From: Kocuria turfanensis
Lineage (GTDB): Bacteria > Actinomycetota > Actinomycetes > Actinomycetales > Micrococcaceae
NCBI RefSeq assembly: GCF_001580365.1
Contig: NZ_CP014480.1
Location: 806,001 to 870,000 of the forward strand
Direction of reading: 5' to 3'
Length of the DNA stretch: 64,000 bases
The position numbers and the translations under genes were made by a program. Below the pieces are notes generated by a model. That model had not been told where the DNA came from. It made no database searches and worked only from the letters and a program-made list of their open reading frames with translations. This document shows positions 1 through 64,000 of this stretch, one piece after another; within the stretch, counting starts at the first letter, position 1; the number at the start of each line of letters is the position of its first letter.

Positions 1-776
1 CGCACGGCGTGCCGGACGAACCGGCGCCCCGAGTTCACGGTGAGGGAGGAGCCGACCACCAGGAGGGCGTCAGCGGTGTCCACCATCCGCAGCGCCCGCA
101 GCACACGGTGCCGCGGGGCGTTCTCGCCGAAGAAGACGACGTCGGGCTTGAGGATCCCGCCGCAGACGGGGCAGTCGGGCACGCGGAAGCCCGCCGTGCG
201 CGGCAGCACCGCGTCGGCGTCCGGGGCGAACTCGATGTCCTCCGGCGAGCCGATCGAGTCGTAGAAGCCGGGATTGAGCTCGTCGAAGAGGTCGGAGAGC
301 ACCGCCCGCGGGATCCGCGTGCCGCACCGCATGCACAGCACGCGGGTGAAGCGCCCGTGCAGGTCCACGACGTTGAGGGAGCCCGCCGCCTGGTGCAGGC
401 GGTCGATGTTCTGCGTGACGACGCCGGCGACCGCTCCGGCGGCCTCGAGCCGGGCGAGGGCCCCGTGGCCGGGGTTGGGGTCGGCCCGCTCGAGGTGCCG
501 CCAGCCGTACTGGTTGCGCGCCCAGTAGTGGCTGCGCATCGCGGGGCCGGCCATGAACTGCTGGAAGGTCATGGGGGTGCGCGGGGCCGAGCCGGGGCCG
601 CGGTAGTCCGGGATCCCGGAGTCGGTGCTGATCCCCGCGCCCGTCAGCACCGCGGTCCGCCGCCCGGCCAGCAGCGGGACGGCGGCGTCGAGCCCCTCGT
701 CCAGGCCCGCGGCGTCGGGATCGGGGAACTGGTCGGGACCGACGGGGGCGCCGTAGCCGGCACGCACGGTGGGCAT
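1..776 (-). CDS. Sir2-family NAD-dependent protein deacetylase (C-terminus beyond window)
   Basis: Sirtuin: removes acyl groups from lysines with NAD+ in the cytoplasm. About 258 residues are visible from an ATG at 776; the frame runs open off the left edge, so the C-terminus is missing. The family signatures are all seen: GAGIS near residue 46, TQNID near 121, the catalytic His at about 140 in DLHG, a zinc-binding CxxC pair at about 148/151 with a second pair at about 202/205, FFGE near 215 and the GSS NAD-binding motif near 242. It follows the peroxiredoxin gene by 28 bases on the same strand, so it is probably co-transcribed with it. Physiological substrate unknown. Confidence 0.93.
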   Translation of the reverse strand, partial: MPTVRAGYGAPVGPDQFPDPDAAGLDEGLDAAVPLLAGRRTAVLTGAGISTDSGIPDYRGPGSAPRTPMTFQQFMAGPAMRSHYWARNQYGWRHLERADPNPGHGALARLEAAGAVAGVVTQNIDRLHQAAGSLNVVDLHGRFTRVLCMRCGTRIPRAVLSDLFDELNPGFYDSIGSPEDIEFAPDADAVLPRTAGFRVPDCPVCGGILKPDVVFFGENAPRHRVLRALRMVDTADALLVVGSSLTVNSGRRFVRHAV

Positions 777-804
777 CGCTGGTCGCTCGGACGGCGCCGG
801 GGCC

Positions 805-1263
805 TCAGGCCGGCAGCTTGGCCAGGGCGGCGCGGTAGGCCTCGAGCTCCCGCGGCGTCCCGGGCTGGGCCCGGAAGGCGTCGACGACGACGCCCTGGGC
901 GTCGAGCACGAACGTGGCCCGCTCCGCCTGCCCCGACACGGGGTCGAAGACGCCGTAGCGCTCGGCCACGGCCCCGTGCGGCCAGAAGTCGGAGAGCAGG
1001 TCGAACTCGAAGGACTCCTCGCGCGCGAACGCCCGCAGCGCGTACTTGGAGTCCACGGACACCGCCAGCAGCCTCACGCCGGCGTCGTCGAACACCGCCA
1101 GGTTGTCCTGGAGCCGGCACAGCTCCCCGGTGCAGGTCCCGGAGAAGGCGAAGGGGTAGAAGACGATGCTCACAGGCCGTCCCCGCAGTCCGCTCAGGGT
1201 GACCGGCTCGCCGAACTGGTTCGGCAGCGTGAAGTCCGGGGCGGTGTCGCCGATCTCGGGCAT
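805..1263 (-). CDS. AhpE-type peroxiredoxin
   Basis: Thiol peroxidase of 152 residues that reduces peroxides; cytoplasmic. The peroxidatic cysteine is about C44 in the segment FYPFAFSGTC, which resembles mycobacterial AhpE, as does the later SDFWPHGAV block. A second cysteine at about 49 could act as a resolving residue. The ATG at 1263 is preceded by an AGGAGA ribosome binding site. The gene lies between a DUF3052 gene and a sirtuin gene; in Mycobacterium ahpE also sits next to a DUF3052 gene close to aceE, so the neighbourhood supports the call. BCP-like peroxiredoxin is the alternative subfamily name. Confidence 0.92.
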   Translation of the reverse strand: MPEIGDTAPDFTLPNQFGEPVTLSGLRGRPVSIVFYPFAFSGTCTGELCRLQDNLAVFDDAGVRLLAVSVDSKYALRAFAREESFEFDLLSDFWPHGAVAERYGVFDPVSGQAERATFVLDAQGVVVDAFRAQPGTPRELEAYRAALAKLPA

Positions 1264-1300
1264 GGGTGGTCTCCTGTGGTGTGGACGCCGGGGCGCGTGC

Positions 1301-1717
1301 TCAGACGTTGCGCTTGGGCATGAGACGGGTCGCGGCCCAGTCCGCGCTGACCCGCGCGGTCGTGGTCACGTGCAGCCCCGCTGTGGGAGCCGCTTCCTGG
1401 ACCTCGGCGGGCGGCACGTAGCCGTCGCGCCCGGCCTTGGGGGTCAGCACCCACACCACGCCGCCGTCGTCCAGGGTGGTCTGGACGTCCACCAGGGTGT
1501 CCACGAGGTCGCCGTCGCCCTCGCGGAACCACAGCAGCACGGCGTCGACGACCTCCTGGTCCTCCTCGTCGAGCAGATCGGAACCGATCAGGTCCTCGAT
1601 GCCCTCTCTCAGGTCGAGGTCGACGTCCTCGTCGTATCCGAACTCCTGGATGTAGTCGCCATCCTTGAAACCGAGCTGGACTACCGCGTCGCCCGCGGTG
1701 GTCTTGGCCTCGCTCAC
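1301..1717 (-). CDS. DUF3052 family protein
   Basis: Small acidic cytoplasmic protein of 138 residues with the conserved core QLGFKDGDYIQEFGYDED near the N-terminus and a central segment about charge-rich loops and VVWVLTPKAG. The function of the family is not established. The start is taken as the GTG at 1717 because an AAGGAG site lies just upstream; the longer frame back to 1837 adds an Arg/Pro-rich stretch that looks non-coding. It is the first gene of a probable three-gene unit (DUF3052, peroxiredoxin, sirtuin) transcribed away from aceE. The DUF3052-ahpE-aceE neighbourhood is conserved in Actinobacteria. Confidence 0.85.
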   Translation of the reverse strand: MSEAKTTAGDAVVQLGFKDGDYIQEFGYDEDVDLDLREGIEDLIGSDLLDEEDQEVVDAVLLWFREGDGDLVDTLVDVQTTLDDGGVVWVLTPKAGRDGYVPPAEVQEAAPTAGLHVTTTARVSADWAATRLMPKRNV

Positions 1718-2152
1718 TGTTCTTGCTCCTTCTGGGATCGGGCCGACGAGCGACCGCGCACTGCGTACCGGTGCGGGGCTCCGCCTGCCCGTCGGCGGAC
1801 CGCGGGGGCACGGTGGCGGGCCGGATACCGGCTTCATCCTCCAGACAACACCGGATCAGGGTGTCTTTCAAGCTCCCGCACGGTGACGTCCCCCCGAATC
1901 GTGGGCCGCGCCCGCGTGTGACGGTCGGTCCCGGGTGTGGAAACATGGTGCCAACAGACACCCCGTACGCCTGGAACACCCCGCCGGCGCGATCCGCACG
2001 GCGGGCCGGTCCCCGGACGCCCCACCCCCGCGGGTGGCGCCCGGGAAGCGGAGCGGTCGGCGGGTATTTTGAGACTGTCGGAACAGCCCGGCCGCGCTCG
2101 CGCGTGCGCTCGCCCGGGTCCTGCCCGGCAACTCGACGAAGAGAGGTTCAAC
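1718..2152. promoter_or_regulatory. Divergent intergenic region between DUF3052 and aceE
   Basis: This 435-bp stretch separates two divergent genes and must hold both promoters. A TATTTT element at about 2075-2080 is the best -10 candidate for aceE, giving a leader of roughly 65 bases; no convincing -35 was seen. A small imperfect hairpin, ACACC paired with GGTGT, lies around 1848-1864. Open frames on both strands here have Arg/Pro/Gly-rich translations with no recognisable domain, so no gene is called. Mycobacterium has a small gene at the matching place; nothing like it was recognised. Confidence 0.4.
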
Positions 2153-4891
<2,739 letters not shown>

Positions 4892-4910
4892 GCCGAGCCC
4901 ACCGGCGCCC

Positions 4911-4952
4911 GACGGCGCCCCGGCCACCCGCGCGGGTGGCCGGGGCGCCGTC
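4911..4952 (+). terminator. aceE terminator hairpin
   Basis: A perfect inverted repeat of 21 bases per arm (4911-4931 and 4932-4952) begins 20 bases after the aceE stop; with a small CGCG loop it folds into a stem of about 19 bp. There is no real U-tract, as is common in high-GC Actinobacteria. It separates aceE from fasR. Confidence 0.75.
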
Positions 4953-4986
4953 GTCGTCTCGGTCGGGGGCAGGCGGGGGCGTGCTC

Positions 4987-4992
4987 TAAGCT
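4987..4992 (+). promoter_or_regulatory. -10 element of a leaderless fasR promoter
   Basis: TAAGCT ends exactly 6 bases before the fasR ATG at 4999, which places the transcription start on the A of the start codon. No ribosome binding site lies in between. The same geometry is seen at five other genes in the window. Confidence 0.55.
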
Positions 4993-4998
4993 CGGGGC

Positions 4999-6273
4999 AT
5001 GGCAGGACAGGACGGGAACCCGACGACGCGCTGGCTGCGCCCCTCGCGCAAGCGGCCCACCGACAAGTCCCGTCCCGTCACCCCGCCGCACCCCAAGACG
5101 CTCGAGAACCTCAAGGCGAACCTGGGGGCGATCTCGACGGTCGCCACCCGCCGCCTCGAGACCGACCTCGGCTGGTTCGAGGAGCTGCGCGCCGACGAGC
5201 GCTCCGAGCTGGGCCTCGTGGCCCAGCGCGGCATCTCCTCGTTCGTGCGCTGGTACGAGGACCCGGAGGAGCCCCTGTGGGTGCTCACCCAGGTCTTCCG
5301 CAGCGCGCCGACCGAGCTGACCCGGTCCATCTCGCTGCAGTACGCGCTGCAGCTGCTGCGGATCGTGGTCGACGTGGTCGAGGAGAAGGTCCCGGAGCTC
5401 GCCAAGCACCACGACGAGGCCGCGCTGCGCGAGGCCGTGCTGCGGTACTCGCGGGAGATCGCCTTCGCCGCCGCCGACGTCTACGCGCGGGCGGCCGAGA
5501 ACCGGGGGTCCTGGGACGCCCGGCTGGAGTCCCTGGTGGTCGACGGGATCCTGCGGGGCGAGCACTCGGACTCCCTGCGCTCCCGGGTCGCGGCCCTGGG
5601 CTGGGCCTCGACCGGCCCGGTCACCGTGCTCACCGGCTCCGCGCCGGAGGCCACCGGCCCCGCCACGGTCGCCCGGCTGCGCCGGCTGGCCGCCCGCCAC
5701 GCGCAGGACTCCCTCGTGTCCATCCAGGGCGACCGGCTGGTGCTCATCCTCGGCGGCCTGGTGGAGCGGGAGACCGCCCTGGAGAAGCTCACCGCCGCGT
5801 TCGGGCCCGGGCCGGTCGCCTACGGCCCGGAGTCCCCCACCATCTTCGAGGCGGGCCGTTCCGCCCGGCTCGCCCACGCGGCCCTGTCCGTGGCCCCGGC
5901 CTGGCCGGCCGCCCCGCGCCCGGTGCACTCCGAGGACCTGTGGCCCGAGCGGGCCATGGCCGGGGACGAGGCCGCACGCGCGGCGATGGTCGAGTCGGTC
6001 TACCGCCCGCTGACCCGGTCGGCCACCGGGCTGGCGGAGACGCTCTCGGCCTACGTCTCCGTGGGCCACTCCCTGGAGGCCACCGCCCGGGAGCTGTTCG
6101 TGCACGCGAACACGGTCCGCTACCGGCTGCGCCGGATCTGCGACCTCACCGGCTGGGACCCCCTCGTCCCGCGGGACGCGTTCGTGCTGCACTGCGCCCT
6201 GCTCGCCGGACGGCTGGCCGACTCCTGCGCCCCGCTCGACACCTCCGCCCCCGCCCCGGCACCGGTCTTGTAG
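4999..6273 (+). CDS. fasR: PucR/CdaR-family transcriptional regulator, FasR-like activator of FAS II
   Basis: Protein of 424 residues. The C-terminal 60 residues hold a PucR-type helix-turn-helix with the motif ELFVHANTVRYRLRRI at about 370-385; the N-terminal two thirds form the GGDEF-like sensor region usual for the family. In Streptomyces the orthologous regulator directly upstream of fabD (FasR) activates the fab genes, and Mycobacterium keeps a homologue between aceE and fabD. The same position here is the main reason for the name. It is probably leaderless. The stop codon lies inside an inverted repeat that could be its own operator. Confidence 0.85.
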   Translation: MAGQDGNPTTRWLRPSRKRPTDKSRPVTPPHPKTLENLKANLGAISTVATRRLETDLGWFEELRADERSELGLVAQRGISSFVRWYEDPEEPLWVLTQVFRSAPTELTRSISLQYALQLLRIVVDVVEEKVPELAKHHDEAALREAVLRYSREIAFAAADVYARAAENRGSWDARLESLVVDGILRGEHSDSLRSRVAALGWASTGPVTVLTGSAPEATGPATVARLRRLAARHAQDSLVSIQGDRLVLILGGLVERETALEKLTAAFGPGPVAYGPESPTIFEAGRSARLAHAALSVAPAWPAAPRPVHSEDLWPERAMAGDEAARAAMVESVYRPLTRSATGLAETLSAYVSVGHSLEATARELFVHANTVRYRLRRICDLTGWDPLVPRDAFVLHCALLAGRLADSCAPLDTSAPAPAPVL

Positions 6274-6284
6274 CTTCCCTACAA
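6268..6284. promoter_or_regulatory. Inverted repeat upstream of fabD, candidate FasR operator
   Basis: TTGTAG-CTTCC-CTACAA is a perfect 6-bp inverted repeat with a 5-bp spacer, 62 bases upstream of the fabD start and overlapping the fasR stop codon. It is conspicuously AT-rich for this genome. A dimeric activator site in front of the fab operon is expected from Streptomyces FasR biology; that this repeat is the site is inference. Confidence 0.45.
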
Positions 6285-6345
6285 ACACCGCCGCGTGGGT
6301 TGGTGGCCTCCGCGCCCGCGCCGCGCGGCGCTTCCTTGCCAAGCT

Positions 6346-7266
6346 GTGAGGGTGATCGCGATCGTCTGCCCCGGACAGGGCTCCCAGAAACCCGGCTTCC
6401 TCACCGAGTGGCTCGCCCTCGACGGCGTGCGCCCCCACCTCGAGCGGCTGGGCGAGGCCGCCGGCCTGGACCTCGTGCACTACGGGACCGAGGCGGACGA
6501 GGAGACCATCAAGGACACCGCCGTGGCCCAGCCGCTGATCGTGGCCGCCGGACTCGTGGCCGGCCGGCTGCTGGCCGACCGGATCGGCCCCGCGCGACAG
6601 GACCTGGTCCTCGCCGGGCACTCCGTCGGGGAGATCACCGCCGCCGCGCTGGCCGGCGTCCTCACCGAGGAGGACGCCATGGCGTTCGTCCGGACCCGCG
6701 CCAACGCCATGGCCGAGGCCGCCGCGGCCCTGCCCACCGGCATGAGCGCCGTCCTGGGCGGGAAGGAGGACGAGGTCCGCGCCGCGATCGAGGCGGCCGG
6801 GCTCACCGCCGCCAACGCCAACGGCGGCGGGCAGACCGTCGCCGCGGGCACGCTCGAGCAGCTCGCAGCCCTCGCCGAGCACCCGCCCGCCCGGGCCCGC
6901 GTCGTGCCCCTGAAGGTCGCCGGGGCGTTCCACACCGAGCACATGGCCCCCGCCCTCGAGCCCCTCCGCGAGCTCGTGGCGGGCCTCTCCCCCGCCGACC
7001 CCGTGCACCCCCTGCTCTCCAACGCCGACGGCGCGCCCGTGGCCTCCGGCGCGGCGGCCCTCGACGCGCTCGTGGCCCAGGTCTGCCGCCCGGTCCGCTG
7101 GGACCTGTGCATGCAGACGCTGCTGGAGCGCGGCGTCGAGCAGCTGGTCGAGCTGCCGCCGGCCGGCACCCTGTCCGGCCTGGCCAAGCGGGGCATGAAG
7201 GGCGTCCCGGCCCTGGCCGTGAACTCCGCGGAGGACCTGGAGCAGGCCCGGAGTATTCTTGTCTGA
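6346..7266 (+). CDS. fabD: Malonyl-CoA:ACP transacylase
   Basis: Transfers malonyl from CoA to ACP to supply FAS II extender units. The protein of 306 residues begins with the family hallmark PGQGSQKPGFL, has the nucleophile Ser (about 93) in GHSVGE, and the catalytic His in GAFHTEHM near 190. The start is uncertain: GTG at 6346 or 6352 both work and neither has a clear ribosome binding site; the longer frame from 6295 adds 17 atypical residues. First gene of the fabD-fabH-acpP-fabF cluster. Confidence 0.95.
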   Translation: MRVIAIVCPGQGSQKPGFLTEWLALDGVRPHLERLGEAAGLDLVHYGTEADEETIKDTAVAQPLIVAAGLVAGRLLADRIGPARQDLVLAGHSVGEITAAALAGVLTEEDAMAFVRTRANAMAEAAAALPTGMSAVLGGKEDEVRAAIEAAGLTAANANGGGQTVAAGTLEQLAALAEHPPARARVVPLKVAGAFHTEHMAPALEPLRELVAGLSPADPVHPLLSNADGAPVASGAAALDALVAQVCRPVRWDLCMQTLLERGVEQLVELPPAGTLSGLAKRGMKGVPALAVNSAEDLEQARSILV

Positions 7267-7377
7267 CGTCCGCCCGCGCACCCGGTGCGCGGCACGTCCC
7301 GAGGCCGGAGCAGCCGCCCCGCCCCGCCCCGCCGGCCCGACCGCCGCGCCCGGCCGCACGAAGGAGCAACGACCCCT

Positions 7378-8445
7378 GTGGTGACCCTGAAGCAGCAGCA
7401 GACCAACGCGCACTCCCGCATTCTCGGCCTCGGGGTCTACCGCCCGGACGTGGTCGTGACCAACGACGACGTGTGCCAGTGGATCGAGTCCTCGGACGAG
7501 TGGATCCAGCAGCGCACCGGCATCCGGACCCGGCACCGCGCCGCCGAGGAGGTGAGCGTGCTCGACATGTCCGAGCACGCCTCCCGGGAGGCGCTGGCCG
7601 CCGCCGGGATCGAGGCCTCGCAGCTGGGCGGGGTGATCGTCTCCACGATCTCCTTCCCCTACCTCACCCCCTCGGCGGCCGCGGCCCTCGCCGAGCGGCT
7701 GGGTGCCACCCCGGCGCCCGCCTTCGACATCTCCGCGGCCTGCGCCGGCTACTGCTACGGCGTCGCCCAGGCCGACGCCCTGGTGCGTTCCGGGGCGGCG
7801 GACTACGTGCTGGTCGTCGGCGTGGAGAAGCTCTCCGACGTCATCGACAACAGCGAGCGCTCCATCTCGTTCCTGCTCGGCGACGGCGCCGGCGCGGCGG
7901 TGGTCGGCCGGTCCGAGACCCCCGGCATCGGCCCGTCCGTGTGGGGCTCGGACGGCTCCAAGTGGGACGCCATCCGGATGACCCACCCGCTCACGGACAT
8001 CCGCGCCGTGGAGCAGGGCCGGGAGCGCACCCCCTCCCCCGACCTCCTCGATCCGGAGACCGGCGAGGTGCGCGAGGACGCGACCCTGTGGCCCACGCTG
8101 CGCCAGGACGGGCAGACGGTCTTCCGCTGGGCCTCGTGGGAGGTCGCCAAGCGGGCCCAGGAGGCCATGGACGTCGCCGGCGTGGGGCCCGAGGACCTCG
8201 GCGCCTTCATCCCGCACCAGGCGAACATGCGGATCATCGACCAGATGGCCAAGACGCTGAAGCTGCCGGACTCCGTGGTCATCGCCCGCGACATCGCCGA
8301 CGCCGGCAACACCTCCGCCGCCTCCGTCCCGCTCGCCACGCACCGGCTGCTCGCCGAGCACCCGGAGCTGTCCGGCAGGCTGGCCCTGCAGATCGGCTTC
8401 GGCGCCGGCCTGGTCTACGGGGCGCAGGTCGTCGTCCTCCCCTGA
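7378..8445 (+). CDS. fabH: Beta-ketoacyl-ACP synthase III
   Basis: Starts fatty acid synthesis by condensing an acyl-CoA primer with malonyl-ACP. The 355-residue protein carries the Cys-His-Asn triad: C122 in SAACAGY, H280 in PHQANMR and N311 in DAGNTSAA. An iso/anteiso primer preference is expected for this family in Micrococcaceae but cannot be read from the sequence. The GTG at 7378 is preceded by AAGGAG at an 11-base spacing; a second GTG at 7381 is also possible. It lies 111 bases after fabD in the same cluster. Confidence 0.95.
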   Translation: MVTLKQQQTNAHSRILGLGVYRPDVVVTNDDVCQWIESSDEWIQQRTGIRTRHRAAEEVSVLDMSEHASREALAAAGIEASQLGGVIVSTISFPYLTPSAAAALAERLGATPAPAFDISAACAGYCYGVAQADALVRSGAADYVLVVGVEKLSDVIDNSERSISFLLGDGAGAAVVGRSETPGIGPSVWGSDGSKWDAIRMTHPLTDIRAVEQGRERTPSPDLLDPETGEVREDATLWPTLRQDGQTVFRWASWEVAKRAQEAMDVAGVGPEDLGAFIPHQANMRIIDQMAKTLKLPDSVVIARDIADAGNTSAASVPLATHRLLAEHPELSGRLALQIGFGAGLVYGAQVVVLP

Positions 8446-8455
8446 TCCCCGGCCG

Positions 8456-8485
8456 CACGTGCCCGGATCCCGGTCGGGGCACGTG
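8456..8485 (+). terminator. Hairpin between fabH and acpP
   Basis: CACGTGCCC (8456-8464) pairs with GGGCACGTG (8477-8485) around a 12-base loop, just after the fabH stop. It may end part of the fabD-fabH transcripts or protect their 3' end. A -10-like TAGGGT at about 8529-8534 downstream could give acpP its own promoter. Confidence 0.4.
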
Positions 8486-8652
8486 TCGGACCCGGCGCGG
8501 GGCCTCTGCGACTCGTCGTAGGGTTGAACCGCACACCCGATGTCCCCCGGCCCGGCCGTACGGCCTGACCGGGACAGATGCGCCCGGCACCCGCCCGGGA
8601 GCGCCCGTCACCACCGGCTGCCCCGGCAGCCGCAGAGAAAGGAAGCCACACT

Positions 8653-8898
8653 ATGGCGAGCAAAGAGGAAATCCTGACCGGCCTGGCGGAGATCGTCAAC
8701 GAGGAGACCGGTCTGGAGACCGAGGCGGTCCAGCTCGACAAGTCCTTCACCGAGGACCTGGACATCGACTCCATCTCGATGATGACCATCGTCGTCAACG
8801 CCGAGGAGAAGTTCGACGTGACCATCCCCGACGAGGAGGTCAAGAACCTCAAGACCGTCGAGGACGCCGTCAACTTCATCGACAACGCCCAGGCCTGA
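8653..8898 (+). CDS. acpP: Acyl carrier protein
   Basis: Acidic 81-residue carrier that holds growing acyl chains on a phosphopantetheine arm. The attachment serine is S40 in DLDIDSISMM. Length and charge are typical for type II ACP. The ATG at 8653 has an AAGGAAG site upstream. Flanked by hairpins on both sides (8456-8485 and 8914-8951), which could allow acpP mRNA to accumulate apart from its neighbours, as ACP is needed in large amounts. Confidence 0.97.
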   Translation: MASKEEILTGLAEIVNEETGLETEAVQLDKSFTEDLDIDSISMMTIVVNAEEKFDVTIPDEEVKNLKTVEDAVNFIDNAQA

Positions 8899-8913
8899 GT
8901 CGGCCGGTCGTCA

Positions 8914-8951
8914 GCGGGACGCGGCGGGGCGCAGGAACCGCCGCGTCCCGC
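8914..8951 (+). terminator. Intercistronic hairpin between acpP and fabF
   Basis: Perfect 14-bp stem (8914-8927 with 8938-8951) and a 10-base loop, 15 bases after the acpP stop. It has no U-tract. It could be a partial terminator or a 3' stabiliser that gives more acpP than fabF message. Confidence 0.55.
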
Positions 8952-9010
8952 CGACCCGCACCCGGGCGGACCGCCCACCGCTTCATCCCAGGACACGAGG
9001 AAGTGCAGTC

Positions 9011-10270
9011 ATGACCCGCAAAGTAGTCGTCACCGGTCTCGGTGCCACCACCCCGATCGGTGGCACCGTCCCCGAGCTGTGGCGCAGCGCCAACGCCGGC
9101 GTCTCCGGTGTCCGCGCCATCGAGCACGACTGGGTGGACACCTACGATCTCGCCGTGCGGATCGCCGCGCCGGTCTCGACCTCCGCCGGCGAGGTGCTCT
9201 CCCGCGTCGAGGCCAAGCGCCTGGACCCCTCGGGGCAGCTGTCGGTCATCGCCGCCCGCGAGGCCTGGGCGGACGCCGGCTTCTCCGGCCCCAACGCCGA
9301 GGACTCCGCGGAGGTCGACCCCGACCGCTTCGCGGTGGCCTTCGGCACCGGCATCGGCGGGGTCTGGACCCTGCTCGACGCCTACGACACCCTGCAGAAG
9401 CGCGGGGCCCGCCGCGTCATGCCGCTGACCGTGCCCATGCTCATGCCCAACGGCAACGCCGCGGCCGTCGGCATGGACCTCAAGGCCCGCGCCGCCTCGA
9501 TCACCCCCGTCTCGGCCTGCGCCTCCGGCACGGAGGCCTTCTACCAGGGCATGAACCTGATCCGCTCCGGCAAGGCCGACCTCGTGGTGGTCGGCGGGGC
9601 CGAGTCCGCGATCCACCCGGTGACCATCGCCGCGTTCTCCTCGATGCAGGCGCTGTCCAAGCGCAACGACGAGCCCGAGCGCGCGTCCCGGCCCTACGAC
9701 ACGGCCCGCGACGGCTTCGTGATGGGCGAGGGCGCGGGCGCCGTGGTGCTCGAGTCGGAGGAGCACGCCAAGGCCCGCGGCGCCCGCGTGTACGCGGAGC
9801 TGGCCGGAGCCGGGCTGACCTCCGACGCCTACCACATCACCGCGCCCGACGACGAGGGCCGCGGCGCGGCCCGCGCCCTCGACGAGGCCATGCAGACCGG
9901 CGGGTTCGCGCCGGCCGACGTCAAGCACGTCAACGCCCACGCCACCTCCACCCCCCGGGGCGACGCCCCCGAGGCCGGTGCCCTGCGGCGGGCCTTCGGC
10001 TCGGCCGTGGACGACATGTGCGTCTCCGCCACCAAGTCCATGACCGGGCACCTCCTGGGCGGCTCCGGTGCCGTGGAGGCCGTGCTGACCGTCCTCGCCG
10101 TGCACCACCGCACCGCGCCGTGCACCATCAACCTGGAGAACCAGGACCCGGAGATCGACCTCGACGTCGTCACGGACGCCCGGGAGCTGCCGGGCGGGGA
10201 CTTCGTCGCCGTGTCCAACTCCTTCGGCTTCGGCGGGCACAACGCCGTCGCCGCGTTCCGCACCGTCTGA
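9011..10270 (+). CDS. fabF: Beta-ketoacyl-ACP synthase II
   Basis: Elongating condensing enzyme of FAS II, 419 residues. Catalytic residues are visible: C170 in PVSACASGTE, H310 in NAHATSTP, K342 in KSMTGH and H347, plus the C-terminal GFGGHN loop. The ATG at 9011 has GAGGAAG upstream. Last gene of the fab cluster, followed by a very strong terminator. It matches KasA/FabF in the equivalent mycobacterial cluster; FabB is a less likely name. Confidence 0.96.
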   Translation: MTRKVVVTGLGATTPIGGTVPELWRSANAGVSGVRAIEHDWVDTYDLAVRIAAPVSTSAGEVLSRVEAKRLDPSGQLSVIAAREAWADAGFSGPNAEDSAEVDPDRFAVAFGTGIGGVWTLLDAYDTLQKRGARRVMPLTVPMLMPNGNAAAVGMDLKARAASITPVSACASGTEAFYQGMNLIRSGKADLVVVGGAESAIHPVTIAAFSSMQALSKRNDEPERASRPYDTARDGFVMGEGAGAVVLESEEHAKARGARVYAELAGAGLTSDAYHITAPDDEGRGAARALDEAMQTGGFAPADVKHVNAHATSTPRGDAPEAGALRRAFGSAVDDMCVSATKSMTGHLLGGSGAVEAVLTVLAVHHRTAPCTINLENQDPEIDLDVVTDARELPGGDFVAVSNSFGFGGHNAVAAFRTV

Positions 10271-10284
10271 CCGGTCCGTCCGGC

Positions 10285-10333
10285 ACACGGCACGAGGGTC
10301 GCCCCGCAGCGCGGGGCGACCCTCGTGCCGTGT
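10285..10333. terminator. Bidirectional terminator between fabF and DUF3145
   Basis: A perfect 23-bp stem (10285-10307 with 10311-10333) closed by a 3-base AGC loop lies between the convergent genes fabF and DUF3145. It is the longest perfect hairpin noticed in the window and can serve both strands. Confidence 0.9.
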
Positions 10334-10367
10334 CCGGCCCCCGGAGGCGGAGCGGGAACGGGTGCGC

Positions 10368-10871
10368 TCAGCCGACCCGGTGCAGCCAGCGCACCGGAGC
10401 GCCCTCAGCCGCGTGCCGGAACGGCTCCAGCTCCTCGTCCCAGGCCTCGCCGAGGGCGAGCGAGAGCTCGTTGATCACCAGCAGCGGATTGCCGGCCGCG
10501 GTCTCGTAGGCGTAGCGGATCCGGTCCTCGGAGACCATGATGTTGCCGGCGGCGTCCGTGGTGGCGTGGAAGATCCCGAGGTCCGGGGTGAAGGACCAGC
10601 GCGCGCCGTCGTGGCCGCGGGAGGGGTTCTCCGTCACCTCGAACCGGAGCCGGCCCATCGTGCGCAGGGCGGAGGCCAGCAGCGCGCCGGTGCCGGCGGG
10701 GCCCGACCACTCCAGCTCGGCGCGCACCGTGCCCGGCTCGGCGTTCTGCTGGGTCCACTCCAGCTCCGTGCGCTGGCGCGCGACCGACTCCAGCGCCCAC
10801 TGGATGTGCGGGCACAGCGCCTGTGGCGCGGAGTGCACGTAGAGCACTCCGCGCGTGGTGGGTGAAGACAT
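10368..10871 (-). CDS. DUF3145 family protein
   Basis: Protein of 167 residues starting MSSPTTRGVLYVHSAP, the start typical of DUF3145. Its function is unknown; the gene is found beside the fab cluster in many Actinobacteria, which suggests, but does not prove, a link to lipid metabolism. The ATG at 10871 has a GGAGGAG site. No signal peptide or membrane segment is visible. Convergent with fabF across a strong shared terminator. Confidence 0.88.
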   Translation of the reverse strand: MSSPTTRGVLYVHSAPQALCPHIQWALESVARQRTELEWTQQNAEPGTVRAELEWSGPAGTGALLASALRTMGRLRFEVTENPSRGHDGARWSFTPDLGIFHATTDAAGNIMVSEDRIRYAYETAAGNPLLVINELSLALGEAWDEELEPFRHAAEGAPVRWLHRVG

Positions 10872-11190
10872 GACCTGCTCCTCCGTCGTGTAGGTACGTC
10901 TTCCCCGACGCCCTGCACAGCAACGGCCCCACCCGCCGGGTCGCGGTGTGCGCGCCGCTCCCGGGCGATGCGATTGTGCGGCCGGCCCGTGCACCGCGGG
11001 GATTCGAGGCCCGCACGGCGCCCGGTCGACCCGGTGCCGTACCCGCCGCCCCGGCCCGCGACCTGCCGGCCGGTCCGGAACGGTGGATACACTACGCATC
11101 TCATTCAACTGCACAGTTTCCGGGGCCGTCAACCTGTGCGACGTCGCGCGGCCGCCGGGGCGCGGTCGGCGCGGGCTCGGACGCGCGGGC
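10872..11190. other. Intergenic region upstream of DUF3145
   Basis: 319 bp between the xerC stop and the DUF3145 start. It should hold the DUF3145 promoter. A relatively AT-rich patch at about 11085-11120 has TTGAAT on the minus strand and TACACT on the plus strand, but neither forms a well-spaced -35/-10 pair. No gene or strong hairpin was seen. Confidence 0.3.
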
Positions 11191-12141
11191 TCAGGCGCGC
11201 GGATGCGCCTGGCGGTACACCGCTCCGAGCCGGTCCACGGAGACGTGCGTGTAGATCTGCGTGGTGGCCACGGAGGCGTGGCCCAGCAGCTCCTGCACGG
11301 TGCGCAGGTCCGCGCCGCCGTCCACGAGGTGGGTGGCGGCGGAGTGGCGCAGCGCGTGGGGCCCGCGCGCCGCGGTGTCCGGGACCGTGCCGAGCTCGCG
11401 CTCCACCACCCGGCGGACCTGCCGGACGTCGATCCGCCCGCCCCGGAAGCCGAGGAAGAGCGCCGGCCCGCTCCCGGCCGTGGCCAGCAGCGGCCTGCGG
11501 GCCAGCCAGCTCTGCAGCGCCTCGTCCGCGGGGCGGCCGAAGGGCACGGTGCGCTGCTTGTCGCCCTTGCCGATCACGGTGAGCACCCGCCGGTGGCGGT
11601 CGAGGTCGTCGACGTCGGCGCCCGCGAGCTCGCTCACCCGCGCCCCCGTGGCGTAGAGCAGCTCCAGGAGCGCCCGGTCCCGCGCGCGCAGCGCCGCCTC
11701 GGCCTCGGTGACGGCCGGGTCGGCGGCGCGCCCGGCGAGGTCGTCGAGCAGCTCCCGCATCCCGTCGGCGGGCACGACGTCCGGGAGGTGGCGCTGCCGC
11801 CGAGGGGCCACGAGCCGCAGGCTGGGGTCGGCGCCCACGAGACCGGTGGCGGCGGCCCAGCCGAAGAAGCCGCGGACCGAGGCCGTCCAGCGGGCCATCG
11901 ACGAGCGTCCCGCGCCGCCTGCGTGCCGGGTGGCCAGCCACGCCCGGAGCATGTCCAGGTCCACGGCCGCGGGCGTGGCCACGGCGTAGCGTTCGTGCAG
12001 CCAGGCGAACAGGGCTCGCAGGTCCGAGGTGTAGGCGCCCACGGTGCGGGGACTGCGCGCCTTCTCGTGCCACAGGTGCTCCGCGTACCGCTCCAGGGCG
12101 CGGGTCACGGCCGTCGGCAGCGGGGCGGGGGCGGTGCTCAT
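11191..12141 (-). CDS. xerC: Tyrosine recombinase XerC
   Basis: Chromosome dimer resolution recombinase acting at dif with XerD. The 316-residue protein has an N-terminal SAM-like domain (about 10-100) and a C-terminal catalytic domain with the full set R168 (ATGARVSE), K192, H262 and R265 (HALRHS), H288 (LGHAS) and the nucleophile Y297 (QIYTH). The position beside dprA, as in Mycobacterium, favours XerC over a phage integrase, and no attachment site or phage gene is near. Start ATG at 12141; dprA ends 9 bases upstream, so the two are co-transcribed. Confidence 0.9.
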   Translation of the reverse strand: MSTAPAPLPTAVTRALERYAEHLWHEKARSPRTVGAYTSDLRALFAWLHERYAVATPAAVDLDMLRAWLATRHAGGAGRSSMARWTASVRGFFGWAAATGLVGADPSLRLVAPRRQRHLPDVVPADGMRELLDDLAGRAADPAVTEAEAALRARDRALLELLYATGARVSELAGADVDDLDRHRRVLTVIGKGDKQRTVPFGRPADEALQSWLARRPLLATAGSGPALFLGFRGGRIDVRQVRRVVERELGTVPDTAARGPHALRHSAATHLVDGGADLRTVQELLGHASVATTQIYTHVSVDRLGAVYRQAHPRA

Positions 12142-12150
12142 GGGGCGAGT

Positions 12151-13377
12151 CTAGCGACGGCGGCGCCAGCCCTCCTCCGACCCCTCGGCCAGCCCGCGCT
12201 CCTCGAGCCGGCGCAGTCCGCCGAGCACCTCGCGCGCGGACAGGCCGGCGACCCGCACGAGGTGGTCCGGGCGACTGCGCGCCGCCAGCGGCAGGGCGTC
12301 CAGCAGCACGCGGTCGGGCTGCGAGAGCCCGTCGACCACCGCGGCCGGCCCCTCCGCGGCGTCGGCGGGGTCGGTGGCCGCCGCGGTGGCGCCCAGCGGC
12401 TGGAGCAGCTCCAGCACCTCCTCGACGTCGGTGACCAGCACGGCGCTGCCCTCCCGGACCAGGCGGTGGCACCCGGCAGAGGTCCCCGCGAGGACGCTGC
12501 CGGGGACGGCGCCCACGGGGCGGCTGAGGCCGTCCGCGTGGTGGGCGGTGTTCTGGGCGCCCGAGCGCCACCGGGCCTCGACGACCACGGTCCCCGCCGA
12601 GAGGGCGGCGATGATCCGGTTGCGCTGCAGGAAGCGGTAGCGGCTGGGCGTGCACCCCGGCGACGCCTCGCTGAGCAGCAGCCCCGAGGCCTCGACGCCG
12701 CGGAGCAGCTCGTCGTTGCCGCGCGGATAGAGCCGGTCGATGCCGCAGGCCATGACCGAGACCGTGGGCGGGACGCCCGTGCCGGTGGCCAGAGCGGCGG
12801 TGTGGGCGGCCTGGTCGATCCCGTAGGCGCCCCCGGAGACCACGGTCCAGCCGCGCGAGGCCAGGGCACCGGCGAGGTCCAGGGCGATCCCGCGGCCGTA
12901 GCCGGAGCAGTCGCGGGAGCCGACGACGGCCACCGCCCGGCCGGCGGGGAACCGGAGCAGCCCGCGCCGGCCCCGGCCCCACAGTCCGATCGGCTGGAAC
13001 AGCCCCAGGTCCGCCAGCGCCTCCGGCCAGTCCGGGTCCTCCGGCACCGCGAACCACGCTCCGGCCCGGGCGGCCGCGGCGAGGTCCGCGGCGGGGTCCA
13101 GCCCGGCGGCGCGGCCGGCCCAGCGCTCCATCGCGCGGCGCAGGTCGACCTGCCGGGGACCGTACCCGGCCTCTGCGCCGGCCCGGACGAGGTCGGCGTG
13201 CTCGGCCGCACGGATCGTCCGTCGGCCGGCGGCGATCTCCAGGGCCGCGACCGGTCCGAGGGCGGCCAGCAGGAGCATGGCGGTGGGGTCCGTGGGCTCC
13301 ACGAGGCGGCAGAGCCCGGCGCGGGCCAGCCGCACGCCGTCACCGGCGGGTCGGGGAGCGGACGGGGCGGGGTGCAT
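12151..13377 (-). CDS. dprA: DNA-processing protein DprA
   Basis: Protein of 408 residues with a Rossmann-like DprA/Smf core: VAVVGSRDCSGYGRGIA and SGGAYGIDQAAHTAAL are the family blocks, and a C-terminal winged-helix-like domain fills the last 70 residues. DprA loads RecA on incoming single-stranded DNA during natural transformation; Micrococcus luteus is known to be transformable. It sits between comM and xerC, the usual actinobacterial arrangement. Start at the ATG at 13377. Confidence 0.93.
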   Translation of the reverse strand: MHPAPSAPRPAGDGVRLARAGLCRLVEPTDPTAMLLLAALGPVAALEIAAGRRTIRAAEHADLVRAGAEAGYGPRQVDLRRAMERWAGRAAGLDPAADLAAAARAGAWFAVPEDPDWPEALADLGLFQPIGLWGRGRRGLLRFPAGRAVAVVGSRDCSGYGRGIALDLAGALASRGWTVVSGGAYGIDQAAHTAALATGTGVPPTVSVMACGIDRLYPRGNDELLRGVEASGLLLSEASPGCTPSRYRFLQRNRIIAALSAGTVVVEARWRSGAQNTAHHADGLSRPVGAVPGSVLAGTSAGCHRLVREGSAVLVTDVEEVLELLQPLGATAAATDPADAAEGPAAVVDGLSQPDRVLLDALPLAARSRPDHLVRVAGLSAREVLGGLRRLEERGLAEGSEEGWRRRR

Positions 13378-13432
13378 GGTCGGTCCTCCTCTGGGCGGTC
13401 GGGTCGGTGCCGCGGTCGGATCAGTGCCGCGG

Positions 13433-15046
13433 TCAGGCCGGCACGAGCGAGCGGAGGTACAGGGCGGTGTCGACGTCGTCCACCGCCGGCACGCCGCGGC
13501 CGTCGAGGTCGGCGAGCGTCCAGGCGACGCGCAGCACCCGCTGGTGGCCCCGGGCCGTCAGCGCCCCCCGGTCCATCGCCCGCTCCAGCGGCGCGGTGAC
13601 GGTGCGCGGCGGCCGCAGGGGCCCGTGCAGGAGGACCGTGCCGAGCTCGGCGTTGGTGCGCAGGCCCAGCCGGCGGAGGCGTTCGGCCTGGGCGCCGCGG
13701 GCGGCGGCGACCCGGGCGGCGACGGCGGCCGTCGGCTCGGCACCGCCCGCCCCGGAGGCGAGCTCACCGTAGGAGACCTTGGGCACGGAGATCTGCAGGT
13801 CCACGCGGTCCAGGAGCGGGCCGCTGAGCTTGCCGAAGTACGACCGGCGCACCCGAGGGGTGCAGGTGCAGTCCGCTCCGCGGCCTGCGGACTGCCCGCA
13901 CGGGCAGGGGTTCGCGGCGAGCACCAGCTGGAACCGGGCCGGGTACACCGCCGAGGCCACCGCCCGGTCGATCGTCACCCGCCCGCTCTCCAGGGGCTGG
14001 CGCAGGGCGTCGATCACGCCCCGGTCGAACTCCGGCGCCTCGTCGAGGAACAGCACCCCGCGGTGGGCGCGCGAGGCGGCGCCGGGCCGCGGGATCCCCG
14101 TCCCGCCCCCGAACAGGGCCGCCGAGGACACGGTGTGGTGCGGCGCCTCGAAGGGCGGGCGCCGGATCAGCGCGGTGCGCCGCTGCGCAGGGCCGCCGAG
14201 GGAGTGGATCGCGGTGACCTCCATGGCGGCGTCGTCCTCGAGGTCGGGCAGCAGTCCGGGCAGGCGTTCGGCCAGCATCGTCTTGCCGGAACCGGGCGGG
14301 CCCACCATGAGCAGGTGGTGCCCGCCCGCGGCGGCGATCTCCAGGGCCAGCCGGCCGTCCTCCTGACCGGCGACGTCGGCGAGGTCGGGATCCGTGTGCG
14401 CCGCCGCTCCCGCGGCCGTCCCGTCCGGCGCCGTCCTGCCGGGCCCGGGGCCGCCCGGTCCGGGTGCGGACGGGGCGGCACAGGAGGGGACGGCGCCGGA
14501 GGGGTCACCGGCCGGTGCGGGGCGGCGCAGCTCCTGCGGATCGGCGCCGGCGGCGGCGAGCACCTCGGCGAGGCAGCCGTAGCCGGCCACCCGGGCGCCG
14601 GGGACCAGGGCGGCCTCGGCGGCGTTGGCCTCGAAGACGACGATCCGCTCGTGCCCGGCCCGCACCGCCGCCATGACCGCCGGCAGGATCCCGCGCACCG
14701 GGCGCAGCGCCCCGTCCAGGCCGAGCTCGGCCAGGAAGACGGTGCGGCCGGTCGCGGGCACGGACCCGGCGGCCTGCAGGGCGCTCAGCACGATGGCGAG
14801 GTCGAAGAGCGAGCCGCGCTTGGGCAGGGTCGCCGGGGTCAGGTTGACCGTGAGCTTGCGCGGGCTCAGCGGCATGCCGCTGTTGCGCGCCGCGGCCCGC
14901 AGCCGCTCGCGCGCCTCGTTGAGGGCGGCGTCCGGCAGGCCGACGATCGAGAAGGCGGGCAGGGTCTGGCCGATGTCGGCCTCGACCTCCACCATCGCCC
15001 CGTCCAGCCCCACGAGGGCCACCGCCCAGGTGCGCGCGAAGCCCAT
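13433..15046 (-). CDS. comM: YifB/ComM-family Mg chelatase-like AAA+ ATPase
   Basis: AAA+ helicase-like protein of 537 residues. The N-terminal ChlI-like domain begins MGFARTWAVALVGL; the ATPase domain has Walker A GPPGSGKTM, Walker B FLDEAPEF and the CPCG zinc-like segment typical of YifB. ComM promotes branch migration of integrated transforming DNA in proteobacteria; the actinobacterial role is inferred. The ATG at 15046 is preceded by GGAGG; the longer frame to 15226 is low-complexity. A 110-residue Pro/Gly/Ala-rich linker precedes Walker A. It is 55 bases upstream of dprA. Confidence 0.92.
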   Translation of the reverse strand: MGFARTWAVALVGLDGAMVEVEADIGQTLPAFSIVGLPDAALNEARERLRAAARNSGMPLSPRKLTVNLTPATLPKRGSLFDLAIVLSALQAAGSVPATGRTVFLAELGLDGALRPVRGILPAVMAAVRAGHERIVVFEANAAEAALVPGARVAGYGCLAEVLAAAGADPQELRRPAPAGDPSGAVPSCAAPSAPGPGGPGPGRTAPDGTAAGAAAHTDPDLADVAGQEDGRLALEIAAAGGHHLLMVGPPGSGKTMLAERLPGLLPDLEDDAAMEVTAIHSLGGPAQRRTALIRRPPFEAPHHTVSSAALFGGGTGIPRPGAASRAHRGVLFLDEAPEFDRGVIDALRQPLESGRVTIDRAVASAVYPARFQLVLAANPCPCGQSAGRGADCTCTPRVRRSYFGKLSGPLLDRVDLQISVPKVSYGELASGAGGAEPTAAVAARVAAARGAQAERLRRLGLRTNAELGTVLLHGPLRPPRTVTAPLERAMDRGALTARGHQRVLRVAWTLADLDGRGVPAVDDVDTALYLRSLVPA

Positions 15047-15282
15047 CACCGGGCCTCCGCCCGGCACGGGTACGGGCCGGGCGGAGGCCCGGTGCGGGCG
15101 CGCCCGGAACCGGGAACGATGTGCGGTCGACTGGGGTGCAGGTCGGCGGCGGCGCGCCGGCGGCGGGCGGGGCCGGGGTCGGCAGCGCGGTGCGGTGGGC
15201 TCGGGTGCATGCCGGCCATGCTCCACGGCGCGGCCCGGATCACGGAGGACCGGCAGGTCCCGCTGTGGAACAGCCCGGCGCG

Positions 15283-16548
15283 TCAGGCCGGATAGCTCCC
15301 GATGGGGAGCGAGGACGAGGGCGTGGCCGTGGGCTCCGGAGTGGGCGTGGGCGTGGCGGAGGACGTGGGACCGGCCGGGTCCGGGGAGGCCTGGGTGACC
15401 GGCTCCGGAGGCGGAGGCCAGGTCCGGCGCGCGGTGGGGCTCGAGGACGCCGACGGGGTGGGGCTGGGCGTCGCCCCCGGCGCCCCGGCGGCGGGGGCCA
15501 GGTCGTCGTCGGTGGGTGAGGGCTCGGGCTCAGGGCCCGGAGGCGGCGGAGGGGGTGGCGACGTCGGCTCCGGCGACGGTGTGGGAGCCGGTGCGCCCGT
15601 GGGCAGGGGCAACGGCTCGGCCACGGGTGCGCAGGCCGCGTTCCAGGCGGCCTGCTGCACCGGGCCGGACGGATCGGCGGCGTCGGTGCAGTCGGGCACG
15701 TACACGGGAGCAGGCCCGGGGGCGGGCTCCGGCGCGGCGGTGGGCTCGGCAGGCGGCGGGGCGGGAGGCGCGGCCGGGGGCTGGGCCGGCCGGGCCGCCG
15801 GCTGGGCCGGGGCATCGGGCGCCGGCAGCGGGTCGACGCGCTCCCGCGGGGCCGGCTCCGGGGCCCCCGCACGGTACTGGCGCTGGACGGGCCCGTGGCC
15901 GACCGGCTCCGGTAACAGGGCCCGCTCGTTCGGGTACGGGGAGAGCTCGACGTCGTCGAAGCTCAGCGGCAGGCGCTCGAAGTCGCCGATCATCAGCTCG
16001 CGGCCCTCGGCGCCGGCCGGGACGGACCCGGTGTACTGGCCGATGAGCTCGTGGGTGCGGGCGTCCAGCTCCGTGCCCTCCGCGGCGTCCAGCGGCGTGC
16101 CGTCGGCGCGCCAGAACCCGCCCTCGACGGACCGGTCGGGATCCCACTCGGCGAGCACCTCGACGGCCGGCTGGAAGGGGAACTGGCCGCCCTCGTGGCT
16201 GATCACCTTCAGGTCGTCGATCTCCACGGCGCGCGTGCCCTCGGTGTTGTCGATGTGCAGCTCGACGTAGGTGACGGGCTCGACGTGCAGATCCTTGCGC
16301 AGCTGCTCCACCTCGTCGTCCGGGGCGGGCACGGTCGGCAGGTCGAAGGAGATCACGGCGCCCTCCTCCGTGGTGAGGGCGTAGGGGCCCGGGGTCAGCC
16401 CGCTGGGGGCGGTCGTCACGGTCCCCGGCTGGGCGACGATCTCGGGCTCGTCCTCCGTCGCCGCGCCGCAGCCCGTGGCGGCCAGCGCGACGGCCGCGGC
16501 GAGGGTCGCGGCACGACGCGCGGGGGTGAGCGGTCCCGCAGCGACCAC
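15283..16548 (-). CDS. Secreted lipoprotein with long proline-rich tail
   Basis: Function not recognised. The protein of 421 residues has a 26-residue signal ending ALAATG-C27, a plausible lipobox. Residues about 30-215 look folded, with a PYALTTEEGAVISFDLPTV block. The remaining half is disordered, dominated by Pro, Ala, Ser and Thr, with an isolated Cys pair around VPDC and NAACAP. The GTG at 16548 is chosen over the ATG at 16596 because GGAGG sits 6 bases upstream and the signal peptide is cleaner. It interrupts the usual yraN-comM pairing, so it looks like a lineage-specific insertion. Probably attached to the membrane and reaching into the wall. Confidence 0.75.
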   Translation of the reverse strand: MVAAGPLTPARRAATLAAAVALAATGCGAATEDEPEIVAQPGTVTTAPSGLTPGPYALTTEEGAVISFDLPTVPAPDDEVEQLRKDLHVEPVTYVELHIDNTEGTRAVEIDDLKVISHEGGQFPFQPAVEVLAEWDPDRSVEGGFWRADGTPLDAAEGTELDARTHELIGQYTGSVPAGAEGRELMIGDFERLPLSFDDVELSPYPNERALLPEPVGHGPVQRQYRAGAPEPAPRERVDPLPAPDAPAQPAARPAQPPAAPPAPPPAEPTAAPEPAPGPAPVYVPDCTDAADPSGPVQQAAWNAACAPVAEPLPLPTGAPAPTPSPEPTSPPPPPPPGPEPEPSPTDDDLAPAAGAPGATPSPTPSASSSPTARRTWPPPPEPVTQASPDPAGPTSSATPTPTPEPTATPSSSLPIGSYPA

Positions 16549-16638
16549 AGCGCACCTCCGACGTTCTCCCGGTTGTCGACGGTTCCACAGTGGCACGTCG
16601 CGGGAGGACTGTCACGCCGGGTGCGGGCGCGTCGCGTC

Positions 16639-17007
16639 TTATTGGATCTGTTGCAGGATCTCGATCTCGGCCGCTCCGTCCTGTGCGAATGTGATTGCAA
16701 CAGCATCGACCCTGATCATCGCGGGGTCGCGGTCGTGGGCCCTCGCCCAGGCCGCCGCGAGGCGGTGCAGGCGCACCGTCTTGGCCCGCGTAATGGACTC
16801 GAAAGGATGCCCGTAACGGACGCTCGAGCGGGTCTTCACCTCCACGGCGACGACCCACTCCCCCTGCTCGGCGACGACGTCCACCTCGCCGCGGAGGCCG
16901 TCCCGGGCGGGCACCGCACGCCAGTTGCGGTCCAGGACGCGGTAGCCCAGCCCCGTCAGGTGCGCGGCCGCGAGCTGCTCACCGTGCGCTCCGAGTCCCC
17001 CGGACAC
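16639..17007 (-). CDS. YraN/UPF0102 endonuclease-like protein
   Basis: Protein of 122 residues of the YraN family, related to Holliday-junction-resolvase-like nucleases. The GEVDVVAEQG and VAVEVKTRSS blocks hold the expected acidic and lysine residues of the PD-(D/E)XK fold. The GTG at 17007 has GGAGGGG upstream. It is usually found just before comM and dprA, and here only the lipoprotein gene lies in between. Enzymatic activity of the family is poorly established. Confidence 0.88.
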   Translation of the reverse strand: MSGGLGAHGEQLAAAHLTGLGYRVLDRNWRAVPARDGLRGEVDVVAEQGEWVVAVEVKTRSSVRYGHPFESITRAKTVRLHRLAAAWARAHDRDPAMIRVDAVAITFAQDGAAEIEILQQIQ

Positions 17008-17105
17008 CCGACCCCCTCCCCGGTCCGGGACGCCGCGGACCGGGGTCCAGCATGGCCGCCGGCGGCCGCGGCGGGAGCCGCCCGCGGGCCGGTGTGCAGG
17101 GCGGG

Positions 17106-17450
17106 TCAGGAGGCCGTGGGATCTCCGGCCGCGGGTCCGGCGGCGCCGGGCACGGAGAAGGGATCCGCGTGGGCGAGCTCCTCCACGTTGACGTCCTTGA
17201 AGCTCATCACGCGCACGTGCTTCACGAACCGCGCCGAGCGGTAGACGTCCCACACCCAGGCGTCCTTGAGCTCGACGTCGAAGTAGAGCCCGGTGCGCGT
17301 CTCCACCGGGTCGATCCGCACCGAGTTGGCCAGGTAGAAGCGGCGGTCGGTCTCCACCACGAACTGGAACAGCCCGGCCACGTCCCGGTACTCGCGGTAG
17401 AGCTGCAGCTCCAGGTCCGTCTCGAAGTTCTCGAGTTCTTCGGCGCTCAT
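17106..17450 (-). CDS. DUF2469 family protein
   Basis: Acidic 114-residue protein starting MSAEELENFETDLEL, with YREYRDVAGLFQFVVETDRRFYL partly shared across Actinobacteria. Function unknown. Its ATG overlaps the rnhB stop by four bases (ATGA), so translation is coupled. The rnhB-DUF2469-yraN order is conserved in Mycobacterium. The last 20 residues are Pro/Ala/Gly-rich. Confidence 0.9.
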   Translation of the reverse strand: MSAEELENFETDLELQLYREYRDVAGLFQFVVETDRRFYLANSVRIDPVETRTGLYFDVELKDAWVWDVYRSARFVKHVRVMSFKDVNVEELAHADPFSVPGAAGPAAGDPTAS

Positions 17451-18208
17451 GTCGTCTCGTCTCCGCTCGTGCTCGGCCCGGCGGCGGCCGCCGGCCGGGT
17501 CAGCCGCCAGCTCAGCCGGTGGTGGGGCGTGGGGCCGCCCTCCTCGAGAGCCGCGCGGTGCCCTGCGGCACCGTAGCCCTTGTTGTTCTCCCAACCGTAC
17601 TGCGGCCAGGCCCCGGAGAGCTCGCGCATGATCCCGTCCCGCTCCACCTTCGCCAGCACGCTGGCCGCGGCCACGCTCGCGCACGTCAGGTCCGCCTTGA
17701 CCCGGGTCACGACCGTCCCGGTCCAGACGGGCTCGTCCGCGGCGGCGGGGGCGTCGAAGAGGGACGGGGCCGCGGCCGCGGACAGCCAGTCGTGCCGTCC
17801 GTCCAGGAGCACGACGTCCGGGGCGGCGCCGCCTCGGGCCGCCGCGGCCAGGGCGCGCTGCCCGGCCAGGCGCAGCGCGCCCGTCAGCCCCAGCCCGTCG
17901 ATCTCCTGCGGGGAGGCGTGGCCCACACCGCTGGCGGCGCACCAGGAGCGGATCCGCGGGACGAGGGCCTCGCGGCGGGCGGGGCTCAGCAGCTTGCTGT
18001 CCCGCAGCCCGGGGATCCCGCGTGCCGTGCCGGGGTGCAGGACCACCACCCCGGCCGTGACCGGGCCGGCCAGGGCGCCGCGGCCGACCTCGTCCATGCC
18101 GCCCACCCGATGGGCGCCGCCCTCCTGGAGGGATCGCTCGACGGCGAGGCCGGGGGCCCGTCCCGGGGGCCCGGCCGGTGGCCGCGCCGTGCGGGGCTCA
18201 GGAGCCAC
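17447..18208 (-). CDS. rnhB: Ribonuclease HII
   Basis: Removes ribonucleotides from RNA-DNA hybrids. The 253-residue protein has the active-site motif GMDEVGRGALAGP with D39/E40, the VLLDG aspartate near 137 and the SVLAKVERD segment. It has a 35-residue Arg/Pro-rich N-terminal extension before the first motif, so a later start is possible. Overlaps the lepB end by 11 bases and the DUF2469 start by 4. Confidence 0.94.
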   Translation of the reverse strand: MAPEPRTARPPAGPPGRAPGLAVERSLQEGGAHRVGGMDEVGRGALAGPVTAGVVVLHPGTARGIPGLRDSKLLSPARREALVPRIRSWCAASGVGHASPQEIDGLGLTGALRLAGQRALAAAARGGAAPDVVLLDGRHDWLSAAAAPSLFDAPAAADEPVWTGTVVTRVKADLTCASVAAASVLAKVERDGIMRELSGAWPQYGWENNKGYGAAGHRAALEEGGPTPHHRLSWRLTRPAAAAGPSTSGDETT

Positions 18209-19136
18209 CGGCGGACCCGGCCGGGATGTCGGCGAAGACGTCGTCCGGGTTCTGCAGCCACTGGAAGCGGTCGAGCGGCCAGGCGATGACGAACGCGGTG
18301 CCGACCACGTCGTCGTGGCTGATGAACGCGCTGTCCTCGATGATCTCCGAGAAGTGGACCCGCGAGTCGGCGGACGCGTCGCGGTGGTCGCCCATCACGA
18401 AGTAGTGGTCCTGCGGGACGACGATGTCGAAGGGGATGTCCGAGGGCGCGGAGCCGGGGTACAGATAGCCGCCCTCCTCGAGGGCCTGCCCGTTGACGGT
18501 GACCCGCCCCGAACCGTCGCAGCACGCCACCTGGTCGCCGCCGACCCCGATGACGCGCTTGATCAGGTGCTGGTCGGTGCGGTCGGGCAGCACGCCGACG
18601 AAGGCGAGGGCGTCGTAGACGGCGTCCGCCGGCCCCCCGCCGCTGTCCGGCTGGGCGGGCAACCACCCCTTCGCGTCCTCGAAGACCACGATGTCCCCCC
18701 GCTCGAGCGGGCCGAAGGTGGGTTCGACGACGTTGACGAAGATCCGGTCGTTGAGCTGGAGGGTGTTCTCCATGGATCCGGACGGGATGTAGAAGCCCCG
18801 CACCAGGAGGGTCTTGACCACGAAGGCGATGAGCACGGCCCAGACCAGCACGAGCACGATCTCCCGGACCGAGCCCCAGAACGTGTCCGGGCGCTGCTTG
18901 CGCGATCGTCCCGCGCCCGAGCGGCGGCCGCGCCGCGACGTGGATCCCCGGTCGAGGTCGGTGCCCTCGGCGTCCGCGCCGGGGTCCTGCGCGGCTGTGG
19001 CGGAGTCCTCCGGCGGCACGGTGGAGGCCGTCGGAGGCGTGCCGGGGGCCTCCGCGGCGGGAAGGGCGGCGTCGCCGGTGGCGCCCCGGCTCTCGCGGGG
19101 CGCGCCGTCACCGGCGGTCGGGGTCCTGTCGGCCAA
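18198..19136 (-). CDS. lepB: Type I signal peptidase (first of two)
   Basis: Membrane serine protease that removes signal peptides. The 312-residue protein has a disordered Pro/Thr/Ala-rich cytoplasmic N-terminus of about 90 residues, one membrane helix (IVLVLVWAVLIAFVVKTLLV), the catalytic Ser in IPSGSMENTL and the catalytic Lys in HLIKRVIGVGGD. GDHRDASADSR is the conserved box E. A second lepB lies directly upstream; tandem signal peptidases between rplS and rnhB are also known from Streptomyces. Confidence 0.94.
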   Translation of the reverse strand: MADRTPTAGDGAPRESRGATGDAALPAAEAPGTPPTASTVPPEDSATAAQDPGADAEGTDLDRGSTSRRGRRSGAGRSRKQRPDTFWGSVREIVLVLVWAVLIAFVVKTLLVRGFYIPSGSMENTLQLNDRIFVNVVEPTFGPLERGDIVVFEDAKGWLPAQPDSGGGPADAVYDALAFVGVLPDRTDQHLIKRVIGVGGDQVACCDGSGRVTVNGQALEEGGYLYPGSAPSDIPFDIVVPQDHYFVMGDHRDASADSRVHFSEIIEDSAFISHDDVVGTAFVIAWPLDRFQWLQNPDDVFADIPAGSAGGS

Positions 19137-19208
19137 TGCTCTCGTCCTTCCTGGGCGGGCGCCCGCGGGCGCCCGCGGGCGCCCGGTTCCGGATCCGTGC
19201 GGATCGCG

Positions 19209-19889
19209 TCAGAGCTGCCCGGCCCGGTCCAGGGGCCAGAGGACAGCAACAGGTTCTCCGATGACCTTATCCGCTCGGACCAGCCCGCCACCGGGCGCGC
19301 CGAGCAGACTGCGCGAGTCGACCGACACCGAGCGGTGGTCGCCCATGAGCCAGAGCCGGCCCTCGGGGACCACGGCGGTGAACTCGATCTCGCTCGGGCG
19401 GTCCCCCTCCCGGACGTAGTCCTCGGTGATCTCCTCGCCGTTGACCACCAGACGTCCGGAGGGGCCGCAGCAGGAGACCGTGTCCCCGGGCGTGCCCAGC
19501 ACGCGCTTGAGGTAGACGCTGTCGGAGCCGGCCAGCCCGGTCCACCGGCCGAGGCTCTGCAGGCCCTGGACCGGCCAGGGATCGTCGCTGCGCAGCGGTG
19601 CGAAGCTGCCGCGGCCGTCGAAGACCACCAGGTCGCCGCGCTCGGGCTCCGTCCCGTGGCGGAGCTTGCCCACCAGCACCCGGTCCCCGGGTTCCACGGT
19701 GGGCTGCATCGAGTCCGAGCCGATCCAGTACACGTCCACGACGAAGGCGCGCAGCACTCCGGCGACGAGCGCCGCGACGAGCAGGGCGAGGACGACGGAA
19801 CGCCAGCCCCGAGTGCGGAGCTGGCGTTCTCGCCGTACGGCGTGGGACCCGGTGTTGTGCGGGTCCCGCGCCCGGGTTCCGGTGGGCAC
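19209..19889 (-). CDS. lepB: Type I signal peptidase (second of two)
   Basis: Protein of 226 residues with one N-terminal membrane helix (VVLALLVAALVAGVLRAFVV), catalytic Ser in IGSDSMQPTV, catalytic Lys in YLKRVLGTPGD and the GDHRSVSVDSR box. The GTG at 19889 is chosen because it follows the rplS stop; a longer frame would run through rplS. Sequence differs enough from the neighbouring copy that the duplication is old. Both copies share a CC pair (ACCDG and SCCGPSG) in the outer domain. Confidence 0.92.
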   Translation of the reverse strand: MPTGTRARDPHNTGSHAVRRERQLRTRGWRSVVLALLVAALVAGVLRAFVVDVYWIGSDSMQPTVEPGDRVLVGKLRHGTEPERGDLVVFDGRGSFAPLRSDDPWPVQGLQSLGRWTGLAGSDSVYLKRVLGTPGDTVSCCGPSGRLVVNGEEITEDYVREGDRPSEIEFTAVVPEGRLWLMGDHRSVSVDSRSLLGAPGGGLVRADKVIGEPVAVLWPLDRAGQL

Positions 19890-19905
19890 GGGAGCGCGCG
19901 CCGTC

Positions 19906-20304
19906 CTACTTGCCGGACTTGCCGGACTTGCCGGACTTGTTCGACTTGGTGGTGGCGGTGTTGTCCCGCTTCTCGCGGATGCGAGCGGCCTTGCCGTGGC
20001 GGTCGCGCATGTAGTAGAGCTTCGCGCGACGGACGTCACCGCGGGTGAGGACCTCGATCTTGTCGATGACCGGGGAGTGCACCGGGAAGGTGCGCTCCAC
20101 GCCCACGCCGAAGGAGACCTTGCGGACGGTGAAGGTCTCGTGCACGCCGGCGCCCTGGCGGCCGAGCACGAAGCCCTTGAAGACCTGCACGCGCGAGCGG
20201 TTGCCCTCGACGATGTTCACGTGCACGTTGAGGGTGTCGCCCGGACGGAAGTCGGGGACGTCGCTGCGCAGGGACTTGGCGTCGAGCTGGTCGAGGATGT
20301 TCAT
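19906..20304 (-). CDS. rplS: 50S ribosomal protein L19
   Basis: Ribosomal protein at the interface of the two subunits; 132 residues starting [19 protein letters not shown]. The core [18 protein letters not shown] is typical. The C-terminal tail ends in three SGK repeats from a 9-base DNA repeat and is lysine-rich. Flanked by trmD upstream and lepB downstream, as usual. Confidence 0.97.
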
Positions 20305-20502
20305 GGTGTCTCTCCTGGTGAACGCCGCAGGTCGCTCACGTGGGTCGGCACGGATCCGTGCTGCGGCCCGGGCGGTGCCCGGTCCGGGTGCGGAATCCGC
20401 AAGACGTGGTGGCCGGGCCCCCGAAGGAGGGTTCCCGGGTGTCCTGCTGTTGGTCGCTCATCCCCCTGCGGCAGGGGCGTGCCCAGCAGACACAGCTGGT
20501 CA
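20305..20502 (-). promoter_or_regulatory. rplS leader region
   Basis: 198 bp between trmD and rplS. CCCCT and AGGGG arms (20463-20477) make a small hairpin, nested in an outer TGCTG/CAGCA pairing (20445-20449 and 20484-20488). This suggests a folded leader for rplS, but the structure is short and no known leader family was recognised. Confidence 0.25.
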
Positions 20503-21339
20503 TTATGCCACAGGATGCCCCTGGGCGTCTCCCCCGCCCGCGCCGTCGCGCACCACCCGGTCGCCGGACACGACCCAGCCGGCCGCGGCGAGGACGTCGC
20601 GGTCGGCGCGGTCGAGGCCCGCCGGGTCCAGGGCGGCGACGAGGTCCGGGCGGCGGGCCGCGGTGCGCTGCAGCTGGCGGTCGCGCCGCCAGCGGGCGAT
20701 CCGCCCGTGGTGGCCCGAGAGCAGGACCTCCGGCACGGGCCGGTCCCGCCACAGTGCGGGCTTGGTGTAGACGGGGTACTCGAGCAGCCCCTCCGCGTGG
20801 GACTCCTCCACGAGCGACTCCGGGTTGCCGATCACGCCCGGCACCAGCCGGCCGATCGCCTCGACCATGGCCAGCACGGCGACCTCCCCGCCGTTGAGCA
20901 CGTAGTCGCCCAGGCTCATGGGCCGGACCTCGAAGTGCTCCCGGGACCACTCGACGACACGCTCGTCGATGCCTTCGTAGCGCCCGCAGGCGAAGACGAG
21001 GTGCTCCCGGAGGGCGAGCTCCCGGGCGGTGGCCTGGGTGAAGACCTCACCGGCCGGGGAGGGCACCACGAGCACCGGCCGCTGCTCCGGGGCCCCAGCC
21101 GCCGCGGGGCCGCGCGTGCGGGCGGCGTCGAGGGCCAGCGCCCACGGCTCCGGCTTCATGACCATGCCGGCGCCGCCGCCGTAGGGCGTGTCGTCGACCG
21201 TCCGGTGCCGGTCGGCGGTGAACTCGCGCAGGTCGGTCACGGTCAGCTGCAGCAACCCCTGCTCCCTGGCCTTGCCGATCAGCGAGAGGTCGAGGGCGGA
21301 GAGGTACTCGGGGAAGATGCTGACGACGTCGATGCGCAT
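20503..21339 (-). CDS. trmD: tRNA (guanine-N1-)-methyltransferase
   Basis: Methylates G37 of tRNAs with S-adenosylmethionine. The 278-residue protein begins [14 protein letters not shown] and contains [12 protein letters not shown] and the trefoil-knot segments [11 protein letters not shown] and [14 protein letters not shown] overlaps the rimM stop by one base (TGATG), so the two are translationally coupled. The C-terminal 25 residues after the knot domain are longer than usual. Confidence 0.97.
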
Positions 21340-21977
21340 CAGCGTCCGCCCTCCGGGGCGCCGTTCTCGGGGGTGCCGGGCTCAGGGGTGCCGGGCTCAG
21401 GGGTGCCGGGCTCAAGGGTGACGGGCTCGGGGGCGGCGTCCTCCAGACCGAGCTCGAGCAGTCCCGGCGGCGGGGTGACGACGACGAAGCCGCCCTCGGG
21501 GTCGACGACCGGCACGATCTCCTCGACGAAGGGCAGCGCGGCCTCGCGCCCGTCCTCGTCCAGCGTGATCTCGAGCAGGTCCTGGACGGGCATGGTGCGC
21601 AGCCCGGTCACGACGCCGATCCGCGGGCCGCTGCCGTCCTCGGGCCCGGTGCGGACCTCGAGGTCGACCAGTTCGTGCTCGTACCACTCCTCGGCCTCCG
21701 GGTCCTCGTCCTGGGCCTCGGCGAAGAGCAGGGTGCCGCGCAGCGACTCGGCGCCGTTGCGGTCGGGCACCTCCTCGAGGGCGACGACGAGCACGGCCTT
21801 GTTCCAGCGGGCCCCGCGCACGGTGACCGTCCCCTGCGGGGCGAGCGGGGAGGACGGCTCGAGCCGCAGCCGCGCCCCGGGGGCGAAGCGCTCCTCGGGG
21901 GCGTCCGTGAACAGTTGCACGGTGACCTCCCCGCGGATGCCGTGGGGCTTGCCGATGCGGGCGACCTGGACCAACAT
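21339..21977 (-). CDS. rimM: Ribosome maturation factor RimM
   Basis: 16S rRNA processing factor that binds S19 and helps 30S assembly. The 212-residue protein begins [18 protein letters not shown], the family hallmark, followed by a PRC-barrel domain ending [15 protein letters not shown]. The C-terminus carries an unusual EPGTP tandem repeat. The ATG at 21977 has AGGAG upstream. A perfect hairpin between khpA and rimM may reduce read-through into rimM-trmD. Confidence 0.95.
21371..21415 (-). repeat. 15-bp tandem repeat in the rimM 3' end
   Basis: Three head-to-tail copies of a 15-base unit (21371-21385, 21386-21400, 21401-21415) encode EPGTP repeated at the RimM C-terminus. The third copy differs by one base. 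A multiple of 3, so it can grow or shrink without a frameshift. Confidence 0.8.
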
Positions 21978-22048
21978 GTGCGCTCCTGAGGGTTGTGCGG
22001 CCGGGGGGCCGGGGCGGGGTGCGGACGGCGCGGGGGCCGTCAACGCCG

Positions 22049-22083
22049 ACGGTCCCCGCATCCGGTGCGGATGCGGGGACCGT
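22049..22083 (-). terminator. Hairpin between khpA and rimM
   Basis: Perfect 16-bp stem (22049-22064 with 22068-22083) and a 3-base loop in the 145-bp gap between khpA and rimM. It may terminate or attenuate transcription coming from rpsP-khpA. No U-tract. Confidence 0.65.
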
Positions 22084-22122
22084 GCGGGCGGCGGGGCCGG
22101 TCGCGGGCGCGCCCGGCCCGCC

Positions 22123-22368
22123 TCAGCGGGTGCGGCGGTCGGTGTCGACGACGTCGATCCGGACCGGGCCGTCCTCGGCGAGCGCGCCGATGACGGTGCG
22201 CAGCGCCTTGGCGGTGCGGCCCTGGCGTCCGATGACCCGCCCGAGGTCGTCCGGGTGCACCCGGACCTCGAGGGTCTCCGCCCGGCGCCCGCTCTTTAGT
22301 CGGACGTCGACGTCATCGGGGCTGTCCACGATCCCGCGGACGAGGTGCTCCAACGCGTCGGCGAGCAC
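22123..22368 (-). CDS. khpA: KH-domain RNA-binding protein KhpA
   Basis: Single KH domain of 81 residues with the RNA-contact loop VIGRQGRTAK (GxxG motif). KhpA binds many RNAs and works with KhpB in Gram-positive bacteria. The start is a GTG at 22368, two bases after the rpsP stop. The rpsP-khpA-rimM-trmD order is conserved. Confidence 0.95.
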   Translation of the reverse strand: MLADALEHLVRGIVDSPDDVDVRLKSGRRAETLEVRVHPDDLGRVIGRQGRTAKALRTVIGALAEDGPVRIDVVDTDRRTR

Positions 22369-22370
22369 GA

Positions 22371-22805
22371 CTACTCGGCCTTCTCGGCGTCAGCCGCGGG
22401 GGCGTCGTCGGACTCGGCGCCGGGCGCGGCGGTCTCGGTCTTCTCGCCCTTGGGGGTGATCGCCTCGGGGATGATCACGGAGCCCTTGTCGGGGGCGACG
22501 AACTCGCCCTTGCCCTGGGGCTGCTGCAGGGTGCCCTCGGCACCCTCCTCGCCCTTGAAACGCTGCCAGTCACCGGTCACCCGGAGGATGGCCGCGACGG
22601 CCTCGGACGGCTGGGCGCCGACGCCGAGCCAGTACTGGGCCCGCTCCGAGACGACCTCGATGTAGGAGGGGTGCTCGGTCGGGTGGTACTTGCCGATCTC
22701 CTCGATGACGCGGCCGTCGCGCTTCTTGCGGGAGTCGACGACGACGAGGCGGTAACGGGGATCGCGCATCTTGCCCATGCGCTTGAGACGGATCTTAACA
22801 GCCAC
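22371..22805 (-). CDS. rpsP: 30S ribosomal protein S16
   Basis: Protein of 144 residues starting [19 protein letters not shown], followed by the typical [18 protein letters not shown] block. The last 50 residues form an acidic Ala/Glu/Pro-rich extension, as in other Actinobacteria. The GTG at 22805 has AGGAGAG upstream. First gene of the rpsP-khpA-rimM-trmD set. Confidence 0.96.
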
Positions 22806-22899
22806 TGGTGTGGACTCTCCTGGTTCTTGGATGAGGTGAACGCCCTGGTCTCGCTCCCGTGGGGCGGGCCGGTCGCAGGGGTTCTGTGGACACGAGAAA

Positions 22900-22944
22900 C
22901 GTGCGGCGAGAGGGACCGCACGCATCGAGTACCCCTCCAGTATG
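22900..22944 (-). promoter_or_regulatory. Candidate rpsP promoter and leader hairpin
   Basis: CATACT on the minus strand (22939-22944) is the best -10 candidate for rpsP, without a clear -35. Just downstream, CGTGCGG and CCGCACG (22900-22906 and 22916-22922) form a 7-bp hairpin in the leader, about 95 bases before the start codon. Confidence 0.3.
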
Positions 22945-23028
22945 CCAGACGCGGTCAAGTCCGCCGCCCACCGGCGCGCTGCCCGGGTCGCCGCGGGGCC
23001 CGTCCGGTGTCAGGGATCCGGGCCGGTG

Positions 23029-24210
23029 TCACGGCTCCAGGCGCGCCGCCTCCCGCCAGCCCAGGGATCGACCGCCCTGGAACACGGCGCGCTCGTAGAT
23101 CCGCTCCCCCGCCCGCAGCAGCAGCCAGGCCGCGGCGAGGGTCACGGCGAGGGAGAGCACGGGCTGCCACCAGGCCACGTCGCCGCCGAGCATCCGCACG
23201 GGCATGGCGACGGAGGAGACGACGGGCACGTAGGAGGCGGCCGTGAGCCAGGCGCCCTCGGCGTAGAGGCCCACGAACAGCGCCCCGACGAGCACGGCCA
23301 GGATCGGCCCGGTGCTGCTCTGCAGGTCCTCCGGGCGGGAGGCGAGGGAGCCGAGCACGGCCCAGACGGAGGCCTGCGCGGCGAAGCCGGCCACGAAGAA
23401 GGCCACGAACCAGCCGGAGGCCGCCAGCGCCCAGCCGACGTCGGCCGCGGTTCCGGCGACGTTCACGCCGACGAGGCCCACGAGGGCGTAGAGGGCGATC
23501 TGCCCGAAGGCGAGCAGGCAGTTGCCCAGCACCTTCCCGTGGAGCAGCTGCCGGACCGGGACGGCGGTGGCCAGGATCTCCACGACCCGGTTCTGCTTCT
23601 CCTCGAGCACGGAGTGGGCGATGGCCATCCCGAAGACGACCGCCGAGAGGTAGAACAGCAGGGCGAAGGCGAATCCCATGGCCAGGCGGACGGGTCCCCG
23701 GTCCGTCCCGCCGGCGAGCAGCTCGGTGCGCAGCTCGGCGCCGGCGGTGAGCTCCTCGGCCGTCGTGCCGGCCGCGCGGGCGTTGGCGGCGAGCGTCGCG
23801 TCGGCGACCGCCTGCTCCAGGGCCCGGCCGAGACCGGGGTCCACGCCGTCCCGGCCGACCACCGTCCAGCCGTCGAGCTCGAGCAGCAGTGCCGCGTCCG
23901 CGGACTCGGCGGCCACGGCCGCCCGCGCGGCGTCGGCCGAGCCGGTGCCGTGCACCGTCAGGGTGTCCTCGCCGGCGTCGGCCAGGGCCTGGGCGGCCCG
24001 TGCGGTGACGGGTGCCGCCTCGGGGCCGGCCGTGGCCACGACGTGCTCGGCGGCCCGGTCTCCCAGCAGGGCGGAGGCGGCGATCGAGGCGGCCACCAGG
24101 AGCAGCGTGGCGGCGGTCGAGAGCAGGAAGGACCGGTCGCGCAGCTTCACCGCGATCTCGCGGGCCGTGACGGTCCACCACGGCCGGTCCGCGGGCGGGC
24201 GGGCGGTCAC
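23029..24210 (-). CDS. ABC transporter permease, NatB/ABC-2 type
   Basis: Membrane component of an exporter, 393 residues. One N-terminal membrane helix near 30-50, a periplasm-side domain of about 130 residues rich in Ala/Glu, then five or six helices in the C-terminal half with the EEKQNRVVEILATAVPVRQLLHGKV segment typical of NatB-like permeases. Its GTG overlaps the ATPase stop by four bases (GTGA). Substrate unknown; NatAB pumps sodium in Bacillus, but nothing here shows the cargo. Confidence 0.88.
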   Translation of the reverse strand: MTARPPADRPWWTVTAREIAVKLRDRSFLLSTAATLLLVAASIAASALLGDRAAEHVVATAGPEAAPVTARAAQALADAGEDTLTVHGTGSADAARAAVAAESADAALLLELDGWTVVGRDGVDPGLGRALEQAVADATLAANARAAGTTAEELTAGAELRTELLAGGTDRGPVRLAMGFAFALLFYLSAVVFGMAIAHSVLEEKQNRVVEILATAVPVRQLLHGKVLGNCLLAFGQIALYALVGLVGVNVAGTAADVGWALAASGWFVAFFVAGFAAQASVWAVLGSLASRPEDLQSSTGPILAVLVGALFVGLYAEGAWLTAASYVPVVSSVAMPVRMLGGDVAWWQPVLSLAVTLAAAWLLLRAGERIYERAVFQGGRSLGWREAARLEP

Positions 24211-25148
24211 CGCGTCACCTCGCGGTAGACAGCGGTCAGGGCGGGGACGATCTCGGCGAACTCCACGAGCCCGTGCCGGACGGCCTGCTCGAGGAGCCGG
24301 GCGCGCGCGGCGCGGTCCTCGAGCTCCAGCACCGCGGCCGGGCCGTCGACGTCGACGACGCGCACCCCGGGCACGTCGCGGACCCACCCGGTGTCCTGCT
24401 CGCAGTGCAGCCGGTGCCGGCGGGGACCGGCCCGGCGCAGCTCGTCGGCGGTGCCGGCGGCCAGGACCCGGCCGCCGGAGAGGACGACGAGCGTGTCGCA
24501 GAGGCGGTCGACGAGCTCGAGCTGGTGGCTGGAGAAGAGCACGGGCACGCCTCGGGCCGTCCGCTCCCGCAGCAGCTCCACCATGGCGTCCACCGCCACC
24601 GGGTCCAGCCCGGAGAACGGCTCGTCGAGGACCAGGGCGGCGGGCCCGTGCAGCAGCGCGGCGGCGACCTGGACCTTCTGCTGGTTGCCCAGGGACAGGG
24701 ACTCGAGCCGGTCCTTGGCACGCCCGGCGAGGCCGAAGCGCTCCAGCAGCCGGGCGGCCTCCGCGAGCGCGTCGCGGCGGCTCATCCCGTGCAGCCGGCC
24801 GAGGTAGCCCAGCTGGTCGAGGACCCCCTGCTTGGGGTAGAGCCCGCGCTCCTCGGGCATGTAGCCGAAGCCGGCGCGGTCGGCCGCGGTGATCAGGCGG
24901 CCGTCCCAGAGGACCTGCCCCGAGGAGGCGCGCAGCACGCCCATGAGCATCCGCATGGTGGTGGTCTTGCCGGCGCCGTTGGCCCCGACGAAGCCGGTCA
25001 TCCGGCCGGGCGCCACGGTGAAGGAGACGTCGTCGACCACGGTTCGGCCCCCGAAGCTGCGGCTGAGCCCCCGGGCCTCCAGGACGTGCCCGTCGGTGCG
25101 GGGCCGGCCGCGGGCGGTGCCGGCCCCGGGCGTCACGGCGGTGCTCAT
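24207..25148 (-). CDS. ABC transporter ATP-binding protein
   Basis: ATPase of 313 residues driving the adjacent ABC-2 permease. Walker A is GANGAGKTT near residue 58, the signature is LSLGNQQKVQ, a variant of LSGGQ, Walker B is ALVLDEPFSGLDP and the switch His is in FSSHQLE. A C-terminal domain of about 80 residues follows, as in NatA-like proteins. Start ATG at 25148. The signature variant is common in this subfamily. Translationally coupled to the permease. Confidence 0.92.
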   Translation of the reverse strand: MSTAVTPGAGTARGRPRTDGHVLEARGLSRSFGGRTVVDDVSFTVAPGRMTGFVGANGAGKTTTMRMLMGVLRASSGQVLWDGRLITAADRAGFGYMPEERGLYPKQGVLDQLGYLGRLHGMSRRDALAEAARLLERFGLAGRAKDRLESLSLGNQQKVQVAAALLHGPAALVLDEPFSGLDPVAVDAMVELLRERTARGVPVLFSSHQLELVDRLCDTLVVLSGGRVLAAGTADELRRAGPRRHRLHCEQDTGWVRDVPGVRVVDVDGPAAVLELEDRAARARLLEQAVRHGLVEFAEIVPALTAVYREVTR

Positions 25149-25260
25149 GGGGCGGGGGTGCTCATGGGACGGGGTCCTCTCGACCGGGGGCCCGCCCGCG
25201 GGGTGCCGGGCGGCTCGGCTCCAGCCTAGGAAGTGCGGCTCACCCGCGGATCCCCACGGG

Positions 25261-25301
25261 GGCGGAGACCGCACGGGCCCGGACCCGTGGGGATCTCCGC
25301 C
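25261..25301 (-). terminator. Terminator after the response regulator gene
   Basis: GGCGGAGA (25261-25268) pairs with TCTCCGCC (25294-25301), and inside it CACGGG pairs with CCCGTG (25272-25277, 25284-25289). The hairpin lies 17 bases after the response regulator stop. Confidence 0.55.
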
Positions 25302-25317
25302 TGGCGGTGGAGCCGGG

Positions 25318-25992
25318 TCAGCCGGCCAGGCCGGCCCGGTGGGCGAAGACGACGGCCTGCACCCGGTCGCGGGAGCCCGTCTTGGCGAGGATGTTGGAGA
25401 CGTGGGTCTTGACCGTGGCCGGGCCCAGGAACAGGCGTTGGGCGATCTCCGCGTTGGACAGTCCCTCGGAGACCAGCCGCAGGACCTCGTGCTCGCGCTC
25501 GGTGAGGGAGGCCACGATCCGTTGCTGCGCGGGGTCGGGCGGGGCGGGGGCCGGCTCCGGGGCGGCCGGGGAGACGTCGGCGGCCAGGGCGCGGATGACG
25601 CGCAGCGTGGCTTCGGGGGCGAGCAGGGCGTGCCCTCCGGCGACGGCGCGCACGGCCTCCACGAGGTCGTCGGGGTCCGCGTTCTTCAGCAGGAAGCCGC
25701 TGGCGCCGGCCGCGAGCGCGTCGAAGAGGTAGTCCTCCCGGTCGAAGGTCGTGACGATGACGACCTTGGCGCAGCCCGTGCCCACGATCCGCCGGGTCGC
25801 CTCGATCCCGTCCATCACCGGCATCTGCACGTCCAGCAGCGCCACGTCCACGGCCCCGTTCCGGGCCGCGGCGACGGCGGCGGCGCCGTCGGCGGCCTGG
25901 GCCACGACCTCGATGTCGTCCTCGACGGACAGGACCATGGCGAAGCCGGAACGGACGAGGGCGTGGTCGTCGGCGAGCAGGACGCGGATCAT
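25318..25992 (-). CDS. NarL/LuxR-family response regulator
   Basis: Two-component response regulator of 224 residues. The receiver domain starts MIRVLLADDHALVRSGF with the phosphorylated aspartate D54 in LLDVQMPVMDG; the C-terminal LuxR-type helix-turn-helix has LTEREHEVLRLVSEGLSNAEI at about 158-178. Its ATG overlaps the kinase stop by four bases (ATGA). Likely targets include the ABC exporter downstream, by position only. Confidence 0.94.
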   Translation of the reverse strand: MIRVLLADDHALVRSGFAMVLSVEDDIEVVAQAADGAAAVAAARNGAVDVALLDVQMPVMDGIEATRRIVGTGCAKVVIVTTFDREDYLFDALAAGASGFLLKNADPDDLVEAVRAVAGGHALLAPEATLRVIRALAADVSPAAPEPAPAPPDPAQQRIVASLTEREHEVLRLVSEGLSNAEIAQRLFLGPATVKTHVSNILAKTGSRDRVQAVVFAHRAGLAG

Positions 25993-27506
25993 GCTCCCGA
26001 TCCTTCCACGGGCGCCGGTACGGCGGCGCCTGCCCCGTCCGGCGAGCCGTCCGCGGGCAGGGGGCAGCGGGCGCGCACCCGCCATCCGGGACGGCCCGAC
26101 CGCGGCCCGATCTCCGCCTCGCCGCCGTGCAGCCGGACGCGCTCGCGCAGTCCCTGCAGCCCGAAGCCGGTGCCCGCGGTGCCGGACCGGGGCGAGCCGC
26201 CGTCGAGCACCTCCAGCTCGATCCAGGGTCCGTCCGGGCCGCGCCCGGTGCGCAGGACGAGCGAGGCGGTGGTGGCCGTGGAGTGGCGGATCACGTTGGA
26301 GAGGGACTCCTGGGCGCACCGGAACAGGGAAAGGCCGAGACCGGCGGGGACCCGGCCGAGGTCCTCGGTCACGGCCTCGACCGTGCGCACGTCCACCGCG
26401 AGCCCGTTCTCGGCGTGCCGGTGCGCGAGGGCTGCGATGTCCGCGAGCCCCGGATCGGGTCGGCGCCCGGCAGGTGCGTCCCCGTTCTCGTCCTCCGCAC
26501 GCAGGACGCCGAGCAGCTGGCGCATCTCCCCCACGGCCGTCCGGCTGGACTCCTCGACGGTGCGCAGGGCCGCCGCCGCGGCCGCGGGGTCCCGGTCCAG
26601 GACCTTGCGGGCGGCGCCGGCCTGGATGCCGATCACCGAGACGTGGTGGGCCACGACGTCGTGCAGTTCCCGGGCGATCCGCATCCGTTCGTCGACGACG
26701 GCGCGGCGGGCGATCTCCGCGGACTGCTCGCGGATCCGCTCGGCCTGGCCCGCCAGGCGGTGCCGCTGCAGGGCCGAGCGCCAGGAGGCCCGGCCGGCGA
26801 GCACCGCGCCGCCGAAGTACACGACATTGACGAGTCCGGCGTGCAGCTGGACGGCCAGGACCTGCGGCAGCGGCCCGTCCACCGGCTCCTGCGCCTGGAC
26901 GATCTCGGCGTAGGCCTGGGTGATGGTCAGCTCCACGACCAGCCACAGGGCCATGCAGCCGATCACCGCGGACAGGGCGGTGAGCATCGCGGCGCGGTCC
27001 CGGGCCCAGGCCACTGCGGCGTACAGGGCCGCGAAGTAGGCGACCTGGTAGGCCAGCAGGAACGCCGCCGCGATGCTGATGTAGTAGAAGGCGAAGAACA
27101 GCACCGACGAGACGAGGAGCACGCCGACCGGGAACCGGCGCCGCACCGCGAGCGGGAGGATCAGCGCGCTCACGCCGAGGTACATCAGCCACGGCTCCTC
27201 CGTCTCCGGCACGCCCACGTAGCTGTGCATCAGCACGGCGCTGAACAGGGCCACCGCCAGGAAGGCGGCGGTGCCGAGGACGTCGTTGCGCCGCTGCGCG
27301 GGCGTGGGCGCGGGCCGCTCCCAGAACGGGTCCTCGGGGTCGTTCAGCCAGGCCGTGAACCGTTCGGGGAACGGAAGCCGCGGCACCCCGGCAGGACCGG
27401 GGCCGGTGCCGGGGGCCTCCGCGGTCCCGACGCTCCGCTCGAGGGGGCCGGGCAGGGCCGTCCGGCCGGGGGCGGTCGCGGGGTCGGTGCTGGATGGAGT
27501 GGGCAC
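25989..27506 (-). CDS. Sensor histidine kinase, HisKA_3 type
   Basis: Membrane sensor kinase of 505 residues partnering the coupled response regulator. A 75-residue cytoplasmic N-terminus is followed by about five membrane helices (75-235), then the dimerisation domain with the phosphorylated H282 in ARELHDVVAHH and a C-terminal HATPase with GTGFGLQGLRERV. The stimulus is unknown. The GTG at 27506 is the outermost start; a later one cannot be excluded. No separate outer sensing domain, so it probably senses within the membrane. It lies just downstream of a tandem repeat array. Confidence 0.92.
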   Translation of the reverse strand: MPTPSSTDPATAPGRTALPGPLERSVGTAEAPGTGPGPAGVPRLPFPERFTAWLNDPEDPFWERPAPTPAQRRNDVLGTAAFLAVALFSAVLMHSYVGVPETEEPWLMYLGVSALILPLAVRRRFPVGVLLVSSVLFFAFYYISIAAAFLLAYQVAYFAALYAAVAWARDRAAMLTALSAVIGCMALWLVVELTITQAYAEIVQAQEPVDGPLPQVLAVQLHAGLVNVVYFGGAVLAGRASWRSALQRHRLAGQAERIREQSAEIARRAVVDERMRIARELHDVVAHHVSVIGIQAGAARKVLDRDPAAAAAALRTVEESSRTAVGEMRQLLGVLRAEDENGDAPAGRRPDPGLADIAALAHRHAENGLAVDVRTVEAVTEDLGRVPAGLGLSLFRCAQESLSNVIRHSTATTASLVLRTGRGPDGPWIELEVLDGGSPRSGTAGTGFGLQGLRERVRLHGGEAEIGPRSGRPGWRVRARCPLPADGSPDGAGAAVPAPVEGSGA

Positions 27507-27636
27507 GTCACCACGCTAGCGCGGCGGGGGCCGGACCGGGCTCCGCCGCCGGGGGGAGCCCGGCGAGCGGTGCCCGGTCAGGGTGCCTGCCGGCCGCATC
27601 GACCGGGGCCCGCCGCCGGCCGGGCGCGAGTCGGTG

Positions 27637-28086
27637 CGGGTCAGTCGCGGGCCGGGTGCGGGGGTCAGTCGCGGGCCGGGCGCGGGCCGGATGCAAGTCG
27701 GCGCGGGCCGGGCGCGGGTCAGTCGCGGGCCGGGTGCAGGTCGGCGCGGGCCGGGCGCGGGTCAGTCGCGGGCCGGGTGCAGGTCGGCGCGGGCCGGGCG
27801 CGGGTCAGTCGCGGGCCGGGTGCAGGTCGGCGCGGGCCGGGCGCGGGTCAGTCGCGGGCCGGGTGCAGGTCGGCGCGGGCCGGGCGCGGGTCAGTCGCGG
27901 GCCGGGTGCAGGTCGGCGCGGGCCGGGCGCGGGTCAGTCGCGGGCCGGGTGCAGGTCGGCGCGGGCCGGGCGCGGGTCAGTCGCGGGCCGGGTGCAGGTC
28001 GGCGCGGGCCGGGCGCGGGTCAGTCGCGGGCCGGGTGCAGGTCGGCGCGGGCCGGGCGCGGGTCAGTCGCGGGCCGGGCGCGGGTC
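27637..28086. repeat. 43-bp tandem repeat array (minisatellite)
   Basis: Eight apparently identical copies of a 43-base unit run head to tail from 27721 to 28064, with degenerate partial copies on both sides (27637-27720 and 28065-28086). The unit is itself a diverged dimer: two sub-units of 21 and 22 bases, each beginning GCGGGCCGGG. It fills the gap between the conserved hypothetical gene and the histidine kinase gene, both on the minus strand. 43 is not a multiple of 3, and the open frames through it only reflect the lack of stop codons in the GC-rich unit, so it is unlikely to be coding. Confidence 0.95.
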
Positions 28087-29418
28087 TCAGCCGCGGTCGA
28101 GGCCGAAGAAGCGGCGCCAGCGCGCCCGCGAACCGGTCGCGGGGTCCGGCCCGGCGAGCAGCTCGGCCGCCGGGGAGTCGTCCGCGGCGACGGTGCCGGG
28201 GCGCGTGCCGGCGTGCCGGTGGCGGGCCCCGCGCAGCGCGGCGTAGTAGGCGCTCTCGGCGGCGGCGTCGGCGAGCAGCGCCGCGGAGAGGGTGCCGAGC
28301 ACGCGGGCCCCGGACCCGCCGCGTCGGGCGGCGCCCGCGAGCCCCACCCCGAGGGCGGTCTCGGTGCCGGCCAGGGCCAGCAGCAGCTCGGGTCGGCGCA
28401 CGAGGGCGCGCTGGTAGCGGGCGAGCAGCCCGTCCCCGGTGGGCTCGATGGTGAGACCGTGCAGGAGCGCGGCGCCCACGGCCGCGGGCTCGTAGTGCTC
28501 GGCGCCCTCGAGCTCGGTGATCTCGCGGCTGCCCTCCACGACCTTGGCGGCCAGCGCGGGCAGGCCCAGCAGCTGCAGGACGGACTCCAGGACCAGGTCG
28601 GTGGACTCGCCCAGCACGTAGTTGCGCAGCCGGTTCGTCTCGGCCGGGTCCAGGTCGAAGACCGAGGCGACGGACTCGGTCTGCAGCTCCGAGGTGCCGC
28701 CGGCGCACAGCCGGACCAGGTCGCGCTCGAACCGCCCGGCCGGGGTCTCCCCCGACTCCGCGCCGGCCCCGCCGGTGGGCCGCCACTCCGGGCCCCACTC
28801 GAGGGCGCACACCGCGTCGGCGGCCTCCAGGTCGGTGACGGACGCCGGGTCCTCCCCGGCGAGCAGGACCTCGAAGGAGCGGGTGGCCCCGTCCGAGGAG
28901 AGCGCCACGGCCGTCTCGGCGAGGCCGGTGCGCACGGTCCAGAAGTCGACCTCGGCGTCGAAGACCACCACGGACCAGCCGTGCCGGGAGACCGCGGTGA
29001 ACCCGGTGCCGGACAGGGCGGCCAGCACGGGCAGGTCCGGGGCGTCCAGGTGGACCAGCAGGACCCGGCGCAGACCGGGGTGCTCGGGCCGCAGCTGGTG
29101 GCCGGTGGCCCGGGCGAGGGCGCCGGCCAGCTCGTCGAGGGTGCACCCGGCCTCCACCGAGCCGTCGGCGGCGGCGCGGGCCAGGCGGCCCTCGGCGTCG
29201 GCGAGGAACATCAGCTGCGTGGCCCGGGGGCCTTCCGCGTAGGCGCTGATCAGGCGGTGCCCGGCGATGACCGCGCGCATCTCCTCGCACGTGGGCCGGG
29301 GCTCCGGGGTCGGCGCGGCGGCGGCCTCCGTCGCGCAGACCACCGTGGCGGGGACCAGGTCCCACGCGGAGGTGGAGGACGTGATGTCGTCGGCGGGGAG
29401 TGAGGTCATGGCGTCCAT
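28087..29418 (-). CDS. Conserved hypothetical protein
   Basis: Function not recognised. The protein of 443 residues is acidic, with no signal peptide or obvious membrane segment. An N-terminal half (about 45-200) reads like an alpha/beta domain (LLVHLDAPDLPVLAAL, GWSVVVFDAEVDFW). The C-terminal half is helical and leucine/alanine-rich, with NRLRNYVLGESTDLVLESV and LLALAGTETALGVGLAG. It starts at the ATG at 29418 (a second ATG at 29409), without a strong ribosome binding site. It lies downstream of a Nudix gene and ffh, and its stop abuts the 43-bp repeat array. Confidence 0.75.
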   Translation of the reverse strand: MDAMTSLPADDITSSTSAWDLVPATVVCATEAAAAPTPEPRPTCEEMRAVIAGHRLISAYAEGPRATQLMFLADAEGRLARAAADGSVEAGCTLDELAGALARATGHQLRPEHPGLRRVLLVHLDAPDLPVLAALSGTGFTAVSRHGWSVVVFDAEVDFWTVRTGLAETAVALSSDGATRSFEVLLAGEDPASVTDLEAADAVCALEWGPEWRPTGGAGAESGETPAGRFERDLVRLCAGGTSELQTESVASVFDLDPAETNRLRNYVLGESTDLVLESVLQLLGLPALAAKVVEGSREITELEGAEHYEPAAVGAALLHGLTIEPTGDGLLARYQRALVRRPELLLALAGTETALGVGLAGAARRGGSGARVLGTLSAALLADAAAESAYYAALRGARHRHAGTRPGTVAADDSPAAELLAGPDPATGSRARWRRFFGLDRG

Positions 29419-29483
29419 GCTACGCCGTCGTCCCGGCCGTCCCGGGGGCCGCCACCGGGTCCGCGGGCCGCGTCCGGCGGGGG

Positions 29484-29969
29484 TCAGCGGGGGCCGTCGA
29501 CGAGCTCCGCCACCGTCCCGTCCGCCAGGGCGGCCAGGGCCGCGCGCAGGCGGTGGGCCAGCCCCGGGCGCAGGTAGGCGTCCAGCTCCTCCGGGGCCGT
29601 CCAGCGGTGGCTGAGCAGCTCCTCCTCCTGCACCGTGATGGGGGTGCCGGCGTCGATCACCCCGCCGTCGTAGACGAAGGAGACCGAGTCCCCCCAGATG
29701 CCCATGGCCACCCCGTGGGCCACGGCGAGCAGCCGGCCGGGGGCCAGGTGCAGACCGACCTCCTCGACGACCTCCCGGAAGCACCCGGTGCGGGGGTCCT
29801 CCCCCGCCTCCACGGTGCCGCCGGGAACAGTCCAGTCCGACTTGTAGTTGGGCTCGACGAGCAGGACCCGGCCCTGCGGGTCGCGGATGAGGGCCTCGGC
29901 GGCCAGGCGCCGGGTGGGCAGGGAGTCGACGAACTTCTTCAGCTCGGGCTCGGAGAGGTAGGAGCTCAT
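29484..29969 (-). CDS. Nudix hydrolase
   Basis: Hydrolyses nucleoside diphosphates linked to another group; the substrate cannot be told. The 161-residue protein has a perfect Nudix box from about residue 50: GTVEAGE, seven residues, then REVVEEVGL, matching GX5EX7REUXEEXGU. ATG at 29969, six bases after the ffh stop, so it is co-transcribed with ffh. Confidence 0.93.
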   Translation of the reverse strand: MSSYLSEPELKKFVDSLPTRRLAAEALIRDPQGRVLLVEPNYKSDWTVPGGTVEAGEDPRTGCFREVVEEVGLHLAPGRLLAVAHGVAMGIWGDSVSFVYDGGVIDAGTPITVQEEELLSHRWTAPEELDAYLRPGLAHRLRAALAALADGTVAELVDGPR

Positions 29970-29976
29970 CGGGGCC

Positions 29977-31569
29977 TCACTTCCCCAGGAACTTCTCGAA
30001 GCCCTTGGGCAGGTTCAGGTCCGCCGGGTCCGGCTGGGCCTGGCCGGCGCCGAACGCCGAGCCGGCGGGCGCCTTCTGCTTGCGCTGCTGCTCCAGGGCG
30101 GCGTTCTCCTGGGCGCGCTTGGCGGGGTTGCCGGAGCGGGAGCCGCCCTTCTTCGCGGAGCTCTTGCCCTTGCCCTTCTTGCCCCCGCCGGCGCCGCCGC
30201 CGCCGCCGGGCATGCCCGGGATGCCGGCGGGCATGCCCGGCACGCCCTTTCCCTGGGCCAGCCGCTTCATCATCTTCTGCGCCTGCGCGAAGCGCTCCAT
30301 GAGCTGATTGACCTCCGAGACGGTCACCCCGGAGCCCTTGGCGATGCGGGCCCGCCGGGACCCGTTGATGATCTTCGGGGCGACCCGCTCGTGCGGGGTC
30401 ATGGACCGCACGATGGCCTCGACGCGGTCGATCTCGCGCTCGTCGAAGTTCTCCAGCTGCTCGCGCATGCCGGCGGCGCCCGGCATCATCATGAGCATCT
30501 TCTTCATCGAGCCCATCTTGCGCAGCTGCTGCATCTGCGCCAGGAAGTCCTCGAAGGTGAAGTCCTCCTGGTCGGTGAACTTCCGGGCCATCTTCTCGGC
30601 CTCGGCCCGGTCCCACTGCTTCTCGGCCTGCTCGATCAGGGTGAGGACGTCGCCCATGTCGAGGATCCGGGAGGCCATGCGGTCCGGGTGGAACTGCTCG
30701 AAGTCGTCGACGTTCTCGCCGGTGGAGGCGAACATGATCGGCTTGCCGGTCACCGAGGCCACGGACAGGGCCGCGCCGCCGCGGGCGTCGCCGTCGAGCT
30801 TGGACAGGACCACGCCGGTGAAGTCCACGCCCTCGTTGAAGGCCTGCGCCGTGTTCACGGCGTCCTGGCCGACCATGGCGTCGATGACGAAGAGCACCTC
30901 GTCGGGCTGCACCGCGTCGCGGATGTCGCGGGCCTGCGCCATGAGCGCCTCGTCGATGCCCAGGCGCCCGGCGGTGTCCACGATGACCACGTCGTGCAGC
31001 CGCGCGCGGGCCTGGGCCACGCCGTCGCGGGCCACCTGGACGGGATCGCCCGTGGGGTCGTCGAACTCGGAGGTGGTGCCCGGGTGCGGGGCGAAGACCG
31101 GGACCCCGGCGCGCTCGCCCACGACCTTCAGCTGCGTGACCGCGTTGGGGCGCTGCAGGTCCGAGGCCACGAGCAGGGGCCGGTGCCCCTGGCCCTTGAG
31201 CCACTTGCCGAGCTTGCCGGCCAGGGTGGTCTTGCCGGCGCCCTGCAGGCCGGCGAGCATGATGATCGTGGGGCCGCTCTTGGCCATCCGGATCCGACGG
31301 GTCTGGCCGCCGAGGATGTTCTGCAGCTCCTCGTTGACGATCTTCACGACCTGCTGGCCGGGGTTCAGCGCCTCGGAGACCTCCAGCCCGAGGGCGCGCT
31401 CCTTGACCGCGGCGGTGAACTCGCGCACGACCGGGACGGCGACGTCGGCGTCGAGCAGGGCCCGGCGGATCTCCCGCACGGTGGCGTCGACGTCCGCCTC
31501 GGTCAGGCGGCCCTTGCCCTTGAGGTTCTTGAAGGTGGCGGTCAACCGGTCGGACAGTGAATTGAACAC
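29977..31569 (-). CDS. ffh: Signal recognition particle protein Ffh (SRP54)
   Basis: GTPase that binds signal sequences and 4.5S RNA and delivers ribosomes to FtsY. The 530-residue protein has the N and G domains with P-loop GLQGAGKTTLAGKL near 108, DTAGR and TKLDGDARGG, then the methionine-rich M domain (MQQLRKMGSMKKMLMMMPG). The C-terminus carries a glycine-rich GMPGGGGGAGGGKKGKGK stretch and a basic tail. Start at 31569. In Mycobacterium glnD lies between glnB and ffh; here ffh follows glnB directly. Confidence 0.97.
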   Translation of the reverse strand: MFNSLSDRLTATFKNLKGKGRLTEADVDATVREIRRALLDADVAVPVVREFTAAVKERALGLEVSEALNPGQQVVKIVNEELQNILGGQTRRIRMAKSGPTIIMLAGLQGAGKTTLAGKLGKWLKGQGHRPLLVASDLQRPNAVTQLKVVGERAGVPVFAPHPGTTSEFDDPTGDPVQVARDGVAQARARLHDVVIVDTAGRLGIDEALMAQARDIRDAVQPDEVLFVIDAMVGQDAVNTAQAFNEGVDFTGVVLSKLDGDARGGAALSVASVTGKPIMFASTGENVDDFEQFHPDRMASRILDMGDVLTLIEQAEKQWDRAEAEKMARKFTDQEDFTFEDFLAQMQQLRKMGSMKKMLMMMPGAAGMREQLENFDEREIDRVEAIVRSMTPHERVAPKIINGSRRARIAKGSGVTVSEVNQLMERFAQAQKMMKRLAQGKGVPGMPAGIPGMPGGGGGAGGGKKGKGKSSAKKGGSRSGNPAKRAQENAALEQQRKQKAPAGSAFGAGQAQPDPADLNLPKGFEKFLGK

Positions 31570-31743
31570 GGGTCGAAAGCTGCTTTCGTCGAGGGAGTCG
31601 GCCGGTGCGCCGCGGTCTGCGCCGCGGGCCGCGGCCCGGCCCGGTGTGGCGGGTCAGTGTCCAAGGTTAGCAACTCCGGGCGGCCCCGGGCCCGCCGCCG
31701 TCACGGGACGGACGCGACGGCGGACCAGACGGCGGGCACGACG

Positions 31744-31779
31744 GCGGCCGGCCCCCTCCGGCGGAAGGGGACCGGCCGC
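31744..31779 (-). terminator. glnB terminator
   Basis: GCGGCCGG (31744-31751) pairs with CCGGCCGC (31772-31779), with inner C and G runs extending the stem through a mismatch. It starts 13 bases after the glnB stop. Confidence 0.65.
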
Positions 31780-31792
31780 GGGGACCGAGCGG

Positions 31793-32131
31793 TCAGAGCG
31801 CCGTCTCGTCGCGCTCGCCGGTGCGCACCCGCACGGCCTGCCGGACGTCGGTGACCCAGACCTTCCCGTCACCGGCGCGGCCGGTGTTGGCCGAGGAGAC
31901 GATGACGTCGACGATGTCCGTGGCCTGGTGGTCGTCGACGAGGATCTCCACGCGGACCTTCTCCAGCAGGTCCACCGTGTACTCCGCGCCGCGGTAGACC
32001 TCGGTGTGCCCGCGCTGCTGGCCGTAGCCGTGCACGTTCTGGACCGTCATGCCCTGGACGCCGTAGGACTCGAGCGCGGACTTGATGTCCTTGAACTTCT
32101 CCGGGCGCACGATCGCGGTGACGAGTTTCAT
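31793..32131 (-). CDS. glnB: Nitrogen regulatory protein P-II
   Basis: Trimeric nitrogen sensor of 112 residues that binds ATP/ADP and 2-oxoglutarate and controls AmtB. Y51, the T-loop tyrosine modified by GlnD, is present in RGAEYTVD. ATG at 32131 lies 51 bases after amtB, the classic amtB-glnB/glnK pair. glnD, the modifying enzyme usually next in Actinobacteria, is absent from this locus. glnK would be an equally good name. Confidence 0.95.
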   Translation of the reverse strand: MKLVTAIVRPEKFKDIKSALESYGVQGMTVQNVHGYGQQRGHTEVYRGAEYTVDLLEKVRVEILVDDHQATDIVDVIVSSANTGRAGDGKVWVTDVRQAVRVRTGERDETAL

Positions 32132-32182
32132 GGAAGAGCTGCCTTTCGTGGGGGTGGGATGCGTCGGGCGCCGTCGCACGGC

Positions 32183-33496
32183 TCAGCCGCGCACCGGCTG
32201 GGAGCGGCCGGGCTCGAAGGCGGCGGCCTCCTCGCCGGCGGCGTGCCGGCCCGGGGTGAACGAGCCCGTGGCGTCGCCGGCCAGGGCGTAGCCGGACTCG
32301 GCGTGCTGGGTGATGTCGATGCCGTCGATCTCGTCCCGCTCCGGGATCCGGAAGCCGATGGTCTTGTCGACGACGAAGGCGATGAGGAAGGTCAGTACGG
32401 CGCAGTAGAGCACCGAGACGAGCACCGCCACGACCTGGGTGAGCAGCAGGCCGAAGCCGCCGCCGTAGAACAGCCCCGCGGTGCCCTCGGACGGCAGCGC
32501 CACGAAGCCCAGGGCCACGGTGCCGACGACGCCGGAGACCAGGTGCACCCCGATCACGTCCAGCGAGTCGTCCATGCCCATGCGGTACTTGAGCCCCACG
32601 GCCAGCGCCGAGCAGATGCCGGCCACGAAGCCCAGCGCGCTCGCCCACACCGGGGAGACGTTGGCGCAGGCCGGGGTGATGGCCACGAGCCCGGCCACGG
32701 CGCCGGAGGCGGCGCCCAGGGACGTGGCGTGGCGGTCGCGGATCCGCTCGGTGAGCAGCCAGCCGAGCATCGCCGCGGAGGGCGCCACGAGGGTGTTGAT
32801 CCAGATCAGCCCGGCCTGCTCGGCCGTGCCGGCCGCCCCGGCGTTGAAGCCGAACCAGCCGAACCACAGGATGGCGGCGCCGAGCATCACGAGCGGCAGG
32901 TTGTGCGGGCGCTGGCTCGGGTCCTTGCCGAAGCCCTGGCGGGCCCCGACGATCATGATCAGGATCAGCGCCGCGACGCCGGCGTTGATGTGCACCACGA
33001 GCCCGCCGGCGAAGTCGATGGCCTCCCCGAGGGCGGAGCCCACGGCGCCGTCCTCGGTGAGCAGCCCGCCGCCCCAGACCATGTAGGCCAGCGGCGCGTA
33101 GACGAGGGTGGCCCAGACGGGCACGAAGACGGCCCAGGCGCCGAACCTGGCGCGGTCGGCGATCGCCCCGGAGATCAGGGCGACGGTGATGATGGCGAAG
33201 GTCCCGCCGTAGGCGGCGCCGAGGAGGTCCTCGCTGCCGATGAGGTCGGCCAGGGCGAAGGAGGGCACCGGGCTGCCGGTGATCCCGCCCAGGAGCGGGT
33301 CCCCGCCGCTCATCGAATAGCCCCACAGCACCCACACCACCGAGACGATGGCGATGGAGATGAAGCTCATCATCATCATGTTGAGGACGCCCTTGGCCCG
33401 GGTCATCCCGCCGTAGAACAGCGCCAGCCCGGGGGTCATGAAGAAGACCAGGGCTGCCGCGACGATCGTCCACACGTGTCCAGCAGTGATTTCCAC
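32183..33496 (-). CDS. amtB: Ammonium transporter
   Basis: Amt/Rh-family ammonium channel of 437 residues with eleven predicted membrane helices. FFMTPGLALFYGGMTRAKGVLNMMMMSF and the FVHINAG-like GLVVHINAGVAAL segment are hallmarks, the latter holding one pore histidine. The GTG at 33496 is preferred to that at 33505 because GAGAGGT lies 7 bases before it; the upstream GTG is buried in that site. PII encoded downstream can block the channel when nitrogen is plentiful. A GlnR-like element lies upstream. Confidence 0.95.
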   Translation of the reverse strand: MEITAGHVWTIVAAALVFFMTPGLALFYGGMTRAKGVLNMMMMSFISIAIVSVVWVLWGYSMSGGDPLLGGITGSPVPSFALADLIGSEDLLGAAYGGTFAIITVALISGAIADRARFGAWAVFVPVWATLVYAPLAYMVWGGGLLTEDGAVGSALGEAIDFAGGLVVHINAGVAALILIMIVGARQGFGKDPSQRPHNLPLVMLGAAILWFGWFGFNAGAAGTAEQAGLIWINTLVAPSAAMLGWLLTERIRDRHATSLGAASGAVAGLVAITPACANVSPVWASALGFVAGICSALAVGLKYRMGMDDSLDVIGVHLVSGVVGTVALGFVALPSEGTAGLFYGGGFGLLLTQVVAVLVSVLYCAVLTFLIAFVVDKTIGFRIPERDEIDGIDITQHAESGYALAGDATGSFTPGRHAAGEEAAAFEPGRSQPVRG

Positions 33497-33600
33497 GATG
33501 TGCACCTCTCTCTGAGGGTTGGTCGGTCACCGGTGCCACTGGCCCGTTCCCCGCGGGGCCGTCCGGTGCTCACCGTTCACCTCGAGTGTCCGAGAGAGAT

Positions 33601-33638
33601 GTTTCGTCCGCCGCCGCGCCCGGTTGCGGACATGTTTC
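33601..33638 (-). promoter_or_regulatory. GlnR-like repeated element upstream of amtB
   Basis: On the minus strand GAAAC, GCAAC and GAAAC occur at exact multiples of 11 bases (plus-strand 33634-33638, 33623-33627 and 33601-33605), with the fourth position degenerate. This resembles the GnnAC-n6-GaAAC boxes bound by GlnR in front of amtB in Streptomyces. It lies 105-142 bases before the amtB start. No glnR gene is in the window, so the assignment is tentative. Confidence 0.35.
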
Positions 33639-33683
33639 GGGCCCGCCGCAATGATGACGCGCGTGTAAATTGCGGCGGGCCCG
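33638..33683 (-). terminator. Hairpin downstream of ftsY
   Basis: Perfect 15-bp stem (33638-33652 with 33669-33683) around a 16-base loop, 20 bases after the ftsY stop. It likely ends ftsY transcription before the amtB promoter. The large AT-containing loop is unusual for a simple terminator. Confidence 0.6.
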
Positions 33684-33703
33684 TGGGGCGTTCGGGGGAC
33701 GGG

Positions 33704-34849
33704 TCAGTCGAGCAGGGCGTCCACGAAGCCCTCCGCCTCGAAGGGGGCCAGGTCGTCCGGGCCCTCGCCCAGGCCGATGAGCTTGACCGGGACCCCGAGG
33801 CTCTTCTGGATGGCCACCACGATGCCGCCCTTGGCGGTGCCGTCGAGCTTGGTGAGGACGATGCCGGTGACGTCCACGGCCTCGGAGAACACGCGGGCCT
33901 GGGTCATGCCGTTCTGCCCGGTGGTCGCGTCGATGACCAGCAGGACCTCGTCGATGACGGCGGCCTTCTCGACGACCCGCTTGATCTTGCCGAGCTGGTC
34001 CATCAGGCCGGCCTTGTTCTGCAGCCGGCCGGCGGTGTCGATCATCACGACGTCGACCTCCTGCTCGATGCCGGCGACCACGGAGTCGTAGGCCACGGAG
34101 GCGGGGTCGGCGCCCTCGACGTCGGAGCGCACCGTGGGCACGCCCACGCGCGCCCCCCAGGTGGAGAGCTGGTCGGCGGCCGCGGCCCGGAAGGTGTCGG
34201 CCGCGCCCAGCAGCACGTCCTTGTCCTCGGCGACGAGCACGCGGGCGAGCTTGCCCACGGTGGTGGTCTTGCCGACCCCGTTGACGCCCACGACCAGGAC
34301 GACGGCGGGGACGGGGCCCTTGCGGGACACGGCCAGCGACCGGTCCAGCGTGGGGTCCACGAGCTTCACGAGCTCCTCCCGCAGCATGGCCTTCACGTGC
34401 GCGGGGTCGCTGGTGCCCTCGACCGTGACCCGGCGCCGGAGGGACTCCACGAGCTCCATCGAGGCGTCCGTGCCGAGGTCGGCGAGCAGCAGCGTCTCCT
34501 CGATCTCGTCCCAGACGTCCTGGTCGATGCGGTCGCGGGAGAGCAGGGCCAGCAGGCCCTTGCCGAGGACGTTGTTGGACCGGGCCAGCCGCCCGCGCAG
34601 GCGCGCCATCCGCGACGACGCCGACTCGGGCCGGTCCAGCGCCGGTCGGGTGTCGGCGGGCGGGGCCGGCCCGGTGCCGGGCTCCAGGTCCCCGGGGGCC
34701 TCGGCGGGGCCGCCCTCGAGGTCGTCGGCGTCCCGGGTGGAGGGGTAGCCGCCGCGGGGGGCCTTGGGGCCGCGCAGCAGCACGAGGCCGAGCAGACCCA
34801 GGACCACGACGGCGATGAGCACGTATACGAGAACGGGTATCGAATCCAC
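33704..34849 (-). CDS. ftsY: Signal recognition particle receptor FtsY
   Basis: SRP receptor GTPase, 381 residues. An N-terminal hydrophobic helix (PVLVYVLIAVVVLGLLGLVLL) anchors it in the membrane, an acidic/Pro-rich linker follows, then the NG domain with GVNGVGKTTTVGKLA, DTAGRLQNKAGLMDQL and TKLDGTAKGG. Pairs with Ffh encoded 2 kb away. Start ATG at 34849. Usually next to smc; here an MFS gene lies in between. Confidence 0.96.
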   Translation of the reverse strand: MDSIPVLVYVLIAVVVLGLLGLVLLRGPKAPRGGYPSTRDADDLEGGPAEAPGDLEPGTGPAPPADTRPALDRPESASSRMARLRGRLARSNNVLGKGLLALLSRDRIDQDVWDEIEETLLLADLGTDASMELVESLRRRVTVEGTSDPAHVKAMLREELVKLVDPTLDRSLAVSRKGPVPAVVLVVGVNGVGKTTTVGKLARVLVAEDKDVLLGAADTFRAAAADQLSTWGARVGVPTVRSDVEGADPASVAYDSVVAGIEQEVDVVMIDTAGRLQNKAGLMDQLGKIKRVVEKAAVIDEVLLVIDATTGQNGMTQARVFSEAVDVTGIVLTKLDGTAKGGIVVAIQKSLGVPVKLIGLGEGPDDLAPFEAEGFVDALLD

Positions 34850-34916
34850 GCCTCCCAGCTTCTCACACCGCCCCTGGCGGGACCCTGCGGCGGGGGCCGT
34901 GCGCGCCCCGGAGTCC

Positions 34917-34922
34917 TAGACT
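34917..34922 (+). promoter_or_regulatory. -10 element of a leaderless MFS promoter
   Basis: TAGACT ends 6 bases before the GTG at 34929, so the transcript probably begins at the start codon. No ribosome binding site intervenes. Confidence 0.6.
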
Positions 34923-34928
34923 CGACGG

Positions 34929-36164
34929 GTGCCCGTTCAGCCTCCCGCCCCCGCGCCCGAGCGCGACCGCGTCCCCCAGCAGATCACGGTGCTCATCGCC
35001 GCCGCCTTCGTCATCGCGATCGGCTACGGGATCGTGGCGCCTGTGCTCCCCCAGTTCGCCACGACCTTCGGGGTCGGGGTGGCGGCGGCCTCCGCCGTGG
35101 TCAGCGTCTTCGCCGTGGCCCGCCTCCTGTTCGCCCCGGCGGGCGGGCGGATCCTGAACCGGATCGGCGAGCGCCCCACCTACGTGACCGGGGTGCTCAT
35201 CGTGGCGCTGTCCTCGGCGGCCACCGCGTTCGCCCAGAGCTACTGGCAGCTGCTGCTGTTCCGGGGTCTCGGCGGGATCGGGTCGGTGATGTTCACGATC
35301 TCCGCGATGGGCCTGATCGTGCGCCTGGCCCCGCCCCGGATGCGGGGCCGGGTCTCCGGCTACTACGCCTCGGCGTTCCTGGTGGGCGGGGTGCTCGGCC
35401 CGGTCGTGGGCGGCCTGCTCGCCGGGCTCGGGATGCAGGCCCCGTTCCTGATCTACGCGGTCGCCCTGCTCGTGGCGGTGGCCGTGGTCCACTTCCGGCT
35501 CAAGGACGAGGTGCTCGGTGCCGGCCGGGACCGGAGGAACCAGCCGGTGATGACCGTGGCGGAGGCCCGGCAGGTGGGCGCCTACCGCTCCGCGCTGGTC
35601 TCCAGCTTCGCCAACGGCTGGACCGCCCACGGGATCCGGGTGGCCCTGGTGCCGCTGTTCGCGGTCGCCGTCCTCGGGGCGGGCTCCGCGGTGGCCGGCC
35701 TGGCGCTGGCGGTCTACGCCGCGGGCAACGCCCTGGCCCTGCCGGTCACCGGCCGGCTGACCGACCGGTTCGGGCGCAAGCCGCTGGTGCTCTCCGGGCT
35801 GCTGGTCAACGGGGTCGCCACCATGGGCCTGGGCCTGGTCCAGGACGTGCCGTGGTTCGTGGTCCTGTCCCTGGTGGCGGGCATGGGCTCCGGGACGCTG
35901 AACCCCGGGCAGCAGGCCACCGTGGCCGACGTCATCGGGCCGGACCGGGCCGGCGGGCCCGTGCTCGCGCGCTTCCAGATGAGCGCCGACGCCGGGCAGA
36001 TCCTGGGCCCCGTGGTCGCCGGCGCGCTCGCCGACGCCGCGGGCTTCGGCTGGGCCTTCGGGGTCTCCGGGGCGATCATGCTGCTCGCGGCCGGGGCCTG
36101 GCTGCCCGTGCGGGACACCATGGAACGGCCCGACACCGCGGCGGCGCGCCCGGCCGGGTCGTAG
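34929..36164 (+). CDS. MFS transporter
   Basis: Major facilitator superfamily protein of 411 residues with twelve predicted membrane helices. The loop between helices 2 and 3 reads RILNRIGERPTYVTG, and the second-half counterpart GRLTDRFGRKPLVLSG is the classic MFS signature. Resembles drug or small-solute efflux pumps; substrate unknown. Leaderless GTG start. It lies between the convergent-facing smc and divergent ftsY and is not part of the usual smc-ftsY pair, so it is probably an insertion. Confidence 0.9.
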   Translation: MPVQPPAPAPERDRVPQQITVLIAAAFVIAIGYGIVAPVLPQFATTFGVGVAAASAVVSVFAVARLLFAPAGGRILNRIGERPTYVTGVLIVALSSAATAFAQSYWQLLLFRGLGGIGSVMFTISAMGLIVRLAPPRMRGRVSGYYASAFLVGGVLGPVVGGLLAGLGMQAPFLIYAVALLVAVAVVHFRLKDEVLGAGRDRRNQPVMTVAEARQVGAYRSALVSSFANGWTAHGIRVALVPLFAVAVLGAGSAVAGLALAVYAAGNALALPVTGRLTDRFGRKPLVLSGLLVNGVATMGLGLVQDVPWFVVLSLVAGMGSGTLNPGQQATVADVIGPDRAGGPVLARFQMSADAGQILGPVVAGALADAAGFGWAFGVSGAIMLLAAGAWLPVRDTMERPDTAAARPAGS

Positions 36165-36182
36165 GCGGGCCCGGGCGCGGTG

Positions 36183-36220
36183 CCGGGCGACCGGTGACCG
36201 GGCGACCGGTGACCGGGCGG
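36183..36220. repeat. 15-bp direct repeat between MFS gene and smc
   Basis: CCGGGCGACCGGTGA occurs twice head to tail (36183-36197 and 36198-36212), followed by the start of a third copy. It lies between the convergent stops of the MFS gene and smc, and flanking GC-rich arms could fold over it, so it may act as a shared terminator. Confidence 0.6.
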
Positions 36221-36239
36221 CACGGGCCCGGCGCCGGGC

Positions 36240-39200
36240 TCAGCGTAGCTCGGCGAGCCGCTGCCCGATCACGGTGGTGACCCCGTCCCCGCGCATGGAC
36301 ACCCCGTAGAGGGCGTCGGCGATCTCCATCGTCCGCTTCTGGTGCGTGATGATGATCAGCTGCGAGGTCTCCTGCAGCTGGCGGAAGATGCTCAGCAGCC
36401 GCCCGAGGTTGCGGTCGTCCAGGGCCGCCTCGACCTCGTCCATCACGTAGAACGGCGAGGGGCGGGCCTTGAAGATCGCCACGAGCAGGGCGATGGCCGT
36501 CAGGGAGCGCTCGCCGCCGGAGAGCAGGGACAGCCGCTTGATCTTCTTCCCCGCCGGGCGCGCCTCCACGTCGATGCCGGTGCTGAGCATGTCCGTCGGG
36601 TCGGTGAGCCGCAGCCGGCCCTCGCCGCCGGGGAACAGGGTGGCGAAGACGCCCTCGAACTCCCGGGCGGTGTCGGCGTAGGCCTCGGTGAAGACCCGTT
36701 CCACGTGCTCGTCCACCTCGCGCAGGATGCTGCGCAGGTCCTGCCGGGAGCGCTTCAGGTCCTCGAGCTGCTCGGCGAGGAAGCGGTGCCGCTCCTCGAG
36801 CGCCGCGAACTCCTCCAGCGCCAGCGGGTTCACCCGGCCCAGCGAGGCCAGCTCCTTCTCGGCCCGGCGCAGCCGCCTCTCCTGCTCGGTCCGCACGAAC
36901 GGCGCCCCCGCCACCGCCCCGAACAGGGCGTCCTGTCCGTCCGCCCCCTCCGGCGGCTCCTCCGTCCCGGTCCCCTCGTCGGGGTCGGGGATCGGCAGGT
37001 GCGGCCCGTAGTGCTCCACGAGCGCGTCCGGGGTCAGGCCCAGCTCCTCCAGGGAGCGGGCCTCGAGCGCCTCGATCCGGGTGCGCTGCTGGGTGCGGGC
37101 CAGCTCGTCACGGTGCACGGAGTCGGTGAGCTCGGCGACGCGGGCGGCGAGCCGGTCGTTGGCGGCGCGCAGCTCCGTGAGCTCCGCGTCCAGGCCGGCG
37201 CGCACGGCCTCCGCCCGGTCCCGGTCCCCGGCGGCGGCGGCCACGGACGCCTCGACACGCACCAGCAGCTGCTCGGCCGCGGCCAGCACGGCCTCGGCGT
37301 TGCGCGCCTGCAGCCGGCGGCGGTGCGCCCGGCGCTCGGCCTCCTCCCGGGCCCGGCGCTCGGTGGCGGCGGCCCGCTCCTGGGAGGCCGCCCGGTTGCC
37401 GAGGGCACGGGCCTGCTCCTCGAGGGAGCGCAGGGCCAGCCGCGCCTCGGTCTCGGTGGCGCGGGCGGCGGTGGCGGCACGGTGCAGCTCGTCGCGGCGG
37501 GCGGCGGCCTCCAGCTGGGCGTCCTCGGTGTCCTCCTCGCCGAGCTCCTCGGCGGCCTGCAGGCGGTCGGCGACCTCGCGCAGGCGCTGCTGCTCCGCGG
37601 CCAGGTGCCGGTCCGCGGCCGCGACCTGCTCCTCGAAGCGGCCGGTCTCCGCCGCGGCGGAGTCCAGCACGGCCCGGACCCGGGACAGCTCGGAGGCGGC
37701 CCGCTCGGCGCCGCGCTCGGCCGCGCGCAGCGCCGCCGCGGCCTCCTGGGCCCGCCGGCGGCCGGCGTCGCGCTCCTCGCCCGCCGCGCGCACCGCGGCG
37801 CGGGCGCGGTCCAGGGCGGCGGCGAGCCGGGCCTGCTCCTGCTCGGCGCGCTCGGCGGCGGCGCGGGTCTCGAGCGTGCCGGCGGCCTCCGCGGCCCCGC
37901 CCCAGGCGGTCGCGGAGGTGAACACGTCGCCGTCGCGGGTCACCGCGGTCAGCCCGGGCCGGCCGGCCACGGCCCGGGCCGCCGTGGCCGCGTCCTCCGC
38001 GAGCACGGTGCCGGCCAGCAGGGCGCGGACCGCGGCCGCGCCGCGCCGGGCGTCGTCGTCCGTTCCCCCCGCCCCGGGCCCGAGGACGGCGGCCGCGGGC
38101 CGGACCCCGGGCAGGCGCAGGACCTCCGGCGGGGCGGGGACTCCCGCCGGGGCGGCGCCGTCGGCGACCAGGAGGTGGACCCGGCCCACCCCGTCCCCGC
38201 GCAGGGCCTCGAAGACCGAGACGGCCGCGCCGTGGGAGCGCACGGCGAGCGCCTCCGCGAACGGGCCCAGGGCGGCGGTCACGGCCCGCTCCCACCCGGG
38301 CTCCACGCCCACGAGGTCGACGACGGCGCCCAGCACGGCGTCCGCGTGGCGCTCGCGGACCGCGGACGAGCCGTCGGGCTGGCGCAGGGCGGCGCGCAGG
38401 GTCTCGGCACGGGCCCGCTGGGCGTCGTGGGCGCGCAGCAGCTCCTGCGCCGCGGTCTCCGCCTCCCGGGCGGCCGCACGGGCCGTCCCGGCCGCCGCGT
38501 CCGCCGCCTCGTGCTCGGCGCGGGCACGGTCGGCGGCACCGGCCGCCTCACGGGCGGCCAGGGCGAGGCTCTCGGCCTCCGCGCCGGCCCGTTCCCGGCG
38601 CTCCCCGGCCTCGGCGCGGGTGGCGTGCAGGCGGGCGAGCTCGTTCTCGGCCGCCTCCACCCGGGAGCGGGCCGCCGCCACGGCGCCCGTCAGCCGGGCC
38701 AGGCCCTCGCGCCGGTCGGCGGCCGCCCGGAGGAGGCCGGTGACCACGGCGTCCTGGGCCCGGGCGGCGGCCTCGGCGGCCTCCCGGTCCTCGATGGCCG
38801 CGGCGAGCCCGTCGGTGGCGTCCTCGACCTGCTCGAGCAGCAGGCCCTGCTCCGCGCGGGTGCGGGCGGCCTGCACGGCGAGCCGGTCCGGGTCCCCTCG
38901 GCGGCCGGGCCCAGCAGCCGGCGCCGCTCGGCGGCCAGCGAGGCCAGCGACCGGTAGCGCTCCTGCACCGCGGTGAGCTGGTACCAGGTGTCCCGGGCCG
39001 CGTTGAGCGCAGGCGTCGCGCGCGCGGCGCGGGCCTCGACGTCGGCCTGCCGGGCGCGCCCGGCGTCGAGGTCCTGCTCGGCCTGCGCGCGCTCGGCGCG
39101 CAGCCGGCGTTCGAGGTCCTCGTCGACCGCGAGCGAGGTGCGGGCCCGGACGAGGTCGTCGGCCAGCAGCCGCGCCCGGGCGTCGCGGACGTCGTGCTGG

Positions 39201-39853
39201 ATCCGCTGGGCGCGGCGGGCCACCCGGGCCTGCCGCCCCAGCGGGGTCAGCTGGCGGCGGATCTCGGCGGTGAGGTCCTCGAGCCGGTCCAGGTTCGCCT
39301 GCATGGCCTCCAGCTTGCGCAGCGTGCGCTCCTTGCGGCGGCGGTGCTTGAGGATCCCGGAGGCCTCCTCGACGAACCCGCGGCGCTCCTCGGGCGTGGC
39401 GTGCAGGATCCGGTCGAGCTGTCCCTGGCCCACGATGACGTGCATCTCGCGGCCGAGCCCGGAGTCGGAGAGCAGCTCCTGGATGTCGAGCAGCCGGCAG
39501 GCCCTCCCGTTGATCGCATACTCGGAGCCTCCCGAGCGGAAGAGCGTGCGCGAGATCGTGACCTCGGAGTACTCGATCGGCAGGGCGCCGTCGGCGTTGT
39601 CGATGGTCAGCGCCACGTGGGCGCGGCCGAGCGGGGCCCGCCCGGCCGTGCCGGCGAAGATGACGTCCTCCATCTTCCCGCCGCGCAGCGACTTGGCGCC
39701 CTGCTCCCCCATGACCCACGACAGGGCGTCCACCACGTTGGACTTCCCCGAGCCGTTGGGCCCGACCACGGCGGTGACCCCGGGCTCGAACTCGAAGGTG
39801 GTGGCCGAGGCGAAGGACTTGAACCCCCGCACGGTCAGGGTCTTCAGGTGCAC
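36240..39853 (-). pseudogene. smc: Chromosome segregation protein SMC, interrupted by a one-base frameshift
   Basis: SMC ATPase that compacts and separates chromosomes. From the GTG at 39853 (GGAGACC upstream) the frame gives [15 protein letters not shown] and Walker [11 protein letters not shown], then the first coiled coil. After LLGPAAEG, near 38894-38897, the frame is lost; shifted by one base it continues without a stop through the hinge and second coiled coil to the signature LSGGERSLTAIALL and Walker B PFYVMDEVEAALDD. The span is 3614 bases; one extra base would give 1204 residues, the normal length. One G is missing from a run of four. Either a recent mutation or a sequencing error; both halves look otherwise functional. 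Confidence 0.9.
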
Positions 39854-39895
39854 GGGCGGCCGGTCTCCTGGACTGGGGGTTCGGGGGTCGCCCCC

Positions 39896-39901
39896 ACTGT
39901 A
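39896..39901 (-). promoter_or_regulatory. Candidate smc -10 element
   Basis: TACAGT on the minus strand, about 43 bases before the smc start, with a GGAG ribosome binding site in between. No clear -35. Confidence 0.35.
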
Positions 39902-39979
39902 CTCGGGCGCGTCCCGGCGCGGCGGCGCGGTGCGGGCAGGGGCCGGGCCGGAGGGAAAAGCTAAGCCTGCAGAGAAACG

Positions 39980-40019
39980 GCGGTGCCCGGGCACCGCGCC
40001 GACGACCGGCCGGTAGACT
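39980..40019 (+). promoter_or_regulatory. oleA promoter with overlapping palindrome
   Basis: TAGACT at 40014-40019 matches the -10 seen at two leaderless genes in the window and gives a leader of about 85 bases for oleA. The -35 position (39991-39996) falls inside a perfect 18-bp palindrome, GCGGTGCCCGGGCACCGC, at 39980-39997. A repressor or activator bound there would control the ole cluster. It could instead be an unrelated GC-rich hairpin. Confidence 0.4.
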
Positions 40020-40110
40020 GACCGCGACCAGCACGACCTGCCGACCCGTGACCGCGCCTGCCGGGCGCCGGAGCGGGGCGTCGGCGAGCCCCTAACGAAA
40101 GCCAGAGACC

Positions 40111-41136
40111 TTGACCGGTAATTCCTCGATCCGTCACCAGAACGCCGCACTCCTGGCCATCACCAAGGTCGAGGCCGACGAGGTGGTGCCCTCGTCCCAC
40201 GCCGACGAGGTCCTGGAGGACACGTTCGCGCGGCTGAAGATGCCGAAGGGGCTGCTGCAGCGCCTCGCGGGCGTCAACGAGCGGCGCGTGTGGTCGCCGG
40301 GGCGCCACTTCACCGACGGCGCCGTGGAGGCGGGCGAGGCGGCCCTGGCCCGGGCGGGGGTCCGCCCGGAGCAGGTGGGGCTGCTGATCAACGCCTCGGT
40401 GACCCGCGACGGCTACGAGCCGGCGGTCTCGGTGTCCGTGCACCACCGGCTCGGGCTGGCGCCCTCCGCGCTGAACTTCGACGTCACCAACGCGTGCCTG
40501 GGCTTCGTCAACGGGCTCACGATCGCCTCCACGATGATCGACTCGGGCGCGATCGACTACGCCGTCGTCGTCGCCGGCGAGGACCCGACCCCCTGGCACC
40601 GCGAGACGTACGAGCGGCTGCAGGGCCCGGACGTGACGCGGGCGGACGTGGTGCGCGAGTTCGCCACCCTGACCCTCGGCTGCGGGGCCGCCGCCGCCGT
40701 GGTCGGGCCGGCCGACCGGCACCCGGAGGGCCACCGCATCGCGGGGTCCGTGACTCGGTCCGCGACCGAGCACCACGGGCTGTGCATCGGCGGCTTCGAC
40801 GGCATGTACACCGACGCCACCGGCCTGCTCAAGCACGGCGTGGGCCTGCTCGCGGACGCCTGGCACGACGCGCACCAGGACGGCTGGGAGTGGTCGGATA
40901 TGGACCGCTACATCGGCCACCAGGTCTCCATGTCCCACACCAACAAGCTGTTCCAGGACGTCGGGATCGCCCCGGAGCGGTTCCCGCTGACCTTCCCCTT
41001 CTGGGGCAACGTCGCGGCCGCGGCCCTGCCCATGACCCTCGCCCTCGAGGCCGAGCGGCTCGAGCGCGAGGACCGGGTCCTGCTCCTGGGCGTCGGCTCG
41101 GGGCTCAACGCGACGTACATGGAGATCGACTGGTGA
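40111..41136 (+). CDS. oleA: OleA, acyl-CoA condensing thiolase-fold enzyme
   Basis: Joins two fatty acyl-CoAs head to head to a beta-keto acid, the first step of long-chain olefin synthesis. The 341-residue protein has the nucleophile C129 in TNACLGF, E103 in GYEPAV (matching the catalytic Glu of Xanthomonas OleA), H269 in IGHQVS and N299 in WGNV. The start is a TTG at 40111. Next come oleBC and oleD on the same strand. FabH-like proteins share the fold, but the Glu and the neighbours identify OleA. Micrococcus luteus carries the same oleA-oleBC-oleD order. Confidence 0.95.
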
Positions 41137-41202
41137 TCCCCCGGCGCTGAGCGCCGCCCGATCACCCCCGCACGCCCGCACCCGACGAGGAGCCCCACGC
41201 CC

Positions 41203-43962
41203 ATGGCACGCAGACGACCGTCCACGACCCCCCAGCACGAAGGGCCGGACGCGGCACGGCTGCCCATGACCGAGGTGCCGCTGCCCGGGGTGGACCCGGT
41301 CTGGTCCCGCACGGTCACGGTCGCCTCCACCGCGCCCGTGGAGCCCGTGCCCGGCCGCCGCCGCCGCTGGCACCTGCTGGACAACGCGGCCTCACTGGAG
41401 GCGGCCGGGCTGAGCCCGCGCGGCACGGTGCTGGCCGTGCACGGCAACCCGACCTGGTCCTACCTGTGGCGCGACGTGCTGGCCGCCGGCGTCGACCCCG
41501 CCAACCCGTGGCGGGTCGTGGCCGTGGACCAGCTCGACATGGGCTTCTCCGAGCGCACCGGGCTCTTCCGCCGCCTGGACGACCGGGTGCGGGACCTGGC
41601 CGACCTCACCGCCGAGCTCGGCCTCGACGACGCCACCACGCCCGTGGTGACCCTCGCCCACGACTGGGGCGGGCTGATCTCCTCCGGCTGGGCGCTGGAG
41701 CACCCGGACGTGCACCGCGGGGTGGTCCTCACCAACACCGCCGTCCACCACGACGGCGCCGAGGAGATCCCCGCCTCCCTGCGCCTGGCCCTGGCCCCGG
41801 CCGCCCACGGGCTGCTCACCGAGCGCACCACGGCCTTCCTCGACGTCGCGCTGGCGCTGGCGAACCCGTCCCTGCCCGCGGACGTCCGGGCGGCCTACCG
41901 GGCCCCGTACGCCACGCGCGCCCGGCGCGAGGCCATCCGCCACTTCGTGGCCGACATCCCCGTGCCCGCCGACCACCCCTCCCACGCGAGATTCGAGCAG
42001 ATCGCCGCCGGCGTGGCCGGGATGGACGTCCCCGCCCTGCTCCTGTGGGGCATCGGGGACCCCGTGTTCCAGGAGCGCTACCTGCAGGACCTGATGCGGC
42101 GGCTGCCGCACGCCGACGTGCACCGCTACGAGGGCGCCCAGCACCTGCTGCCCGAGGCCCGGGACATCGCCGGCCCGGTGATGGCCTGGCTCGCCGACCG
42201 CTTCGGGCCCGGCCCCACCCGGCGCGAGCTGCACGTGCAGCGCCGCGCCACGGCCCGGGGCGCCCACGTGCCCTTCCACGCGGAGCTCGAGCAGCGCCGC
42301 GCCGACCTCGGCCTCGCCGTGGTCGACATGGCCCCCGGTGCCGAGGCCACGGGGCCGCGGGCGACCACGGCCCCCGTGCGGGCCAGCCTGAGCTGGGCGG
42401 AGCTGGCCGACCGGGTCGACCGCCTCGCCGCCGGTCTGACCGGCATCGGGGTGCGCCCCGGGGACCGGGTGAACCTCATGGTCCCGCCGGGCTCGGACCT
42501 CACCGCGCTGCTCTACGCGTGCCTGCGCGTCGGCGCCGTCGTCGTCGTCGCGGACACCGGGCTGGGCCCGAAGGGGCTGACCCGGGCGCTCAAGGGCGCG
42601 GGGCCGGACTGGCTGGTGGGCATCCGCAAGGCCCTGGTCGCCGGGCGGGCCCTGGGCTGGCCGGGCACCCGGATCTCCCTGGAGCGCCTCGACCCGGTCT
42701 CCCGCCGCGTCCTCGGCGTGGCCCACGACGTCCCCGGCCTGCTGGAGTCCGCGCCGCGCCCGGACCTGCCCGCTCCCGGCCCCGAGGCGGACGCCGTGGT
42801 GCTGTTCACCTCCGGGTCCACCGGGCCGGCCAAGGGCGTGGTCTACACCCACCGGCAGCTCTCCGCGATGCGCGACGCCGTGCGCGGCACCTACGGCCTG
42901 TCCGCCGGCACCGGGCTCGTGGCCGGCTTCGCGCCGTTCGCCCTGCTCGGGCCCGCCATGGGCACGACCTCGGTGACCCCGGACATGGACGTCACGGCCC
43001 CGAAGACCCTCACGGCCCGCGCCCTGGCCGACGCCGCCTCCGCGATCCGGGCGACCGCGGTGTTCCTGTCCCCGGCCGCCATCACGAACGTCCTGGCCAC
43101 CGCCCACGAGCTCGACGAGGGCCAGCGGCTGGCCCTGGGCCGCGTGGAGCTGGTGCTCTCGGCCGGGGCGCCGCTGCCGGAGGCGCTGCTGGAACGGTTC
43201 CAGGAGCTGGTGCCGGCCGCGACGCTGCACACGCCCTACGGCATGACGGAGGGGCTGCCCCTCACCGACGTCACGCTCGGCACGATCCGCCAGGCGCGCC
43301 GGGACGGCACCGTGGCGGGGGGCTCCCCGGTGGCCGGTGCCGGCAACGGGGTGTGCGTGGGCACCGCCGTGCACGGGGCCGAGCTCGGCGTCACCGCCCT
43401 GGGCCCGGACGGCGTGCCCGGCGACGAGATCACCACCGCGGCCGGGACCACCGGGGAGATCGTCGCCCGCGCCCCGCACGTCAAGGACCGCTACGACCGG
43501 CTGTGGGCCACGGAGCACCGGAGCACCCAGCTGCCCGGCTGGCACCGCACCGGGGACGTGGGACACGTCGACGCCGCCGGCCGGCTGTGGGTGGAGGGCC
43601 GCCTGGCCCACGTGATCGTGACCGCCGGGGGCGTGCGCACCCCGGTCGCCGCCGAGCACGCGGCCCAGACCGTGCCGGGAGTGGGCCGCGTCGCCGTGGT
43701 CGGCGTGGGCCCCGCCGGCGCCCAGGTGCCCGTGGCCGTTGCGGAGACCGTGCCGCCGGCCCCGCGGCCCGGACCCGCCGATCCCCTGCTCACCGGCGCC
43801 GTGCGCGAGGCCGTGCGGGAGGCGACCGGCATGGACCTCGCGGCCGTCCTGGTGCTGCCCGAGCACCCCACCGACATCCGGCACAACTCCAAGATCGACC
43901 GAGCCCTGCTGGCCGGGTGGGCGGACGCCGCCCTGGCCGGAGGAAGGATCAGGAACCCGTGA
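41203..43962 (+). CDS. oleBC: OleBC fusion: beta-lactone decarboxylase and beta-lactone synthetase
   Basis: Fused enzyme of 919 residues doing the last two steps of olefin synthesis. Residues 1-335 are OleB, an alpha/beta hydrolase of the haloalkane dehalogenase type with the nucleophile D154 in AHDWGG and VHGNPTWSYLW near 79; it splits the beta-lactone into a cis-alkene and CO2. Residues about 345-919 are OleC, an AMP-binding fold enzyme that makes the beta-lactone with ATP; LFTSGSTGPAKG near 530, YGMTEGLPL near 680 and WHRTGDVG near 783 are its motifs. The fusion is known in Actinobacteria; many other bacteria have separate genes. ATG at 41203. Confidence 0.95.
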   Translation: MARRRPSTTPQHEGPDAARLPMTEVPLPGVDPVWSRTVTVASTAPVEPVPGRRRRWHLLDNAASLEAAGLSPRGTVLAVHGNPTWSYLWRDVLAAGVDPANPWRVVAVDQLDMGFSERTGLFRRLDDRVRDLADLTAELGLDDATTPVVTLAHDWGGLISSGWALEHPDVHRGVVLTNTAVHHDGAEEIPASLRLALAPAAHGLLTERTTAFLDVALALANPSLPADVRAAYRAPYATRARREAIRHFVADIPVPADHPSHARFEQIAAGVAGMDVPALLLWGIGDPVFQERYLQDLMRRLPHADVHRYEGAQHLLPEARDIAGPVMAWLADRFGPGPTRRELHVQRRATARGAHVPFHAELEQRRADLGLAVVDMAPGAEATGPRATTAPVRASLSWAELADRVDRLAAGLTGIGVRPGDRVNLMVPPGSDLTALLYACLRVGAVVVVADTGLGPKGLTRALKGAGPDWLVGIRKALVAGRALGWPGTRISLERLDPVSRRVLGVAHDVPGLLESAPRPDLPAPGPEADAVVLFTSGSTGPAKGVVYTHRQLSAMRDAVRGTYGLSAGTGLVAGFAPFALLGPAMGTTSVTPDMDVTAPKTLTARALADAASAIRATAVFLSPAAITNVLATAHELDEGQRLALGRVELVLSAGAPLPEALLERFQELVPAATLHTPYGMTEGLPLTDVTLGTIRQARRDGTVAGGSPVAGAGNGVCVGTAVHGAELGVTALGPDGVPGDEITTAAGTTGEIVARAPHVKDRYDRLWATEHRSTQLPGWHRTGDVGHVDAAGRLWVEGRLAHVIVTAGGVRTPVAAEHAAQTVPGVGRVAVVGVGPAGAQVPVAVAETVPPAPRPGPADPLLTGAVREAVREATGMDLAAVLVLPEHPTDIRHNSKIDRALLAGWADAALAGGRIRNP

Positions 43963-45140
43963 ACGGCAAGCACCGCAAGGACGGCCCGCACGACGAGAAG
44001 GTCCCCGCCTACGACGCCGCCGTGACGGAGGGCGCCCCGCCGGCCGGCACCGGCAGCCACGAGGTGGACCGCGGGCCCCGGGAGCTGGAGGGGCGCGGCC
44101 GCACGGTGCTCGTCACCGGCGCCTCCGGGATGCTCGGGGAGCACGTGGCCCGCCTGCTCCGGAGCCGGAACTGGACGGTGCGGCTGCTGCAGCGCCGGCA
44201 CGCCGCCCTGGCCGACCATCCCGGCGTGCAGGAGGTGCTGGGCTCCGTGACCGACCCCGACGCCGTGGCCCGCGCGCTGGAGGGCGTCGACGACGTCGTC
44301 CACCTCGCCGCGAAGGTGTCCTTCGCCGGGGACTGGGACGAGTTCGTGCTGATCAACGTCACGGGCACCCGGGTGCTGCTGGAGGCGGCCCGGCGCGCGG
44401 GCGTGGACAACGTCGTGTTCGTCTCCTCCCCCTCCGTCGCCCACACGGGCGTGTCGATCGTGGGCGAGCCGGCCCGCCCGGCCGACCCCGTGCACGCCCG
44501 CGGCGACTACGCCCGCTCCAAGGCCGCCGCGGAGCTGCTCGCGCTGGAGGCGGACGGCCGGGGACTGCGCGTCACGGCCGTGCGCCCCCACATCGTGTGG
44601 GGCCCCGGGGACACCCAGCTGGTCGAGCGCGTGGTGGACCGCGCCGCCCGGGGCCGGATGCCGCTGCTGGACCACGGCGCGGCGCTGATCGACACCACCT
44701 ACATCGACAACGCCGCCGAGGCCATCGTGCGGGCGCTGGAGCGGATCGAGTGGTCGCACGGGCAGGCGCTCGTGGTCACGAACGGCCAGCCGCGCACCGT
44801 GGGCGAGCTGATCTCCGGCTTCTGCCGGGCGGCGGGCGTGCAGCCGCCGACCCGGCGGGTCCCCGGCGCGGTGGCCCGCGTCGCCGGGAAGCTCATCGAG
44901 AAGCTCTGGGCGCTGCGGCCGGGGGCCGACGAGCCGCCGATGACGGCGTTCCTGGCCGAGCAGCTGTCCACGGCGCACTGGTTCGACCAGCAGACCACCC
45001 GCGAGGTGCTCGACTGGACGCCGGCCGTGACCATCGAGGAGGGCATGCGGCGGCTGGCCGAGTACTACCGCACGCACCCGCTGGGCGCCCACGACGCCCC
45101 GCAGCCGGCCACCGGGTCCACCGCCGCCGACGCCGCCTGA
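43959..45140 (+). CDS. oleD: OleD, NADPH-dependent 2-alkyl-3-ketoacid reductase
   Basis: Reduces the OleA product to a beta-hydroxy acid for OleC. Short-chain dehydrogenase of 393 residues. An N-terminal 45-residue charged, disordered extension precedes the Rossmann motif TGASGMLGE; FVSSPSV and DYARSKAAAE (Tyr and Lys) make up the catalytic site. The GTG at 43959 overlaps the oleBC stop by four bases (GTGA), so translation is coupled, with AGGAA upstream. Ends 22 bases before the convergent mutM stop. Confidence 0.94.
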   Translation: MNGKHRKDGPHDEKVPAYDAAVTEGAPPAGTGSHEVDRGPRELEGRGRTVLVTGASGMLGEHVARLLRSRNWTVRLLQRRHAALADHPGVQEVLGSVTDPDAVARALEGVDDVVHLAAKVSFAGDWDEFVLINVTGTRVLLEAARRAGVDNVVFVSSPSVAHTGVSIVGEPARPADPVHARGDYARSKAAAELLALEADGRGLRVTAVRPHIVWGPGDTQLVERVVDRAARGRMPLLDHGAALIDTTYIDNAAEAIVRALERIEWSHGQALVVTNGQPRTVGELISGFCRAAGVQPPTRRVPGAVARVAGKLIEKLWALRPGADEPPMTAFLAEQLSTAHWFDQQTTREVLDWTPAVTIEEGMRRLAEYYRTHPLGAHDAPQPATGSTAADAA

Positions 45141-45162
45141 GCCGGCACTGCGCCGCGGCCGG

Positions 45163-46104
45163 TCAGAACCGGGCGTTGCGGGGAGCGCGCTGGCAGACCG
45201 GGCAGCGGTAGGAGGAGCGGTTCATGAACTGCTCGCGCACGATCAGCGCCGACCGGCCCTCCTCCGCGCACCGGGGGCAGGGCCGGCCGGAGCGGCCGTA
45301 GGCGTTGAGGTCGCGGGCGAAGTAGCCCGACTCCCCGTTGACGTTGACGTAGAGGGAGTCGAAGCTCGTCCCGCCGGCCGCGAGGGCCCGGTCCATCACC
45401 TCCCGGACCGCCGCGAGCACCCGGTGCGTCTCGGGGCGCCGGAGCGTGTCGGTGGGGCGGGCCCAGTGCAGGCGGGCCTGCCACAGCGCCTCGTCGGCGT
45501 AGATGTTGCCGATCCCGGAGACGAGGGCCTGGTCCAGCAGGGCGCGCTTGAGCCCGGTGCGGCGCCGGCGCAGCCGGTCGTGCAGGACGTCGGCGTCGAA
45601 GGCCGGGTCCAGGGGGTCGCGGGCGATGTGGGCCGCGCGGGCGGGCACGGCCGGCAGTCCCGTGACCGAGCGTCCGCCCGGGGCGCCGTCGTCGGTGGGC
45701 ACGAGCCGGTCCAGGACCATGCCGCCGAAGATCCGCTGGTCCACGAAGCGCAGCTCGGCGGGGGTGCCGGGGCGCTCGGACAGGCTCAGCCGCACCTTGA
45801 GGTGCTTCTCTGCGGGCAGCCCGGCGTCCTTGACGAGCAGCTGCCCGCTCATCCCCAGGTGCACCAGCAGGGCCTCCTGCGGCGGGTCCCCGTCCGGTCC
45901 GGTCAGCGGCAGCCAGAGGAACTTGCCGCGGCGCACGGCGTCGCCGACCACCGCGCCCTCGAGCTCGTGGGCGAAGGCGACCGGGCCGGGCGCGTGCCGG
46001 CGCACCGAGCGGGGGTCGAGGACCTGCACGGTCTCGATCCGGCGGCCCACGACCCAGCGCTCCACGCCGCGGCGGACGACCTCGACCTCGGGCAGCTCAG
46101 GCAC
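45163..46104 (-). CDS. mutM: Formamidopyrimidine-DNA glycosylase
   Basis: Excises oxidised purines and nicks the site. The 313-residue protein begins with [12 protein letters not shown], where P2 is the Schiff-base nucleophile and E3 its partner; K61 lies in RGKFLWLPL. The C-terminal zinc finger has CPRC and [15 protein letters not shown] replaces the usual GRGTHFCPRC pattern, a family variant. The GTG at 46104 lies 20 bases after rnc. In Mycobacterium mutM is near smc; here the ole cluster separates them. Confidence 0.94.
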
Positions 46105-46124
46105 GGGCGCCCCGCGTGTCCGGC

Positions 46125-46823
46125 TCAGGCACCGCTGCGGGCCACCAGGGCCGCGTAGGCCTGCGCGGCGGCGGAGCGCTCGGCCTCCTTCTTGGTGGTG
46201 CCGGCGCCCGTGCCGTGGTCCTTCCCGCCGATGAGCAGGTGCGCCTCGTAGCGGCGGTCGTGGTCCGGGCCGGTGCCCTCCACGGCGTAGCGGACGGGAC
46301 CCAGCCCGCGGGCCGCGGCGAGCTCCTGGATCTCGGTCTTCCAGTCGCGGCCCTCGGTCATCACGAAGCCGTCCTCGAGCAGCGGCACGACCAGGCGCAG
46401 CACGAAGTCGCGGGCGGCCTCCAGCCCGGAGCACACGTAGACGGCGCCGATCAGCGCCTCCATGGTGTCGGCCAGGATCGAGGCCTTCTCGTGCCCCCTG
46501 GTCCGCACCTCGCCCTTGCCCAGGCGGATGTGCGCGCCCACGTCGAGGGAGCGCGCGAGGTCGGCGAGGGTGCGGGTGCTCACCACGGCCGCGCGGATCT
46601 TGGCGAGGTTGCCCTCGGAGTCGTCGGGGTAGCGGTGGAAGATCTCGTCGGTGACCGCCAGGCCCAGCACGGAGTCGCCGAGGAACTCGAGCCGTTCGTT
46701 GTGGCCCTGTCCCCCGTGCTCGTACGCGTAGGAGCGGTGGGTCAGCGCAAGACGGAGCGTCTCGGCGTCGATGTCGACGCCGAGACGCTCCAGCAGGTCC
46801 TGAGGGTTCGCGGTGGTGGTCAC
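46125..46823 (-). CDS. rnc: Ribonuclease III
   Basis: Double-stranded-RNA endonuclease that matures rRNA and mRNA. The 232-residue protein has the signature [14 protein letters not shown] near 40 and the acidic [11 protein letters not shown] near 115, followed by a double-stranded-RNA-binding domain ending [16 protein letters not shown]. Start taken as the GTG at 46823, five bases after the rpmF stop. The DUF177-rpmF-rnc-mutM order is conserved. Confidence 0.95.
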
Positions 46824-46828
46824 CGTGG

Positions 46829-47032
46829 TCAGGCGTCGGCCACCTTGCGGCCCTTGTACTCCAGGAACAGCGCGGTCCCCGCGGAGTCGGTCACGACCTT
46901 GGCCTGGTGCGGCAGGCTGTAGGTGACCTTGCCGTTCTCGACGGTCTTGACCAGCTTCGGCGCGGTCGCCTTCCACTGGGAACGGCGTGCACGGGTGTTG
47001 GCACGGGACATCTTCCGCTTGGGAACAGCCAC
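46829..47032 (-). CDS. rpmF: 50S ribosomal protein L32
   Basis: Ribosomal protein of 67 residues with [19 protein letters not shown] at the N-terminus. It has no cysteines, so it is the zinc-independent form. The GTG at 47032 lies two bases after the DUF177 stop and uses an AGAGAG site within that gene's end. Confidence 0.96.
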
Positions 47033-47034
47033 GG

Positions 47035-47649
47035 CTATCTCTCTTCTCTCGTATCGGTCGTCTTCTCCGAGGTGTCCTGCTCGAGCAGGCCCGACAGGGC
47101 GCTCCAGCGAGGATCGAGCACCTCGTGGTGGTGTCCCGGGTCGTCCTCCAGGCGCGCGCCGCACTGGGCGCACAACCCCTGGCAGTCCTCCCGGCACACC
47201 GGTTGGAACGGCAGCTGAGTGATCACTGCGTCCCGAAGCATGGGTTCGAGGTCGATCTTCTCGTCCTGAACTTCATACATCTGGTCGTCCTCGACGTCCT
47301 CCCCACCGGTGGTGGCGGCGTCGAAGAGGTACAGCTCCTGCACGTCGACGTCCAGATCGTAGTCGATCGGGTCGAGGCATCGGCTGCACTCGCCGTGGAT
47401 GTCCACGGCGGCCGTGCCGGACACCAGGATCCCGTCGTGGACGGACTCCAGCCGGAGCTCCAGCTCGATGTCCGAACCCTCCGGGGCGCCGATGAGTGCG
47501 TTGCCGAAGTCCTTCGGCGCGGGCACCACCTTCTCCAGTCGTCGCATCGTCCCCGGGCGGTGCTCGAGGTCCCTGACATCGATGATGAGGGGCGAACTGT
47601 TCTCGCGACTGATGACGATCTCCTGGTGAAATTCTGGCCGACAGGCCAT
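47035..47649 (-). CDS. DUF177/YceD family protein
   Basis: Protein of 204 residues of the YceD family, linked to 23S rRNA accumulation in plants and E. coli. Two cysteine pairs, CSRC near 88 and CAQC near 163, could bind zinc. Always found upstream of rpmF. Its ATG at 47649 lacks an evident ribosome binding site. The last 20 residues are charged and probably disordered. Confidence 0.9.
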
Positions 47650-47717
47650 GGTAGCGCGCCCCGCCGCCCGTTCTCAAACGGGACGCGCCCCGGCGACCCC
47701 GGACGGCCCCGGCGGGC

Positions 47718-48185
47718 TCAGGCCCGCAGGGCGCGCAGCACCGGCTCGGGCACGAAGCCGGAGACGTCCCCGCCCAGCCCCTGGACCTCCTTGACGAGGG
47801 TGGAGGACAGGTGCAGGAACTGCGGGTCCCCCGGCAGGAACACCGTCTCGACCCGGGTGAGGTCGCGGTTCATCGTGGCCATCGGTACCTCGTACGCGTA
47901 GTCCTCCCCCGAGCGCAGGCCCTTGACCAGTGCCACCGCGCCACGCTCCGCCGCGTAGTCCGCGAGCAGGCCTCCGCCCATGGGCTCGACGACGACGCCG
48001 GCGATCCCTGCGAGGCTCTCCTCCGCCAGGGCCAGCCGCTGCTCGTGGTCGAAGCGGTAGCGCTTGTGCGGGTTCGTGGACACCGCGACCACCACCTCGT
48101 CGAAGAGCGCCGCGGCGCGCGCGACGACCTCCACATGGCCGTTGTGGATGGGGTCGAAGGAGCCGGGACAGATCGCTCGATGCAT
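47718..48185 (-). CDS. coaD: Phosphopantetheine adenylyltransferase
   Basis: Fourth step of coenzyme A synthesis: makes dephospho-CoA from phosphopantetheine and ATP. The 155-residue protein starts MHRAICPGSFDPIHNGHVE with the HNGH nucleotidyltransferase motif; LSSTLVKE near 128 completes the site. ATG at 48185 is preceded by TAGGAT at 7 bases with no ribosome binding site, so the mRNA is probably leaderless. Normally beside rsmD; here an aminotransferase, a small gene and ugd lie between them. Confidence 0.96.
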   Translation of the reverse strand: MHRAICPGSFDPIHNGHVEVVARAAALFDEVVVAVSTNPHKRYRFDHEQRLALAEESLAGIAGVVVEPMGGGLLADYAAERGAVALVKGLRSGEDYAYEVPMATMNRDLTRVETVFLPGDPQFLHLSSTLVKEVQGLGGDVSGFVPEPVLRALRA

Positions 48186-48192
48186 GGGCCCC

Positions 48193-48224
48193 ATCCTAGG
48201 CACGCGGCCGCGGGACCCTAGACT
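48193..48224. promoter_or_regulatory. Divergent leaderless promoters for coaD and the aminotransferase gene
   Basis: TAGGAT (minus strand, 48193-48198) lies 7 bases before the coaD ATG, and TAGACT (plus strand, 48219-48224) lies 7 bases before the aminotransferase ATG. The two starts are only 46 bases apart, so the promoters must overlap and could exclude each other. Confidence 0.55.
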
Positions 48225-48231
48225 GGCGGCC

Positions 48232-49452
48232 ATGGATGCCACTGCCGCCGCCCACACGTCCCGCGCCCCCTGGGAGCGCATGGCCCACGGAGGAGGCCTG
48301 CTGACCAGCGCCGGCGAGCTCTCCGGGACGGTGTTCGAGGAGATGTCCCGGCTGGCCGCACGGACGGGGGCGATCAACCTGGGCCAGGGCTTCCCGGACG
48401 TGGACGGACCCCCGGAGATGCTCGACGCCGCCGCCGCCGCGCTGCGCGGCGGCGGCAACCAGTACTCCCCGGTCGCGGGAGTGCCGCAGCTGCAGGAGGC
48501 CGTCGCCGAGCACCAGCGCCGCTTCTACGGCCTCGAGCCGGACCCGGCCTCCGGCGTCGTCGTGACCGTGGGCGCCTCCGAGGGGCTGGCCGCGAGCCTC
48601 CTCGCGTTCCTGCGACCCGGGGACGAGGTCGTCACCTTCGAGCCGCACTACGACCTCTACGGCGCCGTGGTGGAGTTCGCGGGCGCGCGGCTGGTCACGG
48701 TCCCGCTCGAGCCCCCGCGCTTCTCCCCGGACCTGGACCGCCTCGCCGCGGCCTTCGGGCCCCGCACCCGCATGGTGATCCTCAACGACCCGCACAACCC
48801 CACGGGCACCGTGTTCGACGACGCCGTCCTGTCCCGGGTGGTCGAGCTGGCCGCGGAGCACGACTGCGTGGTGGTGACCGACGAGGTCTACGAGCACCTG
48901 CGCTACGGCGGCGCCCACCGTCCCCTGGCGGCCCTGCCGGGGGCCTTCGAGCGGACCCTCACCGTCTCCTCGGTGGGCAAGACGTTCTCGGCCACCGGCT
49001 GGCGCGTGGGCTGGGTGAGCGGGCCGGAGCACCTCGTCGGCGCGGTGCGGGCCACCAAGGCGTACTTCACGCACAGCGCCGCCACACCCCTGCAGCTCGG
49101 GGCGGCGGCGGCCCTGCGCCTGCCGGACGCCTTCTACGAGGGACTGGCCGAGGACTTCCGGCAGCGCCGTGACGTGCTCGTGCAGGGGCTGGCCGCCGCG
49201 GGCGCCGAGCCCTTCGAGCCGCAGGGCACGTTCTTCGTCGTGGCCGACGTGCGCGCACTGTGCGAGCGGCACGGCGTCGGGGACGCCACCGCGCTGGCCC
49301 CCGTGCTGGCCGAGCGCTCCGGCGTGGTGGGCGTGCCGGTGCCGGCCCTGGCCTCGGCGGCGCACCGGGGTCTGTACACCACCTGGATGCGCTTCTCCTT
49401 CGGCAAGCGCCGGGACCTCCTGGAGCAGGCCGGCCGGCGGCTGGCCGGCTGA
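48232..49452 (+). CDS. Pyridoxal phosphate-dependent aminotransferase, class I/II
   Basis: Fold-type I aminotransferase of 406 residues. Blocks seen: NLGQGFPDVDGP near 50, VVTVGASEGLAASLLAF near 110, LNDPHNPTG, VTDEVYEHL, and the PLP lysine in SSVGKTFSATGWRVGW near 250. Resembles methionine/kynurenine aminotransferases (YbdL) and actinobacterial DapC; the substrate cannot be settled here. Leaderless start at 48232. Divergent from coaD. Confidence 0.88.
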   Translation: MDATAAAHTSRAPWERMAHGGGLLTSAGELSGTVFEEMSRLAARTGAINLGQGFPDVDGPPEMLDAAAAALRGGGNQYSPVAGVPQLQEAVAEHQRRFYGLEPDPASGVVVTVGASEGLAASLLAFLRPGDEVVTFEPHYDLYGAVVEFAGARLVTVPLEPPRFSPDLDRLAAAFGPRTRMVILNDPHNPTGTVFDDAVLSRVVELAAEHDCVVVTDEVYEHLRYGGAHRPLAALPGAFERTLTVSSVGKTFSATGWRVGWVSGPEHLVGAVRATKAYFTHSAATPLQLGAAAALRLPDAFYEGLAEDFRQRRDVLVQGLAAAGAEPFEPQGTFFVVADVRALCERHGVGDATALAPVLAERSGVVGVPVPALASAAHRGLYTTWMRFSFGKRRDLLEQAGRRLAG

Positions 49453-49486
49453 GCCGCGGAGGGCCCGTCACACACGGTCAGCACCC

Positions 49487-49515
49487 TTGGCGCGGCCGTG
49501 CCGGGTGGCTACCGT
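49487..49515 (+). promoter_or_regulatory. Candidate promoter for the small gene at 49652
   Basis: TTGGCG (49487-49492) and TACCGT (49510-49515) are separated by 17 bases, the ideal spacing. The leader would be about 130 bases. Confidence 0.4.
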
Positions 49516-49651
49516 GGTGCGCACCCGCGAGCCCGGTGGAGCGTTCCGGGCCCGGGCCGGCGGCCCGCCGACGGCCGCCGTCGTCAGTGGGGCCGGCACG
49601 CGCGGCCGCGGCGACCGGCCCCTCCCGCAAGCTGTGTCCGAAGGGGGAACC

Positions 49652-49897
49652 ATGCCAGCAGGCCAGGGCAAGAACATCCGGCGGGTCACGAGCGTCGACG
49701 TGATCCGCAGCAGGCAGGGGGACGGCGACGCCGGCTCCTACACGTTCGAGCTGACGCTCGACGACGGTGTGGAGGAGTACCTGCTCGTCGTCCCGGAGAG
49801 CGAGGCCAGCACCGTGGCGCGGCTCATCCAGCACAGCAGCTCGATGCAGCTGGACAAGAACACGGACGACCTGATCTTCGAGAAGTACGGGGACTGA
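49652..49897 (+). CDS. Small conserved-looking protein of unknown function
   Basis: Protein of 81 residues, MPAGQGKNIRRVTSVDVIR at the N-terminus and YTFELTLDDGVEEYLLVVPE in the middle, ending EKYGD. Strong AAGGGGGAA ribosome binding site before the ATG. No cysteines, signal or membrane segment. Followed by a strong terminator. Codon use is normal for the genome. I do not recognise the family. Confidence 0.7.
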   Translation: MPAGQGKNIRRVTSVDVIRSRQGDGDAGSYTFELTLDDGVEEYLLVVPESEASTVARLIQHSSSMQLDKNTDDLIFEKYGD

Positions 49898-49906
49898 GTC
49901 CCGCCC

Positions 49907-49950
49907 GCGGCGACGGCGGCCGCTGCCGAGACAGCGGCCGCCGTCGCCGC
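49907..49950. terminator. Bidirectional terminator between small gene and ugd
   Basis: Perfect 19-bp stem (49907-49925 with 49932-49950) and a 6-base loop between convergent genes. Confidence 0.85.
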
Positions 49951-49970
49951 GGTGCGTGGGCGGGAGGAGC

Positions 49971-51293
49971 TCAGACCGTCGCCCGGCGGCCGAGGGCCCG
50001 GTAGCAGAAGCCGGCGGCGGCCCAGCGCTCGGGGTCGAGCACGTTGCGCCCGTCCAGGATCTGCGGCACGGCCACCAGCGGGTGGAGCTGCTCGGGGGTC
50101 ATCGCCTTGAACTCGGCCCACTCGGTCAGCAGCACCACGACCTCCGCGCCGGTGGCGGCGGCCTCGAGGGAGTCCACGTAGTCCAGGCGCGGATAGCGCT
50201 TGGCGGCGTTGGCGTTGGCCTTGGGGTCGTAGACGGCGACCTCGGCGCCGATCGAGTGCAGCCGGGCGGCGATGTCCAGGGCCGGGGAGTCGCGCACGTC
50301 GTCGGAGTCGGGCTTGAAGGCCGCCCCGAGCACGGCCACCTGCTTGCCCACCACGGAGCCGCCGAGCATCTGGGTGACGGTGTCCACGGTGTGCCCGCGG
50401 CGGCGGACGTTGATGTCGTCGACCTCCGCCAGGAAGCGCACCGACTGCTCCACGCCCAGCTCCGCGGCCCGCGCCCGCAGGGCCCGGATGTCCTTGGGCA
50501 GGCAGCCGCCGCCGAAGCCCACCCCGGCGTTGAGGAACTTCCGCCCGATCCGCTCGTCGAGCCCGATCGCGTCGGCGAGGGTGCGGATGTCCCCGCCGAC
50601 CGCCTCGGTCAGCTCGGAGAGGGCGTTGATGAAGGAGATCTTGGTGGCCAGGAACGCGTTGGCGGCGACCTTCACCAGCTCGGCCGTCTCGAAGTCGGTG
50701 ACGATCAGCGGCACGCCCGCCTCCAGCTGGCGGGCGTAGACCCGGCGCATCACGGCCTCCGCGGCCGCGTCCTCCGCGCCCAGCACCATCCGGTCCGGGG
50801 TCAGGGTGTCCTCCACGGCGTAGCCCTCGCGCAGGAACTCCGGGTTCCAGACCAGGGACACGTCCACCCCGTCCCGGGCCGAGGCCCGCGCCAGGTCGGC
50901 CAGCCGCCGGGCCGAGCCGACGGGGACCGTGGACTTGCCGGCGATCACGCAGTCCTTCGTGGCGGCCGCGGCGATCGAGCCCACGGCGGCGTCCACGTAG
51001 CGCATGTCCGCCGCGAAGGACCCGGCGCGCTGGGGCGTGCCGACCCCCACGAAGTGCACGTCGCCGAAAGCCCCGGCCTCCTCGTAGCTGGTGGTGAAGC
51101 GCAGGCGCCCGGTGTCCACGTGCTTGCGCAGCAGCTCGCCCAGTCCTGGTTCGTGGAAGGGCAGCTCCCCGCGGGACAGGGCGTCGACCTTGGCCGGGTC
51201 CACGTCCACGCCCAGGACCTCGAAGCCCATCTCCGCCATCGACGCGGCGTGCGTGGCCCCCAGGTAGCCCGTGCCCAGAACCGTGATCTTCAT
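49971..51293 (-). CDS. ugd: UDP-glucose 6-dehydrogenase
   Basis: Oxidises UDP-glucose to UDP-glucuronate for surface polysaccharides. The 440-residue protein has the NAD-binding motif VLGTGYLGATHA at the N-terminus, K208 in ETAELVKVAANAFLA and the catalytic C264 in GFGGGCLPKD, with the C-terminal UDP-binding domain after it. ATG at 51293 with GGAGG upstream. No glycosyltransferase or capsule gene is next to it. A related UDP-sugar dehydrogenase specificity cannot be excluded. Confidence 0.92.
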   Translation of the reverse strand: MKITVLGTGYLGATHAASMAEMGFEVLGVDVDPAKVDALSRGELPFHEPGLGELLRKHVDTGRLRFTTSYEEAGAFGDVHFVGVGTPQRAGSFAADMRYVDAAVGSIAAAATKDCVIAGKSTVPVGSARRLADLARASARDGVDVSLVWNPEFLREGYAVEDTLTPDRMVLGAEDAAAEAVMRRVYARQLEAGVPLIVTDFETAELVKVAANAFLATKISFINALSELTEAVGGDIRTLADAIGLDERIGRKFLNAGVGFGGGCLPKDIRALRARAAELGVEQSVRFLAEVDDINVRRRGHTVDTVTQMLGGSVVGKQVAVLGAAFKPDSDDVRDSPALDIAARLHSIGAEVAVYDPKANANAAKRYPRLDYVDSLEAAATGAEVVVLLTEWAEFKAMTPEQLHPLVAVPQILDGRNVLDPERWAAAGFCYRALGRRATV

Positions 51294-51348
51294 GGACGTC
51301 CTCCGTCTCTGCCGGGCCGCCGGGCCCGTGCTCGTTGTTGCCTGTCGC

Positions 51349-51375
51349 ATCTTGTCAGGGCGATCTTGTCAGGGC
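51349..51375. repeat. 13-bp direct repeat upstream of ugd
   Basis: ATCTTGTCAGGGC occurs at 51349-51361 and again at 51363-51375, a 14-base period, about 56 bases upstream of the ugd start. On the ugd strand each copy contains CTGACA, close to a -35. It may be a regulator site or a small local duplication. Confidence 0.6.
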
Positions 51376-51399
51376 CGGGGCGCGCAGCGGCGCACCTGC

Positions 51400-51999
51400 T
51401 CAGCGCGGCGCGCCGGGCGGCGGCGCGGATGTGAGCGCCGTCTCGGCGAACCACGTGGTGGTCTCCCCGTGCCGTTTCTGCTCGAAGCGGCGCAGCCCGG
51501 ACGGCCACGCCGGCTCGGGCGAGCGCGAGGACCGCTCGACCACGACCACCCCGCCCTCGCCCAGCCGGCCCACCAGCGCCGCCAGCACCGCGGTCAGCTC
51601 GCGCTCGCCCAGCGGGTAGGGCGGGTCGGCCAGCACCAGGTCCCAGGGACCCGCCGCGGGATCGGCCAGGTAGGCGGCGACGGCGCCCTGGTGGACCGCG
51701 ACGACGTCGTCGCGGCCCAGCGCCCGGTGCACCACGGCCGCGTTGGCCCGGCAGGCGCGGACGGCGGGCGGGTGGCGCTCGACCAGGGTCACCGCCGCCG
51801 CGCCCCGGCTGGCGGCCTCGCAGCCCAGCGCCCCGGACCCGGCGAACAGGTCCAGGACCCGGGCCTCGTGGAGCATGCCCCAGGCCTCGAGGCGGGCGAA
51901 GAGCGACTCCTTGACCCGGTCGGTGGTGGGGCGGGTGCCCTGGCCCGGCACGGACTGCAGGCGCAGTCCCCCGGCGGCTCCGGCGATGATCCTGCTCAT
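51400..51999 (-). CDS. rsmD: 16S rRNA (guanine(966)-N(2))-methyltransferase
   Basis: Methylates G966 of 16S rRNA. The 199-residue protein begins MSRIIAGAAGGLRLQ, binds SAM through LDLFAGSGALGCEA and has the catalytic DPPY in LADPPYPLG. Start ATG at 51999, 34 bases after recG, so the two are co-transcribed. The recG-rsmD order is conserved. Confidence 0.95.
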   Translation of the reverse strand: MSRIIAGAAGGLRLQSVPGQGTRPTTDRVKESLFARLEAWGMLHEARVLDLFAGSGALGCEAASRGAAAVTLVERHPPAVRACRANAAVVHRALGRDDVVAVHQGAVAAYLADPAAGPWDLVLADPPYPLGERELTAVLAALVGRLGEGGVVVVERSSRSPEPAWPSGLRRFEQKRHGETTTWFAETALTSAPPPGAPR

Positions 52000-52033
52000 G
52001 GTCGTGCTCCTCCCGTCCTCGACCGCACCGGGC

Positions 52034-54331
52034 TCAGCCCCGGTCCAGGAACGCCTCGGCGTCCGGGGCGAGGTAGCGTTCGATGGCCTCGGCGAGCTCG
52101 GGGTGCTCGTCGAGCCCGGGGTCCTCGCCGAGGAGGGTGACGGCGTCCCGGCGGGCGCGCTCGATCAGCTCGGCGTCGTCGAGCGCGCGCAGCAGCCGCA
52201 GGGTGGACCGTCCTCCCGACTGCGCCGCGCCGAGGATGTCCCCCTCGCGGCGCAGCTCCAGGTCGGCCCGGGCGAGCGCGAAGCCGTCGGTGGAGCCGGC
52301 CACGACCTCGATGCGCTCCCGCGAGGGGTGCTCGGCGGGGCGCCGGGTGACCAGCAGGCACGTCCCGGCGTGCCCACCCCGCCCGATCCGCCCGCGCAGC
52401 TGGTGCAGCTGGGAGATGCCGAACCGGTCGGCGTCCACGATGATCATCAGCGTGGCGTTGGGGACGTCCACCCCCACCTCGACCACGGTGGTGCACACCA
52501 GCAGCTGCACCACCCCGGAGGCGAAGTCCTCCATGAGGCGGGCCTTCTGCACCGGGTCGAGCCGGCCGTGGAGCACCTCGGCGCGCACGCCGTCCAGCAC
52601 GGGCTGCCGGGCGATCAGCTCGGCCAGCCAGGCCACGGAGGCCATCGGCGCCTCGGCCTCCTCGTCCTCGGCGGCGGCTGCGCGGGCGGACTCGGCCAGG
52701 GAGCCGGCGGGCGGGGCCTCGTCGTCGTCCCCGATCTTGGGCGCGACCACGTAGACCTGCCGGCCCGCGTCGATCTCCTCGCGGGCGCGGCGCCACAGGC
52801 GCTGCTCCCAGGCGGGGTGCTCCACGAGCCCCACCGTGTGGGTCGCGATGGGCTGGCGCCCGGCCGGCAGCTGGTCCAGCACGGAGACGTCGAGGTCGCC
52901 GAAGACGGTCATGGCCACGGTCCGCGGGATGGGGGTCGCGGTCATCACGAGCAGGTGCGGGGGACGGCCGGCCTTGTCCCGGAGCCGGTCGCGCTGCTCC
53001 ACGCCGAAGCGGTGCTGCTCGTCCACGACGACGAGCCCGAGGTCGGCGAACTGCACGACCTCGGAGAGCAGGGCGTGGGTGCCGATGACGATCCCGGCCT
53101 CCCCGGAGGCGATCTGCAGCAGCGCCCGCTTGCGCGCGGCCGCACCCATCGACCCGGTGAGCAGCACGACCTGCGTGCCGTCGGGGTCCCCGCCCAGCTG
53201 CCCGCCGTGGGCGAGGGGGCCGAGGGAGCGCAGCACGGAGCCGTGGTGCTGCCCGGCGAGCACCTCGGTGGGCGCGAGCAGCGCGGCCTGGGCGCCCGAG
53301 TCGACGACCTGCAGCATGGCGCGCAGCGCCACGAGCGTCTTGCCGGCGCCCACGTCGCCCTGCAGCAGCCGGTTCATGGGGTGGGTCCCGGCGAGCTCCG
53401 CCGCGAGCTCCTCCCCCACGGCGCGCTGTCCGGCGGTGAGCTCGAAGGGCAGGGCGGCGTCGAACTTCGCCAGGAGCCCGTCCGGGGTGCCGGGGCGGGC
53501 GGTGGTCGGGTGGGCCGCGAGCTCGGCCCGGCGGCGGGCGAGGGCGCACTGGAGCAGGAAGGCCTCCTGGTAGCGGAAGCGGCGGCGGGCCTCGCCGTGG
53601 GCCCGCGTGTCCCGCGGCCGGTGCACCTGCCAGTATGCCTCCTCGAGGCCCATGAGCCCTTCCCGCTCGCGGATGCTCTCCGGCAGCGGGTCCGGGACCG
53701 CCGCGAAGTCGACGACCGGCAGCAGGGAGTGCACGGCGCGGGCGATCTTGTCCGTGGTGAGCTTGGCGGTGGCCGGATAGATGGGGATGGGGCGCCCGGC
53801 CCGCTCCTCCGCGCTCTCCCCGGCCTCCGGGGCGTCCGGGTCGAGGATCGCGTAGTGCGGGTTGGTCATGGTCACGGCGCCGTTGTACAGCCCGACCTTC
53901 CCGGAGAACAGGGCGTGCGTGCCCGGGGGGAGGTCCCTGGCCGCGGTCCAGGCGTTGAAGAAGCTCAGCCGCATCGTCCGGCCCGGGGCGGGCTCCGCGT
54001 CCTCGAACAGCAGCCGGGGGTCCGAGGAGACGCGGTCGGTGATCACCACGTCCGTGATCGACCCGCGGCGGGAGCGCATCTGGCGGGTGGAGGCGGAGAC
54101 GACCTCGGCCACGATGGTGACCTGCTGGTCGATGCGCAGCTCCGAGAAGGGGGTGAGCTCGCCCCGGGGCATGTACCGGCGGGGGAAGTGGTCGAGCAGC
54201 TGCCCGATCGTGCTCACGGAGAGCTGCCGCGCCAGCTGGTCGGCCGTGGCGCGGCCCAGCAGGCGCGCGAGCGGCTGGTCGAGCTCGGGGACCGGGGCGG
54301 GGAACGCCCCGCCGGTGTGGGACCGGGCCAT
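52034..54331 (-). CDS. recG: ATP-dependent DNA helicase RecG
   Basis: Fork-reversal and branch-migration helicase. The 765-residue protein has an N-terminal wedge (OB) domain and superfamily 2 motor with GDVGAGKTLVAL, DEQHRFGV (motif II, DEQH), TATPIPRT and RIGRGGHAGTC (motif VI). A 60-residue acidic/Ala-rich insert lies between the motor lobes near residue 540. ATG at 54331 follows the DAK2 stop by 12 bases. Confidence 0.95.
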   Translation of the reverse strand: MARSHTGGAFPAPVPELDQPLARLLGRATADQLARQLSVSTIGQLLDHFPRRYMPRGELTPFSELRIDQQVTIVAEVVSASTRQMRSRRGSITDVVITDRVSSDPRLLFEDAEPAPGRTMRLSFFNAWTAARDLPPGTHALFSGKVGLYNGAVTMTNPHYAILDPDAPEAGESAEERAGRPIPIYPATAKLTTDKIARAVHSLLPVVDFAAVPDPLPESIREREGLMGLEEAYWQVHRPRDTRAHGEARRRFRYQEAFLLQCALARRRAELAAHPTTARPGTPDGLLAKFDAALPFELTAGQRAVGEELAAELAGTHPMNRLLQGDVGAGKTLVALRAMLQVVDSGAQAALLAPTEVLAGQHHGSVLRSLGPLAHGGQLGGDPDGTQVVLLTGSMGAAARKRALLQIASGEAGIVIGTHALLSEVVQFADLGLVVVDEQHRFGVEQRDRLRDKAGRPPHLLVMTATPIPRTVAMTVFGDLDVSVLDQLPAGRQPIATHTVGLVEHPAWEQRLWRRAREEIDAGRQVYVVAPKIGDDDEAPPAGSLAESARAAAAEDEEAEAPMASVAWLAELIARQPVLDGVRAEVLHGRLDPVQKARLMEDFASGVVQLLVCTTVVEVGVDVPNATLMIIVDADRFGISQLHQLRGRIGRGGHAGTCLLVTRRPAEHPSRERIEVVAGSTDGFALARADLELRREGDILGAAQSGGRSTLRLLRALDDAELIERARRDAVTLLGEDPGLDEHPELAEAIERYLAPDAEAFLDRG

Positions 54332-54343
54332 CTCAGGCGCGCC

Positions 54344-55270
54344 TCATCCGTCCGCCTCCGAGAGGGAGGTCACCGTGAGGTTGACGGCCTCGCCCCGGGC
54401 GCCGATCACCGCGAGCGCCTCCTCGGTGCGCTCCACGTGCACGTGCACGCGCCACCGGTAGCCGTCCCCGGCCTCGGAGACCGCGCTCATGATCACGCTG
54501 CTGCCCACCTCGCTGAGCTCGTGCCGCAGCTCCGCGGCGTCCAGCGGGGACAGCTCCACGGTGCACATGACCTCCACGCCGCCGTGCACGGTGTGCGGGG
54601 CGGCCTGGGCGACCGCGGCCCGTGCGGCGGCGTCGTCGATCAGCTGGTCGAGGCCGGCCTCGTCGCCGGCGTCGTCCCCGCCCACCGTGCGGGCGAGCGC
54701 GTCGAGGACGACGAGCATGCCCAGCGCCCCGGCGTCGACCGTGCCGGTCTCGCGCAGGATCTCGAGCTGGTCGGGGGTGGCCAGGACGGCGGCGCGGGCG
54801 GCCTCGCTCACCTGGGCCAGGAAGTCCTTCAGCTGCTGGTTCGACCCGTCCCCCACGTCCTGCGGGACCGGGACGGCCGCGGCCGCCTCCAGCACCGAGA
54901 GCATGGTGCCGGCGACCGGGTCGGAGAGCACGCTCCAGGCCCGCACGTGGCCCGCGTGCAGGGCCACGCGCACGGACTCGGCGCTCATCCGGGTCTGTCC
55001 CTCGAGGGACTGGCCCACCGCCGTGAGGAACACGGAGAAGAGGGTGCCGGAGTTGCCGCGGGCCTCCTCCAGGGCGGCCTGGCCGGCCAGGGCGAGCAGC
55101 TCTCCAACGTCGCCGGTCTCCAGCACGCCGGCGGCCTCGGCCGCGGCGCGCACGGTGGTCGCCAGGTTGGTCCCGGTGTCCGAGTCGGCGACCGGGAAGA
55201 CGTTGAGGGCGTTGAGCACGGGGCTGTGCCGGACGAGATCGCGGTGGGCCAGGTCGAGCCACCGCCGCAT
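54344..55270 (-). CDS. DAK2-domain protein (short form)
   Basis: Related to the N-terminal DhaL-type ATP-binding domain of YloV/FakA-like kinases. The 308-residue protein begins MRRWLDLAHRDL and has the nucleotide loop NVFPVADSDTGTNLATT, where the usual DGDTGTN has become DSDTGTN, and ARGNSGTLFSVFL. Full-length relatives are 450-550 residues; the C-terminal domain is lacking and recG starts 12 bases on, so it is a natural short form or an old truncation. A longer start (GTG at 55321) would overlap thiL. Confidence 0.85.
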   Translation of the reverse strand: MRRWLDLAHRDLVRHSPVLNALNVFPVADSDTGTNLATTVRAAAEAAGVLETGDVGELLALAGQAALEEARGNSGTLFSVFLTAVGQSLEGQTRMSAESVRVALHAGHVRAWSVLSDPVAGTMLSVLEAAAAVPVPQDVGDGSNQQLKDFLAQVSEAARAAVLATPDQLEILRETGTVDAGALGMLVVLDALARTVGGDDAGDEAGLDQLIDDAAARAAVAQAAPHTVHGGVEVMCTVELSPLDAAELRHELSEVGSSVIMSAVSEAGDGYRWRVHVHVERTEEALAVIGARGEAVNLTVTSLSEADG

Positions 55271-55292
55271 GACGGCCGTGTTCGATCCGATC

Positions 55293-56378
55293 CTATGGTT
55301 CAAAGTGATCCCATCCTTCACCGACCGGGTGCCCGAGGGCGAGGTGCGGCGCTCGTCCGTCGAGCAGCACCCGGGGGCGGGTGCCGTCGTGCCCCGGGGG
55401 CGCGGGCGCACACGAGCCTATCGCACGGAAGGCCCCGGGCAGGGGGGCGCCCTGTGGAAAGACGGCCAGCAGGCCGTGGTCCTCCCCGCCGGTGAGCACC
55501 CAGTCGCGGGGGTCCGCGCCGACCAGCCGGGCGGCCGGCTCCAGGGGTTCGGCGAGGGCGGCCACGGCCGCGCCGTCGAGGTCGACCACGACGCCGCTGG
55601 CGGCCGCGACCCGCCCGGCGTCACGGAGCAGGCCGTCCGAGAGGTCGATCATGGCGGTGGCGCCGGCGCGGGCGGCGTCCGGGCCGGCCGGCACGGGGGC
55701 GCACGGGCGCAGCTGCGCCGCCGCGAGCTCGTCCAGGAGCTCGTCCTGCCCGGCCCGGTAGCGGGGGTCCTCCAGCAGGGCCACCCCGGCGGCGGCGCGG
55801 CCGGTCGTGCCGGCCAGGGCGAGCACGCCTCCCTCCCGGGCCCCGGCGCGGCGCACCGGATCCCGGCCCTCGAGGTCGCCGGTCACCGTCGCCGTGACCG
55901 ACAGCTCCCGTCCGGCCCCGAGGTCCCCGCCGACCACGGCGCAGCGCTGCGCCCCCATGGCCTCGCATCCGGCGGCGAGACCGCGGGCGAAGTCCTCGGG
56001 CCAGGACACGGGGGTGTGCGGGGGCAGGGTGAGCGAGACGACGAGGGCCGAGGGGACCGCGCCCATCGCGGCCACGTCGGCGAGGTTCTGCGCGGCGCAC
56101 TTGACGCCGGTGTCGTAGCCGGTGGTGCGCACGCCGCTGGGCCAGGCGAGGCGGAAGTCCTGATCCTGGACCTGGGTGTCCGTGGTGATCACGTACCGGC
56201 CGTCCGGGGCCGCGACCACGGCGCAGTCGTCCCCGGGACCGAGCAGCACCTGGGCGGCGGGCCGGGCGAGAAGCGGCAGCACGCGCGCCAGCAGCTCCGC
56301 CTCCGAGAGCTCCCCGACCGTCGGCTCCGCCGCGGGCGGCGCGTGGGGTGCAGGGGGGTCCGCTGGGGGTCGGCTCAT
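55293..56378 (-). CDS. thiL: Thiamine-monophosphate kinase
   Basis: Phosphorylates thiamine monophosphate to the diphosphate, the cofactor of AceE among others. The 361-residue protein has ELLARVLPLL, LLGPGDDCAVVA, the second-strand DVAAMGA and the metal-binding TGGEDHGLLAVF. ATG at 56378 is chosen because TAGGAT ends 7 bases before it (leaderless); a second ATG at 56387 overlaps that element. Gene order thiL-DAK2-recG is conserved. Confidence 0.94.
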   Translation of the reverse strand: MSRPPADPPAPHAPPAAEPTVGELSEAELLARVLPLLARPAAQVLLGPGDDCAVVAAPDGRYVITTDTQVQDQDFRLAWPSGVRTTGYDTGVKCAAQNLADVAAMGAVPSALVVSLTLPPHTPVSWPEDFARGLAAGCEAMGAQRCAVVGGDLGAGRELSVTATVTGDLEGRDPVRRAGAREGGVLALAGTTGRAAAGVALLEDPRYRAGQDELLDELAAAQLRPCAPVPAGPDAARAGATAMIDLSDGLLRDAGRVAAASGVVVDLDGAAVAALAEPLEPAARLVGADPRDWVLTGGEDHGLLAVFPQGAPLPGAFRAIGSCAPAPPGHDGTRPRVLLDGRAPHLALGHPVGEGWDHFEP

Positions 56379-56385
56379 GGCGCTC

Positions 56386-56436
56386 ATCCTAACGAGGGGC
56401 CCGGACGCGGGAACGGCCCCGGCCACGGATTACGCT
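56386..56436. promoter_or_regulatory. Divergent leaderless promoters for thiL and the DUF3515 gene
   Basis: TAGGAT on the minus strand (56386-56391) sits 7 bases before the thiL ATG; TACGCT on the plus strand (56431-56436) sits 6 bases before the DUF3515 ATG. The starts are 64 bases apart. Confidence 0.5.
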
Positions 56437-56442
56437 GGTGGC

Positions 56443-56946
56443 ATGCCCCTGCTCCCCCCGCCCCGTCCTGCCCGCGCCCTGCTGGCGGCGGGCGCCCTGG
56501 CCGCGGTCCTCACGGGCTGCACCCCGGCCGTCACCGTGGACCCCGCCGAGAACGCCGCCGACCCCGGGTGCGCCCCGGCGATGCTCGCCATGCCGGAGAC
56601 CATCGGTGAGCACGAGCAGCGGGAGACCACCAGCCAGGCCACCACGGCCTACGGCGAGCCCACGGCGGTGGTCGTCCGCTGCGGGGTGACGCCCCCCGGC
56701 CCGACCACGGACCCGTGCTCCTCCGTGAACGACGTCGACTGGCTGATCCGCCAGGGCGGCGCGGACGGCGAGGACGGGGACACCTGGACCGCCACCACGT
56801 ACGGCCGCGACCCCGCGGTGGAGGTGGTGTTCGACAGCACCGCCGTGTCCTCCTCGACGCTGCTCGTGGAGCTGGGCTCCGCGGTCGAGCAGATCCCCGC
56901 CGACCGCCAGTGCCTGGACCTCCAGGACGCCGCCGAGGGGTTGTGA
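56443..56946 (+). CDS. DUF3515 family lipoprotein
   Basis: Protein of 167 residues with a signal peptide ending VLTGC, a clear lipobox with Cys at about residue 26, then a small folded domain with PTAVVVRCGVTPPGP and three further cysteines. Function unknown. A DUF3515 gene transcribed towards ddl is the conserved arrangement in Actinobacteria. Probably leaderless. Confidence 0.88.
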   Translation: MPLLPPPRPARALLAAGALAAVLTGCTPAVTVDPAENAADPGCAPAMLAMPETIGEHEQRETTSQATTAYGEPTAVVVRCGVTPPGPTTDPCSSVNDVDWLIRQGGADGEDGDTWTATTYGRDPAVEVVFDSTAVSSSTLLVELGSAVEQIPADRQCLDLQDAAEGL

Positions 56947-57145
56947 CCCCCGCCGGCGCCCGGTGCGGTGGCGCCGGGCGCCGGCGCGCGGTGCGGCCCG
57001 CGGCGGAGTGTGACGGGCGGGGCGGGCCGGCGGTTCCCCGGCGTGTCCGGGATCACTATCGTGGGTGCCCCGGCACGGCCGGGAACCGGCCGCACGGACC
57101 GCAGCGGTGCCCTCCCGGCACCTCGAGAGCACAGGAGGACGAGCC

Positions 57146-57562
57146 ATGACGACCGCACGAGAGATCATGACCCCCGGCGCGGAGTGCATCGGGAAAAACC
57201 AGAGCCTCGAGGAGGCCGCCCGGAAGATGAAGGACCTCGACGTCGGTGCGCTGCCCATCTGCGGGGAGGACGACCGGCTCAAGGGCGTGCTCACCGACCG
57301 CGACATCGTGGTGCGGTGCCTGGCGGTCGGCACCGACCCCCGCCAGGTGAAGGCCGGGCAGCTGGCCCAGGGGAAGCCGGTGACGATCGGCGCCGACGAC
57401 AGCGTGGAGGAGGCCATCGACACCATGCAGGAGCACCAGGTGCGCCGCCTGCCGGTGATCGACGGACACGCCCTCGTGGGCATGATCAGCCAGGCCGACA
57501 TCGCCCGGTCCATGCCCGAGGACCGCGTGGGTGAGCTCGTCGAGCTGATCTCCTTCGACTGA
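57146..57562 (+). CDS. CBS-domain protein
   Basis: Two CBS domains in 138 residues: AREIMTPGAECIGKNQSLEEAARKM and later PVTIGADDSVEEAIDTM, each followed by a LPI/LPV strand (GALPICGEDD, RRLPVIDG). Such pairs bind adenosine nucleotides and act as energy or stress sensors. AGGAGGA before the ATG at 57146. Similar to the hypoxic-response type CBS proteins of Actinobacteria. Monocistronic, with its own terminator. Confidence 0.93.
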   Translation: MTTAREIMTPGAECIGKNQSLEEAARKMKDLDVGALPICGEDDRLKGVLTDRDIVVRCLAVGTDPRQVKAGQLAQGKPVTIGADDSVEEAIDTMQEHQVRRLPVIDGHALVGMISQADIARSMPEDRVGELVELISFD

Positions 57563-57575
57563 GCCCCCGGTACGG

Positions 57576-57604
57576 ACCGCCCGGCACGGACCGTGCCGGG
57601 CGGT
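57576..57604 (+). terminator. Intrinsic terminator of the CBS gene
   Basis: 12-bp perfect stem (57576-57587 with 57593-57604), 5-base GGACC loop, then TTTGT. One of the few hairpins here with any T-run. Confidence 0.85.
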
Positions 57605-57744
57605 TTGTGCCCGCGGCCCCCGGGCGGGCTACCATCGGTGCCTTCCCCGGCACCGGCCGCGGCGGAACGGGAATAGGTCCGTTCCCCGCCGGGTTGTGGC
57701 GTGGACACCTCAACGACCGCACCATCCACAGGAGGAGATCACCC

Positions 57745-58050
57745 GTGGCCACCGATTACGACGAGCCCCGCGTCAAGCCCGAGGACGAACCCGCCAACGA
57801 GTCGCTCGAGGTGATCCAGGCCCAGCGCAGCGCCACGAGCCAGAGCCCGGCGATCGACGTCGACGACGCGGACACGGCGGAGGGCATCGACCTGCCCGGC
57901 GCGGACCTGTCCCAGGAGGAGCTGCTGATCCAGGTGGTGCCCGAGCAGGAGGACGAGTTCACCTGCATGTCCTGCTTCCTGGTCCGCCACCGCAGCCAGC
58001 TCGCCCGCGAGAAGGACGGCGCGAAGTACTGCCTGGAGTGCGAGGGCTGA
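57745..58050 (+). CDS. DUF4193 family protein
   Basis: Acidic 101-residue protein beginning VATDYDEPRVKPEDEP, with a C-terminal CMSC and CLEC pair (residues about 73-76 and 97-100) that probably bind zinc. Function unknown; widespread in Actinobacteria. The GTG at 57745 has GGAGGAG upstream. A TACCAT -10 candidate lies near 57630-57635, giving a leader of about 100 bases. Confidence 0.9.
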   Translation: MATDYDEPRVKPEDEPANESLEVIQAQRSATSQSPAIDVDDADTAEGIDLPGADLSQEELLIQVVPEQEDEFTCMSCFLVRHRSQLAREKDGAKYCLECEG

Positions 58051-58074
58051 CCCGCCCGGCGGGCCCGCCGCGGC

Positions 58075-59355
58075 TCACTCGTGGCGCAGGGAGGCGATGG
58101 GGTCCTTCCGCGCGGCCCGCACGGCCGGGATCGTGCCGGCGAGGAACGCGATCCCCATGACGGCCAGCACGATCAGCCCGACCCTCCCCGCCTCGAAGGC
58201 GAACAGGGACAGGCCGGGCAGACCCGAGAGATAGCCCCCGGCCAGCGCGCTGCTCACCGCGGAGCCGCCGGCGACGCCCGCCGCGGCGCCGAGGGCCGCG
58301 CCGAGGAGGCCGATCAGCACGGCCTCCAGGGAGAAGAGGCCGAAGACCGTGCGCCCGCTCATCCCCATGGCCTTCATCAGCCCGATCTCCCGGGTGCGCT
58401 CCTGCACCGACATCAGCAGCGTGTTGATGATCCCGAGGCCCGCGGCCAGCAGGGCGATCACGGCACAGGCGTTGAGGATCCACACGATGGCGTTGATGAC
58501 CGTGCGGAACATCCCCAGCTGGTCCTCCACCGTCAGGCCGAGCATCTCCCGCTCCTCCAGCCGGGACTGGATCTCGGCAGCCCGCCCCATGTCCTCGACC
58601 GTGACCGTGGCCATCGCGAAGCTCTCGGGCACCTGCTGCGGCCCGCCGCTCACCTGGTACGCGTAGAGCCGCTCGTTGAAGGAGTCGGACGGGATCGGGT
58701 TCAGGGAGGTCCCCGCCAGGCTCGCCTGGGTCACCCCGGAGATGCGGGCCGGGAACGCCCGGTCCCGCTCCGCGAGGTCGGTCATGACCACGACCACCTC
58801 TCCTCCGACGGCCTCCGCGGCGGAGGCGTAGCCGAGGTGGGCCACCCAGCTGTCCGGGACCGCGATCTCGTCCCGCTCCGCGGCCGGGGGCCCGCCGGCC
58901 ACCATCTGCAGGCCCACGGCGTCGACCGGGATGCCCGGCGAGAGCTGGAAGCGGCTGCCGTCCGCGGCCTCCAGGTAGGTCGGCGAGACCGCGTACATCG
59001 GCTTGACCGACGCCACGCCGTCGAGGCCCTCGAGGAACTCGACGTCCTCCGGGGAGAGCCCCTCGAAGGACACGCCGAAGCCCGTGCGGATCCGCGTGGT
59101 GTCCGGGTCGTACTCGCGCGGCCCGGCACCGGCCGAGAGCTCGACAAGGGGCTGGGACTTCTGGACGTAGAGCGCGTCGGCGTCGCCGAAGGCGGCCACG
59201 GTGTCGTCGATGTAGCGGTTCACACCGGTGCCCATCCCGGAGGTCAGCGTCAGCGCGCAGGCCCCGATGAACACCGCGACCACGGTCAGGCCGGTGCGGA
59301 TCCTCGCCCGCCGCGCGTTGACCGCCGCGGAGCCGAGCAGATCGGGCCACCTCAC
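58075..59355 (-). CDS. FtsX/MacB-type ABC transporter permease
   Basis: Protein of 426 residues with an N-terminal membrane helix (GLTVVAVFIGACALTLTSG), an extracytoplasmic domain of about 230 residues (MacB periplasmic type) and three C-terminal helices with the FtsX signature ERTREIGLMKAMGMSGRTVF. It ends RAARKDPIASLRHE, as typical for such permeases. The usual LolD-like ATPase gene is missing on both sides. The GTG at 59355 overlaps a small upstream frame by four bases. It is convergent with DUF4193. Cargo unknown; lipoproteins or peptides are usual. Confidence 0.88.
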   Translation of the reverse strand: MRWPDLLGSAAVNARRARIRTGLTVVAVFIGACALTLTSGMGTGVNRYIDDTVAAFGDADALYVQKSQPLVELSAGAGPREYDPDTTRIRTGFGVSFEGLSPEDVEFLEGLDGVASVKPMYAVSPTYLEAADGSRFQLSPGIPVDAVGLQMVAGGPPAAERDEIAVPDSWVAHLGYASAAEAVGGEVVVVMTDLAERDRAFPARISGVTQASLAGTSLNPIPSDSFNERLYAYQVSGGPQQVPESFAMATVTVEDMGRAAEIQSRLEEREMLGLTVEDQLGMFRTVINAIVWILNACAVIALLAAGLGIINTLLMSVQERTREIGLMKAMGMSGRTVFGLFSLEAVLIGLLGAALGAAAGVAGGSAVSSALAGGYLSGLPGLSLFAFEAGRVGLIVLAVMGIAFLAGTIPAVRAARKDPIASLRHE

Positions 59356-59555
59356 GGGACGCCCCCGGCGCCGGCGAACGCGCCGCCCGGTGCGGCGCAG
59401 GCGGGCGGCGCGAGCACCGGAGCCCCGCAGCGCTGGGACCGGCGGCCGCACCGGGCCGCCCGCGCAGGGCCGTGGGCGCCCACCACGGTCCTGCCGTGCT
59501 CCGCGCGGCCGTGCACCTGCACCGGGCCCCCCGCCCCGGGCACTCCTGAGCTCAT
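59352..59555 (-). CDS. Possible small protein coupled to the FtsX-type permease
   Basis: A 67-residue frame starts at an ATG (59555) with GGGAGAGG at good distance and ends with its stop overlapping the permease GTG (GTGA). Start MSSGVPGAGGPVQVHGRA, three cysteines near the middle, no membrane segment. No similarity recognised. It could be a true leader peptide, a remnant of the missing ATPase gene, or chance; composition alone does not decide. Confidence 0.35.
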   Translation of the reverse strand: MSSGVPGAGGPVQVHGRAEHGRTVVGAHGPARAARCGRRSQRCGAPVLAPPACAAPGGAFAGAGGVP

Positions 59556-60043
59556 CGACTGCCTCTCCCCGCCTCGGGCGGACGTGGCCGCCCTCCGGAG
59601 TGCGGCCGGCGGAGTGCCCGAGCGGCACCCCGTGGACTCCATCATGTGCGTTCGCGAATGACGGTGCGGACCGGACACGTGTCCCCACTAGTGCAGGGTT
59701 GCGCCGGGGGAAAGGGGCCGGATCCGGATCCCGGCCGCCCCGGCGCCCGCGCGGCGGCCTCTGCGGCCCGGCCCGGGTCCGCCGCCTCATGCCGTCACGT
59801 AGCCGTTCACCCTTGCTAACGATGTGCAGGAGTACATAGTTAAAGCACAGCAGTTCTTCGGTCGGGGGTTCCGGCTCCGTCGAACGGGCACTCGCCCCGT
59901 CCGGGCCGAACGAGGAGCAGCACGACGCGTCCCGTCGTGTCCGCGCGGGGGTGCGGAGGCGACACCGTCAGGGGCTCGTGCTGCGCGCTGGCGGTCCTGG
60001 GGTGGGCCCGGGCCGACTACGGACGATCAGGAGACACATCGAC
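59556..60043 (+). promoter_or_regulatory. Promoter and structured leader of the surface-protein gene
   Basis: No gene was seen in these 488 bp. TTGCTA (59813-59818) and CATAGT (59835-59840) with a 16-base spacer form the best promoter, giving a leader of nearly 200 bases. In it, CACGACG (59921-59927) can pair with CGTCGTG (59933-59939), or the overlapping GCAGCACGA (59917-59925) can pair with TCGTGCTGC (59976-59984); the two folds exclude each other. An AGGAG site ends the leader. No known riboswitch family was recognised. Confidence 0.4.
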
Positions 60044-60793
60044 ATGACTGCTACGAGAAAGCTGGTGGTCGCCGGCTCGTCGACGACCGTGCTGGTGGGG
60101 AGCCTGTTGCTGGGCGCCCCGTCGGCCGTCGCCGCACCGGTGGACGCACCGGCCGCTGACGCCCCGCCGGGCGTGGCCGAACCCGCGGCGCAGCAGGCCG
60201 CTCCGGCCGAGCTCCCGGCCGTGGCTCCCGCGCCCGTCGATCCCGCACCCGTGGAGGCCCCCGCGGCCGCCCAGGAGGCACCGGCTGCGCCGGAGGTGGT
60301 CCCGGCCGCACCCGCGGCGCAGGAGGCCGCCCCGGTCGCACCGCCGGCCGTGGACCCCGCGCCCGCGGACGTCCCGGCCGCCGCCCAGGTGGCACCGGCG
60401 GCCCCCGAGGTCGCCCCGGCCGCACCCGCGGCGCAGGAGGCCGCCCCGGTCGCACCGCCGGCCGTGGACCCCGCGCCCGCGGACGTCCCGGCCGCCGTCC
60501 AGGAGGTCCCGGCCGCGCCCGCGGCCGAGGTGGCCGCTCCCAGCGGGGGCGAGAACACCGGTCTGAACGTGGACACCTTCCTCACCGCCGCGCCCCTGGA
60601 GCAGCCGGCCGCGGCCGGGGTGCTCACCGCGCTGCTCGCGGCGGCGGTGGCCCTGCCCGGCGCGCTGGCGCTCCGGGCCCGCCGGCTCGGGGCGGCGCCG
60701 GTGCGGCGGGCGCCCGGCCGCGCCCCCGCACAGGGACGACCGGTCCCGGCCGTCGCGGCCCGGACCACGGAGAACAGGACAGCATGGGCATGA
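60044..60793 (+). CDS. Pro/Ala-rich secreted surface protein, candidate sortase substrate
   Basis: 249 residues. Signal peptide with cleavage after SAVA (about residue 30), a Pro/Ala/Val-rich stalk to about 185 with a 38-residue repeat, then GENTGLNVDTFLTA, one hydrophobic helix (GVLTALLAAAVALPGALAL) and a basic tail starting RARRLG. This is the layout of a cell-wall sorting signal, but there is no LPXTG or LAXTG. Its stop overlaps the sortase gene, which suggests it is that sortase's substrate. AGGAG before the ATG. Binding partner unknown. Confidence 0.75.
   Translation: MTATRKLVVAGSSTTVLVGSLLLGAPSAVAAPVDAPAADAPPGVAEPAAQQAAPAELPAVAPAPVDPAPVEAPAAAQEAPAAPEVVPAAPAAQEAAPVAPPAVDPAPADVPAAAQVAPAAPEVAPAAPAAQEAAPVAPPAVDPAPADVPAAVQEVPAAPAAEVAAPSGGENTGLNVDTFLTAAPLEQPAAAGVLTALLAAAVALPGALALRARRLGAAPVRRAPGRAPAQGRPVPAVAARTTENRTAWA
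60307..60534 (+). repeat. 114-bp tandem duplication in the surface-protein gene
   Basis: The second copy starts at 60421, exactly 114 bases after the first at 60307; at least the first 77 bases are identical. It encodes a 38-residue Pro/Ala repeat (PAAQEAAPVAPPAVDPAPAD). Confidence 0.85.
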
Positions 60794-61392
60794 GCACCCT
60801 GCCGGCGCCGCCGCGCCCGGGCACGACCTCCCGCACGGACCCGCGGGCGCGGTGGGCGGCCGTGGTGACCATCTGCGCCGCCGTCCTCTGGGTGGGGCTG
60901 ATGAACCAGTGGTTCCTCGCCCAGGAGCTCTTCGGCCACACCCCGGGCGCGGCGTCGCCGCTGCGCCTGAGCATCGACGCCGTGGACTTCGAGGCGGACG
61001 TCCTGCCCTACAACCCCACGGAGGACCAGCTCTCGGAGGCCTCCCTGGTGCCCCCGCAGACCTACAGCGGCTACTGGCTCACCCCCTACGGGATGCCCGG
61101 CGCGGGCTCGGAGAACACCACCTACATCGCCGGGCACAGCTACGACCGGGTCGCGCTGCCGTTCAACAAGCTCAGCGACCCGTCCCTGGTCGGGAAACGG
61201 CTCGAGGTGGAGACGGTCGACGGGACGCTCGACTACGTGGTCGACTCCGTCACGACCTACGAGAAGGACACGCTCAAGGACAGCGGGATCTGGCGGGTCG
61301 TGCCCCACCGCATCGTGCTGATCAGCTGCTACACGCGTGACGCGGTCGGCAAGAACGTCGTGGTCACCGCTTCCCCCGCCCCGGAGGACTAG
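60784..61392 (+). CDS. Class F-like sortase
   Basis: Membrane transpeptidase of 202 residues that links proteins to the cell wall or to each other. One membrane helix (WAAVVTICAAVLWVGLM), then the sortase domain with H118 in YIAGHSYD and C182 in VLISCYTRD. The third catalytic residue, Arg, is not in its usual place: only R185 and, before NVVV, K190 are near. ATG at 60784, or at 60790 with a four-base overlap of the upstream stop. Coupled to the surface-protein gene. Class F is inferred from length and overall pattern. Confidence 0.85.
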   Translation: MGMSTLPAPPRPGTTSRTDPRARWAAVVTICAAVLWVGLMNQWFLAQELFGHTPGAASPLRLSIDAVDFEADVLPYNPTEDQLSEASLVPPQTYSGYWLTPYGMPGAGSENTTYIAGHSYDRVALPFNKLSDPSLVGKRLEVETVDGTLDYVVDSVTTYEKDTLKDSGIWRVVPHRIVLISCYTRDAVGKNVVVTASPAPED

Positions 61393-61426
61393 GCCCGGCC
61401 CCGAGGGGAACGGGCGGGCCGGAGAG

Positions 61427-62545
61427 TCAGCGCAGGCCGACCGGGCGCTCCATGGCCAGGCCGAGCAGCTCGTCGATCAGCCGGGCGTAGTCCAGCCCGG
61501 AGGCCGCCCACATCCGCGGGTACATGGAGATCGGGGTGAAGCCGGGCATGGTGTTGACCTCGTTGATGACGACCCGGCCGTCCGGGGTGTAGAAGAAGTC
61601 GGCGCGGCACAGGCCCTCGCCGTCGAGCGCCTCGAAGGCGGTCACGGCTCCGGCGCGGATGGCGTCGGTCGCCTCCTGCGGCAGGTCCGCGGGGCAGCTG
61701 AGCCTCGCGGAGGCCTGGGAGACGTACTTGGCCTCGAAGTCGTAGAAAGCGTGCTCGTCGACGATCTCGATCTCCCCGGGCATCGAGGTGCGGGCCGGGT
61801 CCGTGCCGCGGCCCTGGAGCACGGCGCACTCGATCTCCCGGCCCACGATGCCGGCCTCGACCACGAGCTTGCGGTCGTGCTCCCGGGCGGTCTCGATCGC
61901 CGCGTCCAGGTCCTCGGGCCGGTCCACCTTGGTGATCCCGAAGGAGGAGCCCGCCCGGGCCGGCTTCACGAACACGGGGAAGCCCAGCGCGGCGATCCGC
62001 TCGCGCACGCAGGCCGGGTCGAGAGCCCACTGGCGGTCGGTGACCACGGTGTAGGGGCCCACCTCCATGCCGGCCGCCTCGAAGGCCAGCTTCATGAAGT
62101 GCTTGTCCATGCCCACCGCGGAGGCGGTCACCCCGCAGCCGACGTAGCGCAGGTCCGCGAGCTCGAGGAGCCCCTGGAGGGTGCCGTCCTCGCCGAAGGG
62201 CCCGTGCAGCAGGGGCAGGACCACGTCGATGTGGCGGTCGCGGGTCACGGTCTCGCCGCAGGAGCCGGCCTGCCGGACGATCAGCTCGTTCTCCCCGACC
62301 TTCAGCGGCAGGCTCACGAGGTCCTCCCCCACCGGCAGCTCGGCGATCGGGTTCTCGTCCAGCAGCCGCTCCAGCTCCTCCTGCGGGCAGAGGAACCACT
62401 CACCGGAGGTGGAGATCCCGACCGTCACCACGTCCCACTTCTCCCGGTCGATGGCGCGCAGCACGCCGCGGGCCGTGATGAGGGAGATGGAGTGCTCGCT
62501 GGAGCGTCCGCCGAAGAGCACGGCGACGCAGGGGCGGGGGGTCAT
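61427..62545 (-). CDS. ddl: D-alanine--D-alanine ligase
   Basis: Joins two D-alanines with ATP for peptidoglycan. The 372-residue ATP-grasp protein starts with VAVLFGGRSSEHSISL and has LLHGPFGEDGTLQGL, PVFVKPARAGSSFGITKV and the metal site GRVVINEVNTMPGFT. Its start overlaps the gpsA stop by four bases (ATGA). It is convergent with the sortase gene, and in other Actinobacteria it is next to DUF3515. Confidence 0.96.
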   Translation of the reverse strand: MTPRPCVAVLFGGRSSEHSISLITARGVLRAIDREKWDVVTVGISTSGEWFLCPQEELERLLDENPIAELPVGEDLVSLPLKVGENELIVRQAGSCGETVTRDRHIDVVLPLLHGPFGEDGTLQGLLELADLRYVGCGVTASAVGMDKHFMKLAFEAAGMEVGPYTVVTDRQWALDPACVRERIAALGFPVFVKPARAGSSFGITKVDRPEDLDAAIETAREHDRKLVVEAGIVGREIECAVLQGRGTDPARTSMPGEIEIVDEHAFYDFEAKYVSQASARLSCPADLPQEATDAIRAGAVTAFEALDGEGLCRADFFYTPDGRVVINEVNTMPGFTPISMYPRMWAASGLDYARLIDELLGLAMERPVGLR

Positions 62546-63684
62546 GGGGTGGTCCCTTCGGATTTGATCTCGCGGCCCAGCAGCAGCGGGGCCAGGTCGT
62601 CGACGGTGATGTCCTCGCGCAGGATGGCCACGACGGCCTCGGTGATGGGCATGTCGACGCCGTGCCGGCGGGCCAGGGCCAGCACGGCCGGGGCGGACTT
62701 GATCCCCTCGGCCGTCTGGGTCATCTCCTCCTGCACCTCGGCGAGGGTCGCGCCGAGCCCCAGGAGCCGGCCCGCCGTGCGGTTGCGGGACAGCGGCGAC
62801 GAGCAGGTCGCCACGAGGTCGCCCATCCCGGCCAGGCCGGAGAGCGTCTCGAGCCGGCCGCCCAGGGCGAGGGCGAGGCGGGTGGTCTCGGCCAGCCCGC
62901 GGGTGATGATGGAGGCCTTCGAGTTCTCCCCGAAGTGCCGCCCGTCGGCGATGCCCACGGACAGGGCGATGACGTTCTTGACCACCCCGCCGATCTCGGT
63001 GCCCACCACGTCGGTGTTGGTGTACGGGCGGAAGTAGCGGGTCCGGCAGGCGTGCGCCACCCAGCTGGCGAGCTCCGTGGTGGGGGCCGCGACGACGGAG
63101 GCGGTGGGCTGCTCCTCGGCGATCTCCATGGCCAGGTTCGGCCCGGAGAGCACGCAGGTGCGCTCCCGCCAGTGCTCGGCGTCCCGGTCCGTGTCCCGGC
63201 CGAGCTCCTCGGCGACCACCTCGCTCATCCGCAGCCCGGTGTCCCGCTCGAGTCCCTTGGCCAGGGAGAGCAGCACCGCCTCCGGGTCGAGGTGCGGGGC
63301 CGCGGCGGCCAGCTGCGCGCGCAGCGCCTGGGCGGGCACCGCGAGGACCACCAGGTCGGCCCCGTGCACGGCGGCGGCGAGGTCCCCGGTGACCTGCAGG
63401 AGCCCGGGCAGCCGGATGCCGGGCACGTAGCGGTCGTTCACGTGGGTGCGCGCCACGTGCCCCATGGCGTCCGCGTCACGCCCCCAGAGCACGACCGTGC
63501 GGGCCGGGGGCTCGTGCCGGGCGTGCGCGGCGGCCCGGGCGCTGTCGGCCAGGACCTTGGCGAAGGTGGTGCCCCAGGACCCGGCGCCGAGCACGGCGAT
63601 CTTCCGGGGGCCCCCGGCGGTTCCGGACGGGACGGGCAGGGGTGAGCCGGGCATGGGCCGGGCGGGGCCGGAGGGCGACGTCAC
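62542..63684 (-). CDS. gpsA: Glycerol-3-phosphate dehydrogenase [NAD(P)+]
   Basis: Makes sn-glycerol-3-phosphate for phospholipids. The 380-residue protein has a 25-residue Pro/Ser N-terminal extension, then the Rossmann motif VLGAGSWGTTFA, LSGPNLAMEIAE, and the catalytic Lys in GVVKNVIALSVG. GTG at 63684 overlaps the plsC stop by four bases, with GGAGG upstream. plsC-gpsA-ddl form one coupled unit. Confidence 0.95.
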   Translation of the reverse strand: MTSPSGPARPMPGSPLPVPSGTAGGPRKIAVLGAGSWGTTFAKVLADSARAAAHARHEPPARTVVLWGRDADAMGHVARTHVNDRYVPGIRLPGLLQVTGDLAAAVHGADLVVLAVPAQALRAQLAAAAPHLDPEAVLLSLAKGLERDTGLRMSEVVAEELGRDTDRDAEHWRERTCVLSGPNLAMEIAEEQPTASVVAAPTTELASWVAHACRTRYFRPYTNTDVVGTEIGGVVKNVIALSVGIADGRHFGENSKASIITRGLAETTRLALALGGRLETLSGLAGMGDLVATCSSPLSRNRTAGRLLGLGATLAEVQEEMTQTAEGIKSAPAVLALARRHGVDMPITEAVVAILREDITVDDLAPLLLGREIKSEGTTP

Positions 63685-64000
63685 AGGCGGCCTCCTCGGC
63701 TGCGGTCCCACAGGGCGGGCGGGGCCTCGGCCCCGCGCAGCGCCGCGAGCTCGTCGGTCACGGCCCGCATGATCGCGTCGGTGGCGTCCTCCAGCCGGGC
63801 GGCGTGGCGCCCCACGGGGTGCGTCAGGGCCGGGGCGTCGTCGCGCCACGGGGTGAGGTCCACGGGCGGGCCGATCCGCACGCGCACGTGCTTGCGCGGG
63901 AACAGGCTGACGGTCTGCCGACCGGTGGACGGGGCCCGGCCGAGGACCTCCTGGTCCCCCCAGTGCGCCAGCGGGATCACCGGGACGCCGGTGGCCAGGG
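63681..64000 (-). CDS. plsC: 1-acyl-sn-glycerol-3-phosphate acyltransferase (N-terminus beyond window)
   Basis: Second acylation of phosphatidic acid synthesis. Only the last 106 residues are visible: TGVPVIPLAHWGDQEVL is the family's late conserved block, followed by a basic strand and a helical C-terminus. The catalytic HX4D motif lies outside the window. Named from this block and its coupling to gpsA, the next step in the same pathway. Confidence 0.85.
   Translation of the reverse strand, partial: LATGVPVIPLAHWGDQEVLGRAPSTGRQTVSLFPRKHVRVRIGPPVDLTPWRDDAPALTHPVGRHAARLEDATDAIMRAVTDELAALRGAEAPPALWDRSRGGRL

Follow-up and report, generated by a model that had tools for sequence, protein, structure and literature searches.

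The LPXTG motif is the textbook address tag of sortases. According to excerpts of a 2016 paper, the sortases characterised up to then read a P-x-T core, with the LAXTG of class E as a new exception, and sorting signals are given for classes A to E and none for class F (PMC5148588). Elsewhere, again in excerpted text, the roles of class F are still called unknown (PMC13251363), SrtF of C. acnes is reported to use LPXTG (PMC13257024, PMC7913060) and the catalytic Arg is said to be conserved in all sortases (PMC13257024). Here we analysed a stretch of 64,000 nucleotides from Kocuria turfanensis (the window), in which a sortase gene of the + strand (PF04203; ATG at 60784, or alternatively 60790, to the stop at 61392) lies downstream of a gene for a Pro/Ala-rich secreted protein (60044, ATG, to 60793, stop; + strand). 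This sortase and the upstream protein, its proposed substrate, probably form a dedicated enzyme-substrate pair in which the proline-free signal N-x-G-Φ-N-Φ-[Q/D]-T (NxG-N-QT) replaces LPXTG. The data would be best read as a sortase clade that is restricted to one family and has a proline-free sorting signal of its own; the computed support consists of the sortase fold, the conservation of His and Cys, the conservation of the motif, adjacency and co-occurrence.

The window sortase reached 37.6 bits against PF04203 (cut-off 26.6) and comprises an N-terminal membrane helix (residues ~20-49) followed by a sortase barrel. A PDB search by sequence profile gave weak sortase matches only. The catalytic His118 and Cys182 were invariant in 30/30 clade members. 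Eight residues after the Cys, 24 members carry Lys, 5 Arg and 1 Thr; by sequence spacing, this is the distance from Cys to Arg in the S. pneumoniae SrtA loop CEDLAATER, as excerpted, and Lys190 of the window sortase would stand where class A has its catalytic Arg. The predominance of Lys, set beside an Arg described as conserved in all sortases, counts against the proposed reading. An outright loss of the Arg was held back because the position is basic in 29/30 members, and it is further weakened by the other sortases examined, which vary at this position too. A literature search for sortases with R197K found no paper. The earlier note on this DNA had called the enzyme class F-like. NCBIfam class F (NF033748) is indeed its best match, and the model was matched by 25/30 clade members at E<=0.01; the window sortase scored 27.1 bits where the cut-off is 166, and the label holds weakly. 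Like class F, the clade occurs in actinobacteria and has the sortase fold. In contrast to C. acnes SrtF, its neighbours carry a proline-free signal and no LPXTG, and unlike class F it has a short β7-β8 loop and mostly Lys at the place of the Arg. Models of classes B and E were absent from the clade's NCBIfam matches at E<=0.01. In the sortase tree, from which 6/66 rows were left out (incorrect frame, fragmentary or duplicate sequence, or second copies whose ends were poor), the clade forms one side of a branch with support 88/87; six other sortases of the genome (L001-L006) are absent from it because the profile did not match them. A first family search of the genome found seven other sortases and missed the clade's three, so this search overlooks divergent sortases. 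In a sparse sample of the phylum (396 genomes, E<=1e-20, best <=9 candidates per genome) only G000 and G009 matched. Among plasmids a single match turned up, in Arthrobacter sp. TMP15, and a phage-borne pair was rejected because the phage collection held no match to the sortase.

The partner protein, which matched no Pfam or NCBIfam family, has a signal peptide, a P/A-rich stalk encoded by a 114-bp tandem repeat of 2.5 copies (60234-60521, + strand) and a C-terminal sorting signal. Its C-terminus contains no LPXTG; it carries NTGLNVDT (60554-60577, + strand; proposed cleavage after Thr) and then Phe, followed by a membrane helix and a tail rich in Arg. It shows the features of a cell wall sorting signal, in which a secreted protein ends in a motif, a hydrophobic segment and a positively charged tail. 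A further ~35 residues beyond the Arg-rich tail are absent in five relatives. The non-LPXTG signal did not appear in the earlier note and is the novel part; no publication on it was found in the open-access literature, subscription journals lying mostly outside the search. In the proposed mechanism, the signal peptide would direct export of the partner, and the C-terminal helix and the Arg-rich tail would retain it in the membrane. The sortase, itself tethered through the N-terminal helix, would recognise the extended proline-free motif in place of LPXTG; by analogy with the sortase family, Cys182 would then cut the partner after Thr and hand it to a peptidoglycan precursor, so that a disordered P/A-rich stalk would remain attached to the wall.

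Several described signals share features with this one. The core N-x-Q-T resembles the class B signal NPQTN, but the clade signal has no proline, adds N-x-G-Φ in front and mostly has A or G after Thr. The LAXTG of class E likewise lacks the usual proline and occurs in actinobacteria (PMC5148588, in excerpt), whereas the clade signal contains no LAXTG and its conserved motif is longer. In C. difficile CbpA, the NVQT core of NVQTG was proposed as a sorting signal, like that of the clade; C. difficile SrtB, according to excerpts, failed to cleave NVQTG (PMC4155245), which counts against the proposed reading, and this system belongs to a different phylum and sortase class from the Kocuria clade. 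GVDTG_CTERM (NF058571) is likewise a non-LPXTG C-terminal sorting domain, and it matched 7/25 signal tails at E<=1 (best 4.5e-6, L022). However, all tail matches seen were below its cut-off of 29 bits and started after the motif; among 20 tails scanned singly the best reached 26.9 bits (L022), and the window tail was unmatched. The L022 tail also exceeded the cut-off of the NCBIfam LPXTG model via its membrane part, the motif not being involved.

The earlier note had proposed checking whether the surface protein and the sortase travel together, and they do so at many other loci. At 35/37 clade-sortase loci, a protein encoded upstream on the same strand ends in a signal of this type with hydrophobic stretch and basic tail, the motif being strict (N-x-G-Φ-N-Φ-[Q/D]-T) in 27 and looser in 8; the two exceptions are L041, which has no such tail despite enough upstream sequence, and L030, which is cut by the contig end. 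Because the signal profile derives from 25 clade-sortase partners, recovering these is circular, so that only held-out matches and absences are taken as independent evidence. The window signal, whose copy was left out of profile building, was recovered at G000:C1:866548-866694 (E 2.4e-16). Among 27 Kocuria genomes (E<=1e-3; all candidates scored in 26 of them), the signal was present in all 8 that have the sortase and in 0/19 others (Fisher 4.5e-7, the 8 positives forming one clade), and 14 of the 28 Kocuria signals, none of them in the profile, stand away from clade sortases. Within 149 family genomes, signals (E<=1e-5) were found in 14/18 sortase genomes (sortase E<=1e-30) and, among the best <=45 candidates per genome, in 0/131 genomes without it. 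One of these 131 (G028) holds a clade-sortase fragment, and the four sortase genomes missed at this threshold (G078, G086, G096 and G084) have a signal that is nonetheless readable. Both states, sortase plus signal and neither, occur inside several genera. Further searches scored the best <=13 and the best <=22 candidates per genome. Weak profile matches in G042 and G066 had no motif and look like chance, and most other weak matches were without the motif end of the profile.

The signal table holds 46 counted rows, and the constancy of G and T in the motif is partly by construction because the motif search demands both. Left out were NAGMNVDSG (L160) and NRGANIQSA (L122), the two full-length profile matches with Ser for Thr, and GRGLAVQTA (L111), which the profile did not match. 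Two counted rows, L097 and L099, were misread by the pattern and actually read NQGINMQTA and NTGLNVDTA. Six distant sortase loci (L026-L029, L031 and L032) had no such motif nearby. A related signal, N-P-G-L-x-S-[N/A]-T-G, adjoins sister sortases in another family, which suggests that a wider set of such codes may exist.

For the pair at the junction between DUF3515 and ddl, the tree suggests an origin by duplication within Kocuria, a second pair at another genomic site being the source. All six junction sortases have Val for Trp at position 188 in the β7-β8 loop, and all six junction signals have F, L or R after Thr, where every other counted signal has A or G. In class A sortases, the β7-β8 loop affects P1' selectivity (PMC8361268, in excerpt), and at the junction enzyme and signal appear to have changed together, in this loop and in the residue after Thr. 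Both the co-occurrence in Kocuria and the change in loop and P1' residue are confined to a single clade, and each may reflect just one event. The loss of Trp188 and of A/G after Thr could also indicate decay of the duplicate at the junction, whose pair may no longer work, as could a partner reduced to a P/A-rich stalk without the helical domain, a C-terminal extension and gene overlap seen in the window and in none of five relatives, and the decay of neighbouring genes. We regard this as unlikely, given that all five relatives keep an open sortase frame of 200-202 residues, that their junction sortases are 70-84% identical with His and Cys kept, and that the changes are common to the junction copies and matched in enzyme and signal.

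The genome encodes seven other sortases. Tails were recovered beside five of them, four ending in GGADTG or PADTG and one in neither, and the remaining two adjoin sub-threshold GVDTG-type matches. Genome-wide, 8 GVDTG_CTERM matches span the model, 6 beside other sortases and 0 beside a clade sortase, with no site in this genome above the cut-off. Several sortases with GGADTG partners, the best NCBIfam match to class F and the reported use of LPXTG by C. acnes SrtF would fit an ordinary class F-type sortase acting on LPXTG-like or GADTG proteins from elsewhere, NxG-N-QT then being part of an uncut, lineage-conserved membrane tail. This is distinctly unlikely: the class F score is far below its cut-off, the tail is common to partners with different main parts (an ice-binding protein, helical proteins and P/A-rich proteins), and among the candidates listed strong signal matches occur only in genomes with a clade sortase.

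The genes named in the earlier note are all present between DUF3515 and ddl (61427-62545, - strand): a CBS-domain protein (57146-57562, +), a DUF4193 protein (57745-58050, +; E 4.5e-37) and an FtsX/MacB_PCD-type permease (58075 to ~59355, -), all three judged outside the module, then the Pro/Ala-rich protein and the sortase. The order thiL/DUF3515/ddl could be confirmed for Kocuria, for which the analysis covered 25 junctions (ddl turned up in 26 of 27 genomes, G149 left out; the L082 sequence of G099 is short and without ddl). Six of the 25 junctions carry the pair, in line with the idea of a lineage-specific surface module at an otherwise mostly tight junction; no sortase occurs at the 17 junctions that lie outside the window's clade, and their DUF3515-ddl spacing is <210 nt in 12 and ~1.15-1.2 kb in five (tblastn ends). 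The 10-nt overlap of partner and sortase in the window is real (the start at 60790 gives an ATGA overlap with the partner stop), but conserved translational coupling was rejected because the two genes are separated by 81-140 nt in the five relatives that carry the pair at this junction. The permease lacks an adjoining ATPase gene, as noted earlier (tblastn, 54001-64000); three relatives keep FtsX together with an adjoining ABC ATPase gene, which was apparently lost here, and FtsX was therefore rejected as a module member. The region of this ATPase gene, ~790-860 bp in those relatives, corresponds to ~270 bp here (59369-59639, no strand; blastn, tblastn), in which blastn and tblastn detected no ATPase remnant. 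A tRNA beside the site was rejected because the window contains none, a promoter scan gave none, and the frequency of the one terminator-like site was near chance. Since the other junction genes vary among close relatives, only partner and sortase are a unit. That the entire 4.4 kb functions as a single surface or cell-wall island linked to ddl, as the adjoining genes in the window and the company of DUF4193 and FtsX with the sortase in G151, G160 and G164 might indicate, is highly improbable because gene content varies: G154 has the pair alone, G162 lacks FtsX and ATPase and keeps a CBS-like remnant (38 residues, 55% identical) at the place of the CBS gene, and in the 20 further sortase regions analysed, ddl, DUF3515, DUF4193, CBS and FtsX were unmatched at E<=1e-4, the only junction-gene matches being general ABC ATPase matches in four.

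Tentatively, the clade could represent a distinct sortase class, so far of one actinobacterial family, that reads an eight-to-nine-residue proline-free N-x-G-Φ-N-Φ-Q-T cut before A, with Lys replacing the catalytic Arg and up to seven substrates per genome, and that split in Kocuria into two pairs with separate specificities set by the β7-β8 loop; we consider this plausible without favouring it. Should the Lys prove catalytic, an invariant Arg would no longer be the rule. The paired change in loop and P1' residue offers a direct test case for sortase-signal co-evolution, and a clade sortase is a possible orthogonal enzyme for protein ligation. Altogether, a clade with a clear proline-free signal supplies concrete candidate substrates where few are known, and by this signal four more proteins of the strain are predicted to be anchored.

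All the genes that the earlier note had named between DUF3515 and ddl were found in the window, namely CBS (57146-57562), DUF4193 (57745-58050), an FtsX permease encoded on the minus strand (58075 to about 59355), a secreted protein rich in Pro and Ala (60044-60793), whose gene has 114-bp repeats, and a sortase (60784-61392). The FtsX permease (58075-59639 stretch) was an orphan, with about 270 bp standing in place of an ABC ATPase gene. The genome itself comprises 4.16 Mb in five contigs. Among 27 Kocuria genomes, ddl was located in 26, and 25 junctions were examined, window included. At 17 junctions outside the window clade, thiL, DUF3515 and ddl stood in their usual order and no sortase was present (the contig of one, L062, ends before thiL), and the gap before ddl was shorter than 210 nt in 12 and about 1.15-1.2 kb in five. 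The sortase and its upstream secreted partner, hereafter the pair, occupied the junction in six of the eight clade members (the window, G162, G151, G160, G164 and G154), while G153 and G161 presented no sortase pair there. The remaining genes varied between relatives: G154 carried the pair alone, G162 had neither FtsX nor ABC ATPase, and in G151, G160 and G164 (loci L055, L057 and L058) FtsX was adjoined by the ABC ATPase gene that the window lacks, these genes being 93-95% identical to the G164 copy. Where the CBS gene of the window is intact, G162 showed a 38-residue CBS-like remnant (L054, 7286-7399). The proposal that the 4.4 kb form a single module was thus not sustained; the unit is the sortase/partner pair. 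Among 16 regions from other genera, G018 carried a pair between thiL and DUF3515 (L078) and G099 carried one on the far side of recG. The L078 pair is a single gene removed from the junction seen in the window.

Sortase relatives were detected in 27 out of 149 family genomes at E<=1e-3 and in 18 at E<=1e-30, and the sortase was present in 8 of the 27 Kocuria genomes. Of its four relatives that carry an organism name, three belong to Kocuria. Sortases of this clade were counted at 37 loci, including one from a contaminant record. The surface protein and the sortase also occur together elsewhere, which the earlier note had proposed to check: at 35 of these 37 loci, the same-strand upstream protein ended in a signal followed by a hydrophobic segment and then a basic tail. 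The signal, a proline-free N-x-G-Φ-N-Φ-[Q/D]-T (NTGLNVDT in the window), was strict in 27 of the 35 and looser in 8. The two exceptions were L030, truncated by its contig, and L041, which presented no such tail in the 1163 nt preceding the Cys codon. The L041 contig (WNZI01000068.1) is labelled Vibrio cholerae 35D, yet encodes a clade sortase, and looks like contamination. The partners differed in their main part, which included an ice-binding protein, helical proteins, one of which was modelled at a mean pLDDT of 75, and P/A-rich stalks; few of the 34 scanned matched a Pfam family at E<=0.01. The ice-binding protein, with an NNGVNVDTA signal, adjoins the clade sortase on a plasmid of Arthrobacter sp. 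TMP15 (L114, NZ_CP154263.1), which belongs to the Micrococcaceae.

A profile built from 25 signal tails matched, at E<=1e-3, 8 of 27 Kocuria genomes, the same eight that have the sortase (every candidate was scored in 26 of the 27). These eight held 28 signals, 14 adjoining a clade sortase and 14 not; all 14 unpaired signals were absent from the profile, and two lie on G162 contigs of 3.7 and 5.6 kb, where the surroundings are not visible. The window genome had seven signals versus three clade sortases, and its unpaired predicted substrates, without an adjoining clade sortase, were located at 405034, 477748 and 2780053 of contig C1 and at 144092 of contig C2. The main parts of these four proteins (L115-L118) look helical. 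Across the 149 family genomes, scoring at most the best 45 candidates per genome, 14 of the 18 sortase genomes contained signals at E<=1e-5, as did none of the 131 others, which include G028, holder of a clade-sortase fragment. The signal was still readable in the four sortase genomes below this threshold (G078, G086, G084 and G096). Among the matches listed, every one at E<=1e-6 across the order (297 genomes) fell in a sortase genome of this family, and the sortase at E<=1e-20 was found in two of 396 genomes of the phylum, both from this family.

Other sortases were accompanied by different tails. The window genome has seven further sortases, and neighbouring tails were recovered for five. 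Those at L001, L002, L005 and L006 have GGADTG or PADTG endings and resemble NCBIfam GVDTG_CTERM, scoring below its cut-off; the L007 neighbour has neither ending, and GVDTG-type matches adjoining the L003 and L004 sortases were likewise sub-cut-off. Six distant sortase loci (L026-L029, L031 and L032) had no NxG-N-QT neighbour within the stretch examined. Neighbours of sister sortases from another family in the order (L131-L133 and L135) end in NPGLRSNTG or NPGLSSATG, which share N-x-G-L and an equally spaced Thr with the clade signal and are possibly a second version of an extended signal. In the tree, a single branch set the 34 clade rows apart from the rest; its support of 88/87 was below the program's own threshold, and the six junction copies grouped within the Kocuria rows (100/100). 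Our search of open-access literature returned no report of an N-x-G-Φ-N-Φ-[Q/D]-T signal. NVQTG is described, in the excerpted text of PMC4155245, as the proposed signal of C. difficile CbpA, uncleaved by its SrtB. None of the existing NCBIfam non-LPXTG sorting domains matched the window tail, and when 20 tails were scanned singly, only L022 exceeded the LPXTG model cut-off, via its membrane part.

The residue after Thr was compared in 46 rows, retrieved with a pattern that itself requires G and T. With L097 and L099 corrected, 36 rows have A at this place and four have G; the remaining six, with R (3), F (2) or L (1), were exactly the six junction copies. Their sortases read CYT[RQ]DAV[GDE][KR]N, and 21 of the 24 other aligned sortases carry Trp at position 188, in the β7-β8 loop. 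According to the excerpted text of PMC8361268, this loop affects P1' selectivity in class A sortases, and in S. aureus SrtA the Thr of the substrate is in contact with Trp194. The matched change of loop and after-Thr residue is one event in one clade.

The fold, the residues and the signal layout are directly apparent in the pair, and the reaction steps can be proposed by analogy with the sortase family: the partner would be exported and then held in the membrane, cut after Thr by the predicted catalytic Cys182 and transferred to a wall precursor. The P/A-rich partner would form a flexible stalk on the cell surface, which, we speculate, might serve shielding or spacing.
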